Below, piece by piece: positions 1-64,000 of a DNA stretch of 64,000 nucleotides (within the stretch, counting starts at the first letter, position 1; each line of letters opens with the position of its first letter). Source of the stretch: Caldilineaceae bacterium SB0661_bin_34 (lineage in GTDB: Bacteria > Chloroflexota > Anaerolineae > Caldilineales > Caldilineaceae); NCBI GenBank assembly GCA_009841145.1, contig VXMJ01000093.1:11982-75981 (forward strand), given 5' to 3'. Below the pieces are notes generated by a model. The model saw only the letters and a program-made list of their open reading frames with translations, ran no database searches and was not told where the DNA came from. A program made the position numbers and the translations under genes.

Positions 1-2
1 CG

Positions 3-254
3 GATGCCTTGGAGGATGCCCGGCGTGAGGGTATCGAGCAGGGCGTTGAACAGGGGATCGAACAGGGGATTGAACAGGGGATTGAACAAGGGATTGAACA
101 GGGCATTGAACAGGGCATTGGCACCGTCGTGTGCAGGATGCTGGACCAGGGGATGGACTGGCAGGTTATCGAGCAGCTCACCGGCGTGGATGAAGCCCGG
201 TACCGGGAACTGACGCGGCCGGCAGCCAACGGAGCGAGTGGAGCATCCGATTGA
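3..254 (+). pseudogene. C-terminal piece of an Rpn-like protein, cut by the window edge
   Basis: The reading frame is open from the window edge to a TGA at 252-254. It encodes a Glu/Gln/Gly repeat tail (IEQG units), then MLDQGMDWQVIEQLTGVDEA, a small helical domain of the kind found at the C terminus of Rpn-type PD-(D/E)XK transposase/nuclease proteins. The nuclease core is not in the window, so it is either upstream or lost. A near-identical copy of this 3' end lies about 570-610 bp downstream. The family call is inference from the tail only. Confidence 0.5.
33..122 (+). repeat. 12-bp repeat coding for IEQG units
   Basis: Tandem 12-bp units of the type gggattgaacag encode repeated (I/V)EQG. 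The first copy of the duplicated gene end carries several more units than the second copy (about 661-682), so the array length has changed since the duplication. Confidence 0.8.
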
Positions 255-484
255 CAGGGTTGGGCTGGGGCCTGCTCCGTGTGCCTCACCGTGGCCCGTG
301 GCCGGTTGTTTCCGCAGCGTCCCCGTCCCGGGACCGCTGAATGGCTTCGGATGTGGCATGACGGCCCGGGGGCCATGCCGTGCCGCTTGCCATTTCGGCA
401 ACAACGGTGCCGGGGTGGCGGTTGGGCAGCCTTCGGCATGACCGATCCCTGCGGCTACTGTGCCACTTGACGGGTAGGGAGGAG

Positions 485-820
485 ATGGTGGACGAATACG
501 TGGACGAATTGAAACAGGCGGTTGGGGACATTGACCTGAGCCTGCTCGACGGCACGAACCCCTACGACCTGTTCCTGCTCGATAGGGCCAAGCAGAAGTT
601 CGGTCCCAAGCTGACGGATGCCTTGGAGGATGCCCGGCGTGAGGGTATCGAGCAGGGCGTTGAACAGGGAATCGAACAGGGCATTGGCACCGTCGTGTCC
701 AGGATGCTGGACCAGGGTATGGACTGGCAGGTCATCGAGCAACTCACCGGCGTGGATGAAGCCCGGTACCGGGAACTGACGTGGTCGGCAGCCAACGGAG
801 CGAGTGGAGCATCCGATTGA
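485..820 (+). CDS. Short Rpn-like tail protein (probable remnant)
   Basis: 111 codons starting at an ATG directly preceded by a strong purine tract (gggaggag), which is why I prefer it over the upstream start in the ORF track. The product MVDEYVDELKQAVGDID... continues through a short helical segment, about four (I/V)EQG units and the same MLDQGMDWQVIEQL tail as the upstream copy. It is much shorter than full Rpn/PD-(D/E)XK proteins (about 300 residues) and lacks any visible nuclease motif. It may be the remains of a nuclease gene or a stand-alone tail domain. Function unknown. Confidence 0.45.
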   Translation: MVDEYVDELKQAVGDIDLSLLDGTNPYDLFLLDRAKQKFGPKLTDALEDARREGIEQGVEQGIEQGIGTVVSRMLDQGMDWQVIEQLTGVDEARYRELTWSAANGASGASD

Positions 821-1672
821 CAGGGTTGGGCCGGGGCCTGCTCCATGTGCCTCACCGTGGCCCGTGGCCGGTTGTTTCCGCAGCGTCCCCGTCCTGGGAT
901 CGTTGCTTGGCGCCGGATGTGTGGCTTGACAGCCCCAGTGGCCATGCCGCGACTCCCGCCGTTTCGGCAACAACGGTGCCGGGAGGTGGTTGGGCAGCCT
1001 TCGGCATGACCGATTCCCGCGGCTACTGTGCCAACGGCACTGCTTCAGGTATGGATGCCTGTGGTGATCGCCATGAAGCTTAACTAAATCCGGTTCCGGG
1101 GATGCGCGCTGACAGCAGCTGTGTTGAAAGTCAAGTCCTTGGCAGACTCTGGGGAGGTATCCGCCAAGGCACGGCGAGAGGCAGGTAGCACCCCCAGCCA
1201 GCCCTCTTCGGTTCGGCCAGGATCCGGCACTGCCAGTCGTACCTATGTGCTCCCTGGTTTCGGGCTCCAGGATGCACACTGTTCCACACAATCCATCACA
1301 ATCGACAGTTGATTCGCTCAAACCCGGTGCCGTACCGGGCGCACTTGCTACCCGGCATCCGCACAAAACCGCCCAGGCCGGTGCTGTGTGCCCGACCCCT
1401 GTTCCTGCGGGCAGGCCGGCTGGAACGACGGGTTTCCACTCAAGACCTGTCCCATTGAAACCATCCGTCTGTCCTGTGGTATCACGGGTAGTACAATCTC
1501 GTGGTGCCGCGGGGCAACAGAGAGTGGCCGTAGTGAATGCCCCATGCCCGACACGTGGCCCGAAGCTCGGGGCGTCTTGGAAACCGGGACGGTCCGGCCA
1601 GGGCGCGATGCTCGGGCTCAGGGAAAACGCTGCTGCCCAATGGCCGCCGGCGGTTAACAGGGGGTGCAAACC
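821..1672. other. No gene recognised
   Basis: The first 220 bases belong to the tandem duplication. The rest has only overlapping shadow ORFs without family resemblance, and I see no RNA gene or clear regulatory structure. Confidence 0.5.
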
Positions 1673-2485
1673 ATGGCAGCGAGCACTGCCACCCAGGAAG
1701 AGTTCCTTCGGTTGTTGGACGAGAATGCTGAGTTCCGGCAGCAGGTGCGCCAACGCATCCTGAGCCAGGAGCTGATCGAGTTGCCGGAGCGGTTTGCCGT
1801 CTTCGCCAGTCGCGTGGACGAGTTCATCACCGAACAACGGGCAATCAATGCCGAGCAGCGGGAATTCAATGCCGAGCAGCGGGAATTCAATGCCGAGCAG
1901 CGGGCATTCAATGCCGAACAGCGGGAATTCAATGCCGAGCAGCGAGAAACCAACGCTGAACAGCGGGCATTCAATGCTGAACAGCGGGCATTCAATGCCG
2001 AACAGCGGGAAACCAACGCTCGCGTGGAGAAACGCTTGCAGGGCATCGCCGACGACATAGGCATGCTCAAGGGCAATGTAGCGGTCCGAGCCACACGTGA
2101 CAATGCCGAGAGGATCGTAGAACAGGTACTGGACCTGCATCCCCTTTCCATTCTCTCCAGGTCGGAGCTGGTAGCCATGCTGAGACCCAAGGCATCCGAG
2201 ATCGAGCGGACTTGGAGGCACAGTTTCTACCGTGCCGATTTGGTGATGCAGTGCGAAGCCGACGACGGAACTGTGCACTACATGGCCGCCGAGGCTTCCT
2301 ACACGGCCGACCGGCGAGACACTGACCGGGCCCTGCGCAACGCGGGCTTGCTGACACGGTGTACCAACGCCCCTGCGCATGCCATCGTTGCCAGCGTGAG
2401 AAACGACCATGAAGTGCAGGCGCTGGTGGATGCCGGCAAGGTCCACTGGTTCCAGCTGACGAACCGGGACCTGACCCCGGACTAG
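1673..2485 (+). CDS. Coiled-coil protein with C-terminal PD-(D/E)XK-like domain
   Basis: About 270 residues. I place the start at the ATG at 1673 (MAASTATQEEFLRLL), three codons inside the track's GTG. Residues 1-45 are helical. Residues ~55-115 are a run of seven-residue NAEQR(E/A)F units, predicted to form a long coiled coil. Next comes VEKRLQGIADDIGMLKGN. The C-terminal ~100 residues (YRADLVMQ, YMAAEASYTADRRDTDRA) look like the D...E-x-S core of predicted restriction-endonuclease-like proteins often annotated DUF3782 or 'coiled-coil nuclease' in cyanobacteria and Chloroflexota. Substrate unknown. The gene stands alone. The coiled coil is encoded by a DNA minisatellite, so its length is probably variable between strains. 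Confidence 0.7.
   Translation: MAASTATQEEFLRLLDENAEFRQQVRQRILSQELIELPERFAVFASRVDEFITEQRAINAEQREFNAEQREFNAEQRAFNAEQREFNAEQRETNAEQRAFNAEQRAFNAEQRETNARVEKRLQGIADDIGMLKGNVAVRATRDNAERIVEQVLDLHPLSILSRSELVAMLRPKASEIERTWRHSFYRADLVMQCEADDGTVHYMAAEASYTADRRDTDRALRNAGLLTRCTNAPAHAIVASVRNDHEVQALVDAGKVHWFQLTNRDLTPD
1831..2019 (+). repeat. 21-bp minisatellite inside the coiled-coil gene
   Basis: Eight to nine 21-bp units of the type aatgccgagcagcgggaatt, some identical to neighbours, coding one heptad (FNAEQRE) each. Units are exact multiples of three, so gain or loss keeps the frame and changes coiled-coil length by one heptad at a time. Confidence 0.9.
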
Positions 2486-3193
2486 TGCCGACCGGAACCA
2501 TGGCTTCGGACTGGAGAGTGCAAGGCACGGACTGACACCGGCGGAGTAGGGGCCGGCCTCGGAGCGTTGGTGCAACCCGCCTGGGAGCCGCGTACAGACC
2601 CTCACCGCCCTGTAGGGTGGGCTCCGGGTCTTGCAGATGTTGCTGCATAAGCCCAATTTCGTCGGAAGGCATATGGGCTCCGGCCGTAACCTGGCCAGTC
2701 AGGTCCAGGTGGAGGCCGACGAATGCCGCTGCGGGGACCAGGTCACGACCGGTACCCGAAGCCTCATTCCGGCTTGCCTGCCAAGGCTGTCTGTCCTCCT
2801 GCTGAAGGCGGCGCGTCGGCGCCGGAGCGTCGAAAACGTCCATCATGGGGGTCATGGGCGTCATCTTTCTCAGGGATGACAGCCGCATCTCCACGAGGCC
2901 GACCGTCCCCAACATGGCCATCCTCAAACACATCGCTCACAGCACTCTCAGATCCGAATAGCGGAGTTTGCCCGCTGTCCGGGATCCAACATCACATCAA
3001 ACTGCTAGGCATTGCGCCGGAACCCGCTCAAGTCCCGGCTCACTGCCCAACCTGTCGACCATGAGGAACCGTTGCGCTTGCCTTGCCTCCTGTTCCTGTC
3101 GACACAATCTGTCATCACGGTAGGAACTTACTTGACTAATTTTAGAACACATGTACCATACTATCTGGTGTTCACCATCGGGAGACATGTGTC
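2486..3193. other. No gene recognised; upstream region of the pilin cluster
   Basis: No ORF here has a recognisable family, credible start and sensible composition. The last ~80 bases (taggaacttacttgactaat and onward) are more AT-rich than the surroundings and probably hold the promoter of the Flp pilin gene. Confidence 0.5.
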
Positions 3194-3352
3194 ATGTTCA
3201 GGGAGTTTCTGTTCGGAACCAAGGCCGACATGGTCGAAAGGGGTTTGATCCTGGCCGCCATCGTGGCCACCGCTATGGCTGCGTGGACGACGCTGGGCGG
3301 CAACATCAGGGACCAGATCCAGGCAATCAGCACTCAGATCACCGGTGGGTAG
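3194..3352 (+). CDS. Flp-type pilin, 52 residues (missing from the ORF track)
   Basis: The ATG at 3194, with ggaga upstream, opens a 52-codon frame: a short basic N terminus, then ADMVERGLILAAIVATAMAA and WTTLGGNIRDQIQAI. This is the layout of Flp/Fap pilins: a short leader, a Glu a few residues into the mature protein, one hydrophobic helix and a TLGG-like turn. The family forms the filament of Tad/Flp pili after processing by a prepilin peptidase. The next gene is TadE-like and starts within ~15 bp, supporting an operon. Assembly ATPase and platform genes (tadA, tadB, tadC) are not in this window. Confidence 0.8.
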   Translation: MFREFLFGTKADMVERGLILAAIVATAMAAWTTLGGNIRDQIQAISTQITGG

Positions 3353-3365
3353 TGATCCCTTGGCC

Positions 3366-3794
3366 ATGACAGCCTTCAAGTCATCTGCACGGTCGCCTTG
3401 CCTGTACTCCTCCTCAAGGGGAGACATGGTTGAGGCGGCCGTCACCATGCCCCTGCTGCTGCTGGTGACCTTTGCCCTGATCAACTTCGCTTTGGTCGGG
3501 CACGCCCGGAACTCCGCGCAGAATGCCGCCAACCACGGTGCCCGGGTGGGTGCGGTGACCGCATCCGGTGCGGGCTCGGCCGCCAGGCAGGAAGCCGAAC
3601 GCCTGATGGCCAACTGTTTCTGCACCTACTCGGTGACCGTGAGTGCAGTCAACGCTCCGGGGGGCACGGTCATGGTGGTTGTGGCTTGGACCGTGCCCAG
3701 TTACATGGACGGCTTCCTGCAAGTAATGGGCGGCTCCGCGCAGGGCGATTTCAGCGGAACCGTCTCGGCCTCCCATCGCAAGGAGGGGTGGTAG
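3366..3794 (+). CDS. TadE-like pilus assembly protein
   Basis: 142 residues from the ATG at 3366. A GTG at 3345 overlapping the pilin stop is the alternative start. The N terminus has the TadE signature: a short cytoplasmic stretch, then GDMVEAAVTMPLLLLVTFAL and INFALVGHARNSAQNAANHG, a single membrane helix preceded by the Glu of the pseudopilin-like motif. The remainder is a small extracytoplasmic beta-rich domain with one NCFC motif. TadE-family pseudopilins are minor components needed for Flp pilus assembly. Sits between the Flp pilin and a second Tad-like gene and is probably cotranscribed with both. Confidence 0.75.
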   Translation: MTAFKSSARSPCLYSSSRGDMVEAAVTMPLLLLVTFALINFALVGHARNSAQNAANHGARVGAVTASGAGSAARQEAERLMANCFCTYSVTVSAVNAPGGTVMVVVAWTVPSYMDGFLQVMGGSAQGDFSGTVSASHRKEGW

Positions 3795-3801
3795 GGGCGG
3801 G

Positions 3802-4242
3802 ATGGTCAAGTTTGTCATCGGCCGCCAGGCCGACATGGTGTGGTCCGCACTCCTGTTCATCACCATCTTCCTACCCTTGGCCAGCCTGTCCGTCGATGTT
3901 CCCGAATACTTCAGGGTGGCCACGCTCCTGCAAGGAGCGCTGGATGCCTCTGCCCAGCAGGCGGTCAACGACTGTCTGGATCTCGAGGGGTTCAGCCGAA
4001 CGGGAACGGCAAGGCTGAAGTCAGCCTGCATTCAACAAGCGGCAGGTCAGCGCTTTCGTTCGGAAACGTCCAGTCTCGCGACCGGGGGGCACAGTCCGGT
4101 GCTGATGTCCGTTGCATGCTCGAACGAGTGCCGGTCCCTGCAAGTGCGGGGCGTGGTCTCCACCAGAGTGTTCTTCTCCATGTCCCCCCGGATTCGCATG
4201 GTCCGGGAGGCCCGGTCCGATGTCCGCATGGTGCATGGCTGA
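3802..4242 (+). CDS. TadE/TadG-like minor pseudopilin
   Basis: 146 residues, ATG at 3802 after a purine-rich tract (aaggaggggtggtaggggcg) that overlaps the end of the previous gene. The N terminus (GRQADMVWSALLFITIFLPL) has the polar-then-hydrophobic helix of TadE/TadG proteins. Next comes SVDVPEYFRVATLLQGALDA, which resembles the start of the Tad domain where a helix packs against the pilus. The rest is extracytoplasmic with a Cys-x3-Cys (CSNEC). The usual TadG von Willebrand domain is absent, so it is a short TadG-like or second TadE-like protein. Role by context: Flp pilus assembly. Confidence 0.65.
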   Translation: MVKFVIGRQADMVWSALLFITIFLPLASLSVDVPEYFRVATLLQGALDASAQQAVNDCLDLEGFSRTGTARLKSACIQQAAGQRFRSETSSLATGGHSPVLMSVACSNECRSLQVRGVVSTRVFFSMSPRIRMVREARSDVRMVHG

Positions 4243-4245
4243 CCC

Positions 4246-4698
4246 ATGCAGGTACGGTTTGACCTGTCCCTGGTCCGTGTTCGAATTCGTCATGCCGTGG
4301 TGGCCGCCGTGTCCTGCGCCTGTGTCCTGACCGGGTTGCTTGGCTTCGCGGTGACCGCCCCGATGGAGTCACCCCAAGTTCTGGTTCCGGCGCGCTGGAA
4401 GGCCCTGCAGGCCAAGTTGGCGGTACAGCGCGAAGTTGAAAGCCTGGCTGTGGACTTGGCTTACCTGGCCGGCCTGCTCCGGGAGGGCTCCGCCGACTCT
4501 GTGCAGGTGACATTGGTTGCACAACGGCTCCGTGCTCGATATCGGGAAGGCGAGCCAGCTACGGCTGCAGCCCGTGCCGCGGTCGTCACCGCGGCCGAAA
4601 CCGCCGTCAGGGAAGTACAAGGCGCAGCTTCACCCCGCGAAGTCGTGGCGGCGCTTGAAAACGCAAGGTTGAAGTTGAACCGTGTCACGCAACCATGA
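4246..4698 (+). CDS. Membrane-anchored helical protein of the pilin cluster, unknown
   Basis: 150 residues, three bases after the TadG-like stop. A basic N terminus is followed by one membrane helix (AVVAAVSCACVLTGLLGFAV) and then ~110 residues of Ala/Arg/Glu-rich helix. I recognise no family. Its stop overlaps the next start (ATGA), so it is probably translationally coupled to the following gene and belongs to the same operon. A pilus-associated or periplasmic scaffold role is possible from context only. Confidence 0.6.
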   Translation: MQVRFDLSLVRVRIRHAVVAAVSCACVLTGLLGFAVTAPMESPQVLVPARWKALQAKLAVQREVESLAVDLAYLAGLLREGSADSVQVTLVAQRLRARYREGEPATAAARAAVVTAAETAVREVQGAASPREVVAALENARLKLNRVTQP

Positions 4699-5546
4699 GT
4701 TGGCCTACCGAACTTCCATCTCCCGCACCGGCTACCCATTGCCTCGGGTCTGAAGAACATTCGGAATACACAACTCTGTTCACTCGGATTGGTGCCCGCG
4801 GCTGGTCCGCGTTGGTCTCCTACAGCGAGTCGTGGTCCGAGTCGGAGCTTGGAGCCTGGCCTGCACCCGGTTCCCCGCTCGCGGTGCTGCGCGGTCTGGA
4901 CCTCATCGGTTTCGAGCAACTGCCGGCCGGAGCCGCCGGAACCATCTCGGTTCTCTACCTTACGCCCGCAGGACGCAGACGCCTGTTGGGGATGCGATTG
5001 TCTCCCGTCCACACCGAATACGAACGGCTACGGGACAGGTGGGGAACTCGGACCGAGGAACATCATGGCCAGGTCATCCTGTTTGCAACCTTGGCTCGCC
5101 GATTCGGATACCACGCCGAGGTGGGGGTCGCAGCTCCTGGTCAACGACTGTTTGCCGATGTGAAGTTGACCAGGGAGGACGGAACCGAGGCCTGGTGCCT
5201 GGTGGAATCCGGATCACATCGGGATACGCACCCCCTTGACCGCTGGCGCCAGCTGGGTCGATGCCAGCCGTTTCTGCCCCTGGTCGCGCCTGACCGGAAA
5301 ACAATGAACCAGCTCGGGGAACAGGCGCGGCCCCACATCTACAGGGTTCGCCTGACGAACCTGGATGAATTGCTCCTCACTGTCGACAGTGGCAACAGCC
5401 GGCTGTGGCTAACCGATGTAAACCGGTTTCGCGACGCTGACCTCGGACGCAATCGGGTTGTTCCGGGATTGAGGAGCAGGCTTGACTTCCAGTTCCAGGG
5501 CCATGTCCGGGCCCGTGCAGCTCACTGTCGTCAATACAGCGTTTGA
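4695..5546 (+). CDS. Cytoplasmic protein with winged-helix and nuclease-like regions, unknown
   Basis: 283 residues, starting in an ATGA overlap with the previous gene. Residues ~60-100 (LDLIGFEQL, ISVLYLTPAGRRRLLG) look like a winged-helix 'beta wing plus terminal helix'. Residues ~120-180 (HGQVILFATLARRFGYHAEV, LFADVKLT, WCLVESGS) have the hydrophobic-D...E-x-G pattern of replication-relaxation or PD-(D/E)XK-like proteins that sense or cut DNA. This combination resembles replication-relaxation family proteins of mobile elements. No signal peptide. The link to a pilus cluster is unexplained. Family call is tentative. Confidence 0.55.
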   Translation: MSWPTELPSPAPATHCLGSEEHSEYTTLFTRIGARGWSALVSYSESWSESELGAWPAPGSPLAVLRGLDLIGFEQLPAGAAGTISVLYLTPAGRRRLLGMRLSPVHTEYERLRDRWGTRTEEHHGQVILFATLARRFGYHAEVGVAAPGQRLFADVKLTREDGTEAWCLVESGSHRDTHPLDRWRQLGRCQPFLPLVAPDRKTMNQLGEQARPHIYRVRLTNLDELLLTVDSGNSRLWLTDVNRFRDADLGRNRVVPGLRSRLDFQFQGHVRARAAHCRQYSV

Positions 5547-6120
5547 CGCGCAACAGACGTTTGAGGTGTGTCATGGCGAACTGTCATGAACCCCGCGTCC
5601 CCGGCGCTGTTTCACTTTCGTTGCGTTTGGTCCGCACCCATCGGCATCCCCCGCGCCCAAAGATGCACCGGAGTGGTCACCCGGTGCCGCCATGGCGGTG
5701 CGGCCTGCGCGTCGCGGGCGCCACGGCCTGGCTCCACGTGCTCGGCGACGACACCCCTACGTACCCAACACCTGAGTTGGCGCGGCGAGGTGTGGAAGCA
5801 TGTGCGACCCCTGCGGTCCCTGCCGGGATCGAATGTGGATCAGGGCCGGAGAAGCAATCCTCCCATGGCCCAGAATCCCGAAGGGCAAGCTTGGTCCGGA
5901 TGCTTGCAATTGCATCGCGGGCCATGACCGGCCGATTCGGAAACCCGTCCTTCAAGGTGAAGACCTCGAGGCAACAATGAGACAACTGCTTCAACAAGTA
6001 GGATAGCCGCCCGCAACGAGTGGCTGTCTTCACTCCAGGAACCTTGGACGGCCTTGGGACTGTCCGGCACCCGTCCCACTTCAGGTTGCCTTGTGGTTCA
6101 GACGCGAGACCGCCCGCGGT
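5547..6120. other. Intergenic; no gene recognised
   Basis: Convergent gap between the pilin cluster and P1. It carries the hairpin at 6002-6028 downstream of P1. The ORFs listed in the track here have no recognisable features. Confidence 0.5.
6002..6028 (-). terminator. Hairpin downstream of P1, degenerate
   Basis: On the minus strand, gacagccac...ggcggctatc can form an imperfect stem followed by tacttgttg. It lies ~95 bp beyond the P1 stop and matches the position and core sequence of the hairpins behind P2 and P3. Confidence 0.4.
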
Positions 6121-7437
6121 CTATTTGAACACCGTGAACTCGGTGACGTATGCGTTCGTCACGGAAGTACCGGTATTGGCATAGTCGGTGACGGAACTGA
6201 TATTCGCCTCTTTGTCTACTGGACGCACGGTGAGCGAGGCGACCGGACTGATGATTGTGCCCCTGTCGTTGACAGCCCATGCCGTGAACTTGTAGGTCTC
6301 GTCACTGGCAAGCATGTCGATGGGAAAATCCCGATGCTCATCCGGAGCCAATGCAAAGATGAGGCTGTCAACGTCTGGCGGCGGTGCGTTGATAAAGGAC
6401 AGACCTTGATTGGCAGGAGTGATCGTATTGGGTGTGAAGGGCAGGCTGGACAGATTCTGCATCGCAACGGAAATCTTGCCGCCATCGTTAATCCTGACGT
6501 TGCTGAGAACCCTGTCGTCGTTGGCAAGGTTGGAGGCACTTGATCCAGGGGTGGTTTTTCCCACAGTCAGCGCAGTTTGATAGCTGGCCTCGGATGCCAC
6601 GGTGGCCACATCGTCTGCTCCAGGCACCACGTCGCCACCTTCGTCGGTGATCCGCATGATGTAGGCATCGAAGTCCGCATCCTCGTAGGGCCCCGCATCC
6701 GACTTGTAGGGTCTGCCGTCTGCTTGCTTCTCGGTGTTGGCCAAGCCGATCCTCAACCTCGCCGTGCGCGGCCTGGTCAGCAAGCCATCCGCCCTGTAGT
6801 TTCCGAAGCGTTCGTTGTAACCCACGTAGTAAAAGGTGCCAACCGGCACCAACTTAAAATGGACAAAGCCGCTGCTTTCAATCACAGTGATGTCAGTCGT
6901 GTAAGCCGGCGCGGACAGACTCTGGTGGACACGCACCTCCAGGATGTCGCTGATGAGGTGGCCGCCGTCCGGGGTATCGACCACAATCGCCATCTGGACC
7001 TTTACCTCGGTACCGGTCTTGACGTCGGTGAAGGTGGTCTTTCCCGCACCCAGCGACAAAGTTCTGGTGTCGAGGTCGTCGCCGTCGTCCAGGATGACCA
7101 CGAGGGATGCGTTGAATGTGTTGGGACCCAGACCCCAGGCCAGACCCCAGGTCGCCGGATCGGTGGTCGTCCACGCTACGTTGACTTCATCCTCAGCGTC
7201 GGCATCGCGGGCTACCGTCAAGTCTGCAATCTGGCCTTCCCGAAAGCGGGTTCCGTGGGGGCAGTCCGAGTAGTCATCGTCGAACAGGTCGCCAGTCGCG
7301 AGGCTGCCTCCGCTGATCACGGCCAACCCCAGAAGTGTCAGCAAGGCACTCCGGAGCAAGGTTCTTCCGGTCACCGTGGGGCTTCCCGTCGTACCGGTCG
7401 TGCGGACGGGTTTTGGCATTGCATTCCAAGCGTTCAC
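6121..7437 (-). CDS. P1, secreted protein of an unrecognised three-member family
   Basis: 438 residues (GTG start; an ATG six codons in is an alternative). The N-terminal signal peptide contains LLRSALLTLLGLAVISGGSL. The family block that follows is GDLFDDDYSDCP, GQIADLTVARD, DEVNVAWTTTDP and WGLGPNTF, then a beta-rich body with YYVGYNERFGNYR and YIMRITDEGGDVV. A C-terminal FnIII-like stretch (DEHRDFPIDMLASDETYKFT, AWAVNDRGTIISPVASL) ends in EFTVFK. Two paralogues lie at 8492-9928 and 19631-21076. Acidic Asp-rich loops could bind calcium. P1 lacks the ~40-residue mid insert seen in the other two and duplicates WGL. An exported surface or extracellular protein is the safest reading; function unknown. 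Confidence 0.75.
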   Translation of the reverse strand: MNAWNAMPKPVRTTGTTGSPTVTGRTLLRSALLTLLGLAVISGGSLATGDLFDDDYSDCPHGTRFREGQIADLTVARDADAEDEVNVAWTTTDPATWGLAWGLGPNTFNASLVVILDDGDDLDTRTLSLGAGKTTFTDVKTGTEVKVQMAIVVDTPDGGHLISDILEVRVHQSLSAPAYTTDITVIESSGFVHFKLVPVGTFYYVGYNERFGNYRADGLLTRPRTARLRIGLANTEKQADGRPYKSDAGPYEDADFDAYIMRITDEGGDVVPGADDVATVASEASYQTALTVGKTTPGSSASNLANDDRVLSNVRINDGGKISVAMQNLSSLPFTPNTITPANQGLSFINAPPPDVDSLIFALAPDEHRDFPIDMLASDETYKFTAWAVNDRGTIISPVASLTVRPVDKEANISSVTDYANTGTSVTNAYVTEFTVFK

Positions 7438-8491
7438 GGGAAGTATCCGTCACGGTCAAGTGGGTTGGGGTCAACGGCGCGATGATTGGTCGGAAGGCAG
7501 GGAGCACGATGGCAACCAGCTTCCCGATCCGGTGGAGGGGGGCATGGCCCAATGCCCTGATGCACCCGAAATCGTTTCGTTTCGGGTTGGGGACCGGCAG
7601 GGATCTCGCGCCGAACCGGTACCTCGTCCGATGACCTACTTGCCGGGATCGGACGTCAACCGCCTCTGGACGTTGCGCCCACAGCCGTTTCACCGTTTCA
7701 CGAAGGCTGTCTCCGATGGCCCAATCACCGCCGACCACGTCGATGGAGACGATCTCCCGTGGCGGTCCGTCCTGACCTGCGCCCAGACTTCCCGCTCGTG
7801 GATCTCGTCGTCCGGACGAGCGGTCCTTTCCTTCCGGCGGGTGAACGCAATGTGCTTCGACGATTGCGTGGGCGCCGGGATGGATGCGGGACGCATGCCA
7901 TTCCCCAAGACCCGCCAGTCAATGGCCGATTCTATACCGACTACTTGCATGTACGCAACTCGCATGGGCACAAAGTTATGAATGTAGGCGATTGGCACTC
8001 CATATGGATAACAAAGAGAAGTTCCTGAAGTCCAGCGTGGCGAGTGGGGCTTCGGGACGGATGGGGACCGGATGCAGGCCTTCGTCGTCGGCTAGGCCGA
8101 CGGTGGACGCGATGAACCCACGCAGGGCCCCTGCGGCTCCTGCGCAGGCACGGACCCAAGGCCACCACAACGGCGGCAGGCCCGCCTCTACGCCTACGGC
8201 ACCGTGGGCGTGTGTTCCCGGTTCCGAGGACGAGTTTCGGAGCCTTGAAAGCCCATTCCTGTTCCCAACTGCCGCGTCCCCTATTGGAAGGCGGTGGCCC
8301 TGGCCTGAGACAAGCGCACGGAACCTGTCCCACGCGCGGAAGATGCCGATAACGATCTGGAACCAAAATCAACGAGATTGAAACAGTGCCAAAGCCGAGA
8401 ATAGCTTGCCTTCCTGGTGGATCTATGCTATAAGGAGCCAATCAAGCGCCGGCACGCCGCCGCACTACGTTGACACCCTTGGAGCCGCGCT
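7438..8491. other. Divergent intergenic region between P1 and P2
   Basis: About 1 kb without a credible gene. It must contain the promoters of P1 (leftward) and P2 (rightward). A solo transposon end lies at 8362-8390. Long ORFs here are frame shadows without domain features. Confidence 0.5.
8362..8390 (+). repeat. Solo inverted-repeat end of the composite-transposon IS
   Basis: Contains atcaacgagattgaaacagt and ends in gcc, matching the right terminus of the IS at 52577-53616 over about 30 bp (27 of 30). Similarity stops immediately inside, so only the terminus survives, or it is the end of a related short element. The partner end was not found nearby. Confidence 0.65.
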
Positions 8492-9928
8492 ATGAAGAAT
8501 ATCGGTGCTCGCGCGCTCAAGAGCATACCTTTGGTGCTCTTGGCGTTGATCACTGCTGGCGGAGCGAGTTTCGCTGGTGGTGACCTGTTCGATGACGACT
8601 ATTTCGACTGCCCCGCCAGGACTCGCTTGCGGCATGGCCAGATTGCTGACTTGACCGTGTCGCGGGATTCCGACGACGCGGATGAAGTCAATGTCTCCTG
8701 GACATCGACTGATCCGGCATCCTGGGGTCTGGGCTCAAACACCTTCAATACTTTCCTTGTGTTGCTTCTTGACGACGAGGACGGGGATCCGTTGTCGCAG
8801 TCCCTGTCGCTTGGTTTGAACAAGACTACGTTCGACGGGGTCAAGACTGCAGCCGAGGTGACGGTGGAAATGGCGATCGTTGTCGGTACGTCGCATGGCG
8901 ACTACTTAATCAGCGACATCCTTCGGCAGGACATCAACCAGAATCTGGGCACGCCGTCCTTCAGTGGCAAGTGGTATCAACTCTTGCAAACAACCCCCGG
9001 AACCGGCTATGAAACGCCTGATGCCGACGAAGCACCCGGCCATCAATACACTTTCGAAGAAGTTGGTGGCGGAAGTATGTATTACATCGGGTACAACGAA
9101 AATTTTGCGAACTACCGGAAGGGCACTGCCAACTACGTGCATAAACCTGCAACCCCTCGGCTGAGAATCGGTCTGGCTCACGACGTCAACGATGACGAAC
9201 AAGGGCGTGACAACGTCGACTTCGAGTCTTACATAATTCGCATTGTTGACTCGGATGGCGATGTGGTGACTGAAGGTGATGATGTACCGACGAGCGCGTC
9301 AGACTACGGATTCGGTATCAATAGTAATACTGATACCACAAGGCAGACGCTCAACAAACTCTGGATTCATGACCTTGCTGACACCAGTTACCCCACCTTC
9401 TCGAACTCGGGCACCCTCATCAGAAACGCCAACGGTTCTGGATTCCTATACGCGTCAAATTTTGTGTTTAACGCAGGCGCCCACATAGATACCGGAGAGA
9501 TCCTCAGCAACGTTCGGGTTAAGGATGGTTCCCAAATCACACCGGCGATGCATCAACTCCCGGCGACGGTTCTGACCCGCATGGACGACAACGAAGTTGC
9601 ACCGCCGTCAATATCGATGATGAAGGTTGATACAACAGGCAACGGTAATCAAACACTCTATCGAGACGCGGGTCAAGTGTTTGCCCATCCACCGGATGAA
9701 TATCGGGATTTCGCAGTCGATACGCTGACAACTGACGAAAGCCACACGATCACCGCTTGGGCCGTCAATGAGGATGGCGAAGTTATCAGTCCGGTTGCGA
9801 CGGTTAAGGTACATCCGACCGACAATACAGTCACTCTCACAGCTACGGCCGGCTTTGAGGATTATTTGAATCAAACTGCAATCGACACCGGCACATTGGT
9901 GGTCACCACCTTCACCGTGATCAAGTAG
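8492..9928 (+). CDS. P2, secreted protein of the P1-P3 family
   Basis: 478 residues, ATG at 8492 with ttggag upstream. Signal peptide KSIPLVLLALITAGGASFAG, then the family block GDLFDDDYFDCP, RHGQIADLTVSRD, DEVNVSWTSTDP and WGLGSNTFN. The middle part has GGGSMYYIGYNENFANYRKG, then ESYIIRIVDSDGDVVTEGDD. The C-terminal FnIII-like stretch is DEYRDFAVDTLTTDESHTIT, AWAVNEDGEVISPVA, and the terminus is TFTVIK. P2 and P3 share long runs and are closer to each other than to P1. It lies divergently from P1. The hairpin behind it (10031-10057) is the best of the three. No enzyme motif recognised. Confidence 0.8.
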   Translation: MKNIGARALKSIPLVLLALITAGGASFAGGDLFDDDYFDCPARTRLRHGQIADLTVSRDSDDADEVNVSWTSTDPASWGLGSNTFNTFLVLLLDDEDGDPLSQSLSLGLNKTTFDGVKTAAEVTVEMAIVVGTSHGDYLISDILRQDINQNLGTPSFSGKWYQLLQTTPGTGYETPDADEAPGHQYTFEEVGGGSMYYIGYNENFANYRKGTANYVHKPATPRLRIGLAHDVNDDEQGRDNVDFESYIIRIVDSDGDVVTEGDDVPTSASDYGFGINSNTDTTRQTLNKLWIHDLADTSYPTFSNSGTLIRNANGSGFLYASNFVFNAGAHIDTGEILSNVRVKDGSQITPAMHQLPATVLTRMDDNEVAPPSISMMKVDTTGNGNQTLYRDAGQVFAHPPDEYRDFAVDTLTTDESHTITAWAVNEDGEVISPVATVKVHPTDNTVTLTATAGFEDYLNQTAIDTGTLVVTTFTVIK

Positions 9929-10030
9929 CAGGTTCACACAGCCGGATCCAAACCTGCGTGGGCCTGTCAATCGGGAATGAAACCGTAGCGTCTCGGCCCA
10001 AACTTTCCTGGTTGACACCACGAGTTGGAG

Positions 10031-10057
10031 GACAGCCACCTGTTTCAGGTGGCTGTC
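10031..10057 (+). terminator. Hairpin terminator downstream of P2
   Basis: Perfect 12-bp stem gacagccacctg / caggtggctgtc with a 3-base loop, followed by ttgcttctt. Located ~100 bp after the P2 stop. Confidence 0.75.
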
Positions 10058-10882
10058 TTGCTTCTTGGGATGCGACCGCTCCGTCGCTCGGCGCCACCGC
10101 TTCAAATGCGGGTCCTCTGTCGGCTTCGTCAACTCAGGCCGGTGGATGGCGCGAACCCAGATCTGGGTTGTACCGCTAGATTTTCTCCTCGGCTGACAGC
10201 GTCAGTCCACTCCTGGGTAGTCTGGAAATCGGGGCCAATCCGGCACAGACATTTCTGGCCATCAAGCGCAACCAACCCTGATGCCGCAAGGAAGTCATCG
10301 CGGCCTTTGCCAACACCGGGTGGGGTTCCTTCACGCCGGAGGCGAGGGACCGCTGTTAAATCCTTGAGCGTAACCGCGGACGCACCGAGCGGCGCACCGG
10401 CAGATCCTGGGCGGTTCAGGCCTCTGTTTCTGGGTGGCGGATCCCGTCTGGTGATCCCGCCCGCACAGCCTGATTCGGGTGTGGGCCGTGCGCACCGGCT
10501 CATGTGGTCGCCGTGCGCGCACGGTCCGCTACTACCGAGCCGGTCTGTGGACGCGGCCACGCGGCCGGGTCTCGGCCGTGGCCACTAGGGAGGCGAGAGG
10601 AGCCTGCACCATACCCTTGTGCCGCATACGCAAGGACCATACTTCTGCCGTGATGGGCATCCTGCGCCGAACTGCCCTGAATTTGGTGCGGACCGTTCAG
10701 CAGAACTGCCAAGATTGAGTAGTACGCTGGCGATCCCTCATCGCTTGTCAATCAGGTGATCACCCTTACAGGCGGGAAGTACAGACGACTTCGAGTTGGC
10801 GGCCATCGAATAATCTTCAACGTTGAGCATGGTGAATCCACAACCCTGGCGGTACTGAGGGTTCGACACCGGAGGGAAACCT
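10058..10882. other. No gene recognised
   Basis: Holds a perfect 16-bp palindrome (aacccagatctgggtt) at 10154-10169, otherwise nothing I can support. The final ~80 bases are the upstream region of the XRE regulator. Confidence 0.45.
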
Positions 10883-11218
10883 GTGGCTAGTGAACAGACC
10901 ATCATCCTGACTCGCAACGAATACGAGGCCCTTTTGGAACGCAACAGTGAACTTGAGGACCGGTTGGCGGCTCTCGAAGCGGACGATGGTGTGCGTGTTC
11001 CCCACGAAGTTGCGCTCGCCATCATCAACGGCAAGAGGCCCATCGTCACCTTTCGGAACCATCAGGGCATCACATTGCAGGAGTTGTCGAAACGGACAAG
11101 GCTTGCTGTCGGCTATCTTTCCGAGATTGAATGCGGTCTCAAGCCGGGGTCTGTTTCGGCCATGGCTCGTATCGCCAGCGCGCTGGGCACGACGATTGAT
11201 GTCCTGACAAGGAAGTAG
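10883..11218 (+). CDS. XRE/Cro-family helix-turn-helix regulator
   Basis: 111 residues with a GTG start after ggaggg. Residues 1-40 form a Glu-rich helix (EYEALLERNSELEDRLAALE). A linker PHEVALAIINGKRPIVTFRN leads into a canonical HTH_3 domain: GITLQELSKRTRLAVGYLSE, ECGLKPGSVSAMARIASALG, TTIDVL. Proteins of this layout are commonly antitoxins (HigA/PrlF-like partner of a RelE toxin) or stand-alone repressors. No toxin gene is visible on either side, so it may be orphaned. DNA binding is supported; the target is unknown. Confidence 0.75.
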   Translation: MASEQTIILTRNEYEALLERNSELEDRLAALEADDGVRVPHEVALAIINGKRPIVTFRNHQGITLQELSKRTRLAVGYLSEIECGLKPGSVSAMARIASALGTTIDVLTRK

Positions 11219-11534
11219 GGACAGTGCCACTTCGCGGCCAGCATGAGGCCGATCCGGAACGGTCCGTTCAACTGTAGTCCAAGGGCCTGACATTCCTGCG
11301 TCGGCGACATGCACAGCGATGCGAATGTCCTGCACTCACCCCTTGGATCGGACTCACCTGCTGGGAACAGTTGACGACGCCGCAAGGCCAGCCCAACGTT
11401 TTTGGGGCCTGCATAGCGTGAGTGGGCGATGGCCTGGTTGAGGTATCGCAAGCAATTTGGTAGAGGAAAGACGGTCCTCTGAAAGCGTTCTGGACCAGTT
11501 AATTAATAGGGTCGTTGGCGACAGAGTCAGGGTA
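11219..11534. other. No gene recognised
   Basis: Gap between the XRE regulator and hicB. No supported feature. Confidence 0.45.
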
Positions 11535-11861
11535 TCAAGCCTTGGCGGAGTCGTGGTGGGCGTCCGGGACCGCCGCAGGGCGCGGTTCGGATGCAGCCGT
11601 CACGGCCATCTCTCGGGTCCGGGACTTTGGGTCTGGGTCCGCTGACCGGATCGGCGAAATCGGGGAGAGCCCGCGTTCCTGGCACACGGCCAGATACTCA
11701 TTCACGGTCGTGTGAAATTCGGATCGAATTTCAGACACATGACTGGTGAAAAAGGTACCAAGGCTCTGCTCGTTCGCTCCTGTGACAACACCTTCCCAGC
11801 CTGCTCCGGTGGCATCCGCATACACATCACAGCGGTAGTCACGATACATCAGGGGACTCAT
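11535..11861 (-). CDS. hicB: HicB-family antitoxin
   Basis: 108 residues. The start is the ATG that overlaps the end of the reconstructed hicA frame, giving MSPLMYRDYRCDVYADATGA. The N-terminal half has the partial RNase H-like HicB fold (GWEGVVTGANEQSLGTFFTS, TTVNEYLAVCQERG). The C-terminal tail is Ser/Pro/Ala-rich and disordered, without the usual ribbon- or helix-turn-helix. HicB binds and neutralises HicA and often represses the operon. Here the partner toxin reading frame is broken, so hicB may be an orphan antitoxin. Order hicA-hicB on the minus strand is typical. Confidence 0.7.
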   Translation of the reverse strand: MSPLMYRDYRCDVYADATGAGWEGVVTGANEQSLGTFFTSHVSEIRSEFHTTVNEYLAVCQERGLSPISPIRSADPDPKSRTREMAVTAASEPRPAAVPDAHHDSAKA

Positions 11862-12104
11862 ATCCGCGTTCCTTGAGGAATTTGACCAGTTCGCGTATGA
11901 CATAGGGCTTCATGTGAGGCACCGGGTGCGGCACATGTACCACGTGGACATGCCCGCATGTATCACCGCCACGCGCGACCCGGATCGTTCCTCCAGTTCA
12001 AAACCCAGGGCAGTCGGCCGACTGACCACTTGTCTCCAGGCTGGATTCTTGGGTACAGGTGTCCGGAAGAGACGTTCCATCGTCTTGCGTTGCCGGCTGT
12101 TCAT
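11839..12104 (-). pseudogene. hicA: HicA-family mRNA interferase toxin, frameshifted
   Basis: Frame one gives MNSRQRKTMERLFRTPVPKN, the start of a HicA toxin, through PTALGFELEERSGSRVAVIH. It then runs into a wrong-frame tail. The proper continuation, HVHVVHVPHPVPHMKPYVIR and ELVKFLKERGY, is in another frame. Adding one G to the GGG run near 11955 restores the whole protein, including the HP-x-P/KPY region typical of this HicA subgroup. The loss is therefore a 1-nt deletion or a homopolymer miscall. If intact, it would be a ribosome-independent RNase toxin inactivated by HicB. Confidence 0.7.
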
Positions 12105-12618
12105 GTCGGACTGACCTGCTGTTGCCTGGGCCGCAATCCATCCCAAGTGAGAGATCTAGGCTGGAAATTCAATATGGTAAGGCAAAGAGCGCCAGATTGG
12201 ACACTGTTTCAGCTGTGCCGAGTTTGGCCCCCACCTGTCTTCAGCACATCTGAGGGTACAGAAAGTTCTGTGAAACCATCCAGATACCAGCGTAGGGAGG
12301 CGAAAGTCTGTCGACCGTGGTATTGGGTCGGTTTGGGACAGTGGCGGAAAACCCGGGTACAGTAGGTTGCAGTGCATCCCAATCCGCTGCTCGAACCAGT
12401 CGGATCATCTGGTCTCAGGTGCCAGTCGGCCAACCAGCTACCTAAACTGAGCGTAGGACCGAACCCTCGCCTACACTGTCGGATACCGTTCGGCTCAAAC
12501 AATACACTCCCTTCTGTCAACCGCACCTGCAAACCCCGAGTATTCCCAACCGGGGATGATCGCCTGTCAAAATCCCTCGCATTCGGCATTTCGGTAGTTT
12601 CCCAACGCGTGCTTGTCC
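12105..12618. other. No gene recognised; upstream of proB
   Basis: The hicA promoter (leftward) and proB promoter (rightward) must lie here. No riboswitch or attenuator structure stood out. Confidence 0.45.
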
Positions 12619-13746
12619 ATGAACGAGTTCAGACAGGACAGTTCCCAATACCGGCGCGTGGTTGTCAAGATCGGCACCTCGAACCTCACCCAGGGCTCCG
12701 CCGCCATCAACCGGGACCAGATCGGCCGCTACGCGGACCAGATCGCCACTCTCCTGGGTGCCGACATCCAGGTCATGGTGGTCACGTCTGGAGCCAGGGC
12801 TGCCGGCCTCGAAAGGCTGAACACGGGACTGGATACCGCGGCTACCCACACCAAACAGGTTCTGACTTCCATCGGCCAGGCTCGACTGGCCGGCTACTGG
12901 GACCAGGCATTTGCCGAACACGGGGTGCTTGTCGGCCAAATCCTCCTTACCCGGCACGAGATCGAGGATTCCGTCAGTTACCTCAACATTCAGGACACCC
13001 TCGGCGCACTCCTCGAACGGCGCATCGTTCCGATCATCAATGAGAACGACGTCGTGGCCACCAGTCGTCTCAAGGTTGGGGACAACGACAGCATCGCGGC
13101 CATGGTCGCGGTCATGATGCAGGCGGATCTGCTCCTCATCCTCACCGAAACCGACGGTTTGTACTCCAAGGACCCCAGCAGGCATCCGGATGCGGAGCAC
13201 CTGAAGACGGTTCCCGTGGTGGACGGGCGCATCCGGGCCATGGCCGGGGGTACCTCCACCGACCAGGGTACGGGCGGCATGACCACCAAGCTGGAGGCGG
13301 CCCAGCGCGCCCAGCGTGCCGGTGTGGACACCATCATCGCGGATGGAGCCCGGGACCGGATCGTCCCCCGCATCGTTCTCGACCGCGAAGAGCTGGGCAC
13401 GCTTATTCCCGGCCTTGGCAATCTGCTGCAGAACCGGCAGCGCCGCATCCTGACCGCGGTGCCGGCCGGCACCATTCAAGTCGACATGGGCGCGCGCAAC
13501 GCCCTGGTCAACAGGGGCACCAGTCTTCTTCCTGCCGGCATAAAGGGCGTGGATGGTTCGTTTCGGCGCGGGGAGACCGTGCGGCTAAGCCTCTTGGACG
13601 GTCAGGAATTTGCCCGCGGCATCTCCCGCTACGCCAGTGCGGAACTCGAGGTCATCAAGGGCGTCCAGTCGTCTCAGATTGCCTCCCTGCTCGGCTATGA
13701 TTACGGTGCGGAAGCCATTCACCGCAACGACCTCATATTGATCTGA
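12619..13746 (+). CDS. proB: Glutamate 5-kinase
   Basis: 375 residues from the ATG at 12619 (a TTG two codons earlier is possible). Catalyses ATP-dependent phosphorylation of L-glutamate, the first step of proline synthesis. The amino-acid kinase domain shows RRVVVKIGTSNLTQG, VMVVTSGARAAGL, IVPIINENDVVATSRLKVGD, DLLLILTETDGLYSKDP and GTGGMTTKLEAAQRA. A C-terminal PUA domain follows (RILTAVPAGTIQVDMGARNA, GVDGSFRRGETVRL). Length matches the two-domain E. coli-type enzyme. proA follows 42 bp later, the usual order, and the two are probably cotranscribed. Confidence 0.96.
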   Translation: MNEFRQDSSQYRRVVVKIGTSNLTQGSAAINRDQIGRYADQIATLLGADIQVMVVTSGARAAGLERLNTGLDTAATHTKQVLTSIGQARLAGYWDQAFAEHGVLVGQILLTRHEIEDSVSYLNIQDTLGALLERRIVPIINENDVVATSRLKVGDNDSIAAMVAVMMQADLLLILTETDGLYSKDPSRHPDAEHLKTVPVVDGRIRAMAGGTSTDQGTGGMTTKLEAAQRAQRAGVDTIIADGARDRIVPRIVLDREELGTLIPGLGNLLQNRQRRILTAVPAGTIQVDMGARNALVNRGTSLLPAGIKGVDGSFRRGETVRLSLLDGQEFARGISRYASAELEVIKGVQSSQIASLLGYDYGAEAIHRNDLILI

Positions 13747-13788
13747 CTCCTGCGGCCGCCGGTCGCTGAACAACACCTCCACCGGATT

Positions 13789-15066
13789 ATGGAAACACCC
13801 TCGGACTACATCCTTCAACTGGGACGCAACGCCAAGGCCGCGAGCTACAACCTGGCAACCGCCGGCATCAGGGAAAAGAACGACGCCCTGCTGGCAATCG
13901 CCGATGAACTGGCTGCCAGCCACGAGCTGGTCCTGGCCGGCAATGCCCTGGACATGGAGGCCGGACGCGCCGCGGACAAGAGTGACAGTCTCCTGGACCG
14001 TATGCTCCTGGACCCGGACCGTCTCAAGGCCTTGGAATCGGACCTGCGCTCCGTGGTCCGCCTGCCGGATCCGGTGGGCGAGGACGTACAGGGGAAGCTT
14101 CTGGAGAACGGCCTGCGCCTAACCTACCGGCGCATCCCCATTGGCGTGATCGGCGTCATCTACGAAGCCCGGCCCAACGTAACCCTGGACATTGCCTCCC
14201 TGTGCCTGAAGACCGGCAACGCGGTTATCCTGCGCGGCGGCAGCGACATTCGGCACAGCAACAAGGCCCTGATGCAGGTCATTCATGCCGGCCTTGAAAA
14301 GGCGGGCATGGACATCCGCGCGATTCAGAACATTGAGGATACGGACCGCGCCCATGTGACAAGCCTGCTGCGCATGGACGAGTATGTGGACATGATCATC
14401 CCCAGGGGCGGCGGGTCCCTGCACGCGCTGTGTCGGGATCAGGCTTCGATGCCGGTCATCACCGGCGGGGTCGGCATCTGCCACTACTTCGTTGATGAGA
14501 CCGCGGATCAGGACGGCTCCCTGACCGTCATCGAGAATGCCAAGACGAGTCGGCCAAGCGTTTGCAACTCCCTGGATACGCTGCTGGTGCACCGCAGCAT
14601 TGCCTCCGAGTTCATTCCCAAGGTTGTGGACCACATGACGGCCTGCAACGTGGACCTGAAGCTGACCGAGGACGCGATGGCAACCCTGAACGGGCACGGC
14701 GCCAACGGCCGTGTGGCCGCGGCCGGTCCCGAGGACTTCAGCACCGAGTGGATGGACCTCATCCTGGGGATCAAGGTGGTCGACTCCATGGAGGAGGCCA
14801 TCGATCACATTCGTGATCACAGCCTGGACCACTCCGACGGCATCCTCACGAACGACATGATGAATGCGAGGCAATTCGTGGCGGCCGTGAATTCCTCGGC
14901 CGTGTTCGTCAACGCCAGCACCCGGTTCAATGATGGTGGTCAGTTCGGCATGGGGTCCGAGGTGGCTGTTAGCACACAAAAGCTGCACGCCCGCGGTCCC
15001 TTGGGTCTGGAGGCCCTCACCTCCTTCAAATGGATCGTTGAAGGCGACATGCACGTCCGCGTGTAG
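13789..15066 (+). CDS. proA: Gamma-glutamyl phosphate reductase
   Basis: 425 residues, typical for ProA. NADPH-dependent reduction of gamma-glutamyl phosphate to glutamate-5-semialdehyde, the second step of proline synthesis, acting on the labile ProB product. Visible features are the aldehyde-dehydrogenase-fold nucleotide site (YRRIPIGVIGVIYEARPNVT, NAVILRGGSDIRHSN), PRGGGSLHALC and the catalytic-cysteine region NAKTSRPSVCNSLDTLLVHR. The end region has FVNASTRFNDGGQFGMGSEV and KLHARGPLGLEALTSFKWI. Directly downstream of proB in a pathway operon. Confidence 0.96.
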   Translation: METPSDYILQLGRNAKAASYNLATAGIREKNDALLAIADELAASHELVLAGNALDMEAGRAADKSDSLLDRMLLDPDRLKALESDLRSVVRLPDPVGEDVQGKLLENGLRLTYRRIPIGVIGVIYEARPNVTLDIASLCLKTGNAVILRGGSDIRHSNKALMQVIHAGLEKAGMDIRAIQNIEDTDRAHVTSLLRMDEYVDMIIPRGGGSLHALCRDQASMPVITGGVGICHYFVDETADQDGSLTVIENAKTSRPSVCNSLDTLLVHRSIASEFIPKVVDHMTACNVDLKLTEDAMATLNGHGANGRVAAAGPEDFSTEWMDLILGIKVVDSMEEAIDHIRDHSLDHSDGILTNDMMNARQFVAAVNSSAVFVNASTRFNDGGQFGMGSEVAVSTQKLHARGPLGLEALTSFKWIVEGDMHVRV

Positions 15067-15108
15067 CCGCGATTGGGCCACCCTGTCTCACAGGTAGGGA
15101 CAGTGAAC

Positions 15109-15855
15109 ATGGGCAGAAGAGCGGTCATCGGCATTTTGGGAGGCATGGGGCCGGCGGCGACCGTGGATCTTTTCGATCGCATCGTGCGAGCGACACCGGC
15201 CGAGACAGATCAGGATCACCTGCGGATCCTCATCGACAACAATCCGGCCGTGCCGGATCGCACTGCCGCGATTCTGGAAGGGGGGCCTGATCCCCTGCCT
15301 CTGTTGCAGGCAGGCGTGCAGGAACTGGCGCACCGCGGAGCCGAACTTCTCGCGATTCCCTGCAACACCGCCCATCACTACCTGCCGGAGTTGCAGGTGG
15401 TCTGTCCCGTTCCCATTCTCGACATGATCGTCGAGACTGCGAAACACATTTGCACAACCCATGGTGACGGGTGCACCGTCGGTATCTTGGCTACAACCGG
15501 TACCGTTGGCACCGGCCTCTATCAACGCGCCCTGGAAGCAGAGAATCTTGCCTGGATGCTGCCGTCGGACGCGGAGCAGGAGGCATTGATGGACGCCATC
15601 TATGGTCCACAGGGCATCAAGGCGGGAGCGGCCGCGGACAGCCCCCGCGCGGCGATCCAAGCGATTGGCAGACAGATGGCTGCCAGGGGAGCCGAAGCCT
15701 TTGTGCTCGGTTGCACGGAGATCCCCTTGGTGATCGGGCCGGGTGATCTGGTCAAGCCGTCCGTTGCGTCCAATCAGGTGCTGGCGGACGTGACGGTCCG
15801 AGTTGCGCTTGCGTCCGGGCAGCCGTCTACGGCAACTCAATCAGTCTTTGTGTGA
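15109..15855 (+). CDS. Aspartate/glutamate racemase family protein
   Basis: 248 residues from the ATG at 15109 (the track start is 12 codons upstream, inside the proA-racemase gap). Asp/Glu/hydantoin racemase family, a cofactor-independent two-cysteine mechanism. Motifs: AVIGILGGMGPAATVDLFDR, RILIDNNPAVPDRTAAI, first catalytic Cys in LLAIPCNTAHHYLPEL, second in EAFVLGCTEIPLVI. The pattern fits the YgeA-type aspartate racemase group. It follows proA closely and may ride on the same transcript, linking it loosely to glutamate-derived metabolism. Exact substrate is not determinable from sequence. Confidence 0.88.
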   Translation: MGRRAVIGILGGMGPAATVDLFDRIVRATPAETDQDHLRILIDNNPAVPDRTAAILEGGPDPLPLLQAGVQELAHRGAELLAIPCNTAHHYLPELQVVCPVPILDMIVETAKHICTTHGDGCTVGILATTGTVGTGLYQRALEAENLAWMLPSDAEQEALMDAIYGPQGIKAGAAADSPRAAIQAIGRQMAARGAEAFVLGCTEIPLVIGPGDLVKPSVASNQVLADVTVRVALASGQPSTATQSVFV

Positions 15856-16377
15856 GGCCGTACCGGCCATGATTCGGTTGATGCACAACCTGTGACAACC
15901 CGTTCACAGTGGTTGCCGGGGGTGACGATGAACCGACTTGCATTCGTCTGACTGCCAGGCCGACCGGCTACAATTCCGGATGTAAGCCGAGTTGCCTGGA
16001 TGGTAGGGATTGGACCCTGGGCTTTCGCCTTTTCAGGCACCCTGTCCGTGATCTCCGGTAACCTGTTGTCCCCTGCCGTCCTGACCAGAACTCCGACAGG
16101 ATTTTCACCGCCAGTGCAGGCACGGCTCCGACCGAGATTAATCTGACGATCCTCTTTGTCCCGGTGTCAGCCCGACGGACTGGCGGACAGCGCCAGTGTG
16201 CCAAGGTTGCCCTGTTCGGTGGTCAGGCCCAGATTTTCTCCGATGGCTTCAGGAAAGCGGATCTCCGCCTCGCACTCCACGCGATTGTCGAGCTGGTCCC
16301 GCGCCGTGTCACGCAGGGCGTACCGGATTTCCGGCCGCCGTCATTGGATGGGCTCAAGGTGCTGTCCTCATCGAATT
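15856..16377. other. Intergenic with a possible broken gene end on the minus strand
   Basis: On the minus strand 16340-16167, a short open frame (EIRYALRDTARDQLDN, ECEAEIRFPEAIGENLGL) ends in a stop and looks protein-like. It is cut upstream by a TGA and then by the TnpB element, so it may be the C terminus of a disrupted gene. The stretch 15970-16140 is structured-looking on the minus strand (aactcggcttacatccgg) but I could not fit it to RNase P, tmRNA or a riboswitch. Confidence 0.35.
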
Positions 16378-17838
16378 GGGGCTTATATACAATGGTTGAC
16401 ACCACGCATATCCGGTTCACGGGTCGCGGGAGTCCCTTTGGCTGGCCTTGCGACCGACCAGGGAGGGAGCGCTCCTCGCCGTGCAGCAGCCCCAGTCCCG
16501 CGGGCCGAAACGGGTACGGGCGGCAGTCCCGCCCGCACCAGGATGTTGATCGCCGCATTGTGGTCGGCGTTCGCTTGGAAACCGCAGGCTCCGCACGCGA
16601 ACACCGCCTGCGACGGTCGGTTTGACTTGGCGGTGTGCCCGCACTGGCTGCAGGCCTGCGAAGTGTAGGCAGGATCGACGAACCACAACTCGCCGGCCTT
16701 GTACTCGAGCTTGCGCTCCAGCTGTCCCCAGCCGGAGGCTAGGATGGCACGGTTGAGGCCCGCTTTCTGCTTCACGTTCTTGCCGGGGTTCTCGACCGTG
16801 CCCTTCGCACTCTTCGTCATGGCCTTGGTGTTCAGGTCCTCGAGCACGACGGTGTGGGCCGTGTCCGCCACCTTGCGGCTGATTTGGTGTGTGGCGTTGT
16901 CCCGGCGTCGGGCGCGCTTGCGCTGGAGTTTGCGCAGTTTCCCGCCAGTCCCGCGGCGGCGTTGGGAGCCCTTCTGCTGCCGGGCCATCCTGCGCTGGTA
17001 CCGCTTGATCTTCGCGTCCTCGACGGTCGTGTCGGGGAGGGCATGGACTTCGCCCGTGCTGTCCGTGGCCTGCCCCACGTTGCGGTCAACGCCGACCGCT
17101 CCGGTCTTCGCGGGCCGGTACACATCGGGGTGGTCTTCCGGCACCTCGAACACGATGTAGGCGTACCACTTCGGCTGCTTGCTCTCCGACTCCTGCCGTA
17201 CGCGGACGGTCAGCGGCTGGCCGTCGGCATACCTGCTGATGGGACCAAGACGCGCCCAGCCCATCTTCGGGATGTACAGGCGGCCGTCCTCGATGCGCAC
17301 GTGGGACGGGATGGTGAAGGCGGGTTGTATGTAGTGTTTGGCCTTGTACTGCGGACGCCCGTGATCCGGACGGTCCGGGTCGAAGAACGCGGCATAGGCA
17401 TCGCCCAGGTACTTGCAGACGTACCGGACGATTTCATAGTGGTAGTCCTTCAGCCACTCGTTGCCGGGTGCGTTTCGCAACTGCGTGAACCGCTTGCCCA
17501 GCGTGAAGAAGGTCGGATCACCCGGACCCTCCCCCGGCTTGCCGGACGCCTTCCATGTGCGGTAGTCCGTCTCGTGCCCGGCCAGCACGTGGTTCCAGGC
17601 GAACCGGCAGGCTCCGGCCAGTTGTTCGAGGTACTGGCCATTGGCCGCGGTGCCGGGATACAGGCGCACGCGCAGTGTCCGTATGACGGTCGGGGACTCT
17701 TGCGTTGTAGACTTGGGGATACTGGTCATGGTGTCGTCTTCACCGTGTCCGGTCGAGGGCCCGGTTCACAGTCGGGTCCTCTCTCTCGCATCAATTATAG
17801 CACAAGAATTCGGACGTCAACTATTCGATATAAGCCCC
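16378..17838 (-). mobile_element. Element A: TnpB transposon with 23-bp inverted termini
   Basis: The left end 16378-16400 (ggggcttatatacaatggtt, then gac) and the inverted right end 17816-17838 match at 20 of 23 bases. The outside 8-mers are atcgaatt and ttcgtatt (6 of 8 identical), a plausible decayed 8-bp target duplication. The only gene inside is tnpB, whose TAA stop (16383-16385) lies within the left terminus. No TnpA (Y1 or serine recombinase) or DDE transposase is encoded. Confidence 0.75.
16383..17729 (-). CDS. tnpB: TnpB, RNA-guided nuclease family (IS200/IS605 OrfB)
   Basis: 448 residues. N-terminal OrfB_HTH region (IRTLRVRLYPGTAANGQYLE, GACRFAWNHVLAG). The RuvC-like core is intact: GVDRNVGQATDSTGEVHALP supplies the first Asp and VLEDLNTKAMTKSAKGTVEN the Glu. 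A zinc ribbon CSQCGHTAKSNRPSQAVFAC follows, then the last Asp in NADHNAAINIL. TnpB proteins are omega-RNA-guided DNA nucleases that help their transposon persist at donor sites. The omega-RNA is normally encoded at the tnpB 3' end, here reaching into the element terminus. The tail after the zinc ribbon is Arg/Gly/Pro-rich. All three acidic residues are present, so activity is plausible. Confidence 0.93.
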   Translation of the reverse strand: MTSIPKSTTQESPTVIRTLRVRLYPGTAANGQYLEQLAGACRFAWNHVLAGHETDYRTWKASGKPGEGPGDPTFFTLGKRFTQLRNAPGNEWLKDYHYEIVRYVCKYLGDAYAAFFDPDRPDHGRPQYKAKHYIQPAFTIPSHVRIEDGRLYIPKMGWARLGPISRYADGQPLTVRVRQESESKQPKWYAYIVFEVPEDHPDVYRPAKTGAVGVDRNVGQATDSTGEVHALPDTTVEDAKIKRYQRRMARQQKGSQRRRGTGGKLRKLQRKRARRRDNATHQISRKVADTAHTVVLEDLNTKAMTKSAKGTVENPGKNVKQKAGLNRAILASGWGQLERKLEYKAGELWFVDPAYTSQACSQCGHTAKSNRPSQAVFACGACGFQANADHNAAINILVRAGLPPVPVSARGTGAAARRGALPPWSVARPAKGTPATREPDMRGVNHCI

Positions 17839-18293
17839 TTCGTATTCGTAGTCGATGTCGTAGGCGTACGGCCGGGTCGCAGTAGGACAGACCTTCAAGG
17901 CTGCAGTGCCGCAGCTTTGAAGGTGCTCGCGCCGCCAGGCCACCCGTTCCTCTCCAGGCCGCGCGTGTCATGGCCAGGCGAGCATGGGGATGTCACTCCC
18001 GTGCGTGCTCATCCTGTGCGGAGGGCCCGTTCTACCTGACCGCAAATGCCTCCGAATGTGTCTCGAGAGGGAATGGCGTGAGGTAGTTCCCGACGGTCTC
18101 GGCCGGGTCCGTCGGGTTTCGTTGAACAACCCAATCTCGGTTCGGCTGTTGGTACCGCAGACCACGGCTGGGGCGGGAACCCGGAGGATGTTCGTCAGCA
18201 TCGCACCAGGAGATGTTGGAGAAGCGGTGACATCGGTGCACAGGAAGCCCAGTGGAGCGGTGATTGGGTCGGCAAGTTGGGTGTTTCTGGAAA
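17839..18293. other. Intergenic between TnpB element and IS630; no gene recognised
   Basis: The first ~60 bases on the minus strand read as YAYDIDYEY, possibly the interrupted gene's other half, but this is too short to claim. A 109-residue plus-strand ORF lacks recognisable features. Confidence 0.35.
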
Positions 18294-19457
18294 GTAATAC
18301 CAATCTAGCGTAAAAGAGGGACTTGGTGTAGGCTTGCCTGTCTCCCTGCCTGTCACCGGAGCCCTCCGCCATGGCCCGTCCCGCCGTCATTCCCTGGGCG
18401 GAGGCCGACACCGTTGAGGCCCTGCACCAACGTTACCTGGCCGAAGCCGACGGTGTCGTGCGCACGCGGCTGCATGCGCTGTGGCTGCTGCGCCAGCTGC
18501 AGGACGGCTGGACCCCCACGACGGTGGCTGCGGCCCTGGGGGTGCAGCGGAGCAGCGTGCAGCGATGGCTGAAGTGGTACCGGGAGGGCGGCCTGGAAAT
18601 GGTGTGCGGCCGGCGCAAGGGCGGCATCGGGAAGCCCTCCTACCTGACGCCGACACAGCAGGCACAGTTGGTGGCGGCGGCGGCCACGGGGCGGTTTGCA
18701 ACGGCGCAGGCGGTGCGGGACTGGCTGGAGGCCGAGTTCGGGGTGGTCTACACCCGCGACAGCCTGTACACGCTGCTGCCGCGGCTGGGGATCCGGCTGA
18801 AGCGGCCCCGGCCCCGGCACACGAAAGCCGATCCCCAGGCCCAGGCGACCTGGAAAAAAGGGGGCTCGGGGAACAGCTGAAGGCGGTTGGGTTGCAGGCG
18901 GGACAGGGGATCGTGTGGGGGGATGAGATGAAGCTGGGGCTGCGCGGCCAGGTGCGCCAGGTGTGGGCCCCGCGCGGCGTGGCGGTTTCCCAGGCCGTGC
19001 AAATCGGCTGGAAATACCTCTATGCGGCCGTGGCCATCGATCCCATGACGGGACAGCTGTGGTGGGCTTGGCAGGCGAACATGAAGGGCGCGGAGATGGC
19101 CCGCATCTGGGGCACCTGGGCCCGGGAGCCGGCCATCGACGGCTGGGTCTGGGACGGGGCCCGCGGCCACACGGGCGAGGACATGCAGGCCGTGGACGCA
19201 CCCCAAGTGGTGCAGCCGCCCTATGCCCCCGAGCTGAACCCGGTCGAGCGCTTCTTCCGGGAGTTGCGGCGGGCCATCGAGGGCCGGGTCTATCCGACCC
19301 TGCAGGCCAAGCAGGACGCGCTGGAACCGATCCTGGAGGCGTGGCAGGCGGACCCCAAGCGGGTGCGACAACTGTGTGGCTGGGACTGGATCCGGGAGGC
19401 CTTGGAGGCTCTGCCCGCCAACACTCAAGTCGCATAGCCATACTGGATTGGTATAAC
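18294..19457 (+). mobile_element. IS630-family insertion sequence
   Basis: Bounded by imperfect inverted repeats gtaataccaatctag (18294-18308) and ctggattggtataac (19443-19457, inverted; 13 of 15 match). Contains one transposase split over two frames. Element length and transposase domains fit IS630 (Tc1/mariner-like, TA target). Confidence 0.85.
18371..19437 (+). CDS. IS630-type transposase in two overlapping frames
   Basis: Frame one (18371-18880) has two helix-turn-helix domains (TPTTVAAALGVQRSSVQRWL, LTPTQQAQLVAAAATGRFAT) and ends at a TGA. The second frame, entered about 18850, carries the DDE domain: WGDEMKLGLRGQVRQVWAPR (first Asp), WVWDGARGHTGED (second) and PPYAPELNPVERFFRELRRA (Glu). 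The switch lies at tggaaaaaaggggg, an A6-G5 run suited to -1 ribosomal frameshifting or transcriptional slippage, which many IS630 elements use. So the gene may be functional as a frameshift product. Otherwise it is a 1-nt error or decay. I annotate it as one gene. Confidence 0.8.
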
Positions 19458-19630
19458 AAAAGCGTAGCTGATGTGCAGGCATGCCTCAAACCGAAGTGCA
19501 ATTTCCCTGCTTGTTGCCGGATCGGTTGGCAATGGGAGGCATGTGGTGATAACAATTTAACTAGAACGTGACGGACGCGGACGCGGTATCGAGAAACATG
19601 GACATTGCTTCGACGTAAAGGAAATGCACT

Positions 19631-21076
19631 GTGACCAACGAAGCTCGTGTGTTCAGGAGTGCCTGGCTGGCGCTTCTGGTGTTGATCGTCATCAGCGGAG
19701 GCAGCCTCGCGGCTGGTGACCTGTTCGACGACGACTTTACGGACTGTCCTGTCAAGACCCGTTTGCGGGACGGCCAGATTTCAGGTCTGATGGTAGTCCG
19801 AGATGCCGACGACGCGGACGAGGTCAACGTTTCGTGGACAGGCACCAATCCAGACACCTGGGGTCTGGGCCCCAACGCGTACCGCGCGTCCCTTGTGGCG
19901 ATCCTGGACGACGGCGCAAGGCACAACCAGGACTTTGCACTGGGTACGCGGAAGGCTACTTTCGACGGGATCAGGACCGGTATCCAAGTAACGGTCGAGA
20001 TGGCGATCGTGGTTGACACTGTCAATGGCAGCTATGTTGTCAGTGACATCCTGCGCACATCAATCCACCAAAGCCTGACGGAACCCTCTTTCGGCAGCGG
20101 GTGGCATCAACTCATCGACGAAGTGGGCGGCAACCGCCATGACACGCGGGATCTCGACCCGGATACCCCCGGCCATCAGTATGACACCGAAAAGATCAGT
20201 GGCGGCATGATGTACTACATCGGCTACAACGAGAATTTCGCGAACTACAGGAAGGGGACCGCCGAGTACACGCACAAGCCATTGACCTCTCGGTTGAGGA
20301 TCGGTTTGGCGCACTCCGCCAACGAGACCGATGGCGCACGTGATGATGTTGAATTCGATGCCTACATCATTCGCATTGTTGACTCGGACGGCGACGTGGT
20401 GACTGAAGGTGACGACGTACCGACGATCAAGACCAACTACGGGCTTGGTCGCAACAGCCTGAATGACGCCGGCACACAGACATTGAACAAACTGTTTGTT
20501 CATAACCTGAATTTCAACAGGTATCCGCTCTTCACCGACAGGGGCACCGTCATCATAAGTCGGGACGGCAATCAGTTGGCGTACTCAACCGATTTTGCAT
20601 TTGACGCGAATGTCCATCAGGACACCGGCATCGTGTTGAGCAACGTGCGGGTTGTGGACGGTTTCAAGGTTACGCAGGCGATGCACCGCCTTCCGATGAC
20701 AGTTCTTGGTCGAACCGATAACAGCAGGGTATCCCCACCGTCGGTGTCGATTATCAAGGTCGACACCACGGGTGATGGCCAAACCGGATACCGGGACGCA
20801 GGGCAAGTTTTTGCCAATCCGCCGGACGAGCATCGGGATTTCCCGATCGATACGTTGTCAAGCGACGAAACCTACAGAATCACGGCTTGGGCCGTCAACG
20901 AAGACGACGAAGTCATTAGTCCGGTGGCGACGCTTGTCGTGCGCCCACAGGACAAGACGGTCACGCTTGCCGACAGCGACTCTGCCAGATTCACGGATTA
21001 CTTGAACCCGCCGGAGAATACTTTGGCAGTCACCGAAGGTACGTTGATTGTCACCGATTTCACAGTGTCCAAATAG
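19631..21076 (+). CDS. P3, secreted protein of the P1-P3 family
   Basis: 481 residues, GTG start with aaagga upstream. Signal peptide RSAWLALLVLIVISGGSLAA, then GDLFDDDFTDCP, RDGQISGLMVVRD, DEVNVSWTGTNP, WGLGPNAYRASLVAILDDGA. The body has GGMMYYIGYNENFANYRKGT, DAYIIRIVDSDGDVVTEGDD, LSNVRVVDGFKVTQAMHRLP. The C-terminal FnIII-like module is DEHRDFPIDTLSSDETYRIT then AWAVNEDDEVISPVATLVVR, ending in TDFTVSK. Nearly colinear with P2. It sits 170 bp after an IS630 element, nearly 10 kb from P1/P2, so the family has spread within the locus. Role unknown; surface-exposed or released protein likely. Confidence 0.8.
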   Translation: MTNEARVFRSAWLALLVLIVISGGSLAAGDLFDDDFTDCPVKTRLRDGQISGLMVVRDADDADEVNVSWTGTNPDTWGLGPNAYRASLVAILDDGARHNQDFALGTRKATFDGIRTGIQVTVEMAIVVDTVNGSYVVSDILRTSIHQSLTEPSFGSGWHQLIDEVGGNRHDTRDLDPDTPGHQYDTEKISGGMMYYIGYNENFANYRKGTAEYTHKPLTSRLRIGLAHSANETDGARDDVEFDAYIIRIVDSDGDVVTEGDDVPTIKTNYGLGRNSLNDAGTQTLNKLFVHNLNFNRYPLFTDRGTVIISRDGNQLAYSTDFAFDANVHQDTGIVLSNVRVVDGFKVTQAMHRLPMTVLGRTDNSRVSPPSVSIIKVDTTGDGQTGYRDAGQVFANPPDEHRDFPIDTLSSDETYRITAWAVNEDDEVISPVATLVVRPQDKTVTLADSDSARFTDYLNPPENTLAVTEGTLIVTDFTVSK

Positions 21077-21178
21077 CAGGTTTGGAACCGCCGCTTAAAA
21101 AGCAGGATTTGAAGTCTGAAGCGGGAAGGCGGCCGGACTGCCTCGGGTCCGCTCCAGGCCAACGCCTGCGAATGCCGG

Positions 21179-21204
21179 GACGGCCACCCGACTGGATGGC
21201 CGTC
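21179..21204 (+). terminator. Hairpin downstream of P3
   Basis: Stem gacggcca / tggccgtc with a ten-base loop, then ttgccttctt. Same distance from the stop (~105 bp) and same core as the hairpin behind P2. Confidence 0.65.
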
Positions 21205-21301
21205 TTGCCTTCTTGCGCGATTGCCTCTGTGTCGCCGGTGCCGTCGGCAGCAGTGTGGGACACATTCGCACAGTTGATCGCGTTCCACGGTTCGATCCGG
21301 A

Positions 21302-21560
21302 TCACGATCGGCCAGACCATGGTCCGATCCAGAGGAGTGTTTGTATTGGTTCCCTCCATGCGGTCGGGAACCACCGCGGCGGGGCGCACCATTTCGGCAT
21401 CCGTCCCTCGGACTCCTGCTTGACACGAACCGTCCGCGGCTTGCCACCGGGGTATGGGACTCTTCCCGACAGTCTCAACCATCCCCGTTTGGGAATGTAC
21501 AGGTTGCCGTCCTTGATGCGCACATGGCCCGGGATGGTAAATCCTAGCGTCTTGAATTTG
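21302..21560 (-). pseudogene. Fragment of a third tnpB gene
   Basis: The minus-strand frame reads KTLGFTIPGHVRIKDGNLYI, PKRGWLRLSGRVPYPGGKPR, TVRVKQESEGRMPKW, which aligns with the mid part of the TnpB at 16383-17729 (FTIPSHVRIEDGRLYIPKMG, TVRVRQESESKQPKW). The N-terminal third and the whole RuvC/zinc-ribbon half are missing. A dead remnant. Confidence 0.75.
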
Positions 21561-21627
21561 CCCAAGGGGCCGAGATAGCATGGGGTGGGCTTATGAATTG
21601 TAAATCTACCTGTATGGATTGAATTCA

Positions 21628-21885
21628 ATGGGTCTCAGCATCAAGAACAAGGAGACGTGCCGGCTGGCCAGCGAGTTGGCGCAGCTGACCGGTGAGACCA
21701 TGACCGGGGCCATCACAGTGGCCCTCCGAGGGCACCTGGAGCGCATGCGGAGGGAGGGCAGCACCGAGACCCGCGTACAGAGACTTCTCGCCATCGGCAG
21801 CCGATGCGCAGGCATGCTGGACGACGGTCCCACTGCCGTCGAGCATGGCGATTTCCTGTATGACGAGCGCGGGCTACCCAAGTGA
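21628..21885 (+). CDS. vapB: VapB-family antitoxin
   Basis: 85 residues from the ATG at 21628 (track start is three codons earlier). GLSIKNKETCRLASELAQLT, GETMTGAITVALRGHLERMR matches the PSK/VapB antitoxin family (Rv0623 type): an N-terminal DNA-binding segment and a C-terminal toxin-wrapping tail (HGDFLYDERGLPK). It overlaps the vapC start by 4 bases (GTGA), so the two are translationally coupled. Expected to bind its own promoter and neutralise VapC. Confidence 0.85.
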   Translation: MGLSIKNKETCRLASELAQLTGETMTGAITVALRGHLERMRREGSTETRVQRLLAIGSRCAGMLDDGPTAVEHGDFLYDERGLPK

Positions 21886-22257
21886 TTGTCGACATGTCGG
21901 CGATCCTGGCAATCCTATTCCGCGAGCCGGACGCGGAACACTACGCCACGGCGATTGCGCTGGCATCGTCTTGCCGGATGTCGGTTGCTACGCTGGTGGA
22001 AGCGACCATGGTGCTCGAGAGTCACGGCGGTTCCGCAGTCGGGTATGAACTGGATGCATTTCTGGAAGAGGCGGAGATCGAGCTGGAGCCGGTCACTCCT
22101 GAGCAGGCGCAGGGCCTGGAGGCGATTTGGCAAGGGCCATCACCCGGCCGGGCTGAACTTCGGTGACTGCTTCGTCTATGCGCTGGCCCAGGCCACGCGG
22201 GAGCCTCTTCTGTTCAAGGGCCAGGACTTCGCGCTGACCGACGTTGAAGTTGCATGA
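21882..22257 (+). pseudogene. vapC: VapC PIN-domain ribonuclease toxin, frameshifted
   Basis: Frame one begins [20 protein letters not shown] (PIN first Asp in VDMSAI) and runs through [18 protein letters not shown] (conserved Glu) to ~22130. The C-terminal half, [20 protein letters not shown] and [20 protein letters not shown] with the GD and KGxDF motifs, continues in another frame. Removing one base at gcgatttggc joins them into a full ~124-residue VapC. Either a recent inactivating insertion or a sequence error. With an intact vapB, inactivation would be tolerated. Confidence 0.8.
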
Positions 22258-22355
22258 CGTTGGCCTCGATCGATTCAATTGACATCGCCGCGCATGTGGA
22301 AAACGTGCGGACACACTGCGAATCCGTGGGAGTGGGGTGTAGCCCGGCCGCAGTG

Positions 22356-24191
22356 TCAGTCGGTATTGAAGATGCTTTCCATGAAGGCGAAGATCTCCGG
22401 TTCGCGGTGTCGGAGATCGACTCTGCCCCAGTTCCCGCGCAGACCGAAATCCGACAACCTCCAACTGGCGTTGAAGTACACCGTGGTGAAGACGGCAAAA
22501 AACTCCTCAACGTTCAACATCGCATAGGTGTCCTCAAAGCGCCCCAGCCGCTTGGTCCGGTCGTAGAGTGCATCGATTTGCACATGCTCGGCTGGAGTGA
22601 AACAGAGATTTTGAATGAGGTGTGCGAACTCGTGGATCGTCACGTCCGACCATATGTCGCCATCATCCAGTAGGGCGAGCAAATTGTTCTCCGGGACGCC
22701 GGACACGGGCTGGCCCGGAATCCCGCCGAGGCCGAGGTACGTATCGTACGGGTCCCCGACCTCATCAAGCTGTCCCTGCAATTCCGCGAATTCGGGCAAG
22801 GCGGTCACATGGGAGTCGCCGGGGTAGATCGCCAACTCCGCACCCGCGTCCGCCAGACAGTCGGGAATGCCATGCCGCACACGGGCCAACATGAGTTCCA
22901 CCCTGTCGGCCGCGACGTGCAACGCCCGCGGGTCTACCTGACCGGGTGCCTTAATCCATATGCCGCCGCTTTGCAGAAATTGGGCGTAGTAGGACGGCAC
23001 CGCGACAACGCTTAGGTTGTCGAGCAACGACCGCCTAATGCTTTCGGCCTCTTCCCATGCACACATGCGGTGCTGTGCGCGGAAGCCGCGGGCCGGTCCG
23101 AGTTGGGAACCGCCCACCATGATCACCTCTTCGACATCGAGCAGGCACGCACCGGGTCGCTCCCGTACGCGATATTTGAGAACATACCGTGCCTGGCCGG
23201 CGATCTCCAGCTTCTCGAATGAATCGATCTCGAACACCAGCGCATACGGCCAATCCGAGCGTAGATTGGCCCGGATCGTCCGGGCCAGGCGGTCGAGCGC
23301 CATACCGTCCGGGTGGGGGTGCGAACGAAGCCGCAGGCTGCCCTCGCCCACCCATTCCGCATCGGCGACATGCGCCTGCTCCTGTGTCCATCCGGCGGGA
23401 ATGTCGACTGCGAACGCGTAGTCGTGGTTCCGGATCACGATGCCGGTGGCGGTAATCGTCGCCCGTCGCGGCGTAACCGCAGGCTCCTCGATGGCTGCGG
23501 GGGTCGGCGTTGCTGCGACTGCCGCAGGCGTGGAGATGCCCGCACCGTGCACCCAGCCCGTCGTACCGTCGGCCAAACGGATCAGCACCCAGCCCCGGTC
23601 GTGCTGCAATACGCATACCGGCTGCCCGGCCACCACGTACTTGCCGGTGTGCGCATGTCCGGTGCCGGGTCCCAACCTCACGCGGTAGCCGGCCGCATGC
23701 GTCCCCCAGACCCTTGCGCACGGGACCGCCGTCGGCGTGGATGGCGCGCGAACAATGGGCGTGGCGCGGGCGATGGGCATGGGCGTGGGCGAACGCACAG
23801 GGCGCGCCGTTGCCGTTGGCGTCGGCAGGGACGGATCGAGCGAAGCCAGATACGCTTGCCAGGTTCCCACGTGGTGGGACATGATCCAGCCAACTTCACC
23901 GGTTTCCGTTTCCAGTTTCAGGAGCGACCAGCCGGAACCGCCTCCGGAACTCGCCAGCACGCAGACCTGAAGCCCGGGTGCAAGTTCCCGGCTCGAATAG
24001 TTGAACGTCGCCGGTATCGATCCTCGCAGCACATACTGGAGCTCGCTCGCGCAATCCATCCTGGGAGTCGGCGGCTCTTCGGCCGCCGCGACGCCCGACC
24101 ACGTGAAGCCAAAACCCAGACCACAGGCGACGACCGCCATTAGGACTCGACAGGCAAGGCAACTCCGACGAAACTTCACCGCTGTTTCCAT
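22356..24191 (-). CDS. Secreted SH3-domain zinc metallopeptidase-like protein
   Basis: About 611 residues from the ATG at 24191, preceded by aaaggagcc. The track's 46 upstream codons lack a signal. Signal peptide VLMAVVACGLGFGFTWSGVA. Two bacterial SH3 modules (LAPGLQVCVLASSGG...VGWIM; YRVRLGPGTGHAHTGKYVVA...TTGWVHG) are separated by Thr/Pro-rich linkers (PTATARPVRSPTPMP). A middle domain (DYAFAVDIPAGWTQEQ) resembles PsbP/YcgI-like export domains. The C-terminal metallopeptidase has WSDVTIHEFAHLIQNLC (HExxH) and a downstream Glu in NVEEFFAVFTTVYFNA as likely third zinc ligand, a gluzincin pattern. Probably acts outside the membrane on peptide or cell-wall substrates. The same SH3-linker architecture recurs in the GH16 protein here. 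Confidence 0.8.
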   Translation of the reverse strand: METAVKFRRSCLACRVLMAVVACGLGFGFTWSGVAAAEEPPTPRMDCASELQYVLRGSIPATFNYSSRELAPGLQVCVLASSGGGSGWSLLKLETETGEVGWIMSHHVGTWQAYLASLDPSLPTPTATARPVRSPTPMPIARATPIVRAPSTPTAVPCARVWGTHAAGYRVRLGPGTGHAHTGKYVVAGQPVCVLQHDRGWVLIRLADGTTGWVHGAGISTPAAVAATPTPAAIEEPAVTPRRATITATGIVIRNHDYAFAVDIPAGWTQEQAHVADAEWVGEGSLRLRSHPHPDGMALDRLARTIRANLRSDWPYALVFEIDSFEKLEIAGQARYVLKYRVRERPGACLLDVEEVIMVGGSQLGPARGFRAQHRMCAWEEAESIRRSLLDNLSVVAVPSYYAQFLQSGGIWIKAPGQVDPRALHVAADRVELMLARVRHGIPDCLADAGAELAIYPGDSHVTALPEFAELQGQLDEVGDPYDTYLGLGGIPGQPVSGVPENNLLALLDDGDIWSDVTIHEFAHLIQNLCFTPAEHVQIDALYDRTKRLGRFEDTYAMLNVEEFFAVFTTVYFNASWRLSDFGLRGNWGRVDLRHREPEIFAFMESIFNTD

Positions 24192-24289
24192 CTTGTGGCT
24201 CCTTTCCAGGGGAGCAATGTGGCACATGGCTACTCGACGGGCTGACGACCGACTGCTGCGACCATGGTTGCTCAAGTCGCCCGGGGTCG

Positions 24290-24373
24290 TTACGGCCTCG
24301 CATTCAGGCAACTGGGGTTGCCGTTCCAATCCAGAATCCTTGCATCGTCAGTCACGAGCCGGTGGTCGGCCGC
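24290..24373 (-). pseudogene. C-terminal remnant of a VapC-like PIN toxin
   Basis: The minus strand reads ADHRLVTDDARILDWNGNPS then CLNAR and a stop, clearly the same end as the intact VapC at 26038-26436 (DDHRLVTADERILQWPGNLR, CLDAR). The rest of the gene is gone. The 370 bases upstream hold no recognisable gene. Confidence 0.7.
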
Positions 24374-24737
24374 TCCGGTCGTCGATATTTGGATACAGGT
24401 AGGCGTTGTCTGCTCGCTTGGTCGAATGGTTCCAGGCGTGGTACTCCCATGCCTGCCGCGATATTTGGCCCGCAGTGTCGGCAAGCAGTTCGTTGACAAC
24501 ATCGGCGAGGTGACTGGTGGATTGAGCCAGACCGGAGGCTGCATCACGATAGGCCGCGTCGGGGTCGCTGGGGCTGCCGCTGACGCCGACTGGGCGTGTG
24601 ACCTGCAGCCAGTCGCCTTCGCTCTTGCGACCTGTTACTGCGACTTCCGTGTCTGGACCTTGTGGATCGCTGGAACTCCACAACGGCTTGTTTGGAGCAC
24701 CACGCATACCCGGAACGGCTCCAAGCGTCATCCTAGT

Positions 24738-25448
24738 CTACGATGCTGTCGGCCATGGCCTCTCCCCCTTCGGCATCCGGTAGCCGACGCGGGGCTCGGT
24801 GAATATGTAGATGGGGTTGGCCGCGTCATCGCCCAGCTTGTGCCGGAGCTTCTTGATAACGGTGCGCATGGGCCGAATGTCGCCGTTGCCCCTGTCTTTC
24901 CAGACCCGTTGCAGCAGTTGCTCGTAGGTCACCACCCTGCCGCTGTTCGCCGAAAGCTCGGTCAGCAACCGGTACTCGATGGCCATCAGTTCGACCGGTC
25001 GCCCGGCAAGCGTCCCCGCGCGGTCGGCGTAGTCGATCGTGAGATCACCCAACACAAACGGTTCGGACGGTTCGGACACCGCCAGCTTGCGCAGTGCCGC
25101 CCTGATTCTCGCGGCCAGCTCCGAGGGCGAGAAGGGCTTGACAACATAATCCACGGCCCCCGTGTCGAAGGCCCTGACGACGAGCTCCTCCTGGCCGTAC
25201 GCGGACAGGAAGATGGCCGGGACGTCGGCCAGCATCAAGATATCCTTCATCAGCTCGATCCCGTCGGCGCCCGGCAGCATGAGGTCGAGAAGAACCAGGC
25301 CGGGTCTCTCCTCCTCCATGAGGCGCAGCGCCTCCCCCGGGTCCCCGGTCACAATCGGCGCGTAGCCGGACTTGACGAGGGTGTCGCGGACGTAGAGCAA
25401 GTCCTGGGGGTCGTCGTCAACCGCGAGGACGCGCACCCGTTCTTCCAC
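24738..25448 (-). CDS. OmpR/PhoB-family response regulator
   Basis: 236 residues. Receiver domain 1-120: VRVLAVDDDPQDLLYVRDTL (acidic pair), phosphoacceptor Asp in LVLLDLMLPGADGIELM, conserved Thr/Ser position in AIFLSAYG, Lys in VDYVVKPFSPSEL. C-terminal winged helix ~130-225: FVLGDLTIDYADRAGTLAGR, LMAIEYRLLTELSANSGRVV, RTVIKKLRHKLGDDAANPIY, FTEPRVGYRMPKGE. It should activate or repress transcription after phosphorylation. No histidine kinase is adjacent, so it is an orphan regulator here. Targets unknown. Confidence 0.92.
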   Translation of the reverse strand: MEERVRVLAVDDDPQDLLYVRDTLVKSGYAPIVTGDPGEALRLMEEERPGLVLLDLMLPGADGIELMKDILMLADVPAIFLSAYGQEELVVRAFDTGAVDYVVKPFSPSELAARIRAALRKLAVSEPSEPFVLGDLTIDYADRAGTLAGRPVELMAIEYRLLTELSANSGRVVTYEQLLQRVWKDRGNGDIRPMRTVIKKLRHKLGDDAANPIYIFTEPRVGYRMPKGERPWPTAS

Positions 25449-25526
25449 CGCCCGACGCGGGGCGCGGGTCGAAGATGAAGGGCGGTTGCCGGCGACATCG
25501 GGCGCGGGCCGCGCTCACGCCTGTTG

Positions 25527-25874
25527 ATGTTGTTGAGTGCAGTCGTCAGCATGGCGGCCGGGGCGCTATTGTTGGGCCAGACCGTACTGACCGGGTTCCT
25601 GGCCGGGCGGTTCCCGATTGTGCTGATCGGCGGTGCGGTCGTGGTGGTCGGTGCGGTACGTCTGTGGCACGGACGTTATGGCGCCCGGTCGTGGCGCAGT
25701 ACGCTGATCGGCACCACCTATGTGGTTCTTGGCTTGATCGTGATTGGAAAGCCGCTTGTTGCCCAGGAACTGATCATGCTGCTACTGTCCGCCTGGGCGG
25801 TGGTGGCGGGACTGTTGGCCTTGTTCACATCGTTCTCGCTGCGCCGCAGCCAGAAGCCTGCCCGCACTGGTTGA
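25527..25874 (+). CDS. HdeD/DUF308-like membrane protein
   Basis: 115 residues, ATG at 25527. Four hydrophobic helices (LLSAVVSMAAGALLLGQTVL, FPIVLIGGAVVVVGAVRLW, LIGTTYVVLGLIVIGKPLVA, LIMLLLSAWAVVAGLLALFT) with basic loops, the paired-helix pattern of the HdeD/DUF308 family. Small integral inner-membrane protein; in enterobacteria HdeD is acid-stress related, but function here is open. Divergently placed from the response regulator, so they could share a control region of ~75 bp. Confidence 0.6.
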   Translation: MLLSAVVSMAAGALLLGQTVLTGFLAGRFPIVLIGGAVVVVGAVRLWHGRYGARSWRSTLIGTTYVVLGLIVIGKPLVAQELIMLLLSAWAVVAGLLALFTSFSLRRSQKPARTG

Positions 25875-26011
25875 CCTCGGTTCAATCTGCGCCGGCAGGC
25901 TGATGCCACCCCAATCCGCCCCATCGGCGCGCAAACCCGTCCACGTCGGTACGTACCGCCGGAGAGCGGCCTGCTGCTGCTCCCGTAGTTCCTGACTGGC
26001 CAAGGCCCCAT

Positions 26012-26034
26012 TCCGCAAACGACCGTTTGCGGGA
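26012..26034. repeat. Palindrome copy 1, ccgcaaacg(a)ccgtttgcgg
   Basis: Near-perfect 20-bp palindrome located four bases beyond the stop of the VapC gene at 26038. A second, perfect copy is at 27143-27165, with identical flanking t/ga bases. Confidence 0.75.
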
Positions 26035-26037
26035 CGG

Positions 26038-26436
26038 TTACTTCCTAGCATCCAGGCAACGGAGGTTGCCGGGCCATTGCAGAATCCGTTCATCGGCCGT
26101 TACCAGCCGGTGGTCGTCCAACGCGGTCGCGACAATGATGCGGTCGGCGGGATCTTTGTGGAAGTCGGGAAGCTGGACGGCCTTGATGCCGATTGCGCCA
26201 TCAACGGCTATCTCTTGCAGACCAGCTTGGAACAGGCTTGTACGCCAGATCGTGAAGTCGGTCTCGAGTTCCATTCTTCCCTTCTCGTGCAGCAAGGCGA
26301 TTTCCCAAAATGAAATCGCCGAGACCGCTACATTGCCGTTCGACCAGGCCTCGTCAATCGCACGGCGGGCGGTTCGGCCCAGTTTGCCGTCATCAAAGAA
26401 CAACCAGATCAATGCATTCGTGTCGAGCACGATCAC
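26038..26436 (-). CDS. vapC: PIN-domain toxin, VapC family
   Basis: 132 residues, intact. PIN ribonuclease motifs: MIVLDTNALIWLFFDD (first Asp), VAVSAISFWEIALLHEKGRM (Glu), HKDPADRIIVATALDDHRLV (Asp pair), TADERILQW. Expected Mg-dependent single-strand RNase that arrests growth when free of antitoxin. Overlaps the upstream phd-type antitoxin by 4 bases. A palindromic repeat abuts its 3' end and could terminate the transcript. Confidence 0.88.
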   Translation of the reverse strand: MIVLDTNALIWLFFDDGKLGRTARRAIDEAWSNGNVAVSAISFWEIALLHEKGRMELETDFTIWRTSLFQAGLQEIAVDGAIGIKAVQLPDFHKDPADRIIVATALDDHRLVTADERILQWPGNLRCLDARK

Positions 26437-26756
26437 GGGTTCAGCACCCGGTCAGGGTTCGACTCTGCTTCCCACTCGACGTCGAGTGGTGTGATGATGT
26501 CGCCCATGAATCGAACCAAATGCTTGTCCCGGCCGAAGGGGGCGCGCAGCTTCGGAGCGTGAGGCATTAGCTTCGCGGCTGGTCGGCCATGTTTCGTGAT
26601 CACGATCTCTCCGCCACTCTCTTGAATTTCATCGATCAGTTTCAGGCAATTGGCCCTGAATTTCGAGACCGGGATCGTTTTGGTTGCACCTACGGTGCCG
26701 GGCACGTTTATCACTTGGATGCCTATCGTATGTTGTGCAATAAGGACATTGTACAT
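26433..26756 (-). CDS. Phd/YefM-family antitoxin
   Basis: 107 residues. The Phd/YefM DNA-binding fold is seen in TKTIPVSKFRANCLKLIDEI, QESGGEIVITKHGRPAAKLM. The tail (FMGDIITPLDVEWEAESNPD) should wrap the cognate VapC. Its stop overlaps the toxin start (ATGA type), and the pair forms a type II toxin-antitoxin module. The N terminus as tracked has ~24 extra residues, so a start nearer VINVPGTVGATKTIPV is possible. The inverted repeat at 26748-26768 spans its start codon and is a candidate autoregulatory operator. Confidence 0.88.
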   Translation of the reverse strand: MYNVLIAQHTIGIQVINVPGTVGATKTIPVSKFRANCLKLIDEIQESGGEIVITKHGRPAAKLMPHAPKLRAPFGRDKHLVRFMGDIITPLDVEWEAESNPDRVLNP

Positions 26757-26768
26757 GCAGCGTACAAT
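26748..26768. promoter_or_regulatory. Candidate operator of the phd/vapC module
   Basis: Perfect 7-bp inverted repeat attgtac-N7-gtacaat overlapping the annotated antitoxin start codon, in a locally AT-rich stretch. Placement fits the autorepression site of a Phd-type module. Confidence 0.45.
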
Positions 26769-26791
26769 AATACACGTACAAGCGAGTCCCC

Positions 26792-27025
26792 ATGTTGCAT
26801 CCCCGCGTCCTGTTCCGGGCCCTGCTTCCAGTGCTGGCTGGCTGCATCATGTCTGCGCGCGACGAACCGTCGCCCGCAGAGGTCGAGACCGTGGTTGAGG
26901 AAGTTGCGGAACCGGCACAGGTGCCAACGTTTACGCCCACACCTGTGCCCATAGGACAGCGGCCAACCCCGGCACCGAGCCCCCTACGGGCGGCTAGGCC
27001 TACGAGGGCAACCCGAAGTGATTAG
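26792..27025 (+). CDS. Small Pro/Thr-rich lipoprotein, unknown
   Basis: 77 residues: an N-terminal hydrophobic stretch ending in a lipobox-like LLPVLAGC, then a Glu-rich segment and a Pro/Thr-rich tail (VPTFTPTPVPIGQRPTPAPS). Looks like the start of one of the SH3 or GH-type lipoproteins seen elsewhere in the window that has lost its C-terminal domain, or a short surface lipoprotein. Divergent from the toxin-antitoxin pair. Confidence 0.4.
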   Translation: MLHPRVLFRALLPVLAGCIMSARDEPSPAEVETVVEEVAEPAQVPTFTPTPVPIGQRPTPAPSPLRAARPTRATRSD

Positions 27026-27142
27026 GCAGACAGCCAGGCCCAACCCCAACAAGCCATGTGTATCGGACCCGTCACACGGTTGTCAAGGTCTTGAGGTTGT
27101 ACGAACCCGGAACAGGGTCGGCAGTCCAGTCGTGTTTGCCGG

Positions 27143-27165
27143 TCCGCAAACGGCCGTTTGCGGGA
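27143..27165. repeat. Palindrome copy 2, ccgcaaacggccgtttgcgg
   Basis: Perfect 20-bp palindrome, same as the copy at 26012-26034 except for the centre. It lies ~100 bp upstream of the LRR lipoprotein gene. A degenerate third version (cgcaaacgctcgtttatgc) is at about 31861. Confidence 0.75.
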
Positions 27166-27262
27166 CGCAGGCTGCGAGTGCGGCTCCCCTACACTGGGGG
27201 ACGGAACCGTCGGCCGCCGCCATGACACTCCGATCTTGAACCGACAACCGGGAACCTGCCTC

Positions 27263-28301
27263 ATGCGAATTTGCGCCTTTCGCGCCCGCGGTCCCGGATC
27301 AGGGTGGTGGACTGCCGGACGGGGTGGCCTGATCGTGCTCTGCGCCCTGTTGTTCGGTCTGGGCGCCTGCCGGGGGCCCCAACTAGGTCTGCATTTCGTG
27401 GATCGGAAGGTGCTGGAGGACCTCTATCGCTGGAATGGAGGTGTCCACTGGTACCGTCAGGAAAACTGGAAGCAGGGCGATCTTAATTGGGAAGGCGTGA
27501 CCACCCACCAGTCAGGCCACGTCCAGGAGTTGCAGTTGTCCGCCAACGGGCTGCACGGGCCACTGCCCGGCCTGGACCCGCCCCAGTGGCTGGACCTGGA
27601 GGTGCTGGACCTGTCCGGGAACCGATTGCAGGGGCCCTTCCCGCAGGCCCTGGCGTTGTTGCCCCGGCTGCGTGTCCTGGATCTGGGGTCCGGCCCTTGG
27701 GTGGGCTGCCTGCCAGCGGCCTGGCGGCACGGCGGGGTGGACGTGCGGAGTCCGGCTTTGCCTTTCTGTGGGGACGCGGCGGATCGGGCCACGATGGCGG
27801 CGGTGATGGCAGCCACTCGCGACCGGGAGGGGTGGCAGGCATTGCATTGTGCCGTGGGAGAAGCTCTCGCGCTGTCATCCTGTTGGGGCGATCCGCGGAC
27901 GCCCCTGTCCCTCTGGCGGGGGGTAACCACCGATCCGATGGGACGGGTCATGGGTCCGGACCTGAATTACAGACACCCCCAGTTGACTGGGCCTATTCCG
28001 CCCGCCCTAGTCCAACTGGCCGCCCTGGAGTGGTTGGACTTGGGGTCCTATCAGTTGACTGGCCCGATCCCCCCCGGCAATGGGCCAGGCAGTTTCTCTG
28101 AGGTATCTGAATCTGTCGCACAATCAACTGGCGGGATCCATTCCCCCGGAACTCGGCCAACTCGCGAATCTGTGGGGGCTGAATCTGTCGCATAATCAAT
28201 TGACGGGGTGCCTGCCCCGAGAGTGGCAAAACATATCAGGCCCCATTGTCTCTTTCGGTAACGCGCAGGGCCGGGACGAACTTTCTTTCTGCCCGACTTG
28301 A
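27263..28301 (+). pseudogene. LRR lipoprotein, frameshifted at a C7 run
   Basis: Starts at the ATG at 27263 with a lipoprotein signal (LIVLCALLFGLGAC). A cap domain VLEDLYRWNGGVHWYRQENW, of the kind preceding LRRs in many bacterial surface proteins, leads into plant-type LRRs (LQLSANGLHGPLPGLDPPQW, LEVLDLSGNRLQGPFPQ). A second cap and more LRRs follow (LDLGSYQLTGPIPP). After gatcccccccggc the frame changes. The remaining repeats LRYLNLSHNQLAGSIPPELG and LWGLNLSHNQLTGCLP are in another frame, ending in a Cys-containing cap. One base removed from the C7 run restores a ~346-residue protein. Error or recent lesion. Would be a surface protein-binding module. Confidence 0.75.
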
Positions 28302-28659
28302 GGCCCATCACCCCCATTCTCCTCCCGAGGCCCACTCCCGCCTAGCCCGTTGCCGCTAGCCACCACTGATACACAGTGCGGGAGTATCGGACAACCACTT
28401 GTTTGCCGGCTCTCTGCCAAGTCCAAGGCCTCCGACCAGACTGGCAGTGCCTACAGGCCGTGGTCCGCCTGGCCGGGGCCTGAGCCTTTCGGAGATCCGG
28501 TGTTTCCTGTGGCGCAGCGAGGTCTGGACGGTACCCAAACACATCTGCCGTTGGCAGACTGAGGCCATGGTGGGAGCCATCAATCCGTCACTCGTACAAG
28601 ACATCGGATCCTTGCCGGTAATCCAACCCGCCGGTTTCCGAACCGGATAGGGTGAGCCG
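28302..28659. other. No gene recognised
   Basis: Overlapping short ORFs on both strands without family features. Confidence 0.4.
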
Positions 28660-29155
28660 ACCGCACCGCTACGGTGTCATGCATTCGAACGGTCTCGCCA
28701 ATCCCGCCTTGGGGTTGGCATGCAGGCCCGGCATGAACCGGCTCCCCACCCCTGTCCATATCCGCGGTGTACCCGCCGCGTACCTTCAGGACAAACGCCT
28801 TGGTCCTCCTCTATACGGTACATCCTCTGAGGGGTAGAATGTCCGAGTTGCGCATGCCCTCCCGATGTCCCGGAGGCGATCCCCTGTTGACAGCTTGGTT
28901 CACACACCGCCTGCGTCGCCCCCGCACGGGCCAAGTGCCGCAGCAAGCGGCGAATTCCGGGTCGCTGTTTGCGAAGCGATGTACGGGACCTTCCGCCATG
29001 GACACATCCAACAGGGCATTTGACACATCGATACCCATGACCATTGGCAGACTGCATCGAAACCCACCGGATCGGAACTTGCCGGCCTGAACCCAGCAGC
29101 GGTCCAGCAGTTGTTGTAGCTGGCATGTCTTCGGATCCTCCTCGCCATGCACCAC
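28660..29155 (-). pseudogene. IS110-family transposase remnant
   Basis: The minus strand reads MVMGIDVSNALLDVSMAEGP then RFANSDPEFAACCGTWPVRG, the N-terminal DEDD domain start of IS110 transposases (GIDVSK...LDV...RFAN). The sequel appears in another frame as LARAGATQAVCEPS, equivalent to the family's VLEATGGYE region, and then degenerates. Multiple frameshifts and no C-terminal transposase_20 domain. Dead. Confidence 0.65.
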
Positions 29156-29328
29156 TGCCTAGCCCGACTGGATTGGAAGAACCACCACTAGTGGGAGGCC
29201 TGTGTGGTCACTGTTGCATGCAGGTTTGCAACGGAAGAATCGGGCTGCCCTGAATTTGGTGGTGGGGTGACAATGCATACGGCCCGGACGCAAGATGTTG
29301 AAAGGGAGTACAGCAGAGGAGACTGCCG

Positions 29329-31038
29329 ATGTGGTCCGTGAAGATCCTGATCCAGGCTCTGACCACATGTCTTTTCCTGCTCCTGGCAGCGGGATGTGTG
29401 GCCCGGGAGGCCCGGGCCTCCCAGTTTGAGCACCTGCCGGTCGGAGCCAAAGCCCGTCTGGGCCGGGGTACCGTTGAAGCCATGCAGTATGCGCCGAATG
29501 GCACGCGCCTGGCTGTTGGAGGCAGCGCAGGCCTCTGGTTGTATGACCAGGCCTACGAAGTCGAGTTCCTGCTCACAGGTGAATCTCCGCCGACCATACT
29601 CCAGGGAAGAAGGAATGTCCGCAGCGTAGCCTTCAGTCCCGATAGCCAGACCCTGGCCAGTGTCAGCGCGGACCACACAGAGCTTTGGGGCGACGGCGCC
29701 GTCCACCTGTGGGATTTGGCCACGGGCACTCTCCAACACACCCTGCAGGGCCATGGGTTGGATGATGTCTGGAGTGTGGCCTTCAGTCCCGACGGCCGGA
29801 CCCTGGCCAGTGCCGGCGGCGACCGGACCATCCGCCTGTGGGACGTGGCCACGGCCACCCTCCGGCATTCCCTGGAAAGTCCGCATAGCATTTGGAGTGT
29901 GGCCTTCAGTCCCGACGGCCAGACCCTGGCCAGTGCCGGCGAGGACGGCACAATCCGCCTGTGGGATATGACCACGGCCACCCTCCGGCACACCTTGCAG
30001 GGTCATACGGATCGGGTTCGCAGCGTGGCCTTCAATCCCGACGGCCACATCCTGGCCAGTGGCAGCGAGGACCACACCGTCCGCCTGTGGGACGTGGCCA
30101 CGGCCACCCTCCGGCACACCTTGCAGGACCATACGGATCAGGTCCGCAGTGTGGCTTTCAGTCCCGACGGCCACATCCTGGCCAGTGGCAGCGACGACCA
30201 CACCGTCCGTCTGTGGGATGTGGCCACGGCCACCCTCCGGCACACCCTGCAGGCCCATGACGACTGGGTGGGCATCGTGGCTTTCAGACCTGACGGCCAT
30301 ATCCTAGCCAGTGTCAGCGGAAACCGCATCATTCGCCTGTGGGGCATGACCACAGCCACCCTCCAACATACCCTGGAAGACCATACCTATCAGATCGTCA
30401 GTGTGGCCTTCAGTCCCGACGGCCAGACCTTGGCCAGTATCAGCTGGGACCGCACCATCCTGTTGTGGGACGTGGCTATGGCCACCCTCCGGCACACCCT
30501 GCAGGGTCATGGGTTGGAAGAGGTCCGCAGCGTGGCCTTCAGTCCCGACGGCCACATCCTGGCCAGTGGCAGCGAGGGCCGCACAATTCGCTTATGGGAT
30601 ATAACCACAGCCACCCTCCGGCACACCCTGCGGGGTTATGGGTTGGAAGAGGTCCGCAGTGTGGCCTTTAGTCCCGACGGCCGGACCCTGGCCAGTGGCA
30701 GCGACGACCACACCATCCGTCTGTGGGACACAGCCACGGGTACTTTCCAACACGCCCTGCAAGGCCATGGGGACTGGGGTGACTGGGGCTGGGTCCCCAG
30801 CGTGGCCTTCAGTCCCGACGGTCGGACCCTGGCTGGTGCCGGCGGCGACGGCACCGTCCGCCTGTGGGATGTGAGCACAGGTACCCTTCGGCATACCCTC
30901 CACGGGCATAGGATTGCGGCCTTCCATGTGGTATTCAGTCCCGATGGCCAGACTCTGGCCAGTGCCAGTTTGGACGGCACAATCCTGTTGTGGGATATGG
31001 ACGCGGTGGAGATTGCCGCAGTTAACCCAGCGCGGTGA
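29329..31038 (+). CDS. WD40-repeat lipoprotein
   Basis: 569 residues. Lipoprotein signal LIQALTTCLFLLLAAGC. After a short linker, about twelve WD40 repeats of the type VRSVAFSPDGHILASGSDDH then TVRLWDVATATLRHTL cover residues ~60-560, enough for one or two beta-propellers. Neighbouring repeats are almost identical in DNA (units of ~120 bp), pointing to recent amplification or gene conversion. Such propellers are protein-interaction platforms; the lipid anchor places it on the outer face of the membrane. Stands alone between IS remnants. The long minus-strand ORF beneath it is a shadow of the repeats. Confidence 0.9.
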   Translation: MWSVKILIQALTTCLFLLLAAGCVAREARASQFEHLPVGAKARLGRGTVEAMQYAPNGTRLAVGGSAGLWLYDQAYEVEFLLTGESPPTILQGRRNVRSVAFSPDSQTLASVSADHTELWGDGAVHLWDLATGTLQHTLQGHGLDDVWSVAFSPDGRTLASAGGDRTIRLWDVATATLRHSLESPHSIWSVAFSPDGQTLASAGEDGTIRLWDMTTATLRHTLQGHTDRVRSVAFNPDGHILASGSEDHTVRLWDVATATLRHTLQDHTDQVRSVAFSPDGHILASGSDDHTVRLWDVATATLRHTLQAHDDWVGIVAFRPDGHILASVSGNRIIRLWGMTTATLQHTLEDHTYQIVSVAFSPDGQTLASISWDRTILLWDVAMATLRHTLQGHGLEEVRSVAFSPDGHILASGSEGRTIRLWDITTATLRHTLRGYGLEEVRSVAFSPDGRTLASGSDDHTIRLWDTATGTFQHALQGHGDWGDWGWVPSVAFSPDGRTLAGAGGDGTVRLWDVSTGTLRHTLHGHRIAAFHVVFSPDGQTLASASLDGTILLWDMDAVEIAAVNPAR

Positions 31039-31321
31039 CAGCAAAAAAGGCAGGGCCGTGGCCAAGGTGTTTGATGCATATTGGGTAGCGACCATGGTCC
31101 CGGACGACATCCGATGGTGGTGTCCAACAACTGTGCCAGATGTCACCCGGTGCCATCCAGCCAGTGCCGAACTCCAAGGAATACTTTGCTCTTCGTCTCC
31201 AATGTCCACAGGTCTAAAAATGTGGTTGCCCCGGCTGTAGTGGCAGGGCAATTGCAAGATTGTGTTGCGGGAGCGCTTGTCTAGGACCGGGGCTCCTTGT
31301 TGACCCCATGGAGGCCCCGTC

Positions 31322-31700
31322 ATGACTCCTTGCCTGGCCGCGTCCCTGCGGAGCTGTCTGGAGGATATGTCGGATTCTCGCAGTGCCCATGCCCGCCGTC
31401 ACCCGTTCACATCCATTCTCTTCCTGGCCCTGACCGCCGTCATTGGCGGTGCCGACACCTGGGTGGAGGTGGAGGAGTTCGGTCGGGACCACCGCGCCTG
31501 GTTTGAGCGGTGGCTGTGTCTGCCGCACGGCATCTCCTCCCACGACACCTTTGGCCGGGTCTTCGCCCTCCCCGACCCGGAGCAACTGGAAGCGGGGTTT
31601 GCCCGGTGGGTGCAGGCCCGGCACGACCAAATGACGGACTAGGTGGTGGCTCTGGATGGCAAGTACGGTGCCGCCTCCGCCGTCAAGGGCGCCAGGGTGA
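31322..31700 (+). pseudogene. ISAs1-family transposase, truncated with in-frame stop
   Basis: MTPCLAASLRSCLEDMSDSR, ARRHPFTSILFLALTAVIGG, ADTWVEVEEFGRDHRAWFER, HGISSHDTFGRVFALPDPEQ is the DDE_Tnp_1-associated N-terminal domain of ISAs1 (H-repeat) transposases. A TAG stop at 31640-31642 is followed in the same frame by VVALDGKYGAASAVKGARVM, corresponding to the family's AIDGKTLRGS segment. So a nonsense mutation split the gene, and similarity ends shortly after. Confidence 0.8.
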
Positions 31701-32003
31701 TGGCTGCCAACAGTGGGGCCGCCGGCAACGGCCCGGGACCCAAGATTTTGACAAATGCACGGGCATCAACAGCTGCCGGACCTGGTCGTGTACGCGTGGG
31801 AGCCGACCGCACCGCAACCGGGTGGCATGGCAGCTCCGACCAGGGCGGGTTCCGCTGTCCCGCAAACGCTCGTTTATGCAGCGGTCGCGCGACCCAGGCC
31901 ATCCGCGCCGCGGCCCCTCGGCCGCACCTACCGCAAAATCCCGTCCCGAAACCAGAAACACTTCCCTGTCCCGAAAGCAGCTACGCAACCTGCCTGGATC
32001 CCA
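31701..32003. other. No gene recognised
   Basis: Tail of the ISAs1 remnant and a degenerate copy of the ccgcaaacg palindrome. Nothing else supported. Confidence 0.4.
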
Positions 32004-33293
32004 TCACATTCGGAGCGTAGTGGACCCGAAACCGGATTCAAGCGCATTGGCCAGCTGATACAGATCACGGGAATGCATCCCCAAACCTTGATCGCGCCAA
32101 ATCCGGCAAACTATGCCGTCAATGTTCCTCTCCGAATCGGGCGGCGCATCCCGGCCAGCGCGATAGAAGAGCAGTCGACTCCCGCCATACATCCATGATG
32201 TCGAAAAGCCCGGCGGCCGCGACTGTCTCCAACGCCGGAACTCCGGCAACTCTTCGTGATGGGCGTCCATCCAGGCCTCCTGCCCAACCTGTACAACGAC
32301 CAGTCCCAGTGAGCCGGGCACAAGACTCCAGTCCCCATGATTGTTCTTGAGTGTTGCTCGTATGCCTGGTGTCACCTGTCCTCCCAGACGCTGTAGCCGC
32401 GCTGCGCCATCAAAGAACCGGAAGGTCTCGATCAGACTCTCGACCACATACGGAAAAAAGATGGGATAGGGCGTCTGGCTCTTGAGGAGGTTTTCTCCAT
32501 GCAGTCCGGTCGACTGCCCAAATTTCGTTGTGGGTTCCGCGTAGTACCTTGTGTCCATGTACACCTTGCTTGCGCCGCCGTACGAGTCGTCATAGATAGT
32601 CAGTACATCAGCGACGGTCGCTATTGGCTCACCCACCAGCTCCAATCGCGCATTCGGTTCGCAACGAGCGAACCTGCTGTCCGCTTCCTGCCGATGTGCA
32701 TCGTCAAGGGTCTCGTACAGACACGTCAACGAGTGATGCTTGCCAGGATCCTTCATAGACCGCATCAAGTCTGCCTTCATCACAAGTTCGGCGGCCATGA
32801 CCAACAGGTGCAAGGCAGGCATGATTTCCACAACCGACCTCGGAGGCCGTCCACTGGGCATCACCGCTCCATACGCTGCAAGGTAACGTTCCGCGAAACG
32901 CGCCATCAGTTCTGGGCTACCATGCTGATCCACTACGGTGCCATCCTGGATCGTCCCCTCCTGGCTTGGCAAGACTTCCCTCGTATCAGTCAGGCACACA
33001 GCCGGATACTGCACAGTAGCGCACTGTCCGCGGCTGTCCGTCATGTTGATCATCGCTAGCATACGCTCCACCCCAGGTTGGTGGCCATCGCCAGACTGTT
33101 GCTGGCCTGACGCTCTGCTAGCTTGACCAAAGTGGTACGAGAACTCGGTTTGGATTTCCCGGCCACATTTCGCACAGGTGTACGGCTGTTCTACTTGCAT
33201 CGGCCTGCCGAGTGTGGCCAAGTTGTGGCAATAGATCCGAACGGCTCCCGGCAGGAATTCTTGTTGACCACATTGATGACACTGTCCTTCCAT
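32004..33293 (-). CDS. Zinc-ribbon protein with HEPN-like helical domain, unknown
   Basis: 429 residues, ATG preceded by gaggagatctt. Two Cys pairs at the N terminus (CHQCGQQEFLPG, YTCAKCGREIQTEF) form a likely zinc ribbon. The middle, PALHLLVMAAELVMKADLMR, SMKDPGKHHSLTCLYETLDD, has the pattern of HEPN domains: a long helix, then a basic-His 'H-S-L..L' segment before the last helix. HEPN proteins are often RNases or RNA-binding subunits in defence and stress systems. The C-terminal ~180 residues (YPIFFPYVVESLIETFRFFD, RRWRQSRPPGFSTSWMYGGS) match nothing I know. No partner gene adjacent. The HEPN call is tentative. Confidence 0.6.
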   Translation of the reverse strand: MEGQCHQCGQQEFLPGAVRIYCHNLATLGRPMQVEQPYTCAKCGREIQTEFSYHFGQASRASGQQQSGDGHQPGVERMLAMINMTDSRGQCATVQYPAVCLTDTREVLPSQEGTIQDGTVVDQHGSPELMARFAERYLAAYGAVMPSGRPPRSVVEIMPALHLLVMAAELVMKADLMRSMKDPGKHHSLTCLYETLDDAHRQEADSRFARCEPNARLELVGEPIATVADVLTIYDDSYGGASKVYMDTRYYAEPTTKFGQSTGLHGENLLKSQTPYPIFFPYVVESLIETFRFFDGAARLQRLGGQVTPGIRATLKNNHGDWSLVPGSLGLVVVQVGQEAWMDAHHEELPEFRRWRQSRPPGFSTSWMYGGSRLLFYRAGRDAPPDSERNIDGIVCRIWRDQGLGMHSRDLYQLANALESGFGSTTLRM

Positions 33294-33597
33294 AAGATCT
33301 CCTCGGTACCCAGGGGATTTTGCCGCCCATGGTGAACGGCAACGAACATCACATGCATCCGACGAACCGGCTTGGTTTGCCCTGATTTCGAGCCAATTCC
33401 TCGGCCGGGCTCCAAACAGAGGCGCTGTGCTTCGATTCCTGGACGATTTTAGGGCTCCGAGGTACTACAACACCCCTTGGGAGCCAGGGGAATCTCTCGA
33501 ATCAGGGCAGCTTGGGCAGGTCGGCCATCCCAACAACACGCAATTGACCCTTGGGAGCGGCCGCCTTCTCCGCCGCCCTTCGAATGAACGCGGTGGC

Positions 33598-33828
33598 ATG
33601 ACTGAGCTTACGAACGGGGATGATGGCTGCTACGTCTGTGGACATGACCCGTGCAGGTGCAGCCCTGAACCCGACGATGACGAACCGCAATGCGAGCTGT
33701 GCGACGGACGGGATGATGTGAAGCAACGGCAGCTTCAGATCATGCCTCATGGTTCGGTGTTGCCCTACTGTTTGCCTCTCTGCCGGGTTGAAGTTCCAGA
33801 GCGTGGCACCCTGCGGGGCCAAGCATGA
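33598..33828 (+). CDS. Small cysteine-rich protein, unknown
   Basis: 76 residues from MTELTNGDDGCYVCGHDPCR. Two metal-binding-like clusters (CYVCGHDPCRC, CELCDG) separated by an acidic linker, then a Cys pair near the end (PYCLPLCRV). Could be a small zinc protein. The opposite strand is also open, so the assignment is weak. Confidence 0.3.
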   Translation: MTELTNGDDGCYVCGHDPCRCSPEPDDDEPQCELCDGRDDVKQRQLQIMPHGSVLPYCLPLCRVEVPERGTLRGQA

Positions 33829-34028
33829 ACATTCCCGTTCCGTCCATTCGGCCGCGGTTCGGACCTGGGGCAAAAGGCAGCGTTTTTGGAACTCAGGTCG
33901 TTACGCACCGATCCGGCGCGCCCGGCCGACGGCCGCCACCGTTCCAAATAAGCATCCGAAAACAACGTGCCGTACGGAGCCGCCAAACCGTTTCCGGTAC
34001 AATGCTGCAACCACACGGAGGAACCTGC

Positions 34029-34643
34029 ATGCACGAATTGACCCAAGGGCTGGCCGACGACCCGAGTCAGGACAGCCGTACGCGTGCGCGCCTTGATCAG
34101 TCAATGGTTGGCGCGCAGCGGCTTGACATCTGCACCAGCTACATAAGCAGAGCGGATTTGGAGCAGTTGTGCGACTGGCTGGACCGAATGGACAACAAAG
34201 CCAGGGTGCGAGTGTTGATCGGCATGGCGGCCGATGGTTGGGAGGATTGGGGCAAAGACGAAATCACCATCAGGGCCGAACCTTTCTTTCTGGCCCAACA
34301 CTTCAGACCCGACCAAAAATATGATCAAGACGCGATTCCGTTATTGGAGCGGCTGAAACGGCAGGAGGCCGACGGGCGCCTGATCGTGAAGTTGCGCCAC
34401 CCGCGCAGTGCCCTGCACGCCACACTCTATGTTTGGACCGATGCGGCCGGTCGGGAGGAGGCATGGCACGCCAACATGCCGCAGTTGGCCAGCACCCGCG
34501 ACTTCGTGGCCTGGTTCGACGCGCGCTGGCGGGAACAGGATTCGGTCGGTGGTCCGAAACTGGTGGAAGAAGCCCGACAGGTCGTAGTGGCCAATCGGCC
34601 GGACCAGTATGGGAAAATCCGCGCGGCACGCGCCGGACGATGA
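34029..34643 (+). CDS. PLD-like domain protein, probably a helicase N-terminal fragment
   Basis: 204 residues from the ATG at 34029, which has a good cggagg site 6-10 bases upstream; the longer track start lacks support. RLDICTSYISRADLEQLCDW, KARVRVLIGMAADG, DGRLIVKLRHPRSALHATLY matches the N-terminal phospholipase-D-like domain that precedes SF2 helicases in defence-linked proteins. The catalytic HxK position reads HAT, so the Lys is missing, and the helicase part is absent. A serine recombinase gene follows 33 bp later, so this is probably the broken edge of a mobile or defence island. Confidence 0.55.
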   Translation: MHELTQGLADDPSQDSRTRARLDQSMVGAQRLDICTSYISRADLEQLCDWLDRMDNKARVRVLIGMAADGWEDWGKDEITIRAEPFFLAQHFRPDQKYDQDAIPLLERLKRQEADGRLIVKLRHPRSALHATLYVWTDAAGREEAWHANMPQLASTRDFVAWFDARWREQDSVGGPKLVEEARQVVVANRPDQYGKIRAARAGR

Positions 34644-34676
34644 CAGCCGCAGGCAACCTGCACCGGAGTTGAAGGC

Positions 34677-35261
34677 ATGAAATTCGGTTACGCGCGGGTA
34701 TCGACCCACGATCAGCACCACGACCTGCAGCTCGACGCGCTGCGGGCCGCGGGCTGCGAACGCATCTTCACCGACAACTGCTCCGGCGCGACCGCCTGCG
34801 CGGACCGGCCGCAGCTCCAACAGATGCGCGCCCAGCTCCGGCCCGGCGACGTGATCGTGATCTGGAAGCTCGACCGCCTGGGCCGCAACCTGCGCGACCT
34901 GCTCGTGTTCGTCAGCGACCTCGAGGGCGACGGCATCGAGTTCATATCGCTGACCGAGCAGATGGACACGACCACCATGATGGGGCGGCTGGTGTTCCAG
35001 ATCTTCGGCGCGCTGGCCGAATACGAGCGCAGCCTGATCTCCGAACGAACGAAGGCCGGCCTCGCATCCGCCCGGGCGCGGGGCCGCAAGGGCGGACGCG
35101 GCCGCAAGTTCGGCGACGCGCAGGTCCGGCGTGCGGCCGAACTGATGCGCGCCGGCCAGCTGACGGTGGACGAAATCTGCGCCACGATGGGGATCGGCCG
35201 CACGACCCTCTACCGCTACATCACGCCCGAGGGCGACATCCGCCCGGAGCCGCGGCCGTGA
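34677..35261 (+). CDS. Serine recombinase, resolvase/invertase family
   Basis: 194 residues. Catalytic domain 1-140: MKFGYARVSTHDQHHDLQLD (catalytic Ser10 with Arg8), IWKLDRLGRNLRDLLVFVSD (the two Arg of the active site), QIFGALAEYERSLISERTKA, then the E-helix and RARGRKGGRGRKF linker. C-terminal helix-turn-helix DEICATMGIGRTTLYRYI. Full length for the Tn3-resolvase/Hin group. It should cut and exchange strands at a short crossover site. It overlaps the next gene (Fic-like) by 4 bases, an unusual pairing. Site of action not identified. Confidence 0.93.
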   Translation: MKFGYARVSTHDQHHDLQLDALRAAGCERIFTDNCSGATACADRPQLQQMRAQLRPGDVIVIWKLDRLGRNLRDLLVFVSDLEGDGIEFISLTEQMDTTTMMGRLVFQIFGALAEYERSLISERTKAGLASARARGRKGGRGRKFGDAQVRRAAELMRAGQLTVDEICATMGIGRTTLYRYITPEGDIRPEPRP

Positions 35262-36211
35262 GGATCGAGTTCGAGCAAGGGGTGCCGTCCAAGGCCGATC
35301 TGGCCGACCTGCTCGCCCAGTGGCGCGCGGTCACAATCCCCGCAAAAATGAAATACGCGTGGATGCTCGCAGTGCGCGTGCGTTGGAGCACCTACGCGGC
35401 CGCCACGCGCGACCTCGAGCAGCCCTTTCAAGACCTCAACCACGATGAGGTGGCCGATCTGCTCGACAAGGGCCATGCGCCCGCCCGCCGGTGCGAAGCC
35501 GCGCAGCTCGACGACGTGCGCGCCTACGACCAGGCCATGGTGCAGATGCTCCAGCTGTGGGACGACGAGGAACCGCTGACTATCGACCATCTGCACGCCG
35601 CGCACCGAACCATGATGGACCTGCGGTTCGACAACGGGATCGAGAACGACGACTGGCCGCTCGGTGCGTTCAAAACGAAACCCACGGCTGCGGGGGCCGC
35701 GTACACAATGGCGGAGTGCGCGCACCCCGCCGTCGTGCCCGCCCTGATGGACGAGATCGTGTGCCGCGCCAATGTGCGCGTCGCCGCGATGCTCCGCAGT
35801 CCGGGCCAATTCGATCCATCCTGGGCGATCGCAGCGCTGCACTATGAATTGATTGCGATCCAGCCGTACGCCGACGGCAATCATCGGATTGCAATCTGGC
35901 TCGACAACTGGATGTGCATGGCGGCCGGCTACCCGCCGCTCGTGATCCATGAGAACCGGTACGACGAGTATTTGCGCGCCCTGTCGGCCATGAAATCCTT
36001 TGCCTTGCCGGACGACCCGCAGGTTGACCTGCCGACCGTCCGGCAGATGGCGATCAGCGCCATCGACATCCAACCCCTGCGCGACTTCTATGCGCTCCGC
36101 CTGGCCGAAAGCCTGGCGTTCTCCACGGCGATTGCCGGGGGCCATGCGGTGGCGTTGATCGATGGCGGGCACGCCGCAGAGCTCGAACACGACCTCGGAG
36201 GACCACCATGA
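35258..36211 (+). CDS. Fic-fold protein with degenerate active site
   Basis: 317 residues, GTG start overlapping the recombinase stop. Domain order fits Fic/DOC: a helical N terminus (YAAATRDLEQPFQDLNHDEV), TIDHLHAAHRTMMDLRFDNG, then ALHYELIAIQPYADGNHRIA and IWLDNWMCMAAGYPPLVIHE. The canonical HPFxxGNGR loop is QPYADGNHR, so the catalytic His is Gln and the second Gly is His. AMPylation by the usual mechanism is therefore unlikely. It may be a regulator, a phosphotransferase-like variant or an antidote. The run of overlapping genes from the recombinase onward makes a translationally coupled cassette. Confidence 0.75.
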   Translation: MRIEFEQGVPSKADLADLLAQWRAVTIPAKMKYAWMLAVRVRWSTYAAATRDLEQPFQDLNHDEVADLLDKGHAPARRCEAAQLDDVRAYDQAMVQMLQLWDDEEPLTIDHLHAAHRTMMDLRFDNGIENDDWPLGAFKTKPTAAGAAYTMAECAHPAVVPALMDEIVCRANVRVAAMLRSPGQFDPSWAIAALHYELIAIQPYADGNHRIAIWLDNWMCMAAGYPPLVIHENRYDEYLRALSAMKSFALPDDPQVDLPTVRQMAISAIDIQPLRDFYALRLAESLAFSTAIAGGHAVALIDGGHAAELEHDLGGPP

Positions 36212-36288
36212 GCGACTTCGACTTGGACAACGATTTCGCCCACCGGCCGATGGCCGCCCAGAAGGTCCGCGACGAGAGGGAACCATGA
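36208..36288 (+). CDS. 26-residue ORF coupled to the Fic-like gene
   Basis: MSDFDLDNDFAHRPMAAQKV then RDEREP. Starts in the ATGA overlapping the Fic-like stop and its own stop overlaps the next ATG in the same way. Acidic start, basic end, no family. The double 4-base overlap is the only evidence that it is translated, apart from a ggagga site upstream. Confidence 0.4.
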   Translation: MSDFDLDNDFAHRPMAAQKVRDEREP

Positions 36289-36563
36289 AGGCATTGAGTG
36301 AACTGCGCAGCGAACTGGTTGCATTCCACGGGTACCCAGTGCAGGTCGAAGTCGCCATCGCTGCCTGGCATCCACGGAAAGAACAAATCATGTTGAACCG
36401 AAGGAGCGATACATCCCTTGCGCTGTATCGCTACCCGACGCCGGACGGCGCACCAACCCTGGCCGAAGGCTGGGCTCCCGCGTCCAGCTACTACCCCGAA
36501 CCAGCGGCGGGCCGTCGCCCACCCTCATGGGAACCTCCATGCCCCATTTCGACGAAGCCCTGA
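36285..36563 (+). CDS. Small ORF at the end of the recombinase-Fic cassette, unknown
   Basis: 92 residues: MKALSELRSELVAFHGYPVQ, VEVAIAAWHPRKEQIMLNRR, then a Pro-rich tail. Overlaps the 26-residue ORF by 4 bases. No recognisable family. The Pro-rich tail overlaps the start of the truncated helicase ORF, so the natural 3' end may have been lost. Confidence 0.35.
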   Translation: MKALSELRSELVAFHGYPVQVEVAIAAWHPRKEQIMLNRRSDTSLALYRYPTPDGAPTLAEGWAPASSYYPEPAAGRRPPSWEPPCPISTKP

Positions 36564-36680
36564 CGATTCTGCGCGACCGTGCGACCGGCCTGTTTGCCCA
36601 GGGCCGCAGCTTCGAGCACCTGATGCAGGCGGCGCTCTCGCGCCACCCGGGCAGCCTGGGCGACCGCTTGGAGGTTTCGG
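36539..36680 (+). pseudogene. Start of a restriction-helicase gene, truncated
   Basis: MPHFDEALTILRDRATGLFA, QGRSFEHLMQAALSRHPGSL, GDRL is the typical opening of large Mrr-helicase or type III-like restriction proteins (FE.LM...F..DP...D.F). After ~45 residues the similarity stops and the frame runs antisense into recF. A deletion or recombination has joined this end to the recF 3' flank. Confidence 0.5.
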
Positions 36681-36728
36681 CAATCTGTGGTCAACCCGAT
36701 GGCCTCAACCCTCGGGGCGGCCTGTCCG

Positions 36729-37922
36729 CTAAGTCGGCGCAAGCACTCCATCGCGAATTTCAAGGCACTGTGCCGTGTCCCTCATTGCCTCCGGATAGTG
36801 TCCCCAGTCAGGGGTCGCGGCCACCACCTGTGCGGCATCGGCCATGGCCTCGTACACGCGCATGCGCCGGCTTGCATCAAGTTCGCTCATCACGTCGTCC
36901 AGGAGCAGCAGCGGAAACTCGCCGGTGAGTTCCCGAATGGCCTGTGCCTCCGCCAGCCGCCAGGCCAGGATGCCCGTCCGCTGCTGGCCCCGACTTCCGA
37001 ACTTCCCCAAGGACCTGCCGTCGTTGAGGAACACCACGTCGTCCCGATGCGGCCCGGCCATGGTATGGCCCCGTTCCAGTTCGGTGCCCAGCACCTCTTC
37101 CAGCGCGCAACGGAACTGCTTCCGTTGCGTTTCATCCTCTGTTTCGTCGCTCGCTTCGGGCGTCCCTTCTCCATTTTCGAAGTCCACGGCAGCCGACGGC
37201 CGGTAGCGCACCGACAGCATGTCGCCGTTGGCGGTCAGTTGCGCCTGGGCCTGCTCGGCATGCCTGGACACCCTTTGAATCCAAGCGGCCCGCCGCCGCA
37301 TGACCTGTACGCCTTCCTCAGCCAGCTGTTCGTCCAGAAACGCCATCTGCCGCGTGAATGTCGGCGACGGTGTTGCAGTTCTTCCTCGCCACTGGGCCAG
37401 GAGGGCGTTCCGGTTCGCCAGTACCTTGCGGTACCGGACCAGATGATGCATGTACTGCGCGTCCAGTTGGCACAGGGTCACATCCAATGCCCGGCGTCGC
37501 AGCTTGGGACCGTCGGACACCAGTCGGGTGTCCTCCGGCTCCACCAGTACCACCTTCAGGTGTCCCAGCATGTGCGTGGCAGTGACTTCGGCACCGTCCA
37601 GGAAAAGATGCTTGGCCATGGGCGGGCCCAGCCGGCCGGTGCCAAAGAACACACGGAGGACATGCCCCGTGCCGGTTGCGTTCTCTGTTTCGGCGCGCAG
37701 GTCGAAATACTGTGGTTCCTTGGTGGCCAGGCCGTCGTGTATCGACTGCCGATCGGTTTGTGACCGCAACGACTTGCTCAGGGCCAGGAAGCAGATGGCG
37801 TCGAGCAGGTTGGTCTTGCCGGCTCCGTTCGGTCCCTGCACCAGCGTGCAGGGTGCCGTGAAGTCCAGCTTCACGTGCCGGAAGTTGCGGAACTGTTTCA
37901 GTTCCAGCTGTCGCAGAACCAT
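36729..37922 (-). CDS. recF: DNA replication and repair protein RecF
   Basis: 397 residues. SMC-like ATPase that helps RecOR load RecA at single-strand gaps. Walker A TLVQGPNGAGKTNLLDAICF, the RecF-specific LFLDGAEVTATHMLGHLKVV, VEPEDTRLVSDGPKLRRRAL, signature region RSLGKFGSRGQQRTGILAWR, Walker B FPLLLLDDVMSELDASRR and the VVAATPDWG end. Length is normal with a slightly long acidic insert (ASDETEDETQRK). Followed on the same strand by nothing of its pathway; holA lies 35 bp upstream, so a holA-recF operon is likely. Confidence 0.95.
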   Translation of the reverse strand: MVLRQLELKQFRNFRHVKLDFTAPCTLVQGPNGAGKTNLLDAICFLALSKSLRSQTDRQSIHDGLATKEPQYFDLRAETENATGTGHVLRVFFGTGRLGPPMAKHLFLDGAEVTATHMLGHLKVVLVEPEDTRLVSDGPKLRRRALDVTLCQLDAQYMHHLVRYRKVLANRNALLAQWRGRTATPSPTFTRQMAFLDEQLAEEGVQVMRRRAAWIQRVSRHAEQAQAQLTANGDMLSVRYRPSAAVDFENGEGTPEASDETEDETQRKQFRCALEEVLGTELERGHTMAGPHRDDVVFLNDGRSLGKFGSRGQQRTGILAWRLAEAQAIRELTGEFPLLLLDDVMSELDASRRMRVYEAMADAAQVVAATPDWGHYPEAMRDTAQCLEIRDGVLAPT

Positions 37923-37957
37923 GGTTGCCGCGAAGTGCCGCCCCGGAATCTGCAGTC

Positions 37958-38998
37958 CTATGCCTGCAGCCAGGTGTCCGGCGAGACCAGGTGGCCCACC
38001 AGGGTCTCCAGAACCGCTTCGGCATGAGGCGTGGACTTCATCTTCAGATCCGCCTCCAGCAACATGTCCACCATGGCCCGGATCTGGTCTGGTGAAAGCC
38101 GCGCCGCGTTGCGCATGGAGCGCTGCACGGCATAGGGTTTGACCTTCATCGCCTTGGCAATGGCATCGGGACTCTCGCCCGAGAGACGCACGGCGGCCAG
38201 CATGCGCGCCTGGGAGCCAAGAGTCGCCAAAATCTGGATCGGATGCAGGCCTTGGGACAGGAGATGGCTCAGGACGCGCATGGCCTCGTCCCGCTGTTGT
38301 TGGAAGACCGCATTGCTCAGGGCAAAGATAAAGTCCTCGCTGTAGTCGGGCACCAGCTCCCGCACGGCCTCAAGGGAAATGGGTTCCCCCTTGGCATAGG
38401 CGGCCAGCTTGTCCAGCTCCTGATCCAGATTGCGCAGGTCGCTGCTGGCGCGCCGGACCAGTTCGTCCACCGCCGGGCCCGCGATCCGAATCTGTTTTTC
38501 GCTGCATCGGAATTCGGCCCAACTGCGCATCTCATTGCGTTTGGGTGCCGCCAGGTTCTCCCGGCGCAGCTGCTTTTCCCTCTCCAGGTCCTCGATGGTT
38601 GGCACTGCCATGCCACCGGCCGGAGCCGGCAGTTCGCGGATGGCCTTGAAATCGGGCTTCAGATCTGGTTCGTACAGCACCAGGACCGTGGTTGCGGGCA
38701 TGCCGGCGAGTGCCGTCAGGCCCAGTTGCCACCGTTCCGCCAATGTTTCCCGGCCTCGGGTTTTGGACCGCCGGACCGAATCCGCGAAGGCGGTCCAAAT
38801 CTTGTGGGCCGCCACAATTCGCTCGTCCGCCATCACCGGCAGGGCTTGAATCTCCCGCTCAATGTCCCCCAGCGACGCGCCCGGCGCCTCCAGCTCCACG
38901 TAGTTGAAATCCGCCATGGCCGGATCCAGGCCGGCCTTCAAGTTCTTCAGGAACAACTGGTAGCGGAACGGATCCGCCCCGGCGCACAGATGGATCAC
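37958..38998 (-). CDS. holA: DNA polymerase III delta subunit
   Basis: 346 residues. Clamp-loader delta subunit: opens the beta clamp for loading. MIHLCAGADPFRYQLFLKNL (degenerate P-loop-like start), LQVMADERIVAAHKIW-type segment (IQALPVMADERIVAAHKIWT), TTVLVLYEPDLKPDFKAIRE, RASSDLRNLDQELDKLAAYA, the LSLEAVRELVPDYSEDFIFA motif and the C-terminal collar (LGSQARMLAAVRLSGESPDA, IAKAMKVKPYAVQRSMRNAA). Its start overlaps the end of the DUF6391 gene by 4 bases; recF lies downstream. A replication/repair operon. Confidence 0.9.
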   Translation of the reverse strand: MIHLCAGADPFRYQLFLKNLKAGLDPAMADFNYVELEAPGASLGDIEREIQALPVMADERIVAAHKIWTAFADSVRRSKTRGRETLAERWQLGLTALAGMPATTVLVLYEPDLKPDFKAIRELPAPAGGMAVPTIEDLEREKQLRRENLAAPKRNEMRSWAEFRCSEKQIRIAGPAVDELVRRASSDLRNLDQELDKLAAYAKGEPISLEAVRELVPDYSEDFIFALSNAVFQQQRDEAMRVLSHLLSQGLHPIQILATLGSQARMLAAVRLSGESPDAIAKAMKVKPYAVQRSMRNAARLSPDQIRAMVDMLLEADLKMKSTPHAEAVLETLVGHLVSPDTWLQA

Positions 38999-39519
38999 AT
39001 TCGGGCCCCGACCGAGACCCGCACGGCCGGCTTGCCGAAGACCCTCAGGGCATACACCTCGGTCGCCTCTCGATCCCGCAGGTCCGCCAGGGTGGTCACG
39101 GTCTGCAATCGGGGACCCAGCACCTTGGCTGCCACGCTCAGGGCCGTCATCGACAGCAGGCTGGCGATAAACCGGGCCATGGAGAATCCGCGTCCAGCCC
39201 GCCCCAGGAATTGCATCACCAGTACCGACAGCAGTGCCTGTACCACCAGGTTGGTGCCGCAGTCCGGGTGGATCGCCAACCTGCGGTGCCCCTCGTCAAT
39301 CGCCGCTTGGGCGTCTGCCACCGCCTGGTCCACGTCTTCGACCGACATCTCCCCGAACAGGGTGAAGCCCGACGGGTCGCTCAGTCCGCTGGCTTGCCGT
39401 ATCTGCCCTCGACCGCCCAAAACATGCAGCGTGGCATGCTCCCAGGCATGGTTCTGGCGCGTGCTGCGCACCGCCGCCAGCAGGTCCGTCAAAACTGACG
39501 ATGGACTGGGACTGTGCAT
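38995..39519 (-). CDS. DUF6391-type membrane protein
   Basis: 174 residues. RQNHAWEHATLHVLGGRGQI, SGLSDPSGFTLFGEMSVEDV, EGHRRLAIHPDCGTNLVVQA is the conserved core of a family known from Cyanobacteria and Chloroflexota (DUF6391 as I recall it), with a His-x3-His and an HPxCGTN motif and two membrane helices (ALLSVLVMQFLGRAG, FIASLLSMTALSVAAKVL). Function unknown. Overlaps the transketolase stop by one base and the holA start by four, so it is tightly embedded in the tkt-DUF6391-holA-recF series. Confidence 0.75.
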   Translation of the reverse strand: MHSPSPSSVLTDLLAAVRSTRQNHAWEHATLHVLGGRGQIRQASGLSDPSGFTLFGEMSVEDVDQAVADAQAAIDEGHRRLAIHPDCGTNLVVQALLSVLVMQFLGRAGRGFSMARFIASLLSMTALSVAAKVLGPRLQTVTTLADLRDREATEVYALRVFGKPAVRVSVGARM

Positions 39520-41528
39520 CAGGCCCGTCCCAACAGGTCCAGCGCCTTGGCCGTCACGTTGGCCGGGGTCAAGCCGAACTTCTCGTAGAGCACTTCAAAG
39601 GGCGCACTGGCGCCGAAGTGGTCCAGTCCGATCACCGCCCCGGTCTTCGGATCATTGCCGACCCAGCGTTCCCAACCCAGGGTGGCGGCCGCCTCCACCG
39701 CCAGCCGCGGCACACCTGCACCCAGGACTTCCGTTCGATACGCCGCATCCTGTGCGCCAAACAGTTCCCAGCTGGGCATCGACACCACGCGGGCTGCGAT
39801 CCCCTGTTCGGACAGGGAGTCGGCGGCTTCCATTGCGATGGCCACCTCGCTGCCGCTGGCGATCAGCGCGATGTCGGGCGCGTCCTCTGTGTCCCGGAGT
39901 ACGTAGGCACCCCGGGCCGCGGCCGGCAGGTAACCCCCTTCCGCATCTTCGTGCGGCCACTCCGGTACGGTCTGCCGGGTCAGGGCTAGCACGGTGGGGC
40001 CGTTTCGGTTCTCCAGCGCGATGCGCCAGGCACTGGCGGTCTCAGTGCCGTCGCACGGCCTGATCAGGGTCAGGTTGGGAGTGGCGCGCAGGATGGCCAG
40101 ATGCTCGATCGGCTGGTGCGTCGGACCATCCTCGCCCAGGCCGATGCTGTCATGGGTCATGACATAAACGACGGGCAGTCCCATCAGGGCCGCCAGCCGT
40201 AGGCTGGCCCTCAGGTAGTCGGTGAAGACTAGGAACGTTCCGCCGTAGGGGATCACGCCCCCATGTAGGGCCATGCCGTTCAGGGTGGAGGCCATGCCGT
40301 GCTCGCGCACGCCGAAGCGCAGGTTGCGCGCCTGCCGGTTGGAGGCCAGGAAGTCGTCGGACGAATCGATGTCCGTCTTGTTGCTGCCGGCCAGGTCCGC
40401 GCTGCCGCCAATGAGCCAGGGAACTGCCTCCGCAATGGCGTTCAGGGCCTTGCCGGACGTGTTGCGCGTGGCATCGCCTTTGCCGGGTGCGAATTCGGGA
40501 AGGGTCTCCTGCCATCCCTCCGGCAGCTCTCCACTCAGGGCCAGCTTCAGTTCCGCAGCCTTCTCCGGATGGGCCTCCGCATACCGACCCAACAGGTCGT
40601 GGTACGCCTGTACCTTTTCCTCACCGTCCGCGACCGCTCGGCCCATGTGGGCCGCCACGTCCTCGGGAACATGGAACAGTTCGTCCGTCCAGCCCAGTTC
40701 CGCACGGGTCAGGGCCACTTCTTCCGCGCCCAACGCGGCACCGTGCGAGTCCGATGTGCCGCCCTTGTTGGGACTGCCGTAGCCGATGGTTGTGCGGCAG
40801 CCGATGATGCTGGGTCTCGAATCGCCCTGTGCCGCTTCGATGGCCGCCGCCACGCCGACGGCATCCATGCCGTCCACCTGCTGGACATGCCAGCTGTAGG
40901 CTTCGAAGCGGTTGGCCCAATCCTCCGAGTAGGACAGATTCGTTGCACCGTCGATGGTGATCCGGTTGTCGTCGTACAAGTAGATGATCCGGCCCAGCTG
41001 AAGGTGGCCGGCCAGGCTGGCCGCCTCACTGGCCACGCCTTCCATCAGGTCCCCGTCGGACACGATTCCGTAGATGTGGTGGTCCACCACCGGAAAGCCG
41101 TCCGCGTTGTAGCGGGCTGCCTGCCACTCCGCGGCCAGGGCCATGCCCACGCCGTTGCCGAACCCCTGACCCAGCGGTCCGGTCGTGGTTTCCACTCCCG
41201 CCGTGTGGCGGAACTCGGGATGGCCCGGCGTTTTGCTCTGCCATTGCCGAAAGTTCTTCAACTCGTCCAGTGGCAGGTCGTAACCCGTCAGGTGCAGCAG
41301 GGCATAGAGCAACATCGATCCGTGTCCGGCGCTGAGCACGAAGCGATCGCGGTCCTGCCAGTCCGGATGCCTGGGACTGTGCCGCAGGTACCGGGTCCAG
41401 AGCACATAGGCCGTCTGGGCCATGCCCATGGGCATGCCCGGGTGCCCGGAGGCAGCCTGCTCGACCGAGTCGACCGCGAGCATGCGGATGGTGTTGACAG
41501 CCTTGAGGTCCAAGTCGGAAAGATGCAT
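39519..41528 (-). CDS. tkt: Transketolase
   Basis: 669 residues, normal length. TPP- and Mg-dependent transfer of two-carbon ketol units in the pentose-phosphate pathway. [20 protein letters not shown] (substrate His), [40 protein letters not shown], the TPP motif [20 protein letters not shown] with [10 protein letters not shown], the pyrimidine-domain [40 protein letters not shown] and the C-terminal [17 protein letters not shown]. First gene of a likely four-gene minus-strand operon with DUF6391, holA and recF. Confidence 0.97.
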
Positions 41529-41621
41529 GGAGGGGTTCCTGTGAGTGCCTATTCCCCGATTCTAGCTGTGCGGACGCCCGAGACCCGATAGTCGATTCGC
41601 ATACCGGGTGCCGGCTTGCCG

Positions 41622-43250
41622 TTAGACGGCCACGGCCATGCCGTCGGCTCCCGGATCCGCAACTCCGGTCACCGACCCTGCTTCGTCGATGGCAATCGCA
41701 TGCACGATTGCGAAACCGCCGCGACTATAGCCCGTCCTCTCCGCCGGATGCATGTTCGCGATACGCTCCACCGTTTTCTTGGGGAACCGGGCATGCATGC
41801 GGATGAGGTTCCCCTGGCAATCGAGACGCGGGGCATCCACGGCCTCCTTAACGTTCATGCCCCAGAGCAGGGAGTTGAGCAGCACCTGGGCCACGCTGGT
41901 AATGATCATGGTGGAACCGGGGGCGCCTAGGACCAGGCGGGGTAGTCCCCCGCGGGTGACAATCGTGGGGCTCATGCCCGTGGTGCGGCCTTTTCCGGGG
42001 GCAATGGAGTTGGGATGTCCCGGCAGGGGATGGAAGTTCACCATGGAGTTGTTGTACATGAACCCCATGCCGGGGGTGACGACCCCGCTGGCGGATCCCA
42101 GGGAATGGGTCAGGGACACGCACAGACCCTGCCTGTCGACCACGGACACGTGTGTCGTGTCCTTGGAGCCCTGTGGTTGGAAGGACACCTTGATCGGGTC
42201 TCCGCGCTGGATGATGTCCACCCAGTGATCGGCGCGCGCCGGATCCATCATCCAGCCGGTTGGAACCGCCTCGAACTCCGGATCCGCCATGTGGGGATTG
42301 CGGTCGGCAAACGCGGCCTTCATGGCCATGGCCAGCAGGTACAGGTAGCGCGGGGAGTCCGGCTCCAGACCCGGCTCCGTGCACAGCCGTTCCATGATGT
42401 TCAGGATGGCCACGACCGTGGCACCGCCGTGCGGCGGGGCACTGGACGACACGTCCCAGCCCTTGAACGAACCACACACGGGTACGGACGGCGGAAGGGC
42501 ATACGCCTCCAAGTCGCCGGCAGTCACAAAGCTGCCGTTGGCTTCCAAGTCGGCCGCTATGCGCTCCTTCATCTCGCCGCGGTAGAAGTCCTCGGCACCG
42601 AACTTGGCAACGTGCCGCAGGGATGTGCCGTAGTCCGGATTGCTGACGGGCTGATTAACTAGGGGTGGCTTTCCTGTTTTGGTCAGGAAGATGCGGGAGG
42701 CCTCCGGGTTGCGCTGGACGACCTCCAGCGGACTGACGCCGCCTGGTGCCTCAGGCCAGCGCTGCCAGACCCGTGCCGTGCGGTCCATCATGCGCCAGCC
42801 GCCTTCCGCCAGGTCGGCAGCCGGTTCGAACAGATCCGCCCAGGGCAGGGAGCCCCATCTTTGGTGCATCTGGTGCATACCTTTGACCGAGCCAGGCACG
42901 CAGATGGATGTGTAGCCGCAGTCGTTGACCTGATCACGCAGGATATAGCCCCAGCCGGTCGGACCAAACCGTTCGAAGCGGTCCGCCCACATATCCGGGA
43001 AGGTCCCGGAACCCGCCAGGGCCGGGGCATCCACGGATGCCGGTGCGGAACTCCCGGGCTGGTGGATCGTTGCTACCAGATAGCCACCGAGGCCGCACAT
43101 GTGGGGGGACACCACCCCCTGGGCCAGTCCCGCCGTGATGACGGCGTCCACGGCATTGCCGCCGCGTGCGAGCACGTCCACCGCGGCATCGACCGCGTAC
43201 GGTTGCGGTGCGCAGACCATTCCCTGCGCCAAAGGGGCTTGTACTTGCAT
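41622..43250 (-). CDS. ggt: Gamma-glutamyltransferase family protein
   Basis: About 542 residues from the ATG at 43250. The track's TTG start at 43373 adds 41 residues without a signal peptide. N-terminal nucleophile hydrolase: MVCAPQPYAVDAAVDVLARG, GNAVDAVITAGLAQGVVSPH, GLGGYLVATIH; the autoprocessing site and nucleophile is the Thr in GSKDTTHVSVVDRQGLCVSL; TPGMGFMYNNSMVNFHPLPG, MSPTIVTRGGLPRLVLGAPG follow. Transfers or hydrolyses gamma-glutamyl groups of glutathione-like substrates. Most bacterial enzymes are exported; lack of a signal suggests a cytoplasmic form or a missed start. Confidence 0.9.
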   Translation of the reverse strand: MQVQAPLAQGMVCAPQPYAVDAAVDVLARGGNAVDAVITAGLAQGVVSPHMCGLGGYLVATIHQPGSSAPASVDAPALAGSGTFPDMWADRFERFGPTGWGYILRDQVNDCGYTSICVPGSVKGMHQMHQRWGSLPWADLFEPAADLAEGGWRMMDRTARVWQRWPEAPGGVSPLEVVQRNPEASRIFLTKTGKPPLVNQPVSNPDYGTSLRHVAKFGAEDFYRGEMKERIAADLEANGSFVTAGDLEAYALPPSVPVCGSFKGWDVSSSAPPHGGATVVAILNIMERLCTEPGLEPDSPRYLYLLAMAMKAAFADRNPHMADPEFEAVPTGWMMDPARADHWVDIIQRGDPIKVSFQPQGSKDTTHVSVVDRQGLCVSLTHSLGSASGVVTPGMGFMYNNSMVNFHPLPGHPNSIAPGKGRTTGMSPTIVTRGGLPRLVLGAPGSTMIITSVAQVLLNSLLWGMNVKEAVDAPRLDCQGNLIRMHARFPKKTVERIANMHPAERTGYSRGGFAIVHAIAIDEAGSVTGVADPGADGMAVAV

Positions 43251-43579
43251 GGGAGGGATCCCGTGTTGGACGGATGCAGCCAGAGGCCTGTCCATTATGG
43301 CGCAGTCCGACCGCGGAGCCATCGTGACGGTTCCGGTCGCTTTCGGCGCATCCTGTGCCACCCAACCGGTCAACTGCCACGAACGACCAAGTTGGCAGGG
43401 AAGATTGAAGCCCCTACCGACTTCACTTCACAATGAGGAAGCTCCAGAGTTGTCGTGCTTCCCGGTCCTCGGCCGGGACCGATCAGCCAAGGGCACCACA
43501 TGCACCCGTTCCGGTCCACCAAGGCACCGGCACAGCGGCATAAGTAGTCCGTCCGCCACCAAGTAACAGGGATTCCAAC

Positions 43580-44440
43580 GTGAACGCGATCGTGAACATT
43601 CTCAATCAACAAGTGACTTCGGTCGGGGGGAATCCGCTGACGCTGGCGGACATCCTGACCACCGTCGGTCTGGTTCTGGCCTTCTATTTCCTGGCCCGGA
43701 TTACCACGAGGGGTGCCAGACACTTCCTGCAAAAGAGGACGCGCATCTCGGCCACGGCCCTGCGTCTGAGCCTTCAGATGTTCAGTGGCTTCATGCTACT
43801 GGCGGGGGTCTATGTCTCCCTGTCCGCCTTGGGCCTGGACCTGTCCATATTCCTGATTCCATTGGGTGCCATGAGCATCGGTCTGGGTTTGGGCCTGCAA
43901 TCGTTGGCCGGGAACTTCGTCGCCGGTTTGGTCCTTCTGACCGAGCGCACCGTGCGCGAGGGCGACATCATCGAGGTGGACGGCATCATGGGCACGGTTC
44001 AGGAGACCGGCCTGCGCGCCACCGTCCTCAAGACCTTCGGCAACACGGAGGCGGTGCTTCCGAACTCGATCCTGACCTCCCAGCGCCTCGACAACTGGAC
44101 GCGGTCCGATCGGATCCTGCGCGTCGAATCATTTGTAAGTGTGGCCTACGGCACCGAGGTGGAGCCGGTCCACCAGGCTCTCATGGAACGCATCCAAAGC
44201 CACCCGGCGGTCCTGGACGAACCCGAACCCAACACCTTCCTGGTCGAGTTGGGGGATTCCGCCCTGCGGTTCCGGATCCTGTATTGGATTGACGATCCCA
44301 AGCAGCGACTGCGTTCCCTCAGTGAAATTCTGCAAGGCATTCACGAGGACTTCGCGGAGCAAGGGATTGCCATTCCCTTTCCGCAGTTGGACGTGCACCT
44401 TCGCGACCGGTCGGCCGCGTCCAATCCTTCCACTGGATGA
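43580..44440 (+). CDS. MscS-type mechanosensitive channel
   Basis: 286 residues, the size of E. coli MscS. Three membrane helices: ILTTVGLVLAFYFLARITTR, MFSGFMLLAGVYVSLSALGL, and the pore helix AMSIGLGLGLQSLAGNFVAG, followed by the beta domain GLVLLTERTVREGDIIEVDG, GTVQETGLRATVLKTFGNTE, VLPNSILTSQRLDNWTRSD and the alpha/beta cage. It releases solutes on hypo-osmotic shock. ATG with no strong purine site. Stands alone, divergent from ggt. Confidence 0.92.
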   Translation: MNAIVNILNQQVTSVGGNPLTLADILTTVGLVLAFYFLARITTRGARHFLQKRTRISATALRLSLQMFSGFMLLAGVYVSLSALGLDLSIFLIPLGAMSIGLGLGLQSLAGNFVAGLVLLTERTVREGDIIEVDGIMGTVQETGLRATVLKTFGNTEAVLPNSILTSQRLDNWTRSDRILRVESFVSVAYGTEVEPVHQALMERIQSHPAVLDEPEPNTFLVELGDSALRFRILYWIDDPKQRLRSLSEILQGIHEDFAEQGIAIPFPQLDVHLRDRSAASNPSTG

Positions 44441-44715
44441 GCAGGAACCATGTCTGCAAGAGTCCGTTGGGGATGATGTGTTGGATGACACGACCAACAG
44501 GGAGGACACGAACAGTACGGCCACGGGCAAAGGGAGGCAGGCACAGGGATGATAGCCATTGTGGAATCCCGGTTTCGTGCATCGGGAATCCGGTCTCCAT
44601 GGTGAAGTCCCACCAATGTTCAGCGTCGATGGCACCAGTTCTGAGGATGTGGTAGCTTGAACCGTCTGCCTGCCGCCGTTCGGACGGCGTCTTCAGTTTG
44701 AACAGGAGAGTACTG

Positions 44716-45834
44716 TTGTCCAATTCCCAACTGGCCTTCCCGGATCTTGCGGTCCAGGGGTTCCGTAGGTTCCGGGATTTGAAAATCTCGGAGTTGGGCC
44801 GCGTAACCTTGATCACCGGGAAAAATAACACAGGCAAGTCGTCGATCTTGGAGGCGTTGCGGATCGGTGCGCGCAAGGCTGAGCCAGCCGCCGTGTTCGA
44901 CATTCTCGGTACGCGCGCGGGTTATCGCCGCGGTAGTAAGGAAGATGCACACTCCCTTGACTTTGATGGTGATTTCCTCTTTTCTGATCTTTTTCACGGA
45001 TTTCCCACGTTGGATGATGAATTCGGTCCGATCGTTATCAAGACAAGTAATCCGAAAGATCCTATGGAACTTTCCATGCATGTCGAATGGATGGCATTTA
45101 CCGAGGACTCGCAAAGCACTATGGAATTTGTGGATCGAAATCGAGTTGTACGGGAAGAAATACCCGGGGGACCTGTCTTGGTGGCCCGCACAAAGACAGA
45201 CAAATTTGTTGTACGGCTGGGCAATCTTCACAGTTTTCGCAATCACATGCCGCGTCCTGATTCAAACAGAATGACTTGCAAGTTCGTGAAGGCCAACGGA
45301 GCCTCGGAATCTCTGGGAAGGATGTGGGATCGCGCAGTATTAAGGGACGAAGAAGAGGAGGTGGTTAGGGCATTGAGAGTCATTGAACCCAACATCGCTG
45401 CGGTTCGCATGCTCGGTGGGGATGACCGCTACAGACCGGCGAAGACACCGTACATTCGTGTGGAAGGTCTGAGCCGGTATGTGTCAATCCTCTCTTCTGG
45501 TGATGGCTTGAATCGCATGTTCACCTTGATTCTTGCACTCTTGGATGCCAGAGGGGGACTTCTGCTGATTGACGAGTTCGAGAACGGATTGCATTACACA
45601 GTACAGCGAGAGGCTTGGCGCATCATATTCCAACTGGCCGAATGTCACAACATCCAGATTGTTGCCACCACTCACAGTTGGGACGCAGTGGCAGCCTTTC
45701 AAGCGGCGGCAGCTGAAACTCCGGAAGTGGGGGTTTTGCTGCGTCTGACTCGGAAGGGGAGTGATGTCATACCAACAGTATTTACTGAAGAGGATCTTCA
45801 AGTGATTACCAAGCGGCGCATAGAGGTGCGGTGA
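44716..45834 (+). CDS. AAA/ABC-type ATPase, OLD-like, of a two-gene module
   Basis: 372 residues from a TTG at 44716, chosen because aggag sits seven bases upstream; the track TTG is six codons earlier. SMC/OLD-like ATPase: FRRFRDLKISELGRVTLITG, Walker A TGKNNTGKSSILEAL, a coupling region YVSILSSGDGLNRMFTLILA (signature-like SSGDG), Walker B GGLLLIDEFENGLHY and the switch His in IQIVATTHSWDAVAAF. The middle ~150 residues are specific. It lacks a fused TOPRIM domain; the next gene supplies one. Codon use and GC are visibly lower than in the neighbours (for example tcttttctgatctttttcac), consistent with transfer. Probable antiphage module by analogy with OLD, Gabija and PARIS. Confidence 0.85.
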   Translation: MSNSQLAFPDLAVQGFRRFRDLKISELGRVTLITGKNNTGKSSILEALRIGARKAEPAAVFDILGTRAGYRRGSKEDAHSLDFDGDFLFSDLFHGFPTLDDEFGPIVIKTSNPKDPMELSMHVEWMAFTEDSQSTMEFVDRNRVVREEIPGGPVLVARTKTDKFVVRLGNLHSFRNHMPRPDSNRMTCKFVKANGASESLGRMWDRAVLRDEEEEVVRALRVIEPNIAAVRMLGGDDRYRPAKTPYIRVEGLSRYVSILSSGDGLNRMFTLILALLDARGGLLLIDEFENGLHYTVQREAWRIIFQLAECHNIQIVATTHSWDAVAAFQAAAAETPEVGVLLRLTRKGSDVIPTVFTEEDLQVITKRRIEVR

Positions 45835-45835
45835 C

Positions 45836-46462
45836 ATGACCGGAAATAAGGTGCTGCTGGTCGAGGGTCTTGACGATAAACGGGTAATGGACAGAATTTG
45901 CCAAGTACACGAGGTTCCATGTCCAAGCTTGGAATATTTGGGAAGTGATACAGAATTGCTGAAAGTGTTCTCTACTAGGCTCAAGGTTCTGGGCAAGGAA
46001 GATGCAGAGGATGTTCTGGGTGTGGTGATTGATGCTGACACCAGTGTGCCGAGTCGTTGGCAGTCGCTGCGAGATCGGTTAGGCAATGCCGGTTTTCTGG
46101 ATGTACCTGATCAGCCCGAGCCGGATGGGACCATTGTTTTCCCAGCAACAGAGGAATTGTTGCCGAAGGTGGGTATCTGGATCATGCCTAACAATCAAGA
46201 TTCAGGCAAGCTGGAGGACTTTCTGGCATTCCTAGTGCCTGACTCCGATTCCCATTGGCAACACGCTGAGTCATGTGTGGATTCTTTAGATCAGCCACCA
46301 TTCAGAACTGTGGATCGGAGCAAAGCCGTTATCCACACTTGGTTGGCTTGGCAGGCAGATCCTGGCCTGCCTTTTGGCACAGCGATCCAAAGTCAGTTCT
46401 TGGATCCCGATGCACCTCATGCTCGACGGTTGGTCCATTGGCTGCGTGAACTGTTCGGATAG
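45836..46462 (+). CDS. DUF3226 (TOPRIM-like) partner of the ATPase
   Basis: 208 residues, one base after the ATPase stop. KVLLVEGLDDKRVMDRICQV supplies the TOPRIM Glu, GVVIDADTSVPSRWQSLRDR the DxD, then VGIWIMPNNQDSGKLEDFLA and VIHTWLAWQADPGLPFGTAI, the hallmark blocks of DUF3226. TOPRIM folds cut or join nucleic acid; with the upstream ATPase this forms a split OLD-like pair. Shares the lower GC of its neighbour. The pair has no visible regulator or third gene. Confidence 0.85.
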   Translation: MTGNKVLLVEGLDDKRVMDRICQVHEVPCPSLEYLGSDTELLKVFSTRLKVLGKEDAEDVLGVVIDADTSVPSRWQSLRDRLGNAGFLDVPDQPEPDGTIVFPATEELLPKVGIWIMPNNQDSGKLEDFLAFLVPDSDSHWQHAESCVDSLDQPPFRTVDRSKAVIHTWLAWQADPGLPFGTAIQSQFLDPDAPHARRLVHWLRELFG

Positions 46463-46685
46463 GTCTGGTTCGAGCCTTGGGTGTTCACTGTCAGTCGTCT
46501 TATGTCACCAAAGACCTTGGTGCCCACAGGTTGCTTGCAAATGTGCGCGTTCCGTTGCCTTGCTCTACTTGCCGTCAGCTGTATTTACAGGTCTGGATTC
46601 GTTCCTGTGTCACTGGCATGAAAGCAACCCGGGGGGTGTCCGGCCGGCCAGTGTGGATGCGGCACACAACTCTTCCGAGAGTGGT

Positions 46686-49079
46686 TCAGATGCGGGACAT
46701 GTACACTGGGCTGCTCCAGGCTTGGGCCTGATCGACTTGGGTGACACGCACCCAGTAGGACTGCGCACCCGTTGGAGCGTCAACGTCGCGAAAGGTCAGG
46801 CTGGCTCTCGTGGGTGCATCGTTGTCTGGTGCTGGGCCAATCGCGACCCGACAGTCCAGGCCTTCCGTTTCGCGTACAAGGGGTGCCTTGAGTACATGGG
46901 CCAGTGGGAACGAGAAACGGATTGGAGGGGCGTTGAAGCTGCACATGGTGTGTTCGTCCCCTTCGATCTCCAGCACAAGGCCCGCTCGATTGCCGGCGGT
47001 GGCATTCCGCCAAGCCACGCGGTCTCCGCTGGGCTGATCCACGCGGTCCTCGCCTCCGTGGAAGTTCACTGCCTCGACCGCATGCAGCATGCCCCGGTCC
47101 AGATGCAGCGAACCATCCCAATTCACGCGCTGGGCACGTGCCGTACCGCGCTGGGCGGTGCCCTGCCATAGCAGGCGGATCCGATGCCGCTCGTTGGCCG
47201 CAGGAGACGGTCCCGCCAGCTGCCACTGACAAATCTGCCTGTCGTCTCGCAATAGTTCGATCGATTCGAGCGGTGCCGTACCCTCGACTTCAATCGTGGC
47301 CAGGGGATCGCCTGCCGTGGTGAGCAGTGAACCCATCGGTTGCCCGTCCACCTCAAACCACAGGCCTATGCGTTCGCCCGATGTGGCATAGCACCGGCGA
47401 GCCGACAATGCCTCCCAAATGCCTGTGCGGGTTAGCTCTTCTGCATAGACCGCGGTCAGACCGTTGCGCACGTTCCGGTTGTTGCGCCAGCCCGGATGGC
47501 AGGCGCCGGGACGGCCGGTGATGCCGTCGGTTCCGGCCGTGATGCCGACTCGGTAACCGCGGCGGAGGGCGTCCTTGATGAACCATTCCGACGTACCGTG
47601 GGTGGAGTGGATCTCCGCCAGCCGCTCGATTTCCGGAGCATGCCAGTCAAGATTGGTGGGACGGCCGCCGACATGCATGTTGATCAGCACCGGTTCATGT
47701 CGCATGGCTTCCAGGAACGGCTCGGCGGTGGTCAGGTCCGGTTCGGGGTCCGGCTCGTCCTCCTGGAAGAACCGGCCCGAGCGGCGCAGCCGGGGCTCGT
47801 CGTGCCGGTAGAAAACATTGCGATCCCCACCGTCCGAGGTAGGCGCGCTCCACTCGCAACCCAGGAAGGTGATAAACCGGCCGGGTTCGTGGAAGTTTTC
47901 CGTCTCGGTCCGGGTCAGATCCCACAGGTCGCGCGACACATAGTGGTCGTTGCCCTGGTGTGTGATGAACTGAAGTCCGGCGGCGTCCCGGGCATAGGTG
48001 AAATGCTCCGCCATGGAGCCGACACCACAGCCGACTTCACTCTGGCCCGAATGCATGTCTCCCCAAAAGCGTCGCCACTTGGGTGGTTCCGTGGCGATCC
48101 GGACGGGATTGCTTTGCGTGCTCAGGTCCGAGTCCGGCAGATGAACCTCCAATCTGGTTAGGCCGCTGGCCTTGTATCGGACAGGTACGTGGACTACAGG
48201 CGGGTCCGCGCAGACCACAGCCTCTCCCAGTTCAAGGAGCGGACCGGCTGGTTCCTCGCACAGTTCCCTGACCTTGGGCCGGGCATGGACCGGCATGCTG
48301 GCGTTGCCCCAGCGATCTTCGGCCCTGATGGTCAAGGTCCTGGTTTCACCTACCAACCCGTGGTCGGGTGCAATGACAACCAGGCGCTCCGGCGGTCCGG
48401 GCACGATGGACAAACCCTCCACCGGCGGCAACCGATGCCAGGAGTCGCTCCGGTCCGGATCAATCAGCACCATGAACTCTAGGTTGCGCAAGCGGAAGGT
48501 GGGCACGCGCCAACCCCTGCCTCCATACGCTCTGTTGCCGCAGGTCAGGATCACCTTGTCCCCTTCCGCCAACTGGCCCCGCCCGACCGTCAGTTCAAGA
48601 TGGTGCTGCCAGGGGTCGAAGGGACCTTGGCGGAAGTAGCGCAGCCCAATCTCCGCTACGGGTGCGCGGCCGTGTGTGGGTCGAGTCACGACGGTGGTGA
48701 ACCCGTCGCCGCCGGGATCCTCGAATTGCAGGTCGGTCCAATCCAGCGGCCAGGACCAGGCCAGCGCCAGTTGTCCCCCCGGTCCAAGCTCGGTCTTCCC
48801 GATCGTGAATGTGAACTCAAGCGAGACCCACTCGCCAGCCACGAAGGGCCGCCGCGGCGAACAGGTTGCATGGCCGTAGAGCTGCCGGCGTTCTTTCGGG
48901 GACAAATTGATGTTATGCCAGATCGTGGGTCGGCCGGGTTGTCCGCTGGCGATGATCATGTTGGGGATCTCAGGCAAGGTGGTTGGAAGGCGCAGGTTCG
49001 GTCCAACACGCGTCCGGAAAGTCCGGGCGGCTGATCCTTGACTGCCACGCGGATTGTTCCCGCGAAGGTCCAGGCTCAA
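46686..49079 (-). CDS. DUF3604 family (PHP-like) protein
   Basis: 797 residues, no signal peptide. The C-terminal half carries the PHP-like metal-site blocks of DUF3604: RRFWGDMHSGQSEVGCGVGS, GLQFITHQGNDHYVSRDLWD, RFITFLGCEWSAPTSDGGDR, PVLINMHVGGRPTNLDWHAP, IHSTHGTSEWFIKDALRRGY and VGITAGTDGITGRPGACHPG. The first ~330 residues are beta-rich with Ig-like segments (HGLVGETRTLTIRAEDRWGN). A hydrolase or phosphoesterase on an unknown substrate. Overlaps the sugar-phosphate isomerase-like gene by 4 bases, so the two act together, perhaps in sugar-acid or cyclitol breakdown. Confidence 0.85.
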   Translation of the reverse strand: MSLDLRGNNPRGSQGSAARTFRTRVGPNLRLPTTLPEIPNMIIASGQPGRPTIWHNINLSPKERRQLYGHATCSPRRPFVAGEWVSLEFTFTIGKTELGPGGQLALAWSWPLDWTDLQFEDPGGDGFTTVVTRPTHGRAPVAEIGLRYFRQGPFDPWQHHLELTVGRGQLAEGDKVILTCGNRAYGGRGWRVPTFRLRNLEFMVLIDPDRSDSWHRLPPVEGLSIVPGPPERLVVIAPDHGLVGETRTLTIRAEDRWGNASMPVHARPKVRELCEEPAGPLLELGEAVVCADPPVVHVPVRYKASGLTRLEVHLPDSDLSTQSNPVRIATEPPKWRRFWGDMHSGQSEVGCGVGSMAEHFTYARDAAGLQFITHQGNDHYVSRDLWDLTRTETENFHEPGRFITFLGCEWSAPTSDGGDRNVFYRHDEPRLRRSGRFFQEDEPDPEPDLTTAEPFLEAMRHEPVLINMHVGGRPTNLDWHAPEIERLAEIHSTHGTSEWFIKDALRRGYRVGITAGTDGITGRPGACHPGWRNNRNVRNGLTAVYAEELTRTGIWEALSARRCYATSGERIGLWFEVDGQPMGSLLTTAGDPLATIEVEGTAPLESIELLRDDRQICQWQLAGPSPAANERHRIRLLWQGTAQRGTARAQRVNWDGSLHLDRGMLHAVEAVNFHGGEDRVDQPSGDRVAWRNATAGNRAGLVLEIEGDEHTMCSFNAPPIRFSFPLAHVLKAPLVRETEGLDCRVAIGPAPDNDAPTRASLTFRDVDAPTGAQSYWVRVTQVDQAQAWSSPVYMSRI

Positions 49080-49921
49080 GCAATGAACGGTTTGAGGAAC
49101 TGGTGGGAGAGCCGCAGGCCCCGCACTGCCGTTTCCTGCGTGGCAGCCCAGACTCTGTCCTCGTGTTCCACGCTGAGGGCCTGGTCGTAACCGGATTGGA
49201 ACAGTTCATCCAGGAAGTGGAACCAGTTCACCTCCCCGTAACCGGGTAGTCGGTAGCGCCACCATTGGCTCTGCCCGGCTCCGCTGAGCTGCCGGCCGTA
49301 GATGCCGAAGGCATTGCGCCCGTCCAGGAGGATTTCCGTGTCCTTGGCGTGGACGTGGTAGATGCGGTCGGCGAAGTCGCGAATGGGCTGAATCCAATCA
49401 ATTCCCTGCCAAACGAAATGCGACGGGTCGTAGCACAGACCCAGGGCCGGCGACGGCACGGCACTGAACATCGCGTGCCACATTTCCGGAGTGGTGGCCA
49501 GCATGGTTCCGTTGCGCGGCCAGTTTTCGAAGGCCAGGCGTACGTTGCGGGACTCGGCATGGGCCGCGATGGGCGTGTACAGCTCCTTGAAGACGGCAAT
49601 GTTGTCGTCGCCGCTCAACGACATATCCTTGCCCAGAAGATGGGTGATGACTCGGATGCCGTGTCCGGATGCCCAGTCGATGGCGTCCATGACCTGCCGG
49701 GTCAGCGCGGCCTGTTGGTCGCTTTCCGTGCTCAGGTCCGGTGGAGTCAGGGAGCCGGTGGCGTGCAGGGCCATGTCAAGGCTGCGGACGACCTTGACGG
49801 CCGCGTCGTTGAGGACCGGCACGTCCAGCGTGACGTAGCCGATGTCGGATGCAATTGCCGCAAAGTCTGCGTAGTCCATGCGGTGTAGCGCGCCGTTGCT
49901 CTGAAAGCAGCCCAGGTACAT
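49076..49921 (-). CDS. Sugar phosphate isomerase/epimerase-like TIM barrel
   Basis: 281 residues from the ATG at 49921; the track start 15 codons upstream is possible. Xylose-isomerase-like AP endonuclease 2 fold: GYVTLDVPVLNDAAVKVVRS, HGIRVITHLLGKDMSLSGDD, RNVRLAFENWPRNGTMLATT (metal-binding Glu), LGLCYDPSHFVWQGID (Asp/His), IYHVHAKDTEILLDGRNAFG (His-Asp) and ALSVEHEDRVWAAT (last Glu). All metal ligands are present. Family members include hydroxypyruvate, inosose and tagatose enzymes; substrate not assignable. First gene of a pair with DUF3604. Confidence 0.85.
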   Translation of the reverse strand: MYLGCFQSNGALHRMDYADFAAIASDIGYVTLDVPVLNDAAVKVVRSLDMALHATGSLTPPDLSTESDQQAALTRQVMDAIDWASGHGIRVITHLLGKDMSLSGDDNIAVFKELYTPIAAHAESRNVRLAFENWPRNGTMLATTPEMWHAMFSAVPSPALGLCYDPSHFVWQGIDWIQPIRDFADRIYHVHAKDTEILLDGRNAFGIYGRQLSGAGQSQWWRYRLPGYGEVNWFHFLDELFQSGYDQALSVEHEDRVWAATQETAVRGLRLSHQFLKPFIA

Positions 49922-50136
49922 TTGGCCCAATTCCTTGGTACGGGGGGATGTTCGATTGGACACCAAGCATCTTGGTGCCTCAACTGCAGATCAGCATAGC
50001 AAGCTGTGTTCACAGACACGGACATGATCCACATGCCGCGGATCGGGCTGGCCCTGCACGGGCGCATTCGACTGTCCGCGATATAGAATCCGGTTTCTTC
50101 ACGCAACGAACATAACGGATTCGCACCAGGACACCC

Positions 50137-50550
50137 GTGTCAAACCCTTCCCAGACTACCAATCCGGATCACTGGCATCACGTCGCGTACGATGCCCAAA
50201 TTGTGGAGGGGGCCTGCCTGCTGGTGGAGGTGGAAGGCCGCAGCATCGGCATGTTTCGCTACAAAGGGGAAATAAGAGCCATCCTGAACATTTGCCCTCA
50301 CGCAGGTGAGCCGCTGTGCATGGGCGCAATCCAGGGCACGACGTTGCCGTCGGCATCCGGCCGTTTCATGTGGGGTCGGGAGAATGAAGTTCTGAGGTGC
50401 CCGTGGCACGGCTGGGAGTTTTCGCTGGACGACGGGCAGTGCCTGTTCAACAGCACGCGCATTGGTCTGGTGCCGACGGAAGTCCGGGACAACGAAGAGG
50501 TGTACGTCTACATGCGGCCCAGGCGGCGCCGGCCCTTGGACAGCATTTGA
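50137..50550 (+). CDS. Rieske [2Fe-2S] ferredoxin-like protein
   Basis: 137 residues, GTG start. Both cluster boxes are intact: ILNICPHAGEPLC (Cys-x-His) and EVLRCPWHGWEFSLDDGQCL (Cys-x2-His), with the surrounding beta structure (IGMFRYKGEIRAI, TEVRDNEEVYVYM). Matches small stand-alone Rieske ferredoxins that feed aromatic-ring or alkane oxygenases, or act as oxygenase-like subunits. There is no signal peptide or membrane anchor, so not a cytochrome bc subunit. Divergent from the sugar-phosphate isomerase gene. The composite transposon begins 43 bp beyond its stop. Confidence 0.92.
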   Translation: MSNPSQTTNPDHWHHVAYDAQIVEGACLLVEVEGRSIGMFRYKGEIRAILNICPHAGEPLCMGAIQGTTLPSASGRFMWGRENEVLRCPWHGWEFSLDDGQCLFNSTRIGLVPTEVRDNEEVYVYMRPRRRRPLDSI

Positions 50551-50593
50551 CCGGGCAACATCCGAATGGCCCGCGGCGGCGGGTGGGATGGTT

Positions 50594-50731
50594 GGCACTG
50601 TTTCAGTCTCGTTGATATTGGTTGCGGGCTGTCGTGGGCATATCCTCCGTATCAGTGGGTTCCGTGTCTCGCGTCAGGCCATGCTGCGGGCCATCAGGCA
50701 CACGAAGTTGAGGGTCCCCGCCTCGGACTTC
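50594..50731 (-). repeat. Right-end fragment of the composite-transposon IS
   Basis: Inverted copy of 53480-53616 with about eight differences in ~135 bases. It encodes the last residues of the transposase (FVCLMARSM) and its terminus. The rest of this IS copy is missing. Confidence 0.85.
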
Positions 50732-50732
50732 G

Positions 50733-50914
50733 AGCCTTGGTACCCGCCACCCTACAACCCGGAACTGAACGATGTTGCGCACCCGTTCCGGAAGGTCAAG
50801 CCTTGGGGCTCTGCCCATGCCCATGCCCGACAGCTGACAGCCGTCGTGCAAGCCGGTTTCCAACGCCTCCGGGACCAGGTTGCGTCCGAACCTGCACCCA
50901 TGGCAGCTGTTTAG
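50733..50914 (+). pseudogene. IS630-type transposase 3' fragment
   Basis: FEPWYPPPYNPELNDVAHPF, RKVKPWGSAHAHARQLTAVV corresponds to the PPY.PELNP.E..W...K region at the end of IS630 DDE domains. The catalytic Glu position reads Asp/Val and nothing upstream remains. It differs from the IS630 at 18.3 kb, so a second lineage. Its stop overlaps the end of the GH16 gene on the other strand. Confidence 0.65.
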
Positions 50915-52362
50915 GGCTTGCAGGCATAGACACGCACGTATTCGAGTTCCATGCTCTGTGGCCAGATGTTGGGATCGATGCCTTTGGCAGCCGCCCAGTC
51001 ACCGCCCACATACAGGTTCAGGATGAGACGGAAAGGGTGGTCGAAAGGCCACTCTTTGTAGTTCGCTTCGGGATTCCACATCCGATCGTTCTTGAACACA
51101 AAGTAGGGAGTGTCGTCTGCATAGATCGTGATGGTGGACTCGGTCCATTCCACCGCGTATCGGTGGAAGGCGGTACTGGCATCCGGGAAGTGGAGCGTTT
51201 GGGCATCCAGTGTCTCGGTTCCAGCCCTGTTGCTGTAGACCACCGTGTGGATGTTGGCATGCACGATGCCGGGCTTGTGCCCCACGAATTCCATGATGTC
51301 GATTTCGCCGTTGTTCGGCCAGCCACCGTAGGGATCGGTATTGGAAACCATCCAGATGGCGGCCTTGGTCCCCCGCCCCGCGGGTAACCGGGCCGACATC
51401 TCGAACCATCCGTAGGTCCATGCCTGTCTGGAGGTCAGCCGGGGCACCGTGTATTCGCGACCACCGTACCCGTCCTTGTGGGCCTCCAGGATGAGGAGGC
51501 CATCCTCGACGCGCGCGTTGGCCTTCCGGTTGGCCGTTGTGTAGAAGAGCGCGTCCGGGTTCCAGTCGTTCTGGCGGGTGTCAAACCACCATCGGGAGCT
51601 GTCGGGCAGACCGTCCCGTTCGAATTCATCGGACCAGACCAGGGGACAAGGCACACCCGGGTCCACCGTAGGCGTGGCCGTGGGCACCGGCGTTGGCGGC
51701 GAAGGCTTCGGGGGGCCGGCCACCATGGGCAGAACTGCCCGGTGGTGCTCCGCCAGATCCGTGAGCGGTCCATAAATCCACAGGGGGCTTGCACCCCCCG
51801 TCGGATCCGAGATTCGCACCCAATCCCCCGCTGTGTTCAGGGCTTGGGCCTGCAACGGATCGCCCTGCCGCACCTGTGTGCGGACCGGGTAGTCGGTACC
51901 CGGCCCGATCCGGACGTTGACGACGGCACCGGTGACGGTGAGCACTATGGTGACCGGGGCGGGCGGCACCGGCGTGGTCTCAGGCAGAGCGGTTGGGACA
52001 GCCGCCACGGACAGGCTGTCCCGGAGCGCGGCGGTCAGATTGGTATGGTCAACGTGAATCCACAGGGTCCGGTCCTCATGGAGGACTTGGATCCACTCCC
52101 CGTCGCCATCGCGGCCCCGCACCGGGAGCCGGGTTCCCTGCACCACGCGGGTGGCGACGGGGTGCATCGGGCCGGGCCCCTCCCGCAGATTGGCAATCGA
52201 ATGCTGCGTGGTAGCCTCCAATGCGGGAACCAGGTCGGTGCAGGCGGCCATCAGGATGACCGGCAAACACCAAGAGGCCACTGTCCACAGCCATGACCGC
52301 CCAGCAGGCCACATGAGGGGCACGTTTCCCGGCAACTCCGGCCGGATTCGGAAACGCAACAT
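50911..52362 (-). CDS. GH16 family glycanase lipoprotein with two SH3 domains
   Basis: 483 residues. Lipoprotein signal SWCLPVILMAAC. Two bacterial SH3 modules (SIANLREGPGPMHPVATRVV; VVNVRIGPGTDYPVRTQVRQ) and a Thr/Pro linker (PSPPTPVPTATPTVDPG) precede a GH16 domain of ~240 residues: LVWSDEFERDGLPDSSRWWF, SARLPAGRGTKAAIWMVSNT, catalytic motif NNGEIDIMEFVGHKPG (E-I-D-I-M-E), WTESTITIYADDTPYFVF, PFRLILNLYVGGDWA. Likely an endo-beta-glucanase (laminarinase or lichenase-like) or agarase-type enzyme anchored outside the cell. It is the cargo of the composite transposon. Promoter must lie in the ~215 bp between its start and the IS. Confidence 0.92.
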   Translation of the reverse strand: MLRFRIRPELPGNVPLMWPAGRSWLWTVASWCLPVILMAACTDLVPALEATTQHSIANLREGPGPMHPVATRVVQGTRLPVRGRDGDGEWIQVLHEDRTLWIHVDHTNLTAALRDSLSVAAVPTALPETTPVPPAPVTIVLTVTGAVVNVRIGPGTDYPVRTQVRQGDPLQAQALNTAGDWVRISDPTGGASPLWIYGPLTDLAEHHRAVLPMVAGPPKPSPPTPVPTATPTVDPGVPCPLVWSDEFERDGLPDSSRWWFDTRQNDWNPDALFYTTANRKANARVEDGLLILEAHKDGYGGREYTVPRLTSRQAWTYGWFEMSARLPAGRGTKAAIWMVSNTDPYGGWPNNGEIDIMEFVGHKPGIVHANIHTVVYSNRAGTETLDAQTLHFPDASTAFHRYAVEWTESTITIYADDTPYFVFKNDRMWNPEANYKEWPFDHPFRLILNLYVGGDWAAAKGIDPNIWPQSMELEYVRVYACKP

Positions 52363-52576
52363 CTGTCAGTATCCTCCTTGGAGCCAGCCCCGCCCGCCTT
52401 GTTGGGTTGGGATACCAGCCAGCCGGTGAAGGGCAGACCTGTTCCAAACTGAACCGGCCAATGCTCCCAACGAATTCGCAACGCGCGGGGCCACGCAGTC
52501 CGGACGGCAGTGCAGGCGGCAGGATCCCGAATTATTGCAACATGATCCCTTCCGCCCCAAACCCATTTGTGCCGAT

Positions 52577-53616
52577 GGCACCGTGGCAATCTCGTTGATA
52601 TTGGTGGCGGTCGCGCAAACACCAAGGAGAACCCTCGCCATGGACTTCATCCTGGTCCCGGCCGACCCCGAACGCCAACGGGCCCTGCCCGACGATCCGG
52701 GTGCCGGCCCCCAAGGCGGAGTCTGCGCCTGGCGGCACCACGGTACCTCCCCGCCACCTGGCCGTGCAAGGCCTGTCTGGGCCGCATCTTGCCCCTGCCG
52801 CCTGACGTGATCCCGCCAGCGGCCGCCGACCTTCCGGGAGCTGGTGGCCGACCTGTACGTGCCCTGTGTCAGTTTCCGAGGCCTGTCCCGCCTCCTGGCC
52901 CGACTGGGCTGCGGGGTGGGGGCCGCCACCCTATGGCGGGACGTGCAGGCGGTGGTCCCCGGTCTGGCGCCCGACCCGTGGGCGGACCTGCCACTGTGGG
53001 TCGAAGTGGACGAGACTTGGCTGTCCATCGGTGGTGAAGAGCGTCCGGTGGCGGGGTGGTCCTGGGGCCGGAGGGCGCACGGCTGGACCTGCGCCTCAGC
53101 GGTCCCGGCTTCGACCGGAGCGGCTGGTTCACAGGCTTGGCCGCGCGCGGGGTGCAGGGGCTGACGACCAACGACGAACCAGTCTACGGGCCCGGCCCGG
53201 GAGGCGGCAGGCCTGGGCCGACAACAATGTGCCCTGCGCCTTCAGCGCACCGTGGGGCGGCACATGCGGAGTATCGACGAGGACGACCTGACCCACCGGG
53301 ACCGGGTCCTGTCGCCCATCCTGCGACGCCTGGCCCGGGCGCGACCACCGGAGGCGGGGCCCGGTCCGTTGGCGCTCTGGGAGGTGGTGATAGGGGAACC
53401 CAAGGTGTCCGCCTATACCAACCGGTTGGAAGGCTGGTTTGGCCGCGTCAAGCCCCAAACCCGCCTGACGCGGGGGCTGCAGACCGAGGCGGGGACCCTC
53501 AACTTCGTGCGCCTGATGGCCCGCAGCATGGTCTGACGCGAGACACGGAGCCCAATGATACGGAGGATATGCCCACGACGGCCCGCAACCAATGTCAACG
53601 AGATTGAAACAGTGCC
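52577..53616 (+). mobile_element. Insertion sequence, 1040 bp, ~30-bp inverted repeats
   Basis: Left end ggcaccgtggcaatctcgtt, right end inverted ggcactgtttcaatctcgtt; the match extends ~30 bp with a few differences. Forms the right arm of the composite transposon. Family not assigned. Confidence 0.8.
52844..53536 (+). pseudogene. DDE transposase broken by frameshifts
   Basis: Three frames must be joined. The first (52844) carries a helix-turn-helix-like region RGLSRLLARLGCGVGAATLW and LPLWVEVDETWLSIGGEERP (first acidic residues). The second, from ~53050, has GPGFDRSGWFTGLAARGVQG and LTTNDEPVYG (second Asp). The third, from ~53190, has TVGRHMRSIDEDDLTHRDRV and SAYTNRLEGWFGRVKPQTRL (Glu) then TRGLQTEAGTLNFVRLMARS. 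A Cys pair upstream (WPCKACLGRI) suggests a lost N-terminal zinc finger. Not functional as read. The family is unclear to me. Confidence 0.7.
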
Positions 53617-53768
53617 GGGATGGTTCGGAACGGCATCGCCATCGCGCAACGCGTTTTATGATTTACCTCAAGCAGGACCGCGCAATCAGTCCTGTGCAGG
53701 TTCGCACCGGCCATGCGCCCCGTATCGGATAGGACCCGGATGCGCGGACCGCGGTCAGGAGGCACGTT

Positions 53769-54773
53769 ATGGAACTCCAATTCCCACGCCCACGACGTGG
53801 AGAGCGGGAGAAGGAAAGGGAAACTCGCTACACAAACTGGCGCGGCATCCAGCCTTTGGCCGCCGTGGACCTGGAGCGCGGGTTCGACTACGAGGATGAA
53901 TGGAATCAGCGCTTCCAAACGTTGCGTGCCGATCCCGCGGCTCGGGAAGGGGTCCGGGAGGGCTTGGAGCGGCTGGAGCGTAGCATGGCCATCGAGACCG
54001 GTGTCATTGAGGGTCTGTACAACCCCACCCACGGCGTCACGCAGACCCTGCTGAGGGAGGGCTTCCGCGCGGAGTATGTGCGCCGACAGGGTGTGGACGT
54101 GGAACCGGAACATTTGGTGACCGTCCTGGACGACCATATGGCGGCCGCCGAAATGGTCTACGCTTTCATCCGCGAGGATCGGCCCATCACCAAGCACGCG
54201 ATGCGCGAGCTGCATGCCCAAATCACCGCCCACCAGGAAACACACAACGCGGTGGATATGCTGGGTCGGCGCGTGCAACGGAAGCTGCGGCGCGGCGTGT
54301 GGAAGGACTTCCCCAACAATCCCACGCGGCCCGACGGCACCGTCCACCTCTACGTGCCGCCGGAGCAGGTGGATCCGCAACTGGACCTTCTGCTGGATCT
54401 CTATGGGGCCTACGAGCCGGCTCAACATCCTCTGCTGACAGGGGCCTGGATTCATCATCGCTTCATCCAGGTCCACCCCTTCGCGGACGGCAACGGACGT
54501 ACGGGCCGCGTGCTCCTGAACTGGCACTTGGTCCGCAATGGATGGCCACCTATCCTGGTGCACCGCCAGGATCGCAACGCCTACCTGTACGCCATGCAGC
54601 AGGCGGATGCGGACGACCTTTCGGTCCTGACGGAATTCCTGATTGCCATGGCGCGCAAGTCGATCCGCGTCGTCATGGCCGATTTCCCGGTGGAGGAGCG
54701 CATGGGCGTGCTGGGACCCGACGACCCCGACTACGTGTACCGCAAGGAGGACGGTTGGCGCAACGGCGTCTGA
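53769..54773 (+). CDS. Fic-domain AMP transferase, class II with inhibitory helix
   Basis: 334 residues. The N-terminal inhibitory motif RSMAIETGVIEGLYNPTHGV contains T-x3-E-G; its Glu normally blocks ATP binding. The Fic core is canonical: LTGAWIHHRFIQVHPFADGN GRTGR-type loop (HPFADGNGRTGR), then VLLNWHLVRNGWPPILVHRQ and DRNAYLYAMQQADADDLSVL. Predicted to transfer AMP from ATP to a Tyr/Ser/Thr of an unknown target, self-limited by the N-terminal helix. Full length (~330-370 residues) with a C-terminal tail. The composite transposon ends ~150 bp upstream, so its promoter may have been changed by the insertion. Confidence 0.92.
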   Translation: MELQFPRPRRGEREKERETRYTNWRGIQPLAAVDLERGFDYEDEWNQRFQTLRADPAAREGVREGLERLERSMAIETGVIEGLYNPTHGVTQTLLREGFRAEYVRRQGVDVEPEHLVTVLDDHMAAAEMVYAFIREDRPITKHAMRELHAQITAHQETHNAVDMLGRRVQRKLRRGVWKDFPNNPTRPDGTVHLYVPPEQVDPQLDLLLDLYGAYEPAQHPLLTGAWIHHRFIQVHPFADGNGRTGRVLLNWHLVRNGWPPILVHRQDRNAYLYAMQQADADDLSVLTEFLIAMARKSIRVVMADFPVEERMGVLGPDDPDYVYRKEDGWRNGV

Positions 54774-55166
54774 AACTGGAGTCAGGCACCGACAACCATC
54801 AACGGCGGCACGCCTTGGCCGGAGTTGCCCCTGCGCGTGAAGGATGGAAACGCAGGCAGCCGGCCGGCCCGCGATCGGATGCGTTGACACCGCGGGTCCA
54901 TTGCGTAGCGTCCGCACGTCCAACCAGGGTCGGCGGCCCCACCGAATTCTGCAGGCACCACCGCTTCGGTCCGGCCACGGCCACCGCATAAATAGCGTCC
55001 GTTGGTCTGCGGGCCAACCGGCCGCCTATACTCAACCCGCCGTGAGCCAACGGCGGCACGCACCGCAGTCGGGCCCCTACATCTCCGGCGCGCGCGGGCT
55101 GGCCTGGGCACCATGGCCACCTCCGCGTCCAGTTCCCTTCTCCAGTCAAGGAGTTCAGAATCCACC
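54774..55166. other. Intergenic upstream of the GH32 gene; no gene recognised
   Basis: The track extends the GH32 ORF into this region, but that stretch is Arg/Pro-rich and lacks a signal or family match. I place the gene start at 55167. Confidence 0.5.
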
Positions 55167-56783
55167 ATGTCCGCACAGACTGAAGATCGTCGATCCAAGG
55201 TTCCGTTCTATACGTTTCCCGGAAACCGGGAACAGCAGGAGGAAGCTCTGGCTGCCAACCCCATGCTCAAGCGGTTTGTGTGGTCGCGTACTGCCCTGGC
55301 TGGAGACCGGCACCGCCCCTACTACCACTATGTGAACCCTGAAAGCGCACTTAACGACCCCAACGGCCTCTGTTATTGGAACGGGCTCTGGCACCTCTTC
55401 TACCAGGGCTATCCGCCCGAGGATCCGCGGCAGCACTGGGGCCATTGCGTCAGCGAGGATCTGATCCACTGGCGCGATTTGCCCTATGCCATCTACCCGG
55501 ATCCCGAAGAGTGCTGCTTCTCCGGCGCCACGCTGGTCGAGGAGGACCGGGTGATTGCCATCTACCACGGCACCAAGGCGGGCAACATGGTGGCCACCAG
55601 TTCGGATCCGCTGCTGCTCAACTGGGAGAAGCTGACCGGACAGGCCGTGATTCCGATGACCGCGCCGGACGGTGGCGAACTGCCCTACCGGGTTTTTGAT
55701 CCCTGCATTTGGCGCAAGGGCGACTTCTACTACTCCCTGTCCGGCGGTACGCTGCCGCACCCCACCAATGGCGTCCGTACGCGGGCGAACTTCCTGCTGC
55801 GCTCCCGCGACATGGAGACGTGGGAATACCTGCACCCGTTCATCGAAGGGGACACGATGACCAAGCTGGGCGACGACGGGGCCTGTCCCTACTTCTGGCC
55901 CATTGGGCAGGGGGATGGGGAACGGCACATGCTGCTCTTCTACAGCCACATGAGCGGCGGCCAGGCCCTGCTCGGGGACTACGACAAGGACCGGGATAAG
56001 TTCGTGGTTACCTCCCTCCACGAGGCGAATTTCGGGGCGTCCGGTCCCGGTGGCGTACATGCGCCGTCGGCCACGCCCGACGGCGAGGGCGGCGTGATCG
56101 TGATCTACAACATGAATCCCGGACGCGTGTGGCGGGGCTGGGATCAGATCATGACGCTCCCGCGCCGGCTCACACTGCGCGCGGACGAAGGCCGGGTCCG
56201 GGATCAGATGGCGGTGGAGCCGGCCGGCGACATCGAGTCGCTGCGCTCGAACGAGGTCTCCCTGACGGATGTGGCCCTGCCGGCCAACGAGGAGGTTGTC
56301 CTCGACAAGGTTGCCGGCGATGCCCTGGAGCTGGAGCTGGAGATCACCGACGGGGATGCCTCCGTGATTGAACTCAACGTTCTCCGTTCGCCTGGGGCGG
56401 AGGAGTATACGCGCTTCTCCTTCTACCGCAGTCGCGGCTTCCGCAACTGGGCCCGGTATGGCGGGTGGGAGCCGGCCGGGCTGCGGGCGGCCACCGACAG
56501 CATTGCCATGCTGGACAACAGCCACAGCTCCATCCTGGACGACGTCTCCGCCCGCCCGCCCGAACAGGCTCCCGTCTATCTGGCCCCGGACGAGCCCCTG
56601 CAACTGCGCGTGTTTGTCGACCGTTCGGTGGTGGAGGTGTTCGTCAACGGACGCCAGTGCGTAGCCCTGCGCTGCTATCCGGGTCGGCTGGACAGCACCG
56701 GGATCTCGTTGCGTGCCGGGGGAGCCCCGGCTCGGGTGACGCGCCTGCGGGCTTGGCAAATGGCCAATCTGTTTGCCCAGTGA
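55167..56783 (+). CDS. Glycoside hydrolase family 32-like protein
   Basis: 538 residues from the ATG at 55167 (caaggagttc upstream). Five-bladed propeller of GH32: YHYVNPESALNDPNGLCYWN (nucleophile Asp in NDPNG), GLWHLFYQGYPPEDPRQHWG, CVSEDLIHWRDLPYAIYPDP, EECCFSGATLVEEDRVIAIY (FSG), YRVFDPCIWRKGDFYYSLSG (the DP of RDP). The C-terminal beta sandwich has RVFVDRSVVEVFVNGRQCVA. The usual acid/base motif ECP reads GACPYFWP, so that Glu is not where expected. No signal peptide, so a cytoplasmic fructan, sucrose or related sugar hydrolase, possibly a divergent subfamily. Substrate uncertain. Confidence 0.85.
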   Translation: MSAQTEDRRSKVPFYTFPGNREQQEEALAANPMLKRFVWSRTALAGDRHRPYYHYVNPESALNDPNGLCYWNGLWHLFYQGYPPEDPRQHWGHCVSEDLIHWRDLPYAIYPDPEECCFSGATLVEEDRVIAIYHGTKAGNMVATSSDPLLLNWEKLTGQAVIPMTAPDGGELPYRVFDPCIWRKGDFYYSLSGGTLPHPTNGVRTRANFLLRSRDMETWEYLHPFIEGDTMTKLGDDGACPYFWPIGQGDGERHMLLFYSHMSGGQALLGDYDKDRDKFVVTSLHEANFGASGPGGVHAPSATPDGEGGVIVIYNMNPGRVWRGWDQIMTLPRRLTLRADEGRVRDQMAVEPAGDIESLRSNEVSLTDVALPANEEVVLDKVAGDALELELEITDGDASVIELNVLRSPGAEEYTRFSFYRSRGFRNWARYGGWEPAGLRAATDSIAMLDNSHSSILDDVSARPPEQAPVYLAPDEPLQLRVFVDRSVVEVFVNGRQCVALRCYPGRLDSTGISLRAGGAPARVTRLRAWQMANLFAQ

Positions 56784-57043
56784 CGACGGGCGGGATCGGA
56801 GCGGCAGACCCGTCTGCCACCGACCGTGTAGGCAACCCGTAGGTTGTTCGGAAGATACGCGTATGTTGCACTCCCGATCGATCGGCAGACTAGTCGTCTA
56901 TGTCACTTCAGCATGTTTTGCCACTGTTGATAGAATAGGAGTGTCCCAGTACAACTTTGGATGCCGCCGATGCCGATGATCGCGGGTTTCCTGGTATCCG
57001 GTACCGGGGGCATGCCTGTTTCAGCTGACAAAGGAGCGAGCTG

Positions 57044-57667
57044 ATGAACCGAATGAGGAAAACCGCCCGCAAGGTGATGGCATTCATCTTGGTGTTCACC
57101 CTGTTGTCCTTGAGCTTGCCGGTTGCGACGCCGGTGCTGGCTCAGGACATGATGTCCTGCGACGAGATGTCGGCCATGGCCATGTCGACTCTGGACATGA
57201 TGCAGGGTATGTCCGCCGATGAACTGGCGGCCATGGCTTCCATGGGGCTGAGCATGGTGGATGCGATGGGGGCGGACCAGACCATGGCTATGGCCGTGAT
57301 GGGAGCCGACCTGCTGTCGTCATTCGTGATGGATATATCCGGCCTGCTCGTGGGCTTATCCGAGGACCTGTTGGGTGACATGATCCTGATGGGGCTCGCC
57401 ACTGCCGGCATTGACTCCTTCCCCTGGATGAGCGTCGAAGAGATGGCTTCCATGGCTTCCATGGGCATTTCCATGGTGGAAGGGATGAGTTCGGCCGAGA
57501 TGGCGGGCATGGCCATGATGGGCCTGGATATGGCCATGGCCATGTCTGCGGCGGACATGGCAGCCTTCGCGGCCGTGGGCCTCGACATGCTGGCTGGCGT
57601 GCCTGCAGGGCAGCTGGAAGCAGCCGTGGCGATGGGCGTGGACATGTTCTGCGGCATGATGATGTAG
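57044..57667 (+). CDS. Methionine-rich secreted repeat protein, unknown
   Basis: 207 residues, ATG after aaaggagcgagctg. Signal peptide MAFILVFTLLSLSLPVATPV then LAQD (cleavage after LAQ). The mature part is built of ~20-residue helical repeats with the pattern MS..E.A.MA.MG..M...M, e.g. MSADELAAMASMGLSMVDAM, MSVEEMASMASMGISMVEGM, MSSAEMAGMAMMGLDMAMAM. Met exceeds 20% of residues. Two Cys, one near each end of the mature chain, could pair. Met-rich exported proteins often bind copper(I) or scavenge oxidants, but I recognise no family here. A clear hairpin follows at 57749. Confidence 0.75.
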   Translation: MNRMRKTARKVMAFILVFTLLSLSLPVATPVLAQDMMSCDEMSAMAMSTLDMMQGMSADELAAMASMGLSMVDAMGADQTMAMAVMGADLLSSFVMDISGLLVGLSEDLLGDMILMGLATAGIDSFPWMSVEEMASMASMGISMVEGMSSAEMAGMAMMGLDMAMAMSAADMAAFAAVGLDMLAGVPAGQLEAAVAMGVDMFCGMMM

Positions 57668-57748
57668 GTCTCTTGTTTGACCTGGGGGATGGGATGCGCT
57701 GAGGAATCCGCACCAACGGTCTTCTGGCTGATCCCTCCCCACTTCACA

Positions 57749-57780
57749 GGCCCCGGTCGTCCCTACGGACAACCGGGGCC
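57749..57780 (+). terminator. Terminator-like hairpin after the Met-rich gene
   Basis: ggccccggtcgtcc / ggacaaccggggcc, 13 of 14 pairs, 4-base loop, followed by tgtttg. Confidence 0.7.
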
Positions 57781-58508
57781 TGTTTGATTCCCGGTCTGGC
57801 AGCCGCATGCCGGCAACTCCAAGACTACAGTCGTAGATCACGCGGTTGCCGGCAGCGCCAATGGGATCGTGCCAGGACCCGCGATGTCGCTGCGGGCATC
57901 CGGAGCACCAAATGCCTCGGTTGGACCTACCTCACCCGCGTCATGCAGTAGGTCCAGTTTGTGGTGTTGCGCTCCTCATAGTCGCTCCGGACCGTTTCCT
58001 ACTCGGCCATCTCAAGGGTTGTGTCGATGTACCTGTGCGCGCTGATCGGTCTCACTATTGAGGTCAAGTGGCAGTCCAGGAGCATAAACACCGTGGAGGT
58101 CCACAGTTCGGCGACCGCCACCGACCAACCTCGACAGGGGATCATGTCAATTACAGGGAGCGACGCCAACGAATGGCGGCGGATCCGGGGACCATGGTCG
58201 TCGCCGTGATCGGCAATCCGCGACAAGCGGACTGAAACACTACAAGGGCGATGCCGCGGCTGTCCAGGCTGGCATGGTCCACGGGCCTGCCGCGCGGCAA
58301 CATTGGACCATGCGGCCTTGCTCCCGATCGAAGGACACGACTGCCAAGCCTCCGCTGGCCGGTCAGCACCGGATCGGTGGTCGGACGGACGACGCGGTCA
58401 ACAAGGGACGGAGCGGCCGCGAACTACACGGGGAGGTCCATGCGGCAGTCCATATCGCCCCGTCAAACGTCGGACCGTCATGCTGACGTACCTGAACAAA
58501 TCAGCAGC
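57781..58508. other. No gene recognised
   Basis: About 730 bases between the terminator and the Uma2 gene. Short ORFs on both strands show no family features. Confidence 0.45.
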
Positions 58509-59342
58509 TCAGGGATCCTTGGGGGTATGCCCTTGCCGCTGCAGCAGGACCTGGAGCCGTGTGATCTCCGCCTCTGCTTCCCGTACCCGTGCAGCTTCCC
58601 GGTCTGCCCGCGCGGCTTCCCGGTCTGCCCGCGCGGCTTCCTGGTCTGCCCGTGTGGCTTCCTGGTCTGCCCGTGTGGCTTCCTTCTCGTGGGCCGTCCC
58701 GGCTTCCTGCACCGTCAGATACCACCTCCGCTGCACCGGGTTCCACAACCGCAGAATACCGGTGGTCATGTCCAGCCCCCAGTCCGTATCCAGAACGGAA
58801 CTCCGTCCAATCAACGCTCCGCGCGGGCTGTCGGGCTGCAGGGGGATGGGGACATAGGTGCCGTCCCGCAGCTGCCAGCCCAGCAAATCCTCGGTCAGAT
58901 ACTGGTGGTGGGGGTCGTACTGCCAATATTCGGGAATGCCCAAGGCGGCGTAGCGTTCCCACTTGAGGCTGCTGTCCTGGGGGTGGGTGGAGGGCGAAGC
59001 CATTTCCATGACCAGGTCCGGCACTTTCCCGTACACCCAGGGTGCATAGCCCTCCTCGCCCGGCACTGCCACTTCGTAGGCCAGCAACACATCGGGTGCC
59101 ACATAGGCCGTCAGATTGGCGGGATCGTAGTACAGGGCACAATTGCCCCGAACCGTGCCCGCACGACCCAACTGCCGCAGATGCATCTTCAGAGCAAAGA
59201 CGGCATCGGTGATGGCATGGTACTGGAGTTCGGTGTCGGCCATGGGTTCATCGTCATCGGACGGGTACCGGATCCCCGACTCCTGCGGGGGATCTCTTAG
59301 GACCACGTCGTCCCAGCCGTTCCGGTCTCGGGTCAGTGCCAT
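58509..59342 (-). CDS. Uma2 family endonuclease-like protein with coiled-coil tail
   Basis: 277 residues from the ATG at 59342; the track's 39 upstream codons run into the TnpB element and are not part of the gene. Uma2 PD-(D/E)XK fold: ELQYHAITDAVFALKMHLRQ, YVAPDVLLAYEVAVPGEEGY, VPDLVMEMASPSTHPQDSSL (Asp, Glu), KWERYAALGIPEYWQYDPHH (Lys). The tail is a repeated EATRADQEATRADQEAARAD coiled coil. These proteins are abundant in Cyanobacteria and Chloroflexota and of unknown role. Transposon B inserted only ~50 bp upstream of this start, so its promoter region is disrupted or replaced. Confidence 0.88.
   Translation of the reverse strand: MALTRDRNGWDDVVLRDPPQESGIRYPSDDDEPMADTELQYHAITDAVFALKMHLRQLGRAGTVRGNCALYYDPANLTAYVAPDVLLAYEVAVPGEEGYAPWVYGKVPDLVMEMASPSTHPQDSSLKWERYAALGIPEYWQYDPHHQYLTEDLLGWQLRDGTYVPIPLQPDSPRGALIGRSSVLDTDWGLDMTTGILRLWNPVQRRWYLTVQEAGTAHEKEATRADQEATRADQEAARADREAARADREAARVREAEAEITRLQVLLQRQGHTPKDP
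58586..58690 (-). repeat. 21-bp repeats coding the Uma2 coiled coil
   Basis: Five 21-bp units of the type cttcccggtctgcccgcgcg, each coding ATRADQE or AARADRE; two adjacent pairs are identical. Confidence 0.85.
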
Positions 59343-59389
59343 AAATGTGTTTTGCCTCCCGTAGCTCGATTGTAGCAAAGGAAAACAAC

Positions 59390-60992
59390 GGGAATTACAT
59401 ACCTGACTAAGCACCGGATGCGTACTACAATAAGCAGAAGCCGCGGGTGTTGAGATCACCGCGCGGCTCCCAGACAGTCAAGGTTCAATGACAACCTTAC
59501 CTGCCAAACCCCATTCTACAACCGAGAACCGTGCGGAGCGGTACCGTATCCGGTTCGACAAGCGCGCCCATGCGGCCAAGTGCGCCCAGATCGCGGGTGC
59601 GTGCAGGCTGGTGTGGAACATTCTGCTGGCCGATTGTGAGCGGCGGTATCGATTGAGTCGTGAGTTGGGGATCGATGACAATGGCGGACATCCCATCGAC
59701 AAGTCCGTCTCGTTCTTCACGCTGGGCAAGCGGTTCACGGATTTGCGAAGCAGATCCGACGCGGCGTGGGTTCGGGATTTCATGGATTCACCGCAGGGAA
59801 AGCGGTACCGGGACATGGATCTGTCCTGGCTGCGGGACATGCCGTATGCACCGCTCCGCTACACTGCGAAGTACCTGGCCGACGCGTACACGCGCTTCTT
59901 CAAGGTGTGGGCAGAAGCCAAGTCGGAAGGGACTCCCCTCGGCCGGCGCCAGTCGGACGGCAAGCCCAAGGGGTTTCCGAAGTACAGGAAGAAGTTCGAC
60001 CGCGACGACGGGTTCGCCATTCCCGGCGACGTGCGCATGGACGGAGACCGGATGCACATCCCGAAGGTGGGGTGGGTGCGCCTGGAAGGGAGCGGGTTGT
60101 ACCGGGGCTGCAAGCCGAAGCAGGTGCGCATCCGGAAGGAAGGCACAGAGGATCGCCCCAAGTGGTACGCCTACGTGTTCTACGAAGTGCCGCCGGACCA
60201 TTTGAAGCAACCTGCCTGGACTGGCGCGATTGGCTTGGACCGGAACGTAGGGCAGGCCACCGACAGCGACGGCGAGGTGTACGAGACACCCGACGACCCG
60301 CAGCTGGAGGGGAAGATCAAGCGCAAGGAACGGAAGAAGGCCAAGTCGCTGGCGCGTTCCAAGGCCAACGGCAAGCCCGTGTCCAACCGCGGTCGGCGCA
60401 TAGGTGGACAGTTGAAGAAACTGAAACGCAAGCAGAAGCGTCGCCGGGAGAACGCCGCCCACCAGCACAGCCGCAAGATGGCCGACACGGCGCACACCGT
60501 GGTCATTGAGGACCTGGACATCAAGGACATGACCAAGAGCGCCAAGGGTACGGTGGAAGAGCCCGGCAAGAATGTAAAGCAGAAGGCCGGACTCAACCGC
60601 GAGATCCTGAAATCCAACTGGGGCCGCACGGAGCGGATGCTGGACTACAAGGCGGGGCAGGTACTGAAGGTTCCACCTGCCTACACGTCGCAGACCTGTG
60701 CGGCGTGCGGACACGTCGGCAAGGAGAATCGCAAGACACAGGCACACTTCCGATGCACGGCGTGCGGACACACTGCGAACGCAGATCGCAATGCCGCTCA
60801 AAACATCCTGGAGCAGGGCCTGGCCCTGCTCCCGAAGGCCCGCGGGAATGGGGCTTCTGCACGGCGAGAGGCGCTCGATCCCTGTTTGTTGCCTGGAGCA
60901 ACCGGCAAATCGACTTCTATGACCCGTGAACAAGGCATGCTGGCTACACTGGAGCCTCCGGGTTCCGGTGCTTAGTCAAGTATGTAATTCCC
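59390..60992 (+). mobile_element. Element B: TnpB transposon with 28-bp inverted termini and 8-bp duplication
   Basis: Left end 59390-59417 starts gggaattacatacctgacta; the right end 60965-60992, inverted, starts gggaattacatacttgacta; 27 of 28 bases match. The flanks are exact 8-bp direct repeats, aaaacaac at 59382-59389 and 60993-61000. The only gene is tnpB, and its TAG stop (60973-60975) is inside the right terminus. Length 1603 bp. The near-perfect ends and duplication imply a recent insertion. Confidence 0.9.
59488..60975 (+). CDS. tnpB: TnpB, RNA-guided nuclease family
   Basis: 495 residues. N-terminal RYRIRFDKRAHAAKCAQIAG and CRLVWNILLADCERRY (OrfB HTH region), a middle domain GFAIPGDVRMDGDRMHIPKV, and an intact RuvC: GAIGLDRNVGQATDSDGEVY (Asp), TVVIEDLDIKDMTKSAKGTV (Glu), zinc ribbon CAACGHVGKENRKTQAHFRC then CGHTANADRNAAQNILEQGL (last Asp). 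Related to but distinct from the 16.4-kb copy; the N-terminal half is longer by ~45 residues. Expected omega-RNA-guided DNA nuclease. Its 3' end and terminus overlap, so the omega-RNA scaffold would end at the element edge and the guide would come from flanking DNA. Confidence 0.93.
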   Translation: MTTLPAKPHSTTENRAERYRIRFDKRAHAAKCAQIAGACRLVWNILLADCERRYRLSRELGIDDNGGHPIDKSVSFFTLGKRFTDLRSRSDAAWVRDFMDSPQGKRYRDMDLSWLRDMPYAPLRYTAKYLADAYTRFFKVWAEAKSEGTPLGRRQSDGKPKGFPKYRKKFDRDDGFAIPGDVRMDGDRMHIPKVGWVRLEGSGLYRGCKPKQVRIRKEGTEDRPKWYAYVFYEVPPDHLKQPAWTGAIGLDRNVGQATDSDGEVYETPDDPQLEGKIKRKERKKAKSLARSKANGKPVSNRGRRIGGQLKKLKRKQKRRRENAAHQHSRKMADTAHTVVIEDLDIKDMTKSAKGTVEEPGKNVKQKAGLNREILKSNWGRTERMLDYKAGQVLKVPPAYTSQTCAACGHVGKENRKTQAHFRCTACGHTANADRNAAQNILEQGLALLPKARGNGASARREALDPCLLPGATGKSTSMTREQGMLATLEPPGSGA

Positions 60993-61092
60993 AAAACAAC
61001 ACCGTTTGAACGCGAGGGTCGGGTCGGTTTACGGGGAGCGCGGGACGCGGTGCGCACAGGGAACCGCGATCAGCGCAAATGCGCAGTCATGT

Positions 61093-61123
61093 GGGGAAGG
61101 TGAAGCGTCGCTTCACCTTCCCC
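61093..61123. terminator. Strong hairpin at the 3' end of the sugar ABC operon
   Basis: Perfect 15-bp inverted repeat ggggaaggtgaagcg-t-cgcttcaccttcccc. ~70 bp beyond the permease stop. No T-run on either side, so it may act as an mRNA 3' stabiliser or bidirectional terminator. Confidence 0.6.
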
Positions 61124-61193
61124 GTCAGGGGCATGGATCCCCTTTCCGACTGGGTTCCCGTGGGGCCGGTGTCGACCAACCGCCCCAATTTCG

Positions 61194-62099
61194 TCAGCGG
61201 CCGCCGAAACCGGTCATCGTAATGCCCTGGACGAAGAAGCGCTGGGCAAAGATGAAGAGCACCAGGATGGGTGCCAGCATGATCGTGCTGACCGCGAACA
61301 CAATTTCCCAGTGCTGTACCTCGAAGTCGTTGAACATCTTGACCCCCACCGCCAGGGGGAACTTGTCCATGGTTTTGAGGTAGATCAGCGGGTTCAGAAA
61401 ATCGTTGTAGTGCTGCAGCAGGGCGAAGACCGCCACCGTCGCCATGACCGGCTTGGAGAGCGGCATCAGGATCTGGGTCAGCGTGCGCAGCCGGCTGGCG
61501 CCGTCGATGTAGGCCGCGTCCTCCAGTTCGCCCGGAATGCCCATGAAGAACTGCCGTATCAGAAAGACGTACAGGGCCATGACCGCACCCCAGTAGGGAA
61601 CGATCAGGGGATAGAACGTGTCGTACCAGCCGATGGTCCGAAACAGGATGAACCGCGGCACGAGCGTCACGATGTCCGGCAGCATCATGGTGCCCAGCAG
61701 CAGGCCGAACCAGAAATTCTTGCCGGGCCAGTCGATGCGGGCGAAGGAATAGGCCACCAGCGATGAGGACAGAAGGGTGCCCAGCACCGCGAACACCACG
61801 ATCTTGACGGTGTTCCAAATGAAGGAGCCGAGCGGCAGGTGGCCGGTGAAGGCCGTCACGTAATTGGCCCAGTGCGGATCCCTCGGGATCCAGACGATGG
61901 GGTGGGCGAATACCTCCGTGGACACCTTCAGCGACGAGGACACCATCCACAGTGTCGGGACCAGGAAGGTGACGGACAGGACCGTGATCAGGATCTGCAA
62001 CGCCGCCAGCCAGAGGCGTTCCTTGAGTTTGCGGCGCGGTTTTGCCACCCGGGGTGCTTGTGCGGCGGGCTGCTCCAAGGGCATCTGCGTGACGGACAT
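61194..62099 (-). CDS. Sugar ABC transporter permease, MalG/UgpE type
   Basis: 301 residues. Six membrane helices, beginning LQILITVLSVTFLVPTLWMV after a basic N terminus. The EAA loop that contacts the ATPase is ELEDAAYIDGASRLRTLTQI LMPLSKP. Other family blocks: NYVTAFTGHLPLGSFIWNTV, FARIDWPGKNFWFGLLLGTM, MMLPDIVTLVPRFILF. Forms the pore with the MalF-type subunit encoded three bases upstream. The MalK-type ATPase is not in the window; in this group a shared ATPase is often encoded elsewhere. Confidence 0.94.
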   Translation of the reverse strand: MSVTQMPLEQPAAQAPRVAKPRRKLKERLWLAALQILITVLSVTFLVPTLWMVSSSLKVSTEVFAHPIVWIPRDPHWANYVTAFTGHLPLGSFIWNTVKIVVFAVLGTLLSSSLVAYSFARIDWPGKNFWFGLLLGTMMLPDIVTLVPRFILFRTIGWYDTFYPLIVPYWGAVMALYVFLIRQFFMGIPGELEDAAYIDGASRLRTLTQILMPLSKPVMATVAVFALLQHYNDFLNPLIYLKTMDKFPLAVGVKMFNDFEVQHWEIVFAVSTIMLAPILVLFIFAQRFFVQGITMTGFGGR

Positions 62100-62102
62100 G
62101 TC

Positions 62103-63023
62103 TCAATTGCCCCCTTCTTCGTAATAGACCCAGCGACGCGAAATGACGAACTGCATGATGGTGAAGCCCACAATGATCAGGAACAGTTCCCAGGCCAGGG
62201 TCGAGGCATAGCCCATGCGCCCGTACTGGAAGGCATTGCGGTAAATGTTCAGGACCACGAAGAGCGTCGCGTCGGATGGGCCGCCCTCCGTCATGATCAT
62301 GGCTGGAATGAACGTCTGGAACGAGTTCACCGTGGCGATCACCATGTTGTAGAAGATGAGCGGTGTCATCAGGGGCAGCACCACGGTGCGCAGGCGGCCA
62401 AAGGCGTTGGCACCGTCCAGGCTGGCTGCTTCCTTGAGCGATTCCGGGATGTTGCCCAGGCCGGCAATGAAGATGACCATCTGTCGTCCGATGGCCCAGA
62501 ACGACATGAAGATGAATGCCGGCTTGGCCAGCTGTGGTTCGAACAGCCAGCGAATCGGATCGACCCCGAACCAGCCCAGGGCCTCGTTCAGGATCCCGAA
62601 CTCCGGATGGAAGACCCGCTGCCAGACCACCGCGCTGGCCACTAGGGGCACGATGATGGGCAGGTAGAAGGCCGCCCGGTAGTAATCCCGGAACCACAGG
62701 GGCTGCGACAGGGCCAGGGCCAGCGTGAATGAGATGCACAACTGGACCGGCACTGCAATGACGGTGTAGAAGAAGCTGTTGAAAAGGCTCTTGTTGACTT
62801 TCGGATCCTCCAGCATCTTGAGGATGTTGGAGAAGCCCGCGAACTCCGGTTCGCGCAGGGGATCCCACTCGAACATGATCAGCCATGCCGAGTGCAGCAT
62901 CGGGTAGGCGATGAAGATCAGGAAGCCCAGGATGAAGGGCGACGCAAACAGGTATCCGGTCAGCCAGTCCCGTCGGGGACCGCCGCCGGTCAACAGACGA
63001 CCGGCCGATTGCAGCACGGTCAT
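62103..63023 (-). CDS. Sugar ABC transporter permease, MalF/UgpA type
   Basis: 306 residues. WLTGYLFASPFILGFLIFIA, YPMLHSAWLIMFEWDPLREP (typical MalF-type opening), FYTVIAVPVQLCISFTLALA, YRAAFYLPIIVPLVASAVVW, EAA loop ESLKEAASLDGANAFGRLRT, VLPLMTPLIFYNMVIATVNS, and MTEGGPSDATLFVVLNIYRN. Middle gene of the solute-binding protein, MalF, MalG operon, with gaps of 4 and 3 bases. Confidence 0.94.
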   Translation of the reverse strand: MTVLQSAGRLLTGGGPRRDWLTGYLFASPFILGFLIFIAYPMLHSAWLIMFEWDPLREPEFAGFSNILKMLEDPKVNKSLFNSFFYTVIAVPVQLCISFTLALALSQPLWFRDYYRAAFYLPIIVPLVASAVVWQRVFHPEFGILNEALGWFGVDPIRWLFEPQLAKPAFIFMSFWAIGRQMVIFIAGLGNIPESLKEAASLDGANAFGRLRTVVLPLMTPLIFYNMVIATVNSFQTFIPAMIMTEGGPSDATLFVVLNIYRNAFQYGRMGYASTLAWELFLIIVGFTIMQFVISRRWVYYEEGGN

Positions 63024-63027
63024 GGTT

Positions 63028-64000
63028 TTAGCAGGTGCGCGATGTACACGGGCCCGCGCCAGCCGGGCATGCAGACTCCGCCCCGGTCCAGCTGCCAGGT
63101 CCCATCGTGTCGGCCTGCACGCCCTTGGTCACTTCGGGCAGTACTTCGGCGGCCGTGGCCGAGTTGTTGAGAAGCGGATCCCAGCCCACGGGCCTGACCA
63201 CCTCGTTCCACATCTGGCCGCGGGAGACGCCGCCAATCACGTCCACTTCGCTTCGCTTGAAGGCCTCCACGAAGGCCGCGCCGTTGGACACGCCGAAGCG
63301 TTCCTCGATGGTGGGAATCCAGAAGGAGTGGATCAGATCCTCGGTGTTGGGCAGCCGCCCGGTGAGGGTCGAGTAGATCTTCTGGCCTTCCTCGCCGCCC
63401 ATGAAGGCGGTGTATTCCCAGGCCGCGTCCACCGAATCCGTGTTCAGAACGGCGACGCCCTCGGACCAGCCGCGGTGGGGTCGGTCCTCATCAAGGTACT
63501 GCGGCATCATGACCACATCGAAGGGGACCTCCGCCCCCGCGTCGCGCAGTTCGGGCGAATTCAGGTTGGGCAGGAACCAGGCACCCTCGTACTTCATGGC
63601 CGCATTGCCGGTTTCGATGGTGTTCGTGCCGCCGGACATGTCGGCCGGTGTGGGACTGATGCCCATCTTGTACTGGAGGTCCTGGGTCAGCAGCTGCACG
63701 ATCTCGATGATCTCGGGCTGGTCGAAACTGGCCGTGGTCGGGTCCACCAGCTGGTCGAACTCCTGCTTGCCGGTCGACCGAATCCAGTGGATGTCGCGCG
63801 GCCAAATCCCGCTGGGCTGGAAGCCGTACATGCGGTTGTCGCCGTCCAGGTTGGTCACCTGTTCGGCCATCGACAGGAATTCATCGAAGGTCCAGTCGTC
63901 GGTCGGATAGTCCAGACCGGCATCGTCGAAGGGTTGGCGGGCGTACAGCATCAGCATGACGCCGACCTGAAGGGGCATCAGGTACCGCTTGCCGTCACGG
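63028..64000 (-). CDS. Sugar-binding lipoprotein of the ABC importer, N terminus outside the window
   Basis: The frame is open to the window edge (RDGKRYLMPLQVGVMLML), so at least 324 residues are present and the start lies outside. Family 1 extracellular solute-binding features: YARQPFDDAGLDYPTDDWTF, DEFLSMAEQVTNLDGDNRMY, IETGNAAMKYEGAWFLPNLN (the G.aAM...G.W motif), WSEGVAVLNTDSVDAAWEYT and GGEEGQKIYSTLTGRLPNTE. It captures a mono- or oligosaccharide for the MalFG pore. Nearby GH16 and GH32 genes suggest polysaccharide-derived sugars, but specificity is not readable from sequence. Confidence 0.92.
   Translation of the reverse strand, partial: RDGKRYLMPLQVGVMLMLYARQPFDDAGLDYPTDDWTFDEFLSMAEQVTNLDGDNRMYGFQPSGIWPRDIHWIRSTGKQEFDQLVDPTTASFDQPEIIEIVQLLTQDLQYKMGISPTPADMSGGTNTIETGNAAMKYEGAWFLPNLNSPELRDAGAEVPFDVVMMPQYLDEDRPHRGWSEGVAVLNTDSVDAAWEYTAFMGGEEGQKIYSTLTGRLPNTEDLIHSFWIPTIEERFGVSNGAAFVEAFKRSEVDVIGGVSRGQMWNEVVRPVGWDPLLNNSATAAEVLPEVTKGVQADTMGPGSWTGAESACPAGAGPCTSRTC

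Follow-up and report, generated by a model that had tools for sequence, protein, structure and literature searches.

The 64-kb stretch of DNA from Caldilineaceae bacterium SB0661_bin_34 that was analysed here (hereafter the window) contains, between a Rieske gene and a Fic gene, a 3,023-bp unit at 50594-53616 whose edges are inverted right ends of one insertion sequence (IS). The unit is flanked by a perfect 9-bp duplication, GGGATGGTT, with the left copy at 50585-50593 and the right copy at 53617-53625 on the plus strand, each abutting the neighbouring terminus. The two neighbouring genes, the duplication, and the same IS terminus in inverted orientation at both outer edges had been described in an earlier note on this DNA, and all were confirmed. 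The edges, 50594-50729 (minus strand) and 53481-53616 (plus strand), are inverted copies of 136 bp with 94% identity, and are each other's best match in their own genome. The 9-mer GGGATGGTT occurs four times in the window against 0.69 expected from shuffling, and the chance of a match at two fixed positions, given the base composition of the window, is ~6e-6; this value, together with the empty sites described below, rules out a chance duplication. Four genomes of the genus were compared, the own genome (G000) and three congeners (G001, G002, and G003). The Fic-family gene beside the unit (53769-54773) has an 83%-identical DNA match at G000:C40:44099-45083, and also in G002.

The left arm of the unit (50594-50729) is a solo right end of the IS. 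Its homology to other IS copies reaches ~50736 and it aligns over 143 bp to less damaged ones, so that the arm measures 136-143 bp, in effect the 138 bp given previously. Next to it lies a probable C-terminal fragment of an IS630-like transposase (50737-50910, plus strand), of which no second copy was found in the own genome. The IS630 fragment that the earlier note placed between the arms is thus present as a weak match, with a Pfam DDE_3 E-value of 6e-4 that falls below the curated cut-off. The cargo gene (50911-52362, minus strand) has an intact frame and encodes a 483-aa putative lipoprotein with two SH3 domains and a GH16 domain, and no sigma-70-like promoter match was found in the region upstream of it within the unit (52363-52576). 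The remainder, 52577-53616 on the plus strand, is a decayed IS of full span with a degenerate left end inside, an intact right end outside (53481-53616, the inverted partner of the left arm), and a broken transposase gene. Not only the frameshifts already recognized in this gene but also stops were observed, as well as an 84-bp deletion and, in comparison with other copies, gaps of ~30 bp. No IS of the unit encodes a working transposase, and an autonomous composite transposon is excluded at present, while past autonomy is compatible with the evidence.

Typing of the ends by subterminal sequence identified both outer ends as right ends, that is, the 3' side of the transposase gene, and the inner end as left-type, with the left and right termini of the IS having ~30 bp in common. 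The inner flank of the right IS, TGTGCCGAT, differs from GGGATGGTT, and so the duplication is explained by the outer ends only and belongs to the whole unit. Its length of 9 bp is typical of this IS, as seen at other copies in the own genome (GAGTAATCC at C16:7372-8558 and GTTCAATGC at C100:45129-46201). All four genomes of the genus contain the IS family, and at the threshold used one of 42 other genomes of the family does so too; no copy of its transposase was found on plasmids. The transposase contains a zinc-ribbon and DETW, TDDD, and N-LEG motifs. Like the transposases of the IS256, ISH6, IS66, ISL3, and IS6 families, it has DDE-like motifs together with the zinc-ribbon and gives weak matches to their profiles; unlike them, it scores far below the curated cut-offs, and the profile libraries used do not place it. 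No score for IS256, ISH6, IS66, ISL3, IS6, or IS1 exceeded its curated cut-off, and filing the IS under a curated family was rejected, since every score, including those against every NCBIfam cut-off, was too low.

The description of the cargo as a GH16 lipoprotein gene with SH3 domains was borne out. The GH16 domain is recognized with a Pfam E-value of 7e-29, the ExDxxE catalytic motif is present as EIDIME in the translation, and the closest solved structures to the catalytic domain are laminarinases (3iln, E=9e-73). Judged from its sequence, the cargo enzyme is a putative surface-anchored beta-1,3-glucanase. In a tree, the cargo groups with the resident SH3-GH16 genes of the genus (100/100), which have the same domain order, albeit on a long branch. 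Its identity to the resident gene is 63% at the amino acid level and 71% at the DNA level, with a dS of ~1.1 and a cargo dN/dS of ~0.22, and these DNA identity and dS values rule out a recent copy of the resident gene. Considering that dS among the resident orthologs is 0.19-0.44, the cargo diverged from the resident genes before the sampled species did. No closer GH16 relative of the cargo was found in 46 genomes of the family, viral contigs yielded no GH16 relatives, and none of the plasmid GH16 matches reached 60% identity or covered 80% of the protein. The cargo may have originated in a lineage other than those of the four species sampled. An origin as an old paralog from within the genus, in the own or a sister genome, is also compatible with transposition and, in our estimate, has roughly one chance in three of being correct; the grouping with the resident genes, the identical domain order, and the near confinement of the IS family to the genus among the 46 family genomes speak for such a paralog, but with a dS of ~1.1 against 0.19-0.44 it would have to be older than the species and to have disappeared from every native locus sampled. 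In G001, the resident GH16 gene is divided over contigs C28 (~7915-7923) and C13 (~5895-5903), which share GAAGCCAAC at the break; the split point adjoins an ORF resembling an ISAs1-type transposase, and GAAGCCAAC is apparently the 9-bp duplication that a different IS made within the gene.

The empty site proposed earlier, with one copy of the 9-mer between the Rieske and Fic genes, was found in all three congeners, where the joined flanks with a single GGGATGGTT show 93% (G003), 91% (G002), and 88% (G001) identity. Furthermore, no relative was found that has the GH16 gene in place without the IS ends. The own genome is a draft assembly of 102 contigs (98% complete, 1.5% contamination); despite this, a contig join at the edges of the unit is unlikely because both flanks are syntenic with the relatives. 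The presence of an empty site in each of the three congeners indicates that the unit arrived as one transposition, and a composite transposon, with passenger DNA between two copies of one IS of which the left is reduced to a stub, is well supported as the history of the unit. The 3,023-bp unit was inserted as a single piece between the Rieske and Fic genes by way of its right ends, both of which face outward, with duplication of 9 bp; in the simplest scenario this happened after the species split from the sampled congeners, and the left IS would by then have eroded to its right end. Alternatively, the unit could have been assembled in place, starting from a single IS at GGGATGGTT to which nested insertion, or recombination inside the IS, later added the cargo and the second arm. 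The ~30 bp common to the left and right termini and the abundance of the IS in the genome would make recombination between copies possible, and there is a further probable transposase fragment within the unit. However, the edges left by a single IS would differ in type, one left and one right, whereas both edges are right ends here, and an exchange would need to fall within the terminal ~30 bp. Units with unrelated cargo elsewhere in the genus share the right-right plan, and the site of one of them, in G003, is empty in all three relatives. We consider stepwise assembly very improbable for these reasons.

The other question about the insertion is where the transposase came from. According to the earlier note, mobility had been supplied in trans or lost after insertion. 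Supply in trans is plausible, as MITE-sized and truncated members of the IS family have matched duplications, evidence that family members lacking a transposase have transposed. The unit is present as a single copy, with no second copy at another site in the own genome, and any later mobility is thus hypothetical. The right IS of the unit has roughly eight indel lesions and differs by ~19% from the copy on contig C16, the one copy in the own assembly that was found to have an open transposase of full length. The flanks diverge by ~5% from the nearest congener, G003, of which perhaps 2-3% has accumulated in the own lineage since the split. The damage to the enzyme is large compared with this divergence, which suggests, as an argument from rates rather than a proof, that the transposase of the unit was already broken at insertion. 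That it was instead intact at insertion and decayed later, so that no help in trans was needed, is a minority possibility to which we would give somewhat less than one chance in three; the right IS does retain its full span and both ends, but the same rate argument, ~5% flank divergence and perhaps 2-3% in this lineage against about eight indels and ~19% difference from C16, weighs against it. With its own enzyme probably already dead, the unit would have relied on transposase supplied in trans by another IS copy. The open C16 transposase has lost the DETW motif, whereas copies in G001 and G003 keep it. Taken as a whole, the reading as an inverted composite transposon made of two copies of one IS, with a laminarinase-type GH16 cargo, inserted whole via two right ends and probably with transposase acting in trans, is in our judgement very likely correct. 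The stub-like left IS, the single-copy state of the unit, and the lost DETW motif of C16 weigh against it. Contigs C24, C39, C57, C60, and C84 have an IS end at or close to one of their termini, a pattern that would be consistent with a recent multicopy IS left unresolved by the assembly.

Pairs of inward-facing ends across the genus were compiled from the pattern matches listed, so that the number of units is a lower bound and further units may exist. Among the matches listed, the paired ends enclose full-length ISs (1.07-1.25 kb), deletion derivatives (~0.5-0.6 kb), and MITE-sized elements (131-193 bp), many with matched duplications, and in addition several cargo-sized units; ends of the CAATCTCGTTGA form often have 9-bp duplications, and ends of the CACTTTCGTTGA form 8-bp duplications. 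Many of the MITE-sized elements (131-193 bp) in G000, G001, and G002, for example G001:C16:34011-34202 and G002:C72:17107-17269, carry the terminal repeats of the IS and matched 8-9-bp duplications.

At least three other cargoes occur in the same architecture as the GH16 gene, namely a solo right arm, cargo, and a decayed IS, with right ends outermost. A unit with ArsR-like HTH and glyoxalase-superfamily genes (G003:C373:26364-28243) is flanked by the 9-bp duplication CGTTGGACC, at a site that is empty in the other three genomes; it is inserted near a tRNA-like sequence. A ParD-like and PIN-domain pair, resembling a toxin-antitoxin module carried by a transposon, is found at G001:C38:61848-63430 with the 8-bp duplication ACCAAGTC, and again in an 86%-identical second copy at G001:C72:3520-5112 without a matched duplication; for these two units, no continuous empty site was found in the relatives tested. 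The third cargo is an NYN gene containing a stop (G001:C63:7089-8729, duplication CAACCGAA), and the matching locus of G002 is also occupied. That G002 locus (G002:C72:20875-23922) holds ~2.5 kb with ends of the IS family, so that the two genomes may share the insertion, or the site may have been used twice. In addition, the own genome contains a 2,286-bp unit (G000:C74:47603-49888) with an 8-of-9 duplication and ambiguous end types, at a site where the other three genomes are empty; its lipoprotein-like ORF has a HEIGHGWMGWPHS motif (metallopeptidase-like) and no Pfam match. The outer ends of the C373, C38, C72, and C63 units, as well as those of the unit in the window, match right ends better than left ends, with margins that are large in the window and C373, smaller in C38 and at the right end of C63, and near or under the shuffled level at the left end of C63 and in C72. 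The same architecture with other cargo elsewhere in the genus is a recurrent behaviour of the IS family. The shared plan, in the laminarinase unit of the window as in the ArsR/glyoxalase, PIN-pair, and NYN units, is a solo right end of ~90-140 bp followed by cargo and a decayed IS reading outward. Whether the family acts as a genus-wide gene shuttle, systematically forming non-autonomous units with unrelated cargo and right ends outermost that are moved in trans, is in our view evenly balanced.

Tn10 and Tn5 are inverted composite (compound) transposons. Like these, the unit carries its passenger gene between IS copies in inverted orientation, is bounded on both sides by the same IS end, and was inserted as a whole with a 9-bp target duplication. 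Unlike these, it has one IS reduced to a ~140-bp stub and another that encodes no functional transposase, and it carries a glycoside hydrolase gene rather than a resistance gene. Transporter ISs generally keep one left and one right end around a transposase plus passenger, whereas in the unit the cargo lies between two right ends, with a complete left end on the inner side as well. In having its passenger within IS ends, the unit nevertheless resembles the transporter ISs of the IS1 and IS1595 families, which are mentioned in PMC8496243. Mobile insertion cassettes have been defined and reviewed in PMC3913671, with MIC231 of Bacillus cereus as an example, and one of them, MIC231A1, carries an enzyme gene. 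As in these cassettes (PMC3913671), inverted IS-type ends and a target duplication enclose a passenger gene without a working transposase of its own, and movement is expected in trans. They differ in that the cassettes contain no transposase gene, whereas in the unit such a gene is present but broken, in a recognisable IS copy, and in that movement in trans has been shown for MIC231 but is only inferred here. The unit at present is thus non-autonomous and resembles a mobile insertion cassette or an inverted composite transposon, probably moved in trans.

In summary, what has been shown is one acquisition of a GH16 gene and not the spread of glycanase genes. The earlier proposal of a route for spreading polysaccharide-degrading genes was not supported, given a single-copy unit and no closer carrier in the 46 family genomes, viral contigs, or plasmids. 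The cargo of most well-documented composite transposons is resistance genes, and no paper joining composite transposons with glycoside hydrolases was found in the literature collection searched. Here, a carbohydrate-active enzyme gene was gained by simple transposition in an environmental bacterium, at a time bounded by three empty sites. The kind of element is already known, and what merits further study is that it recurs with right ends outermost. With parallel units present in the genus, the rule, that is, which ends, which cargo, and which transposase are used, can be examined across several independent events.
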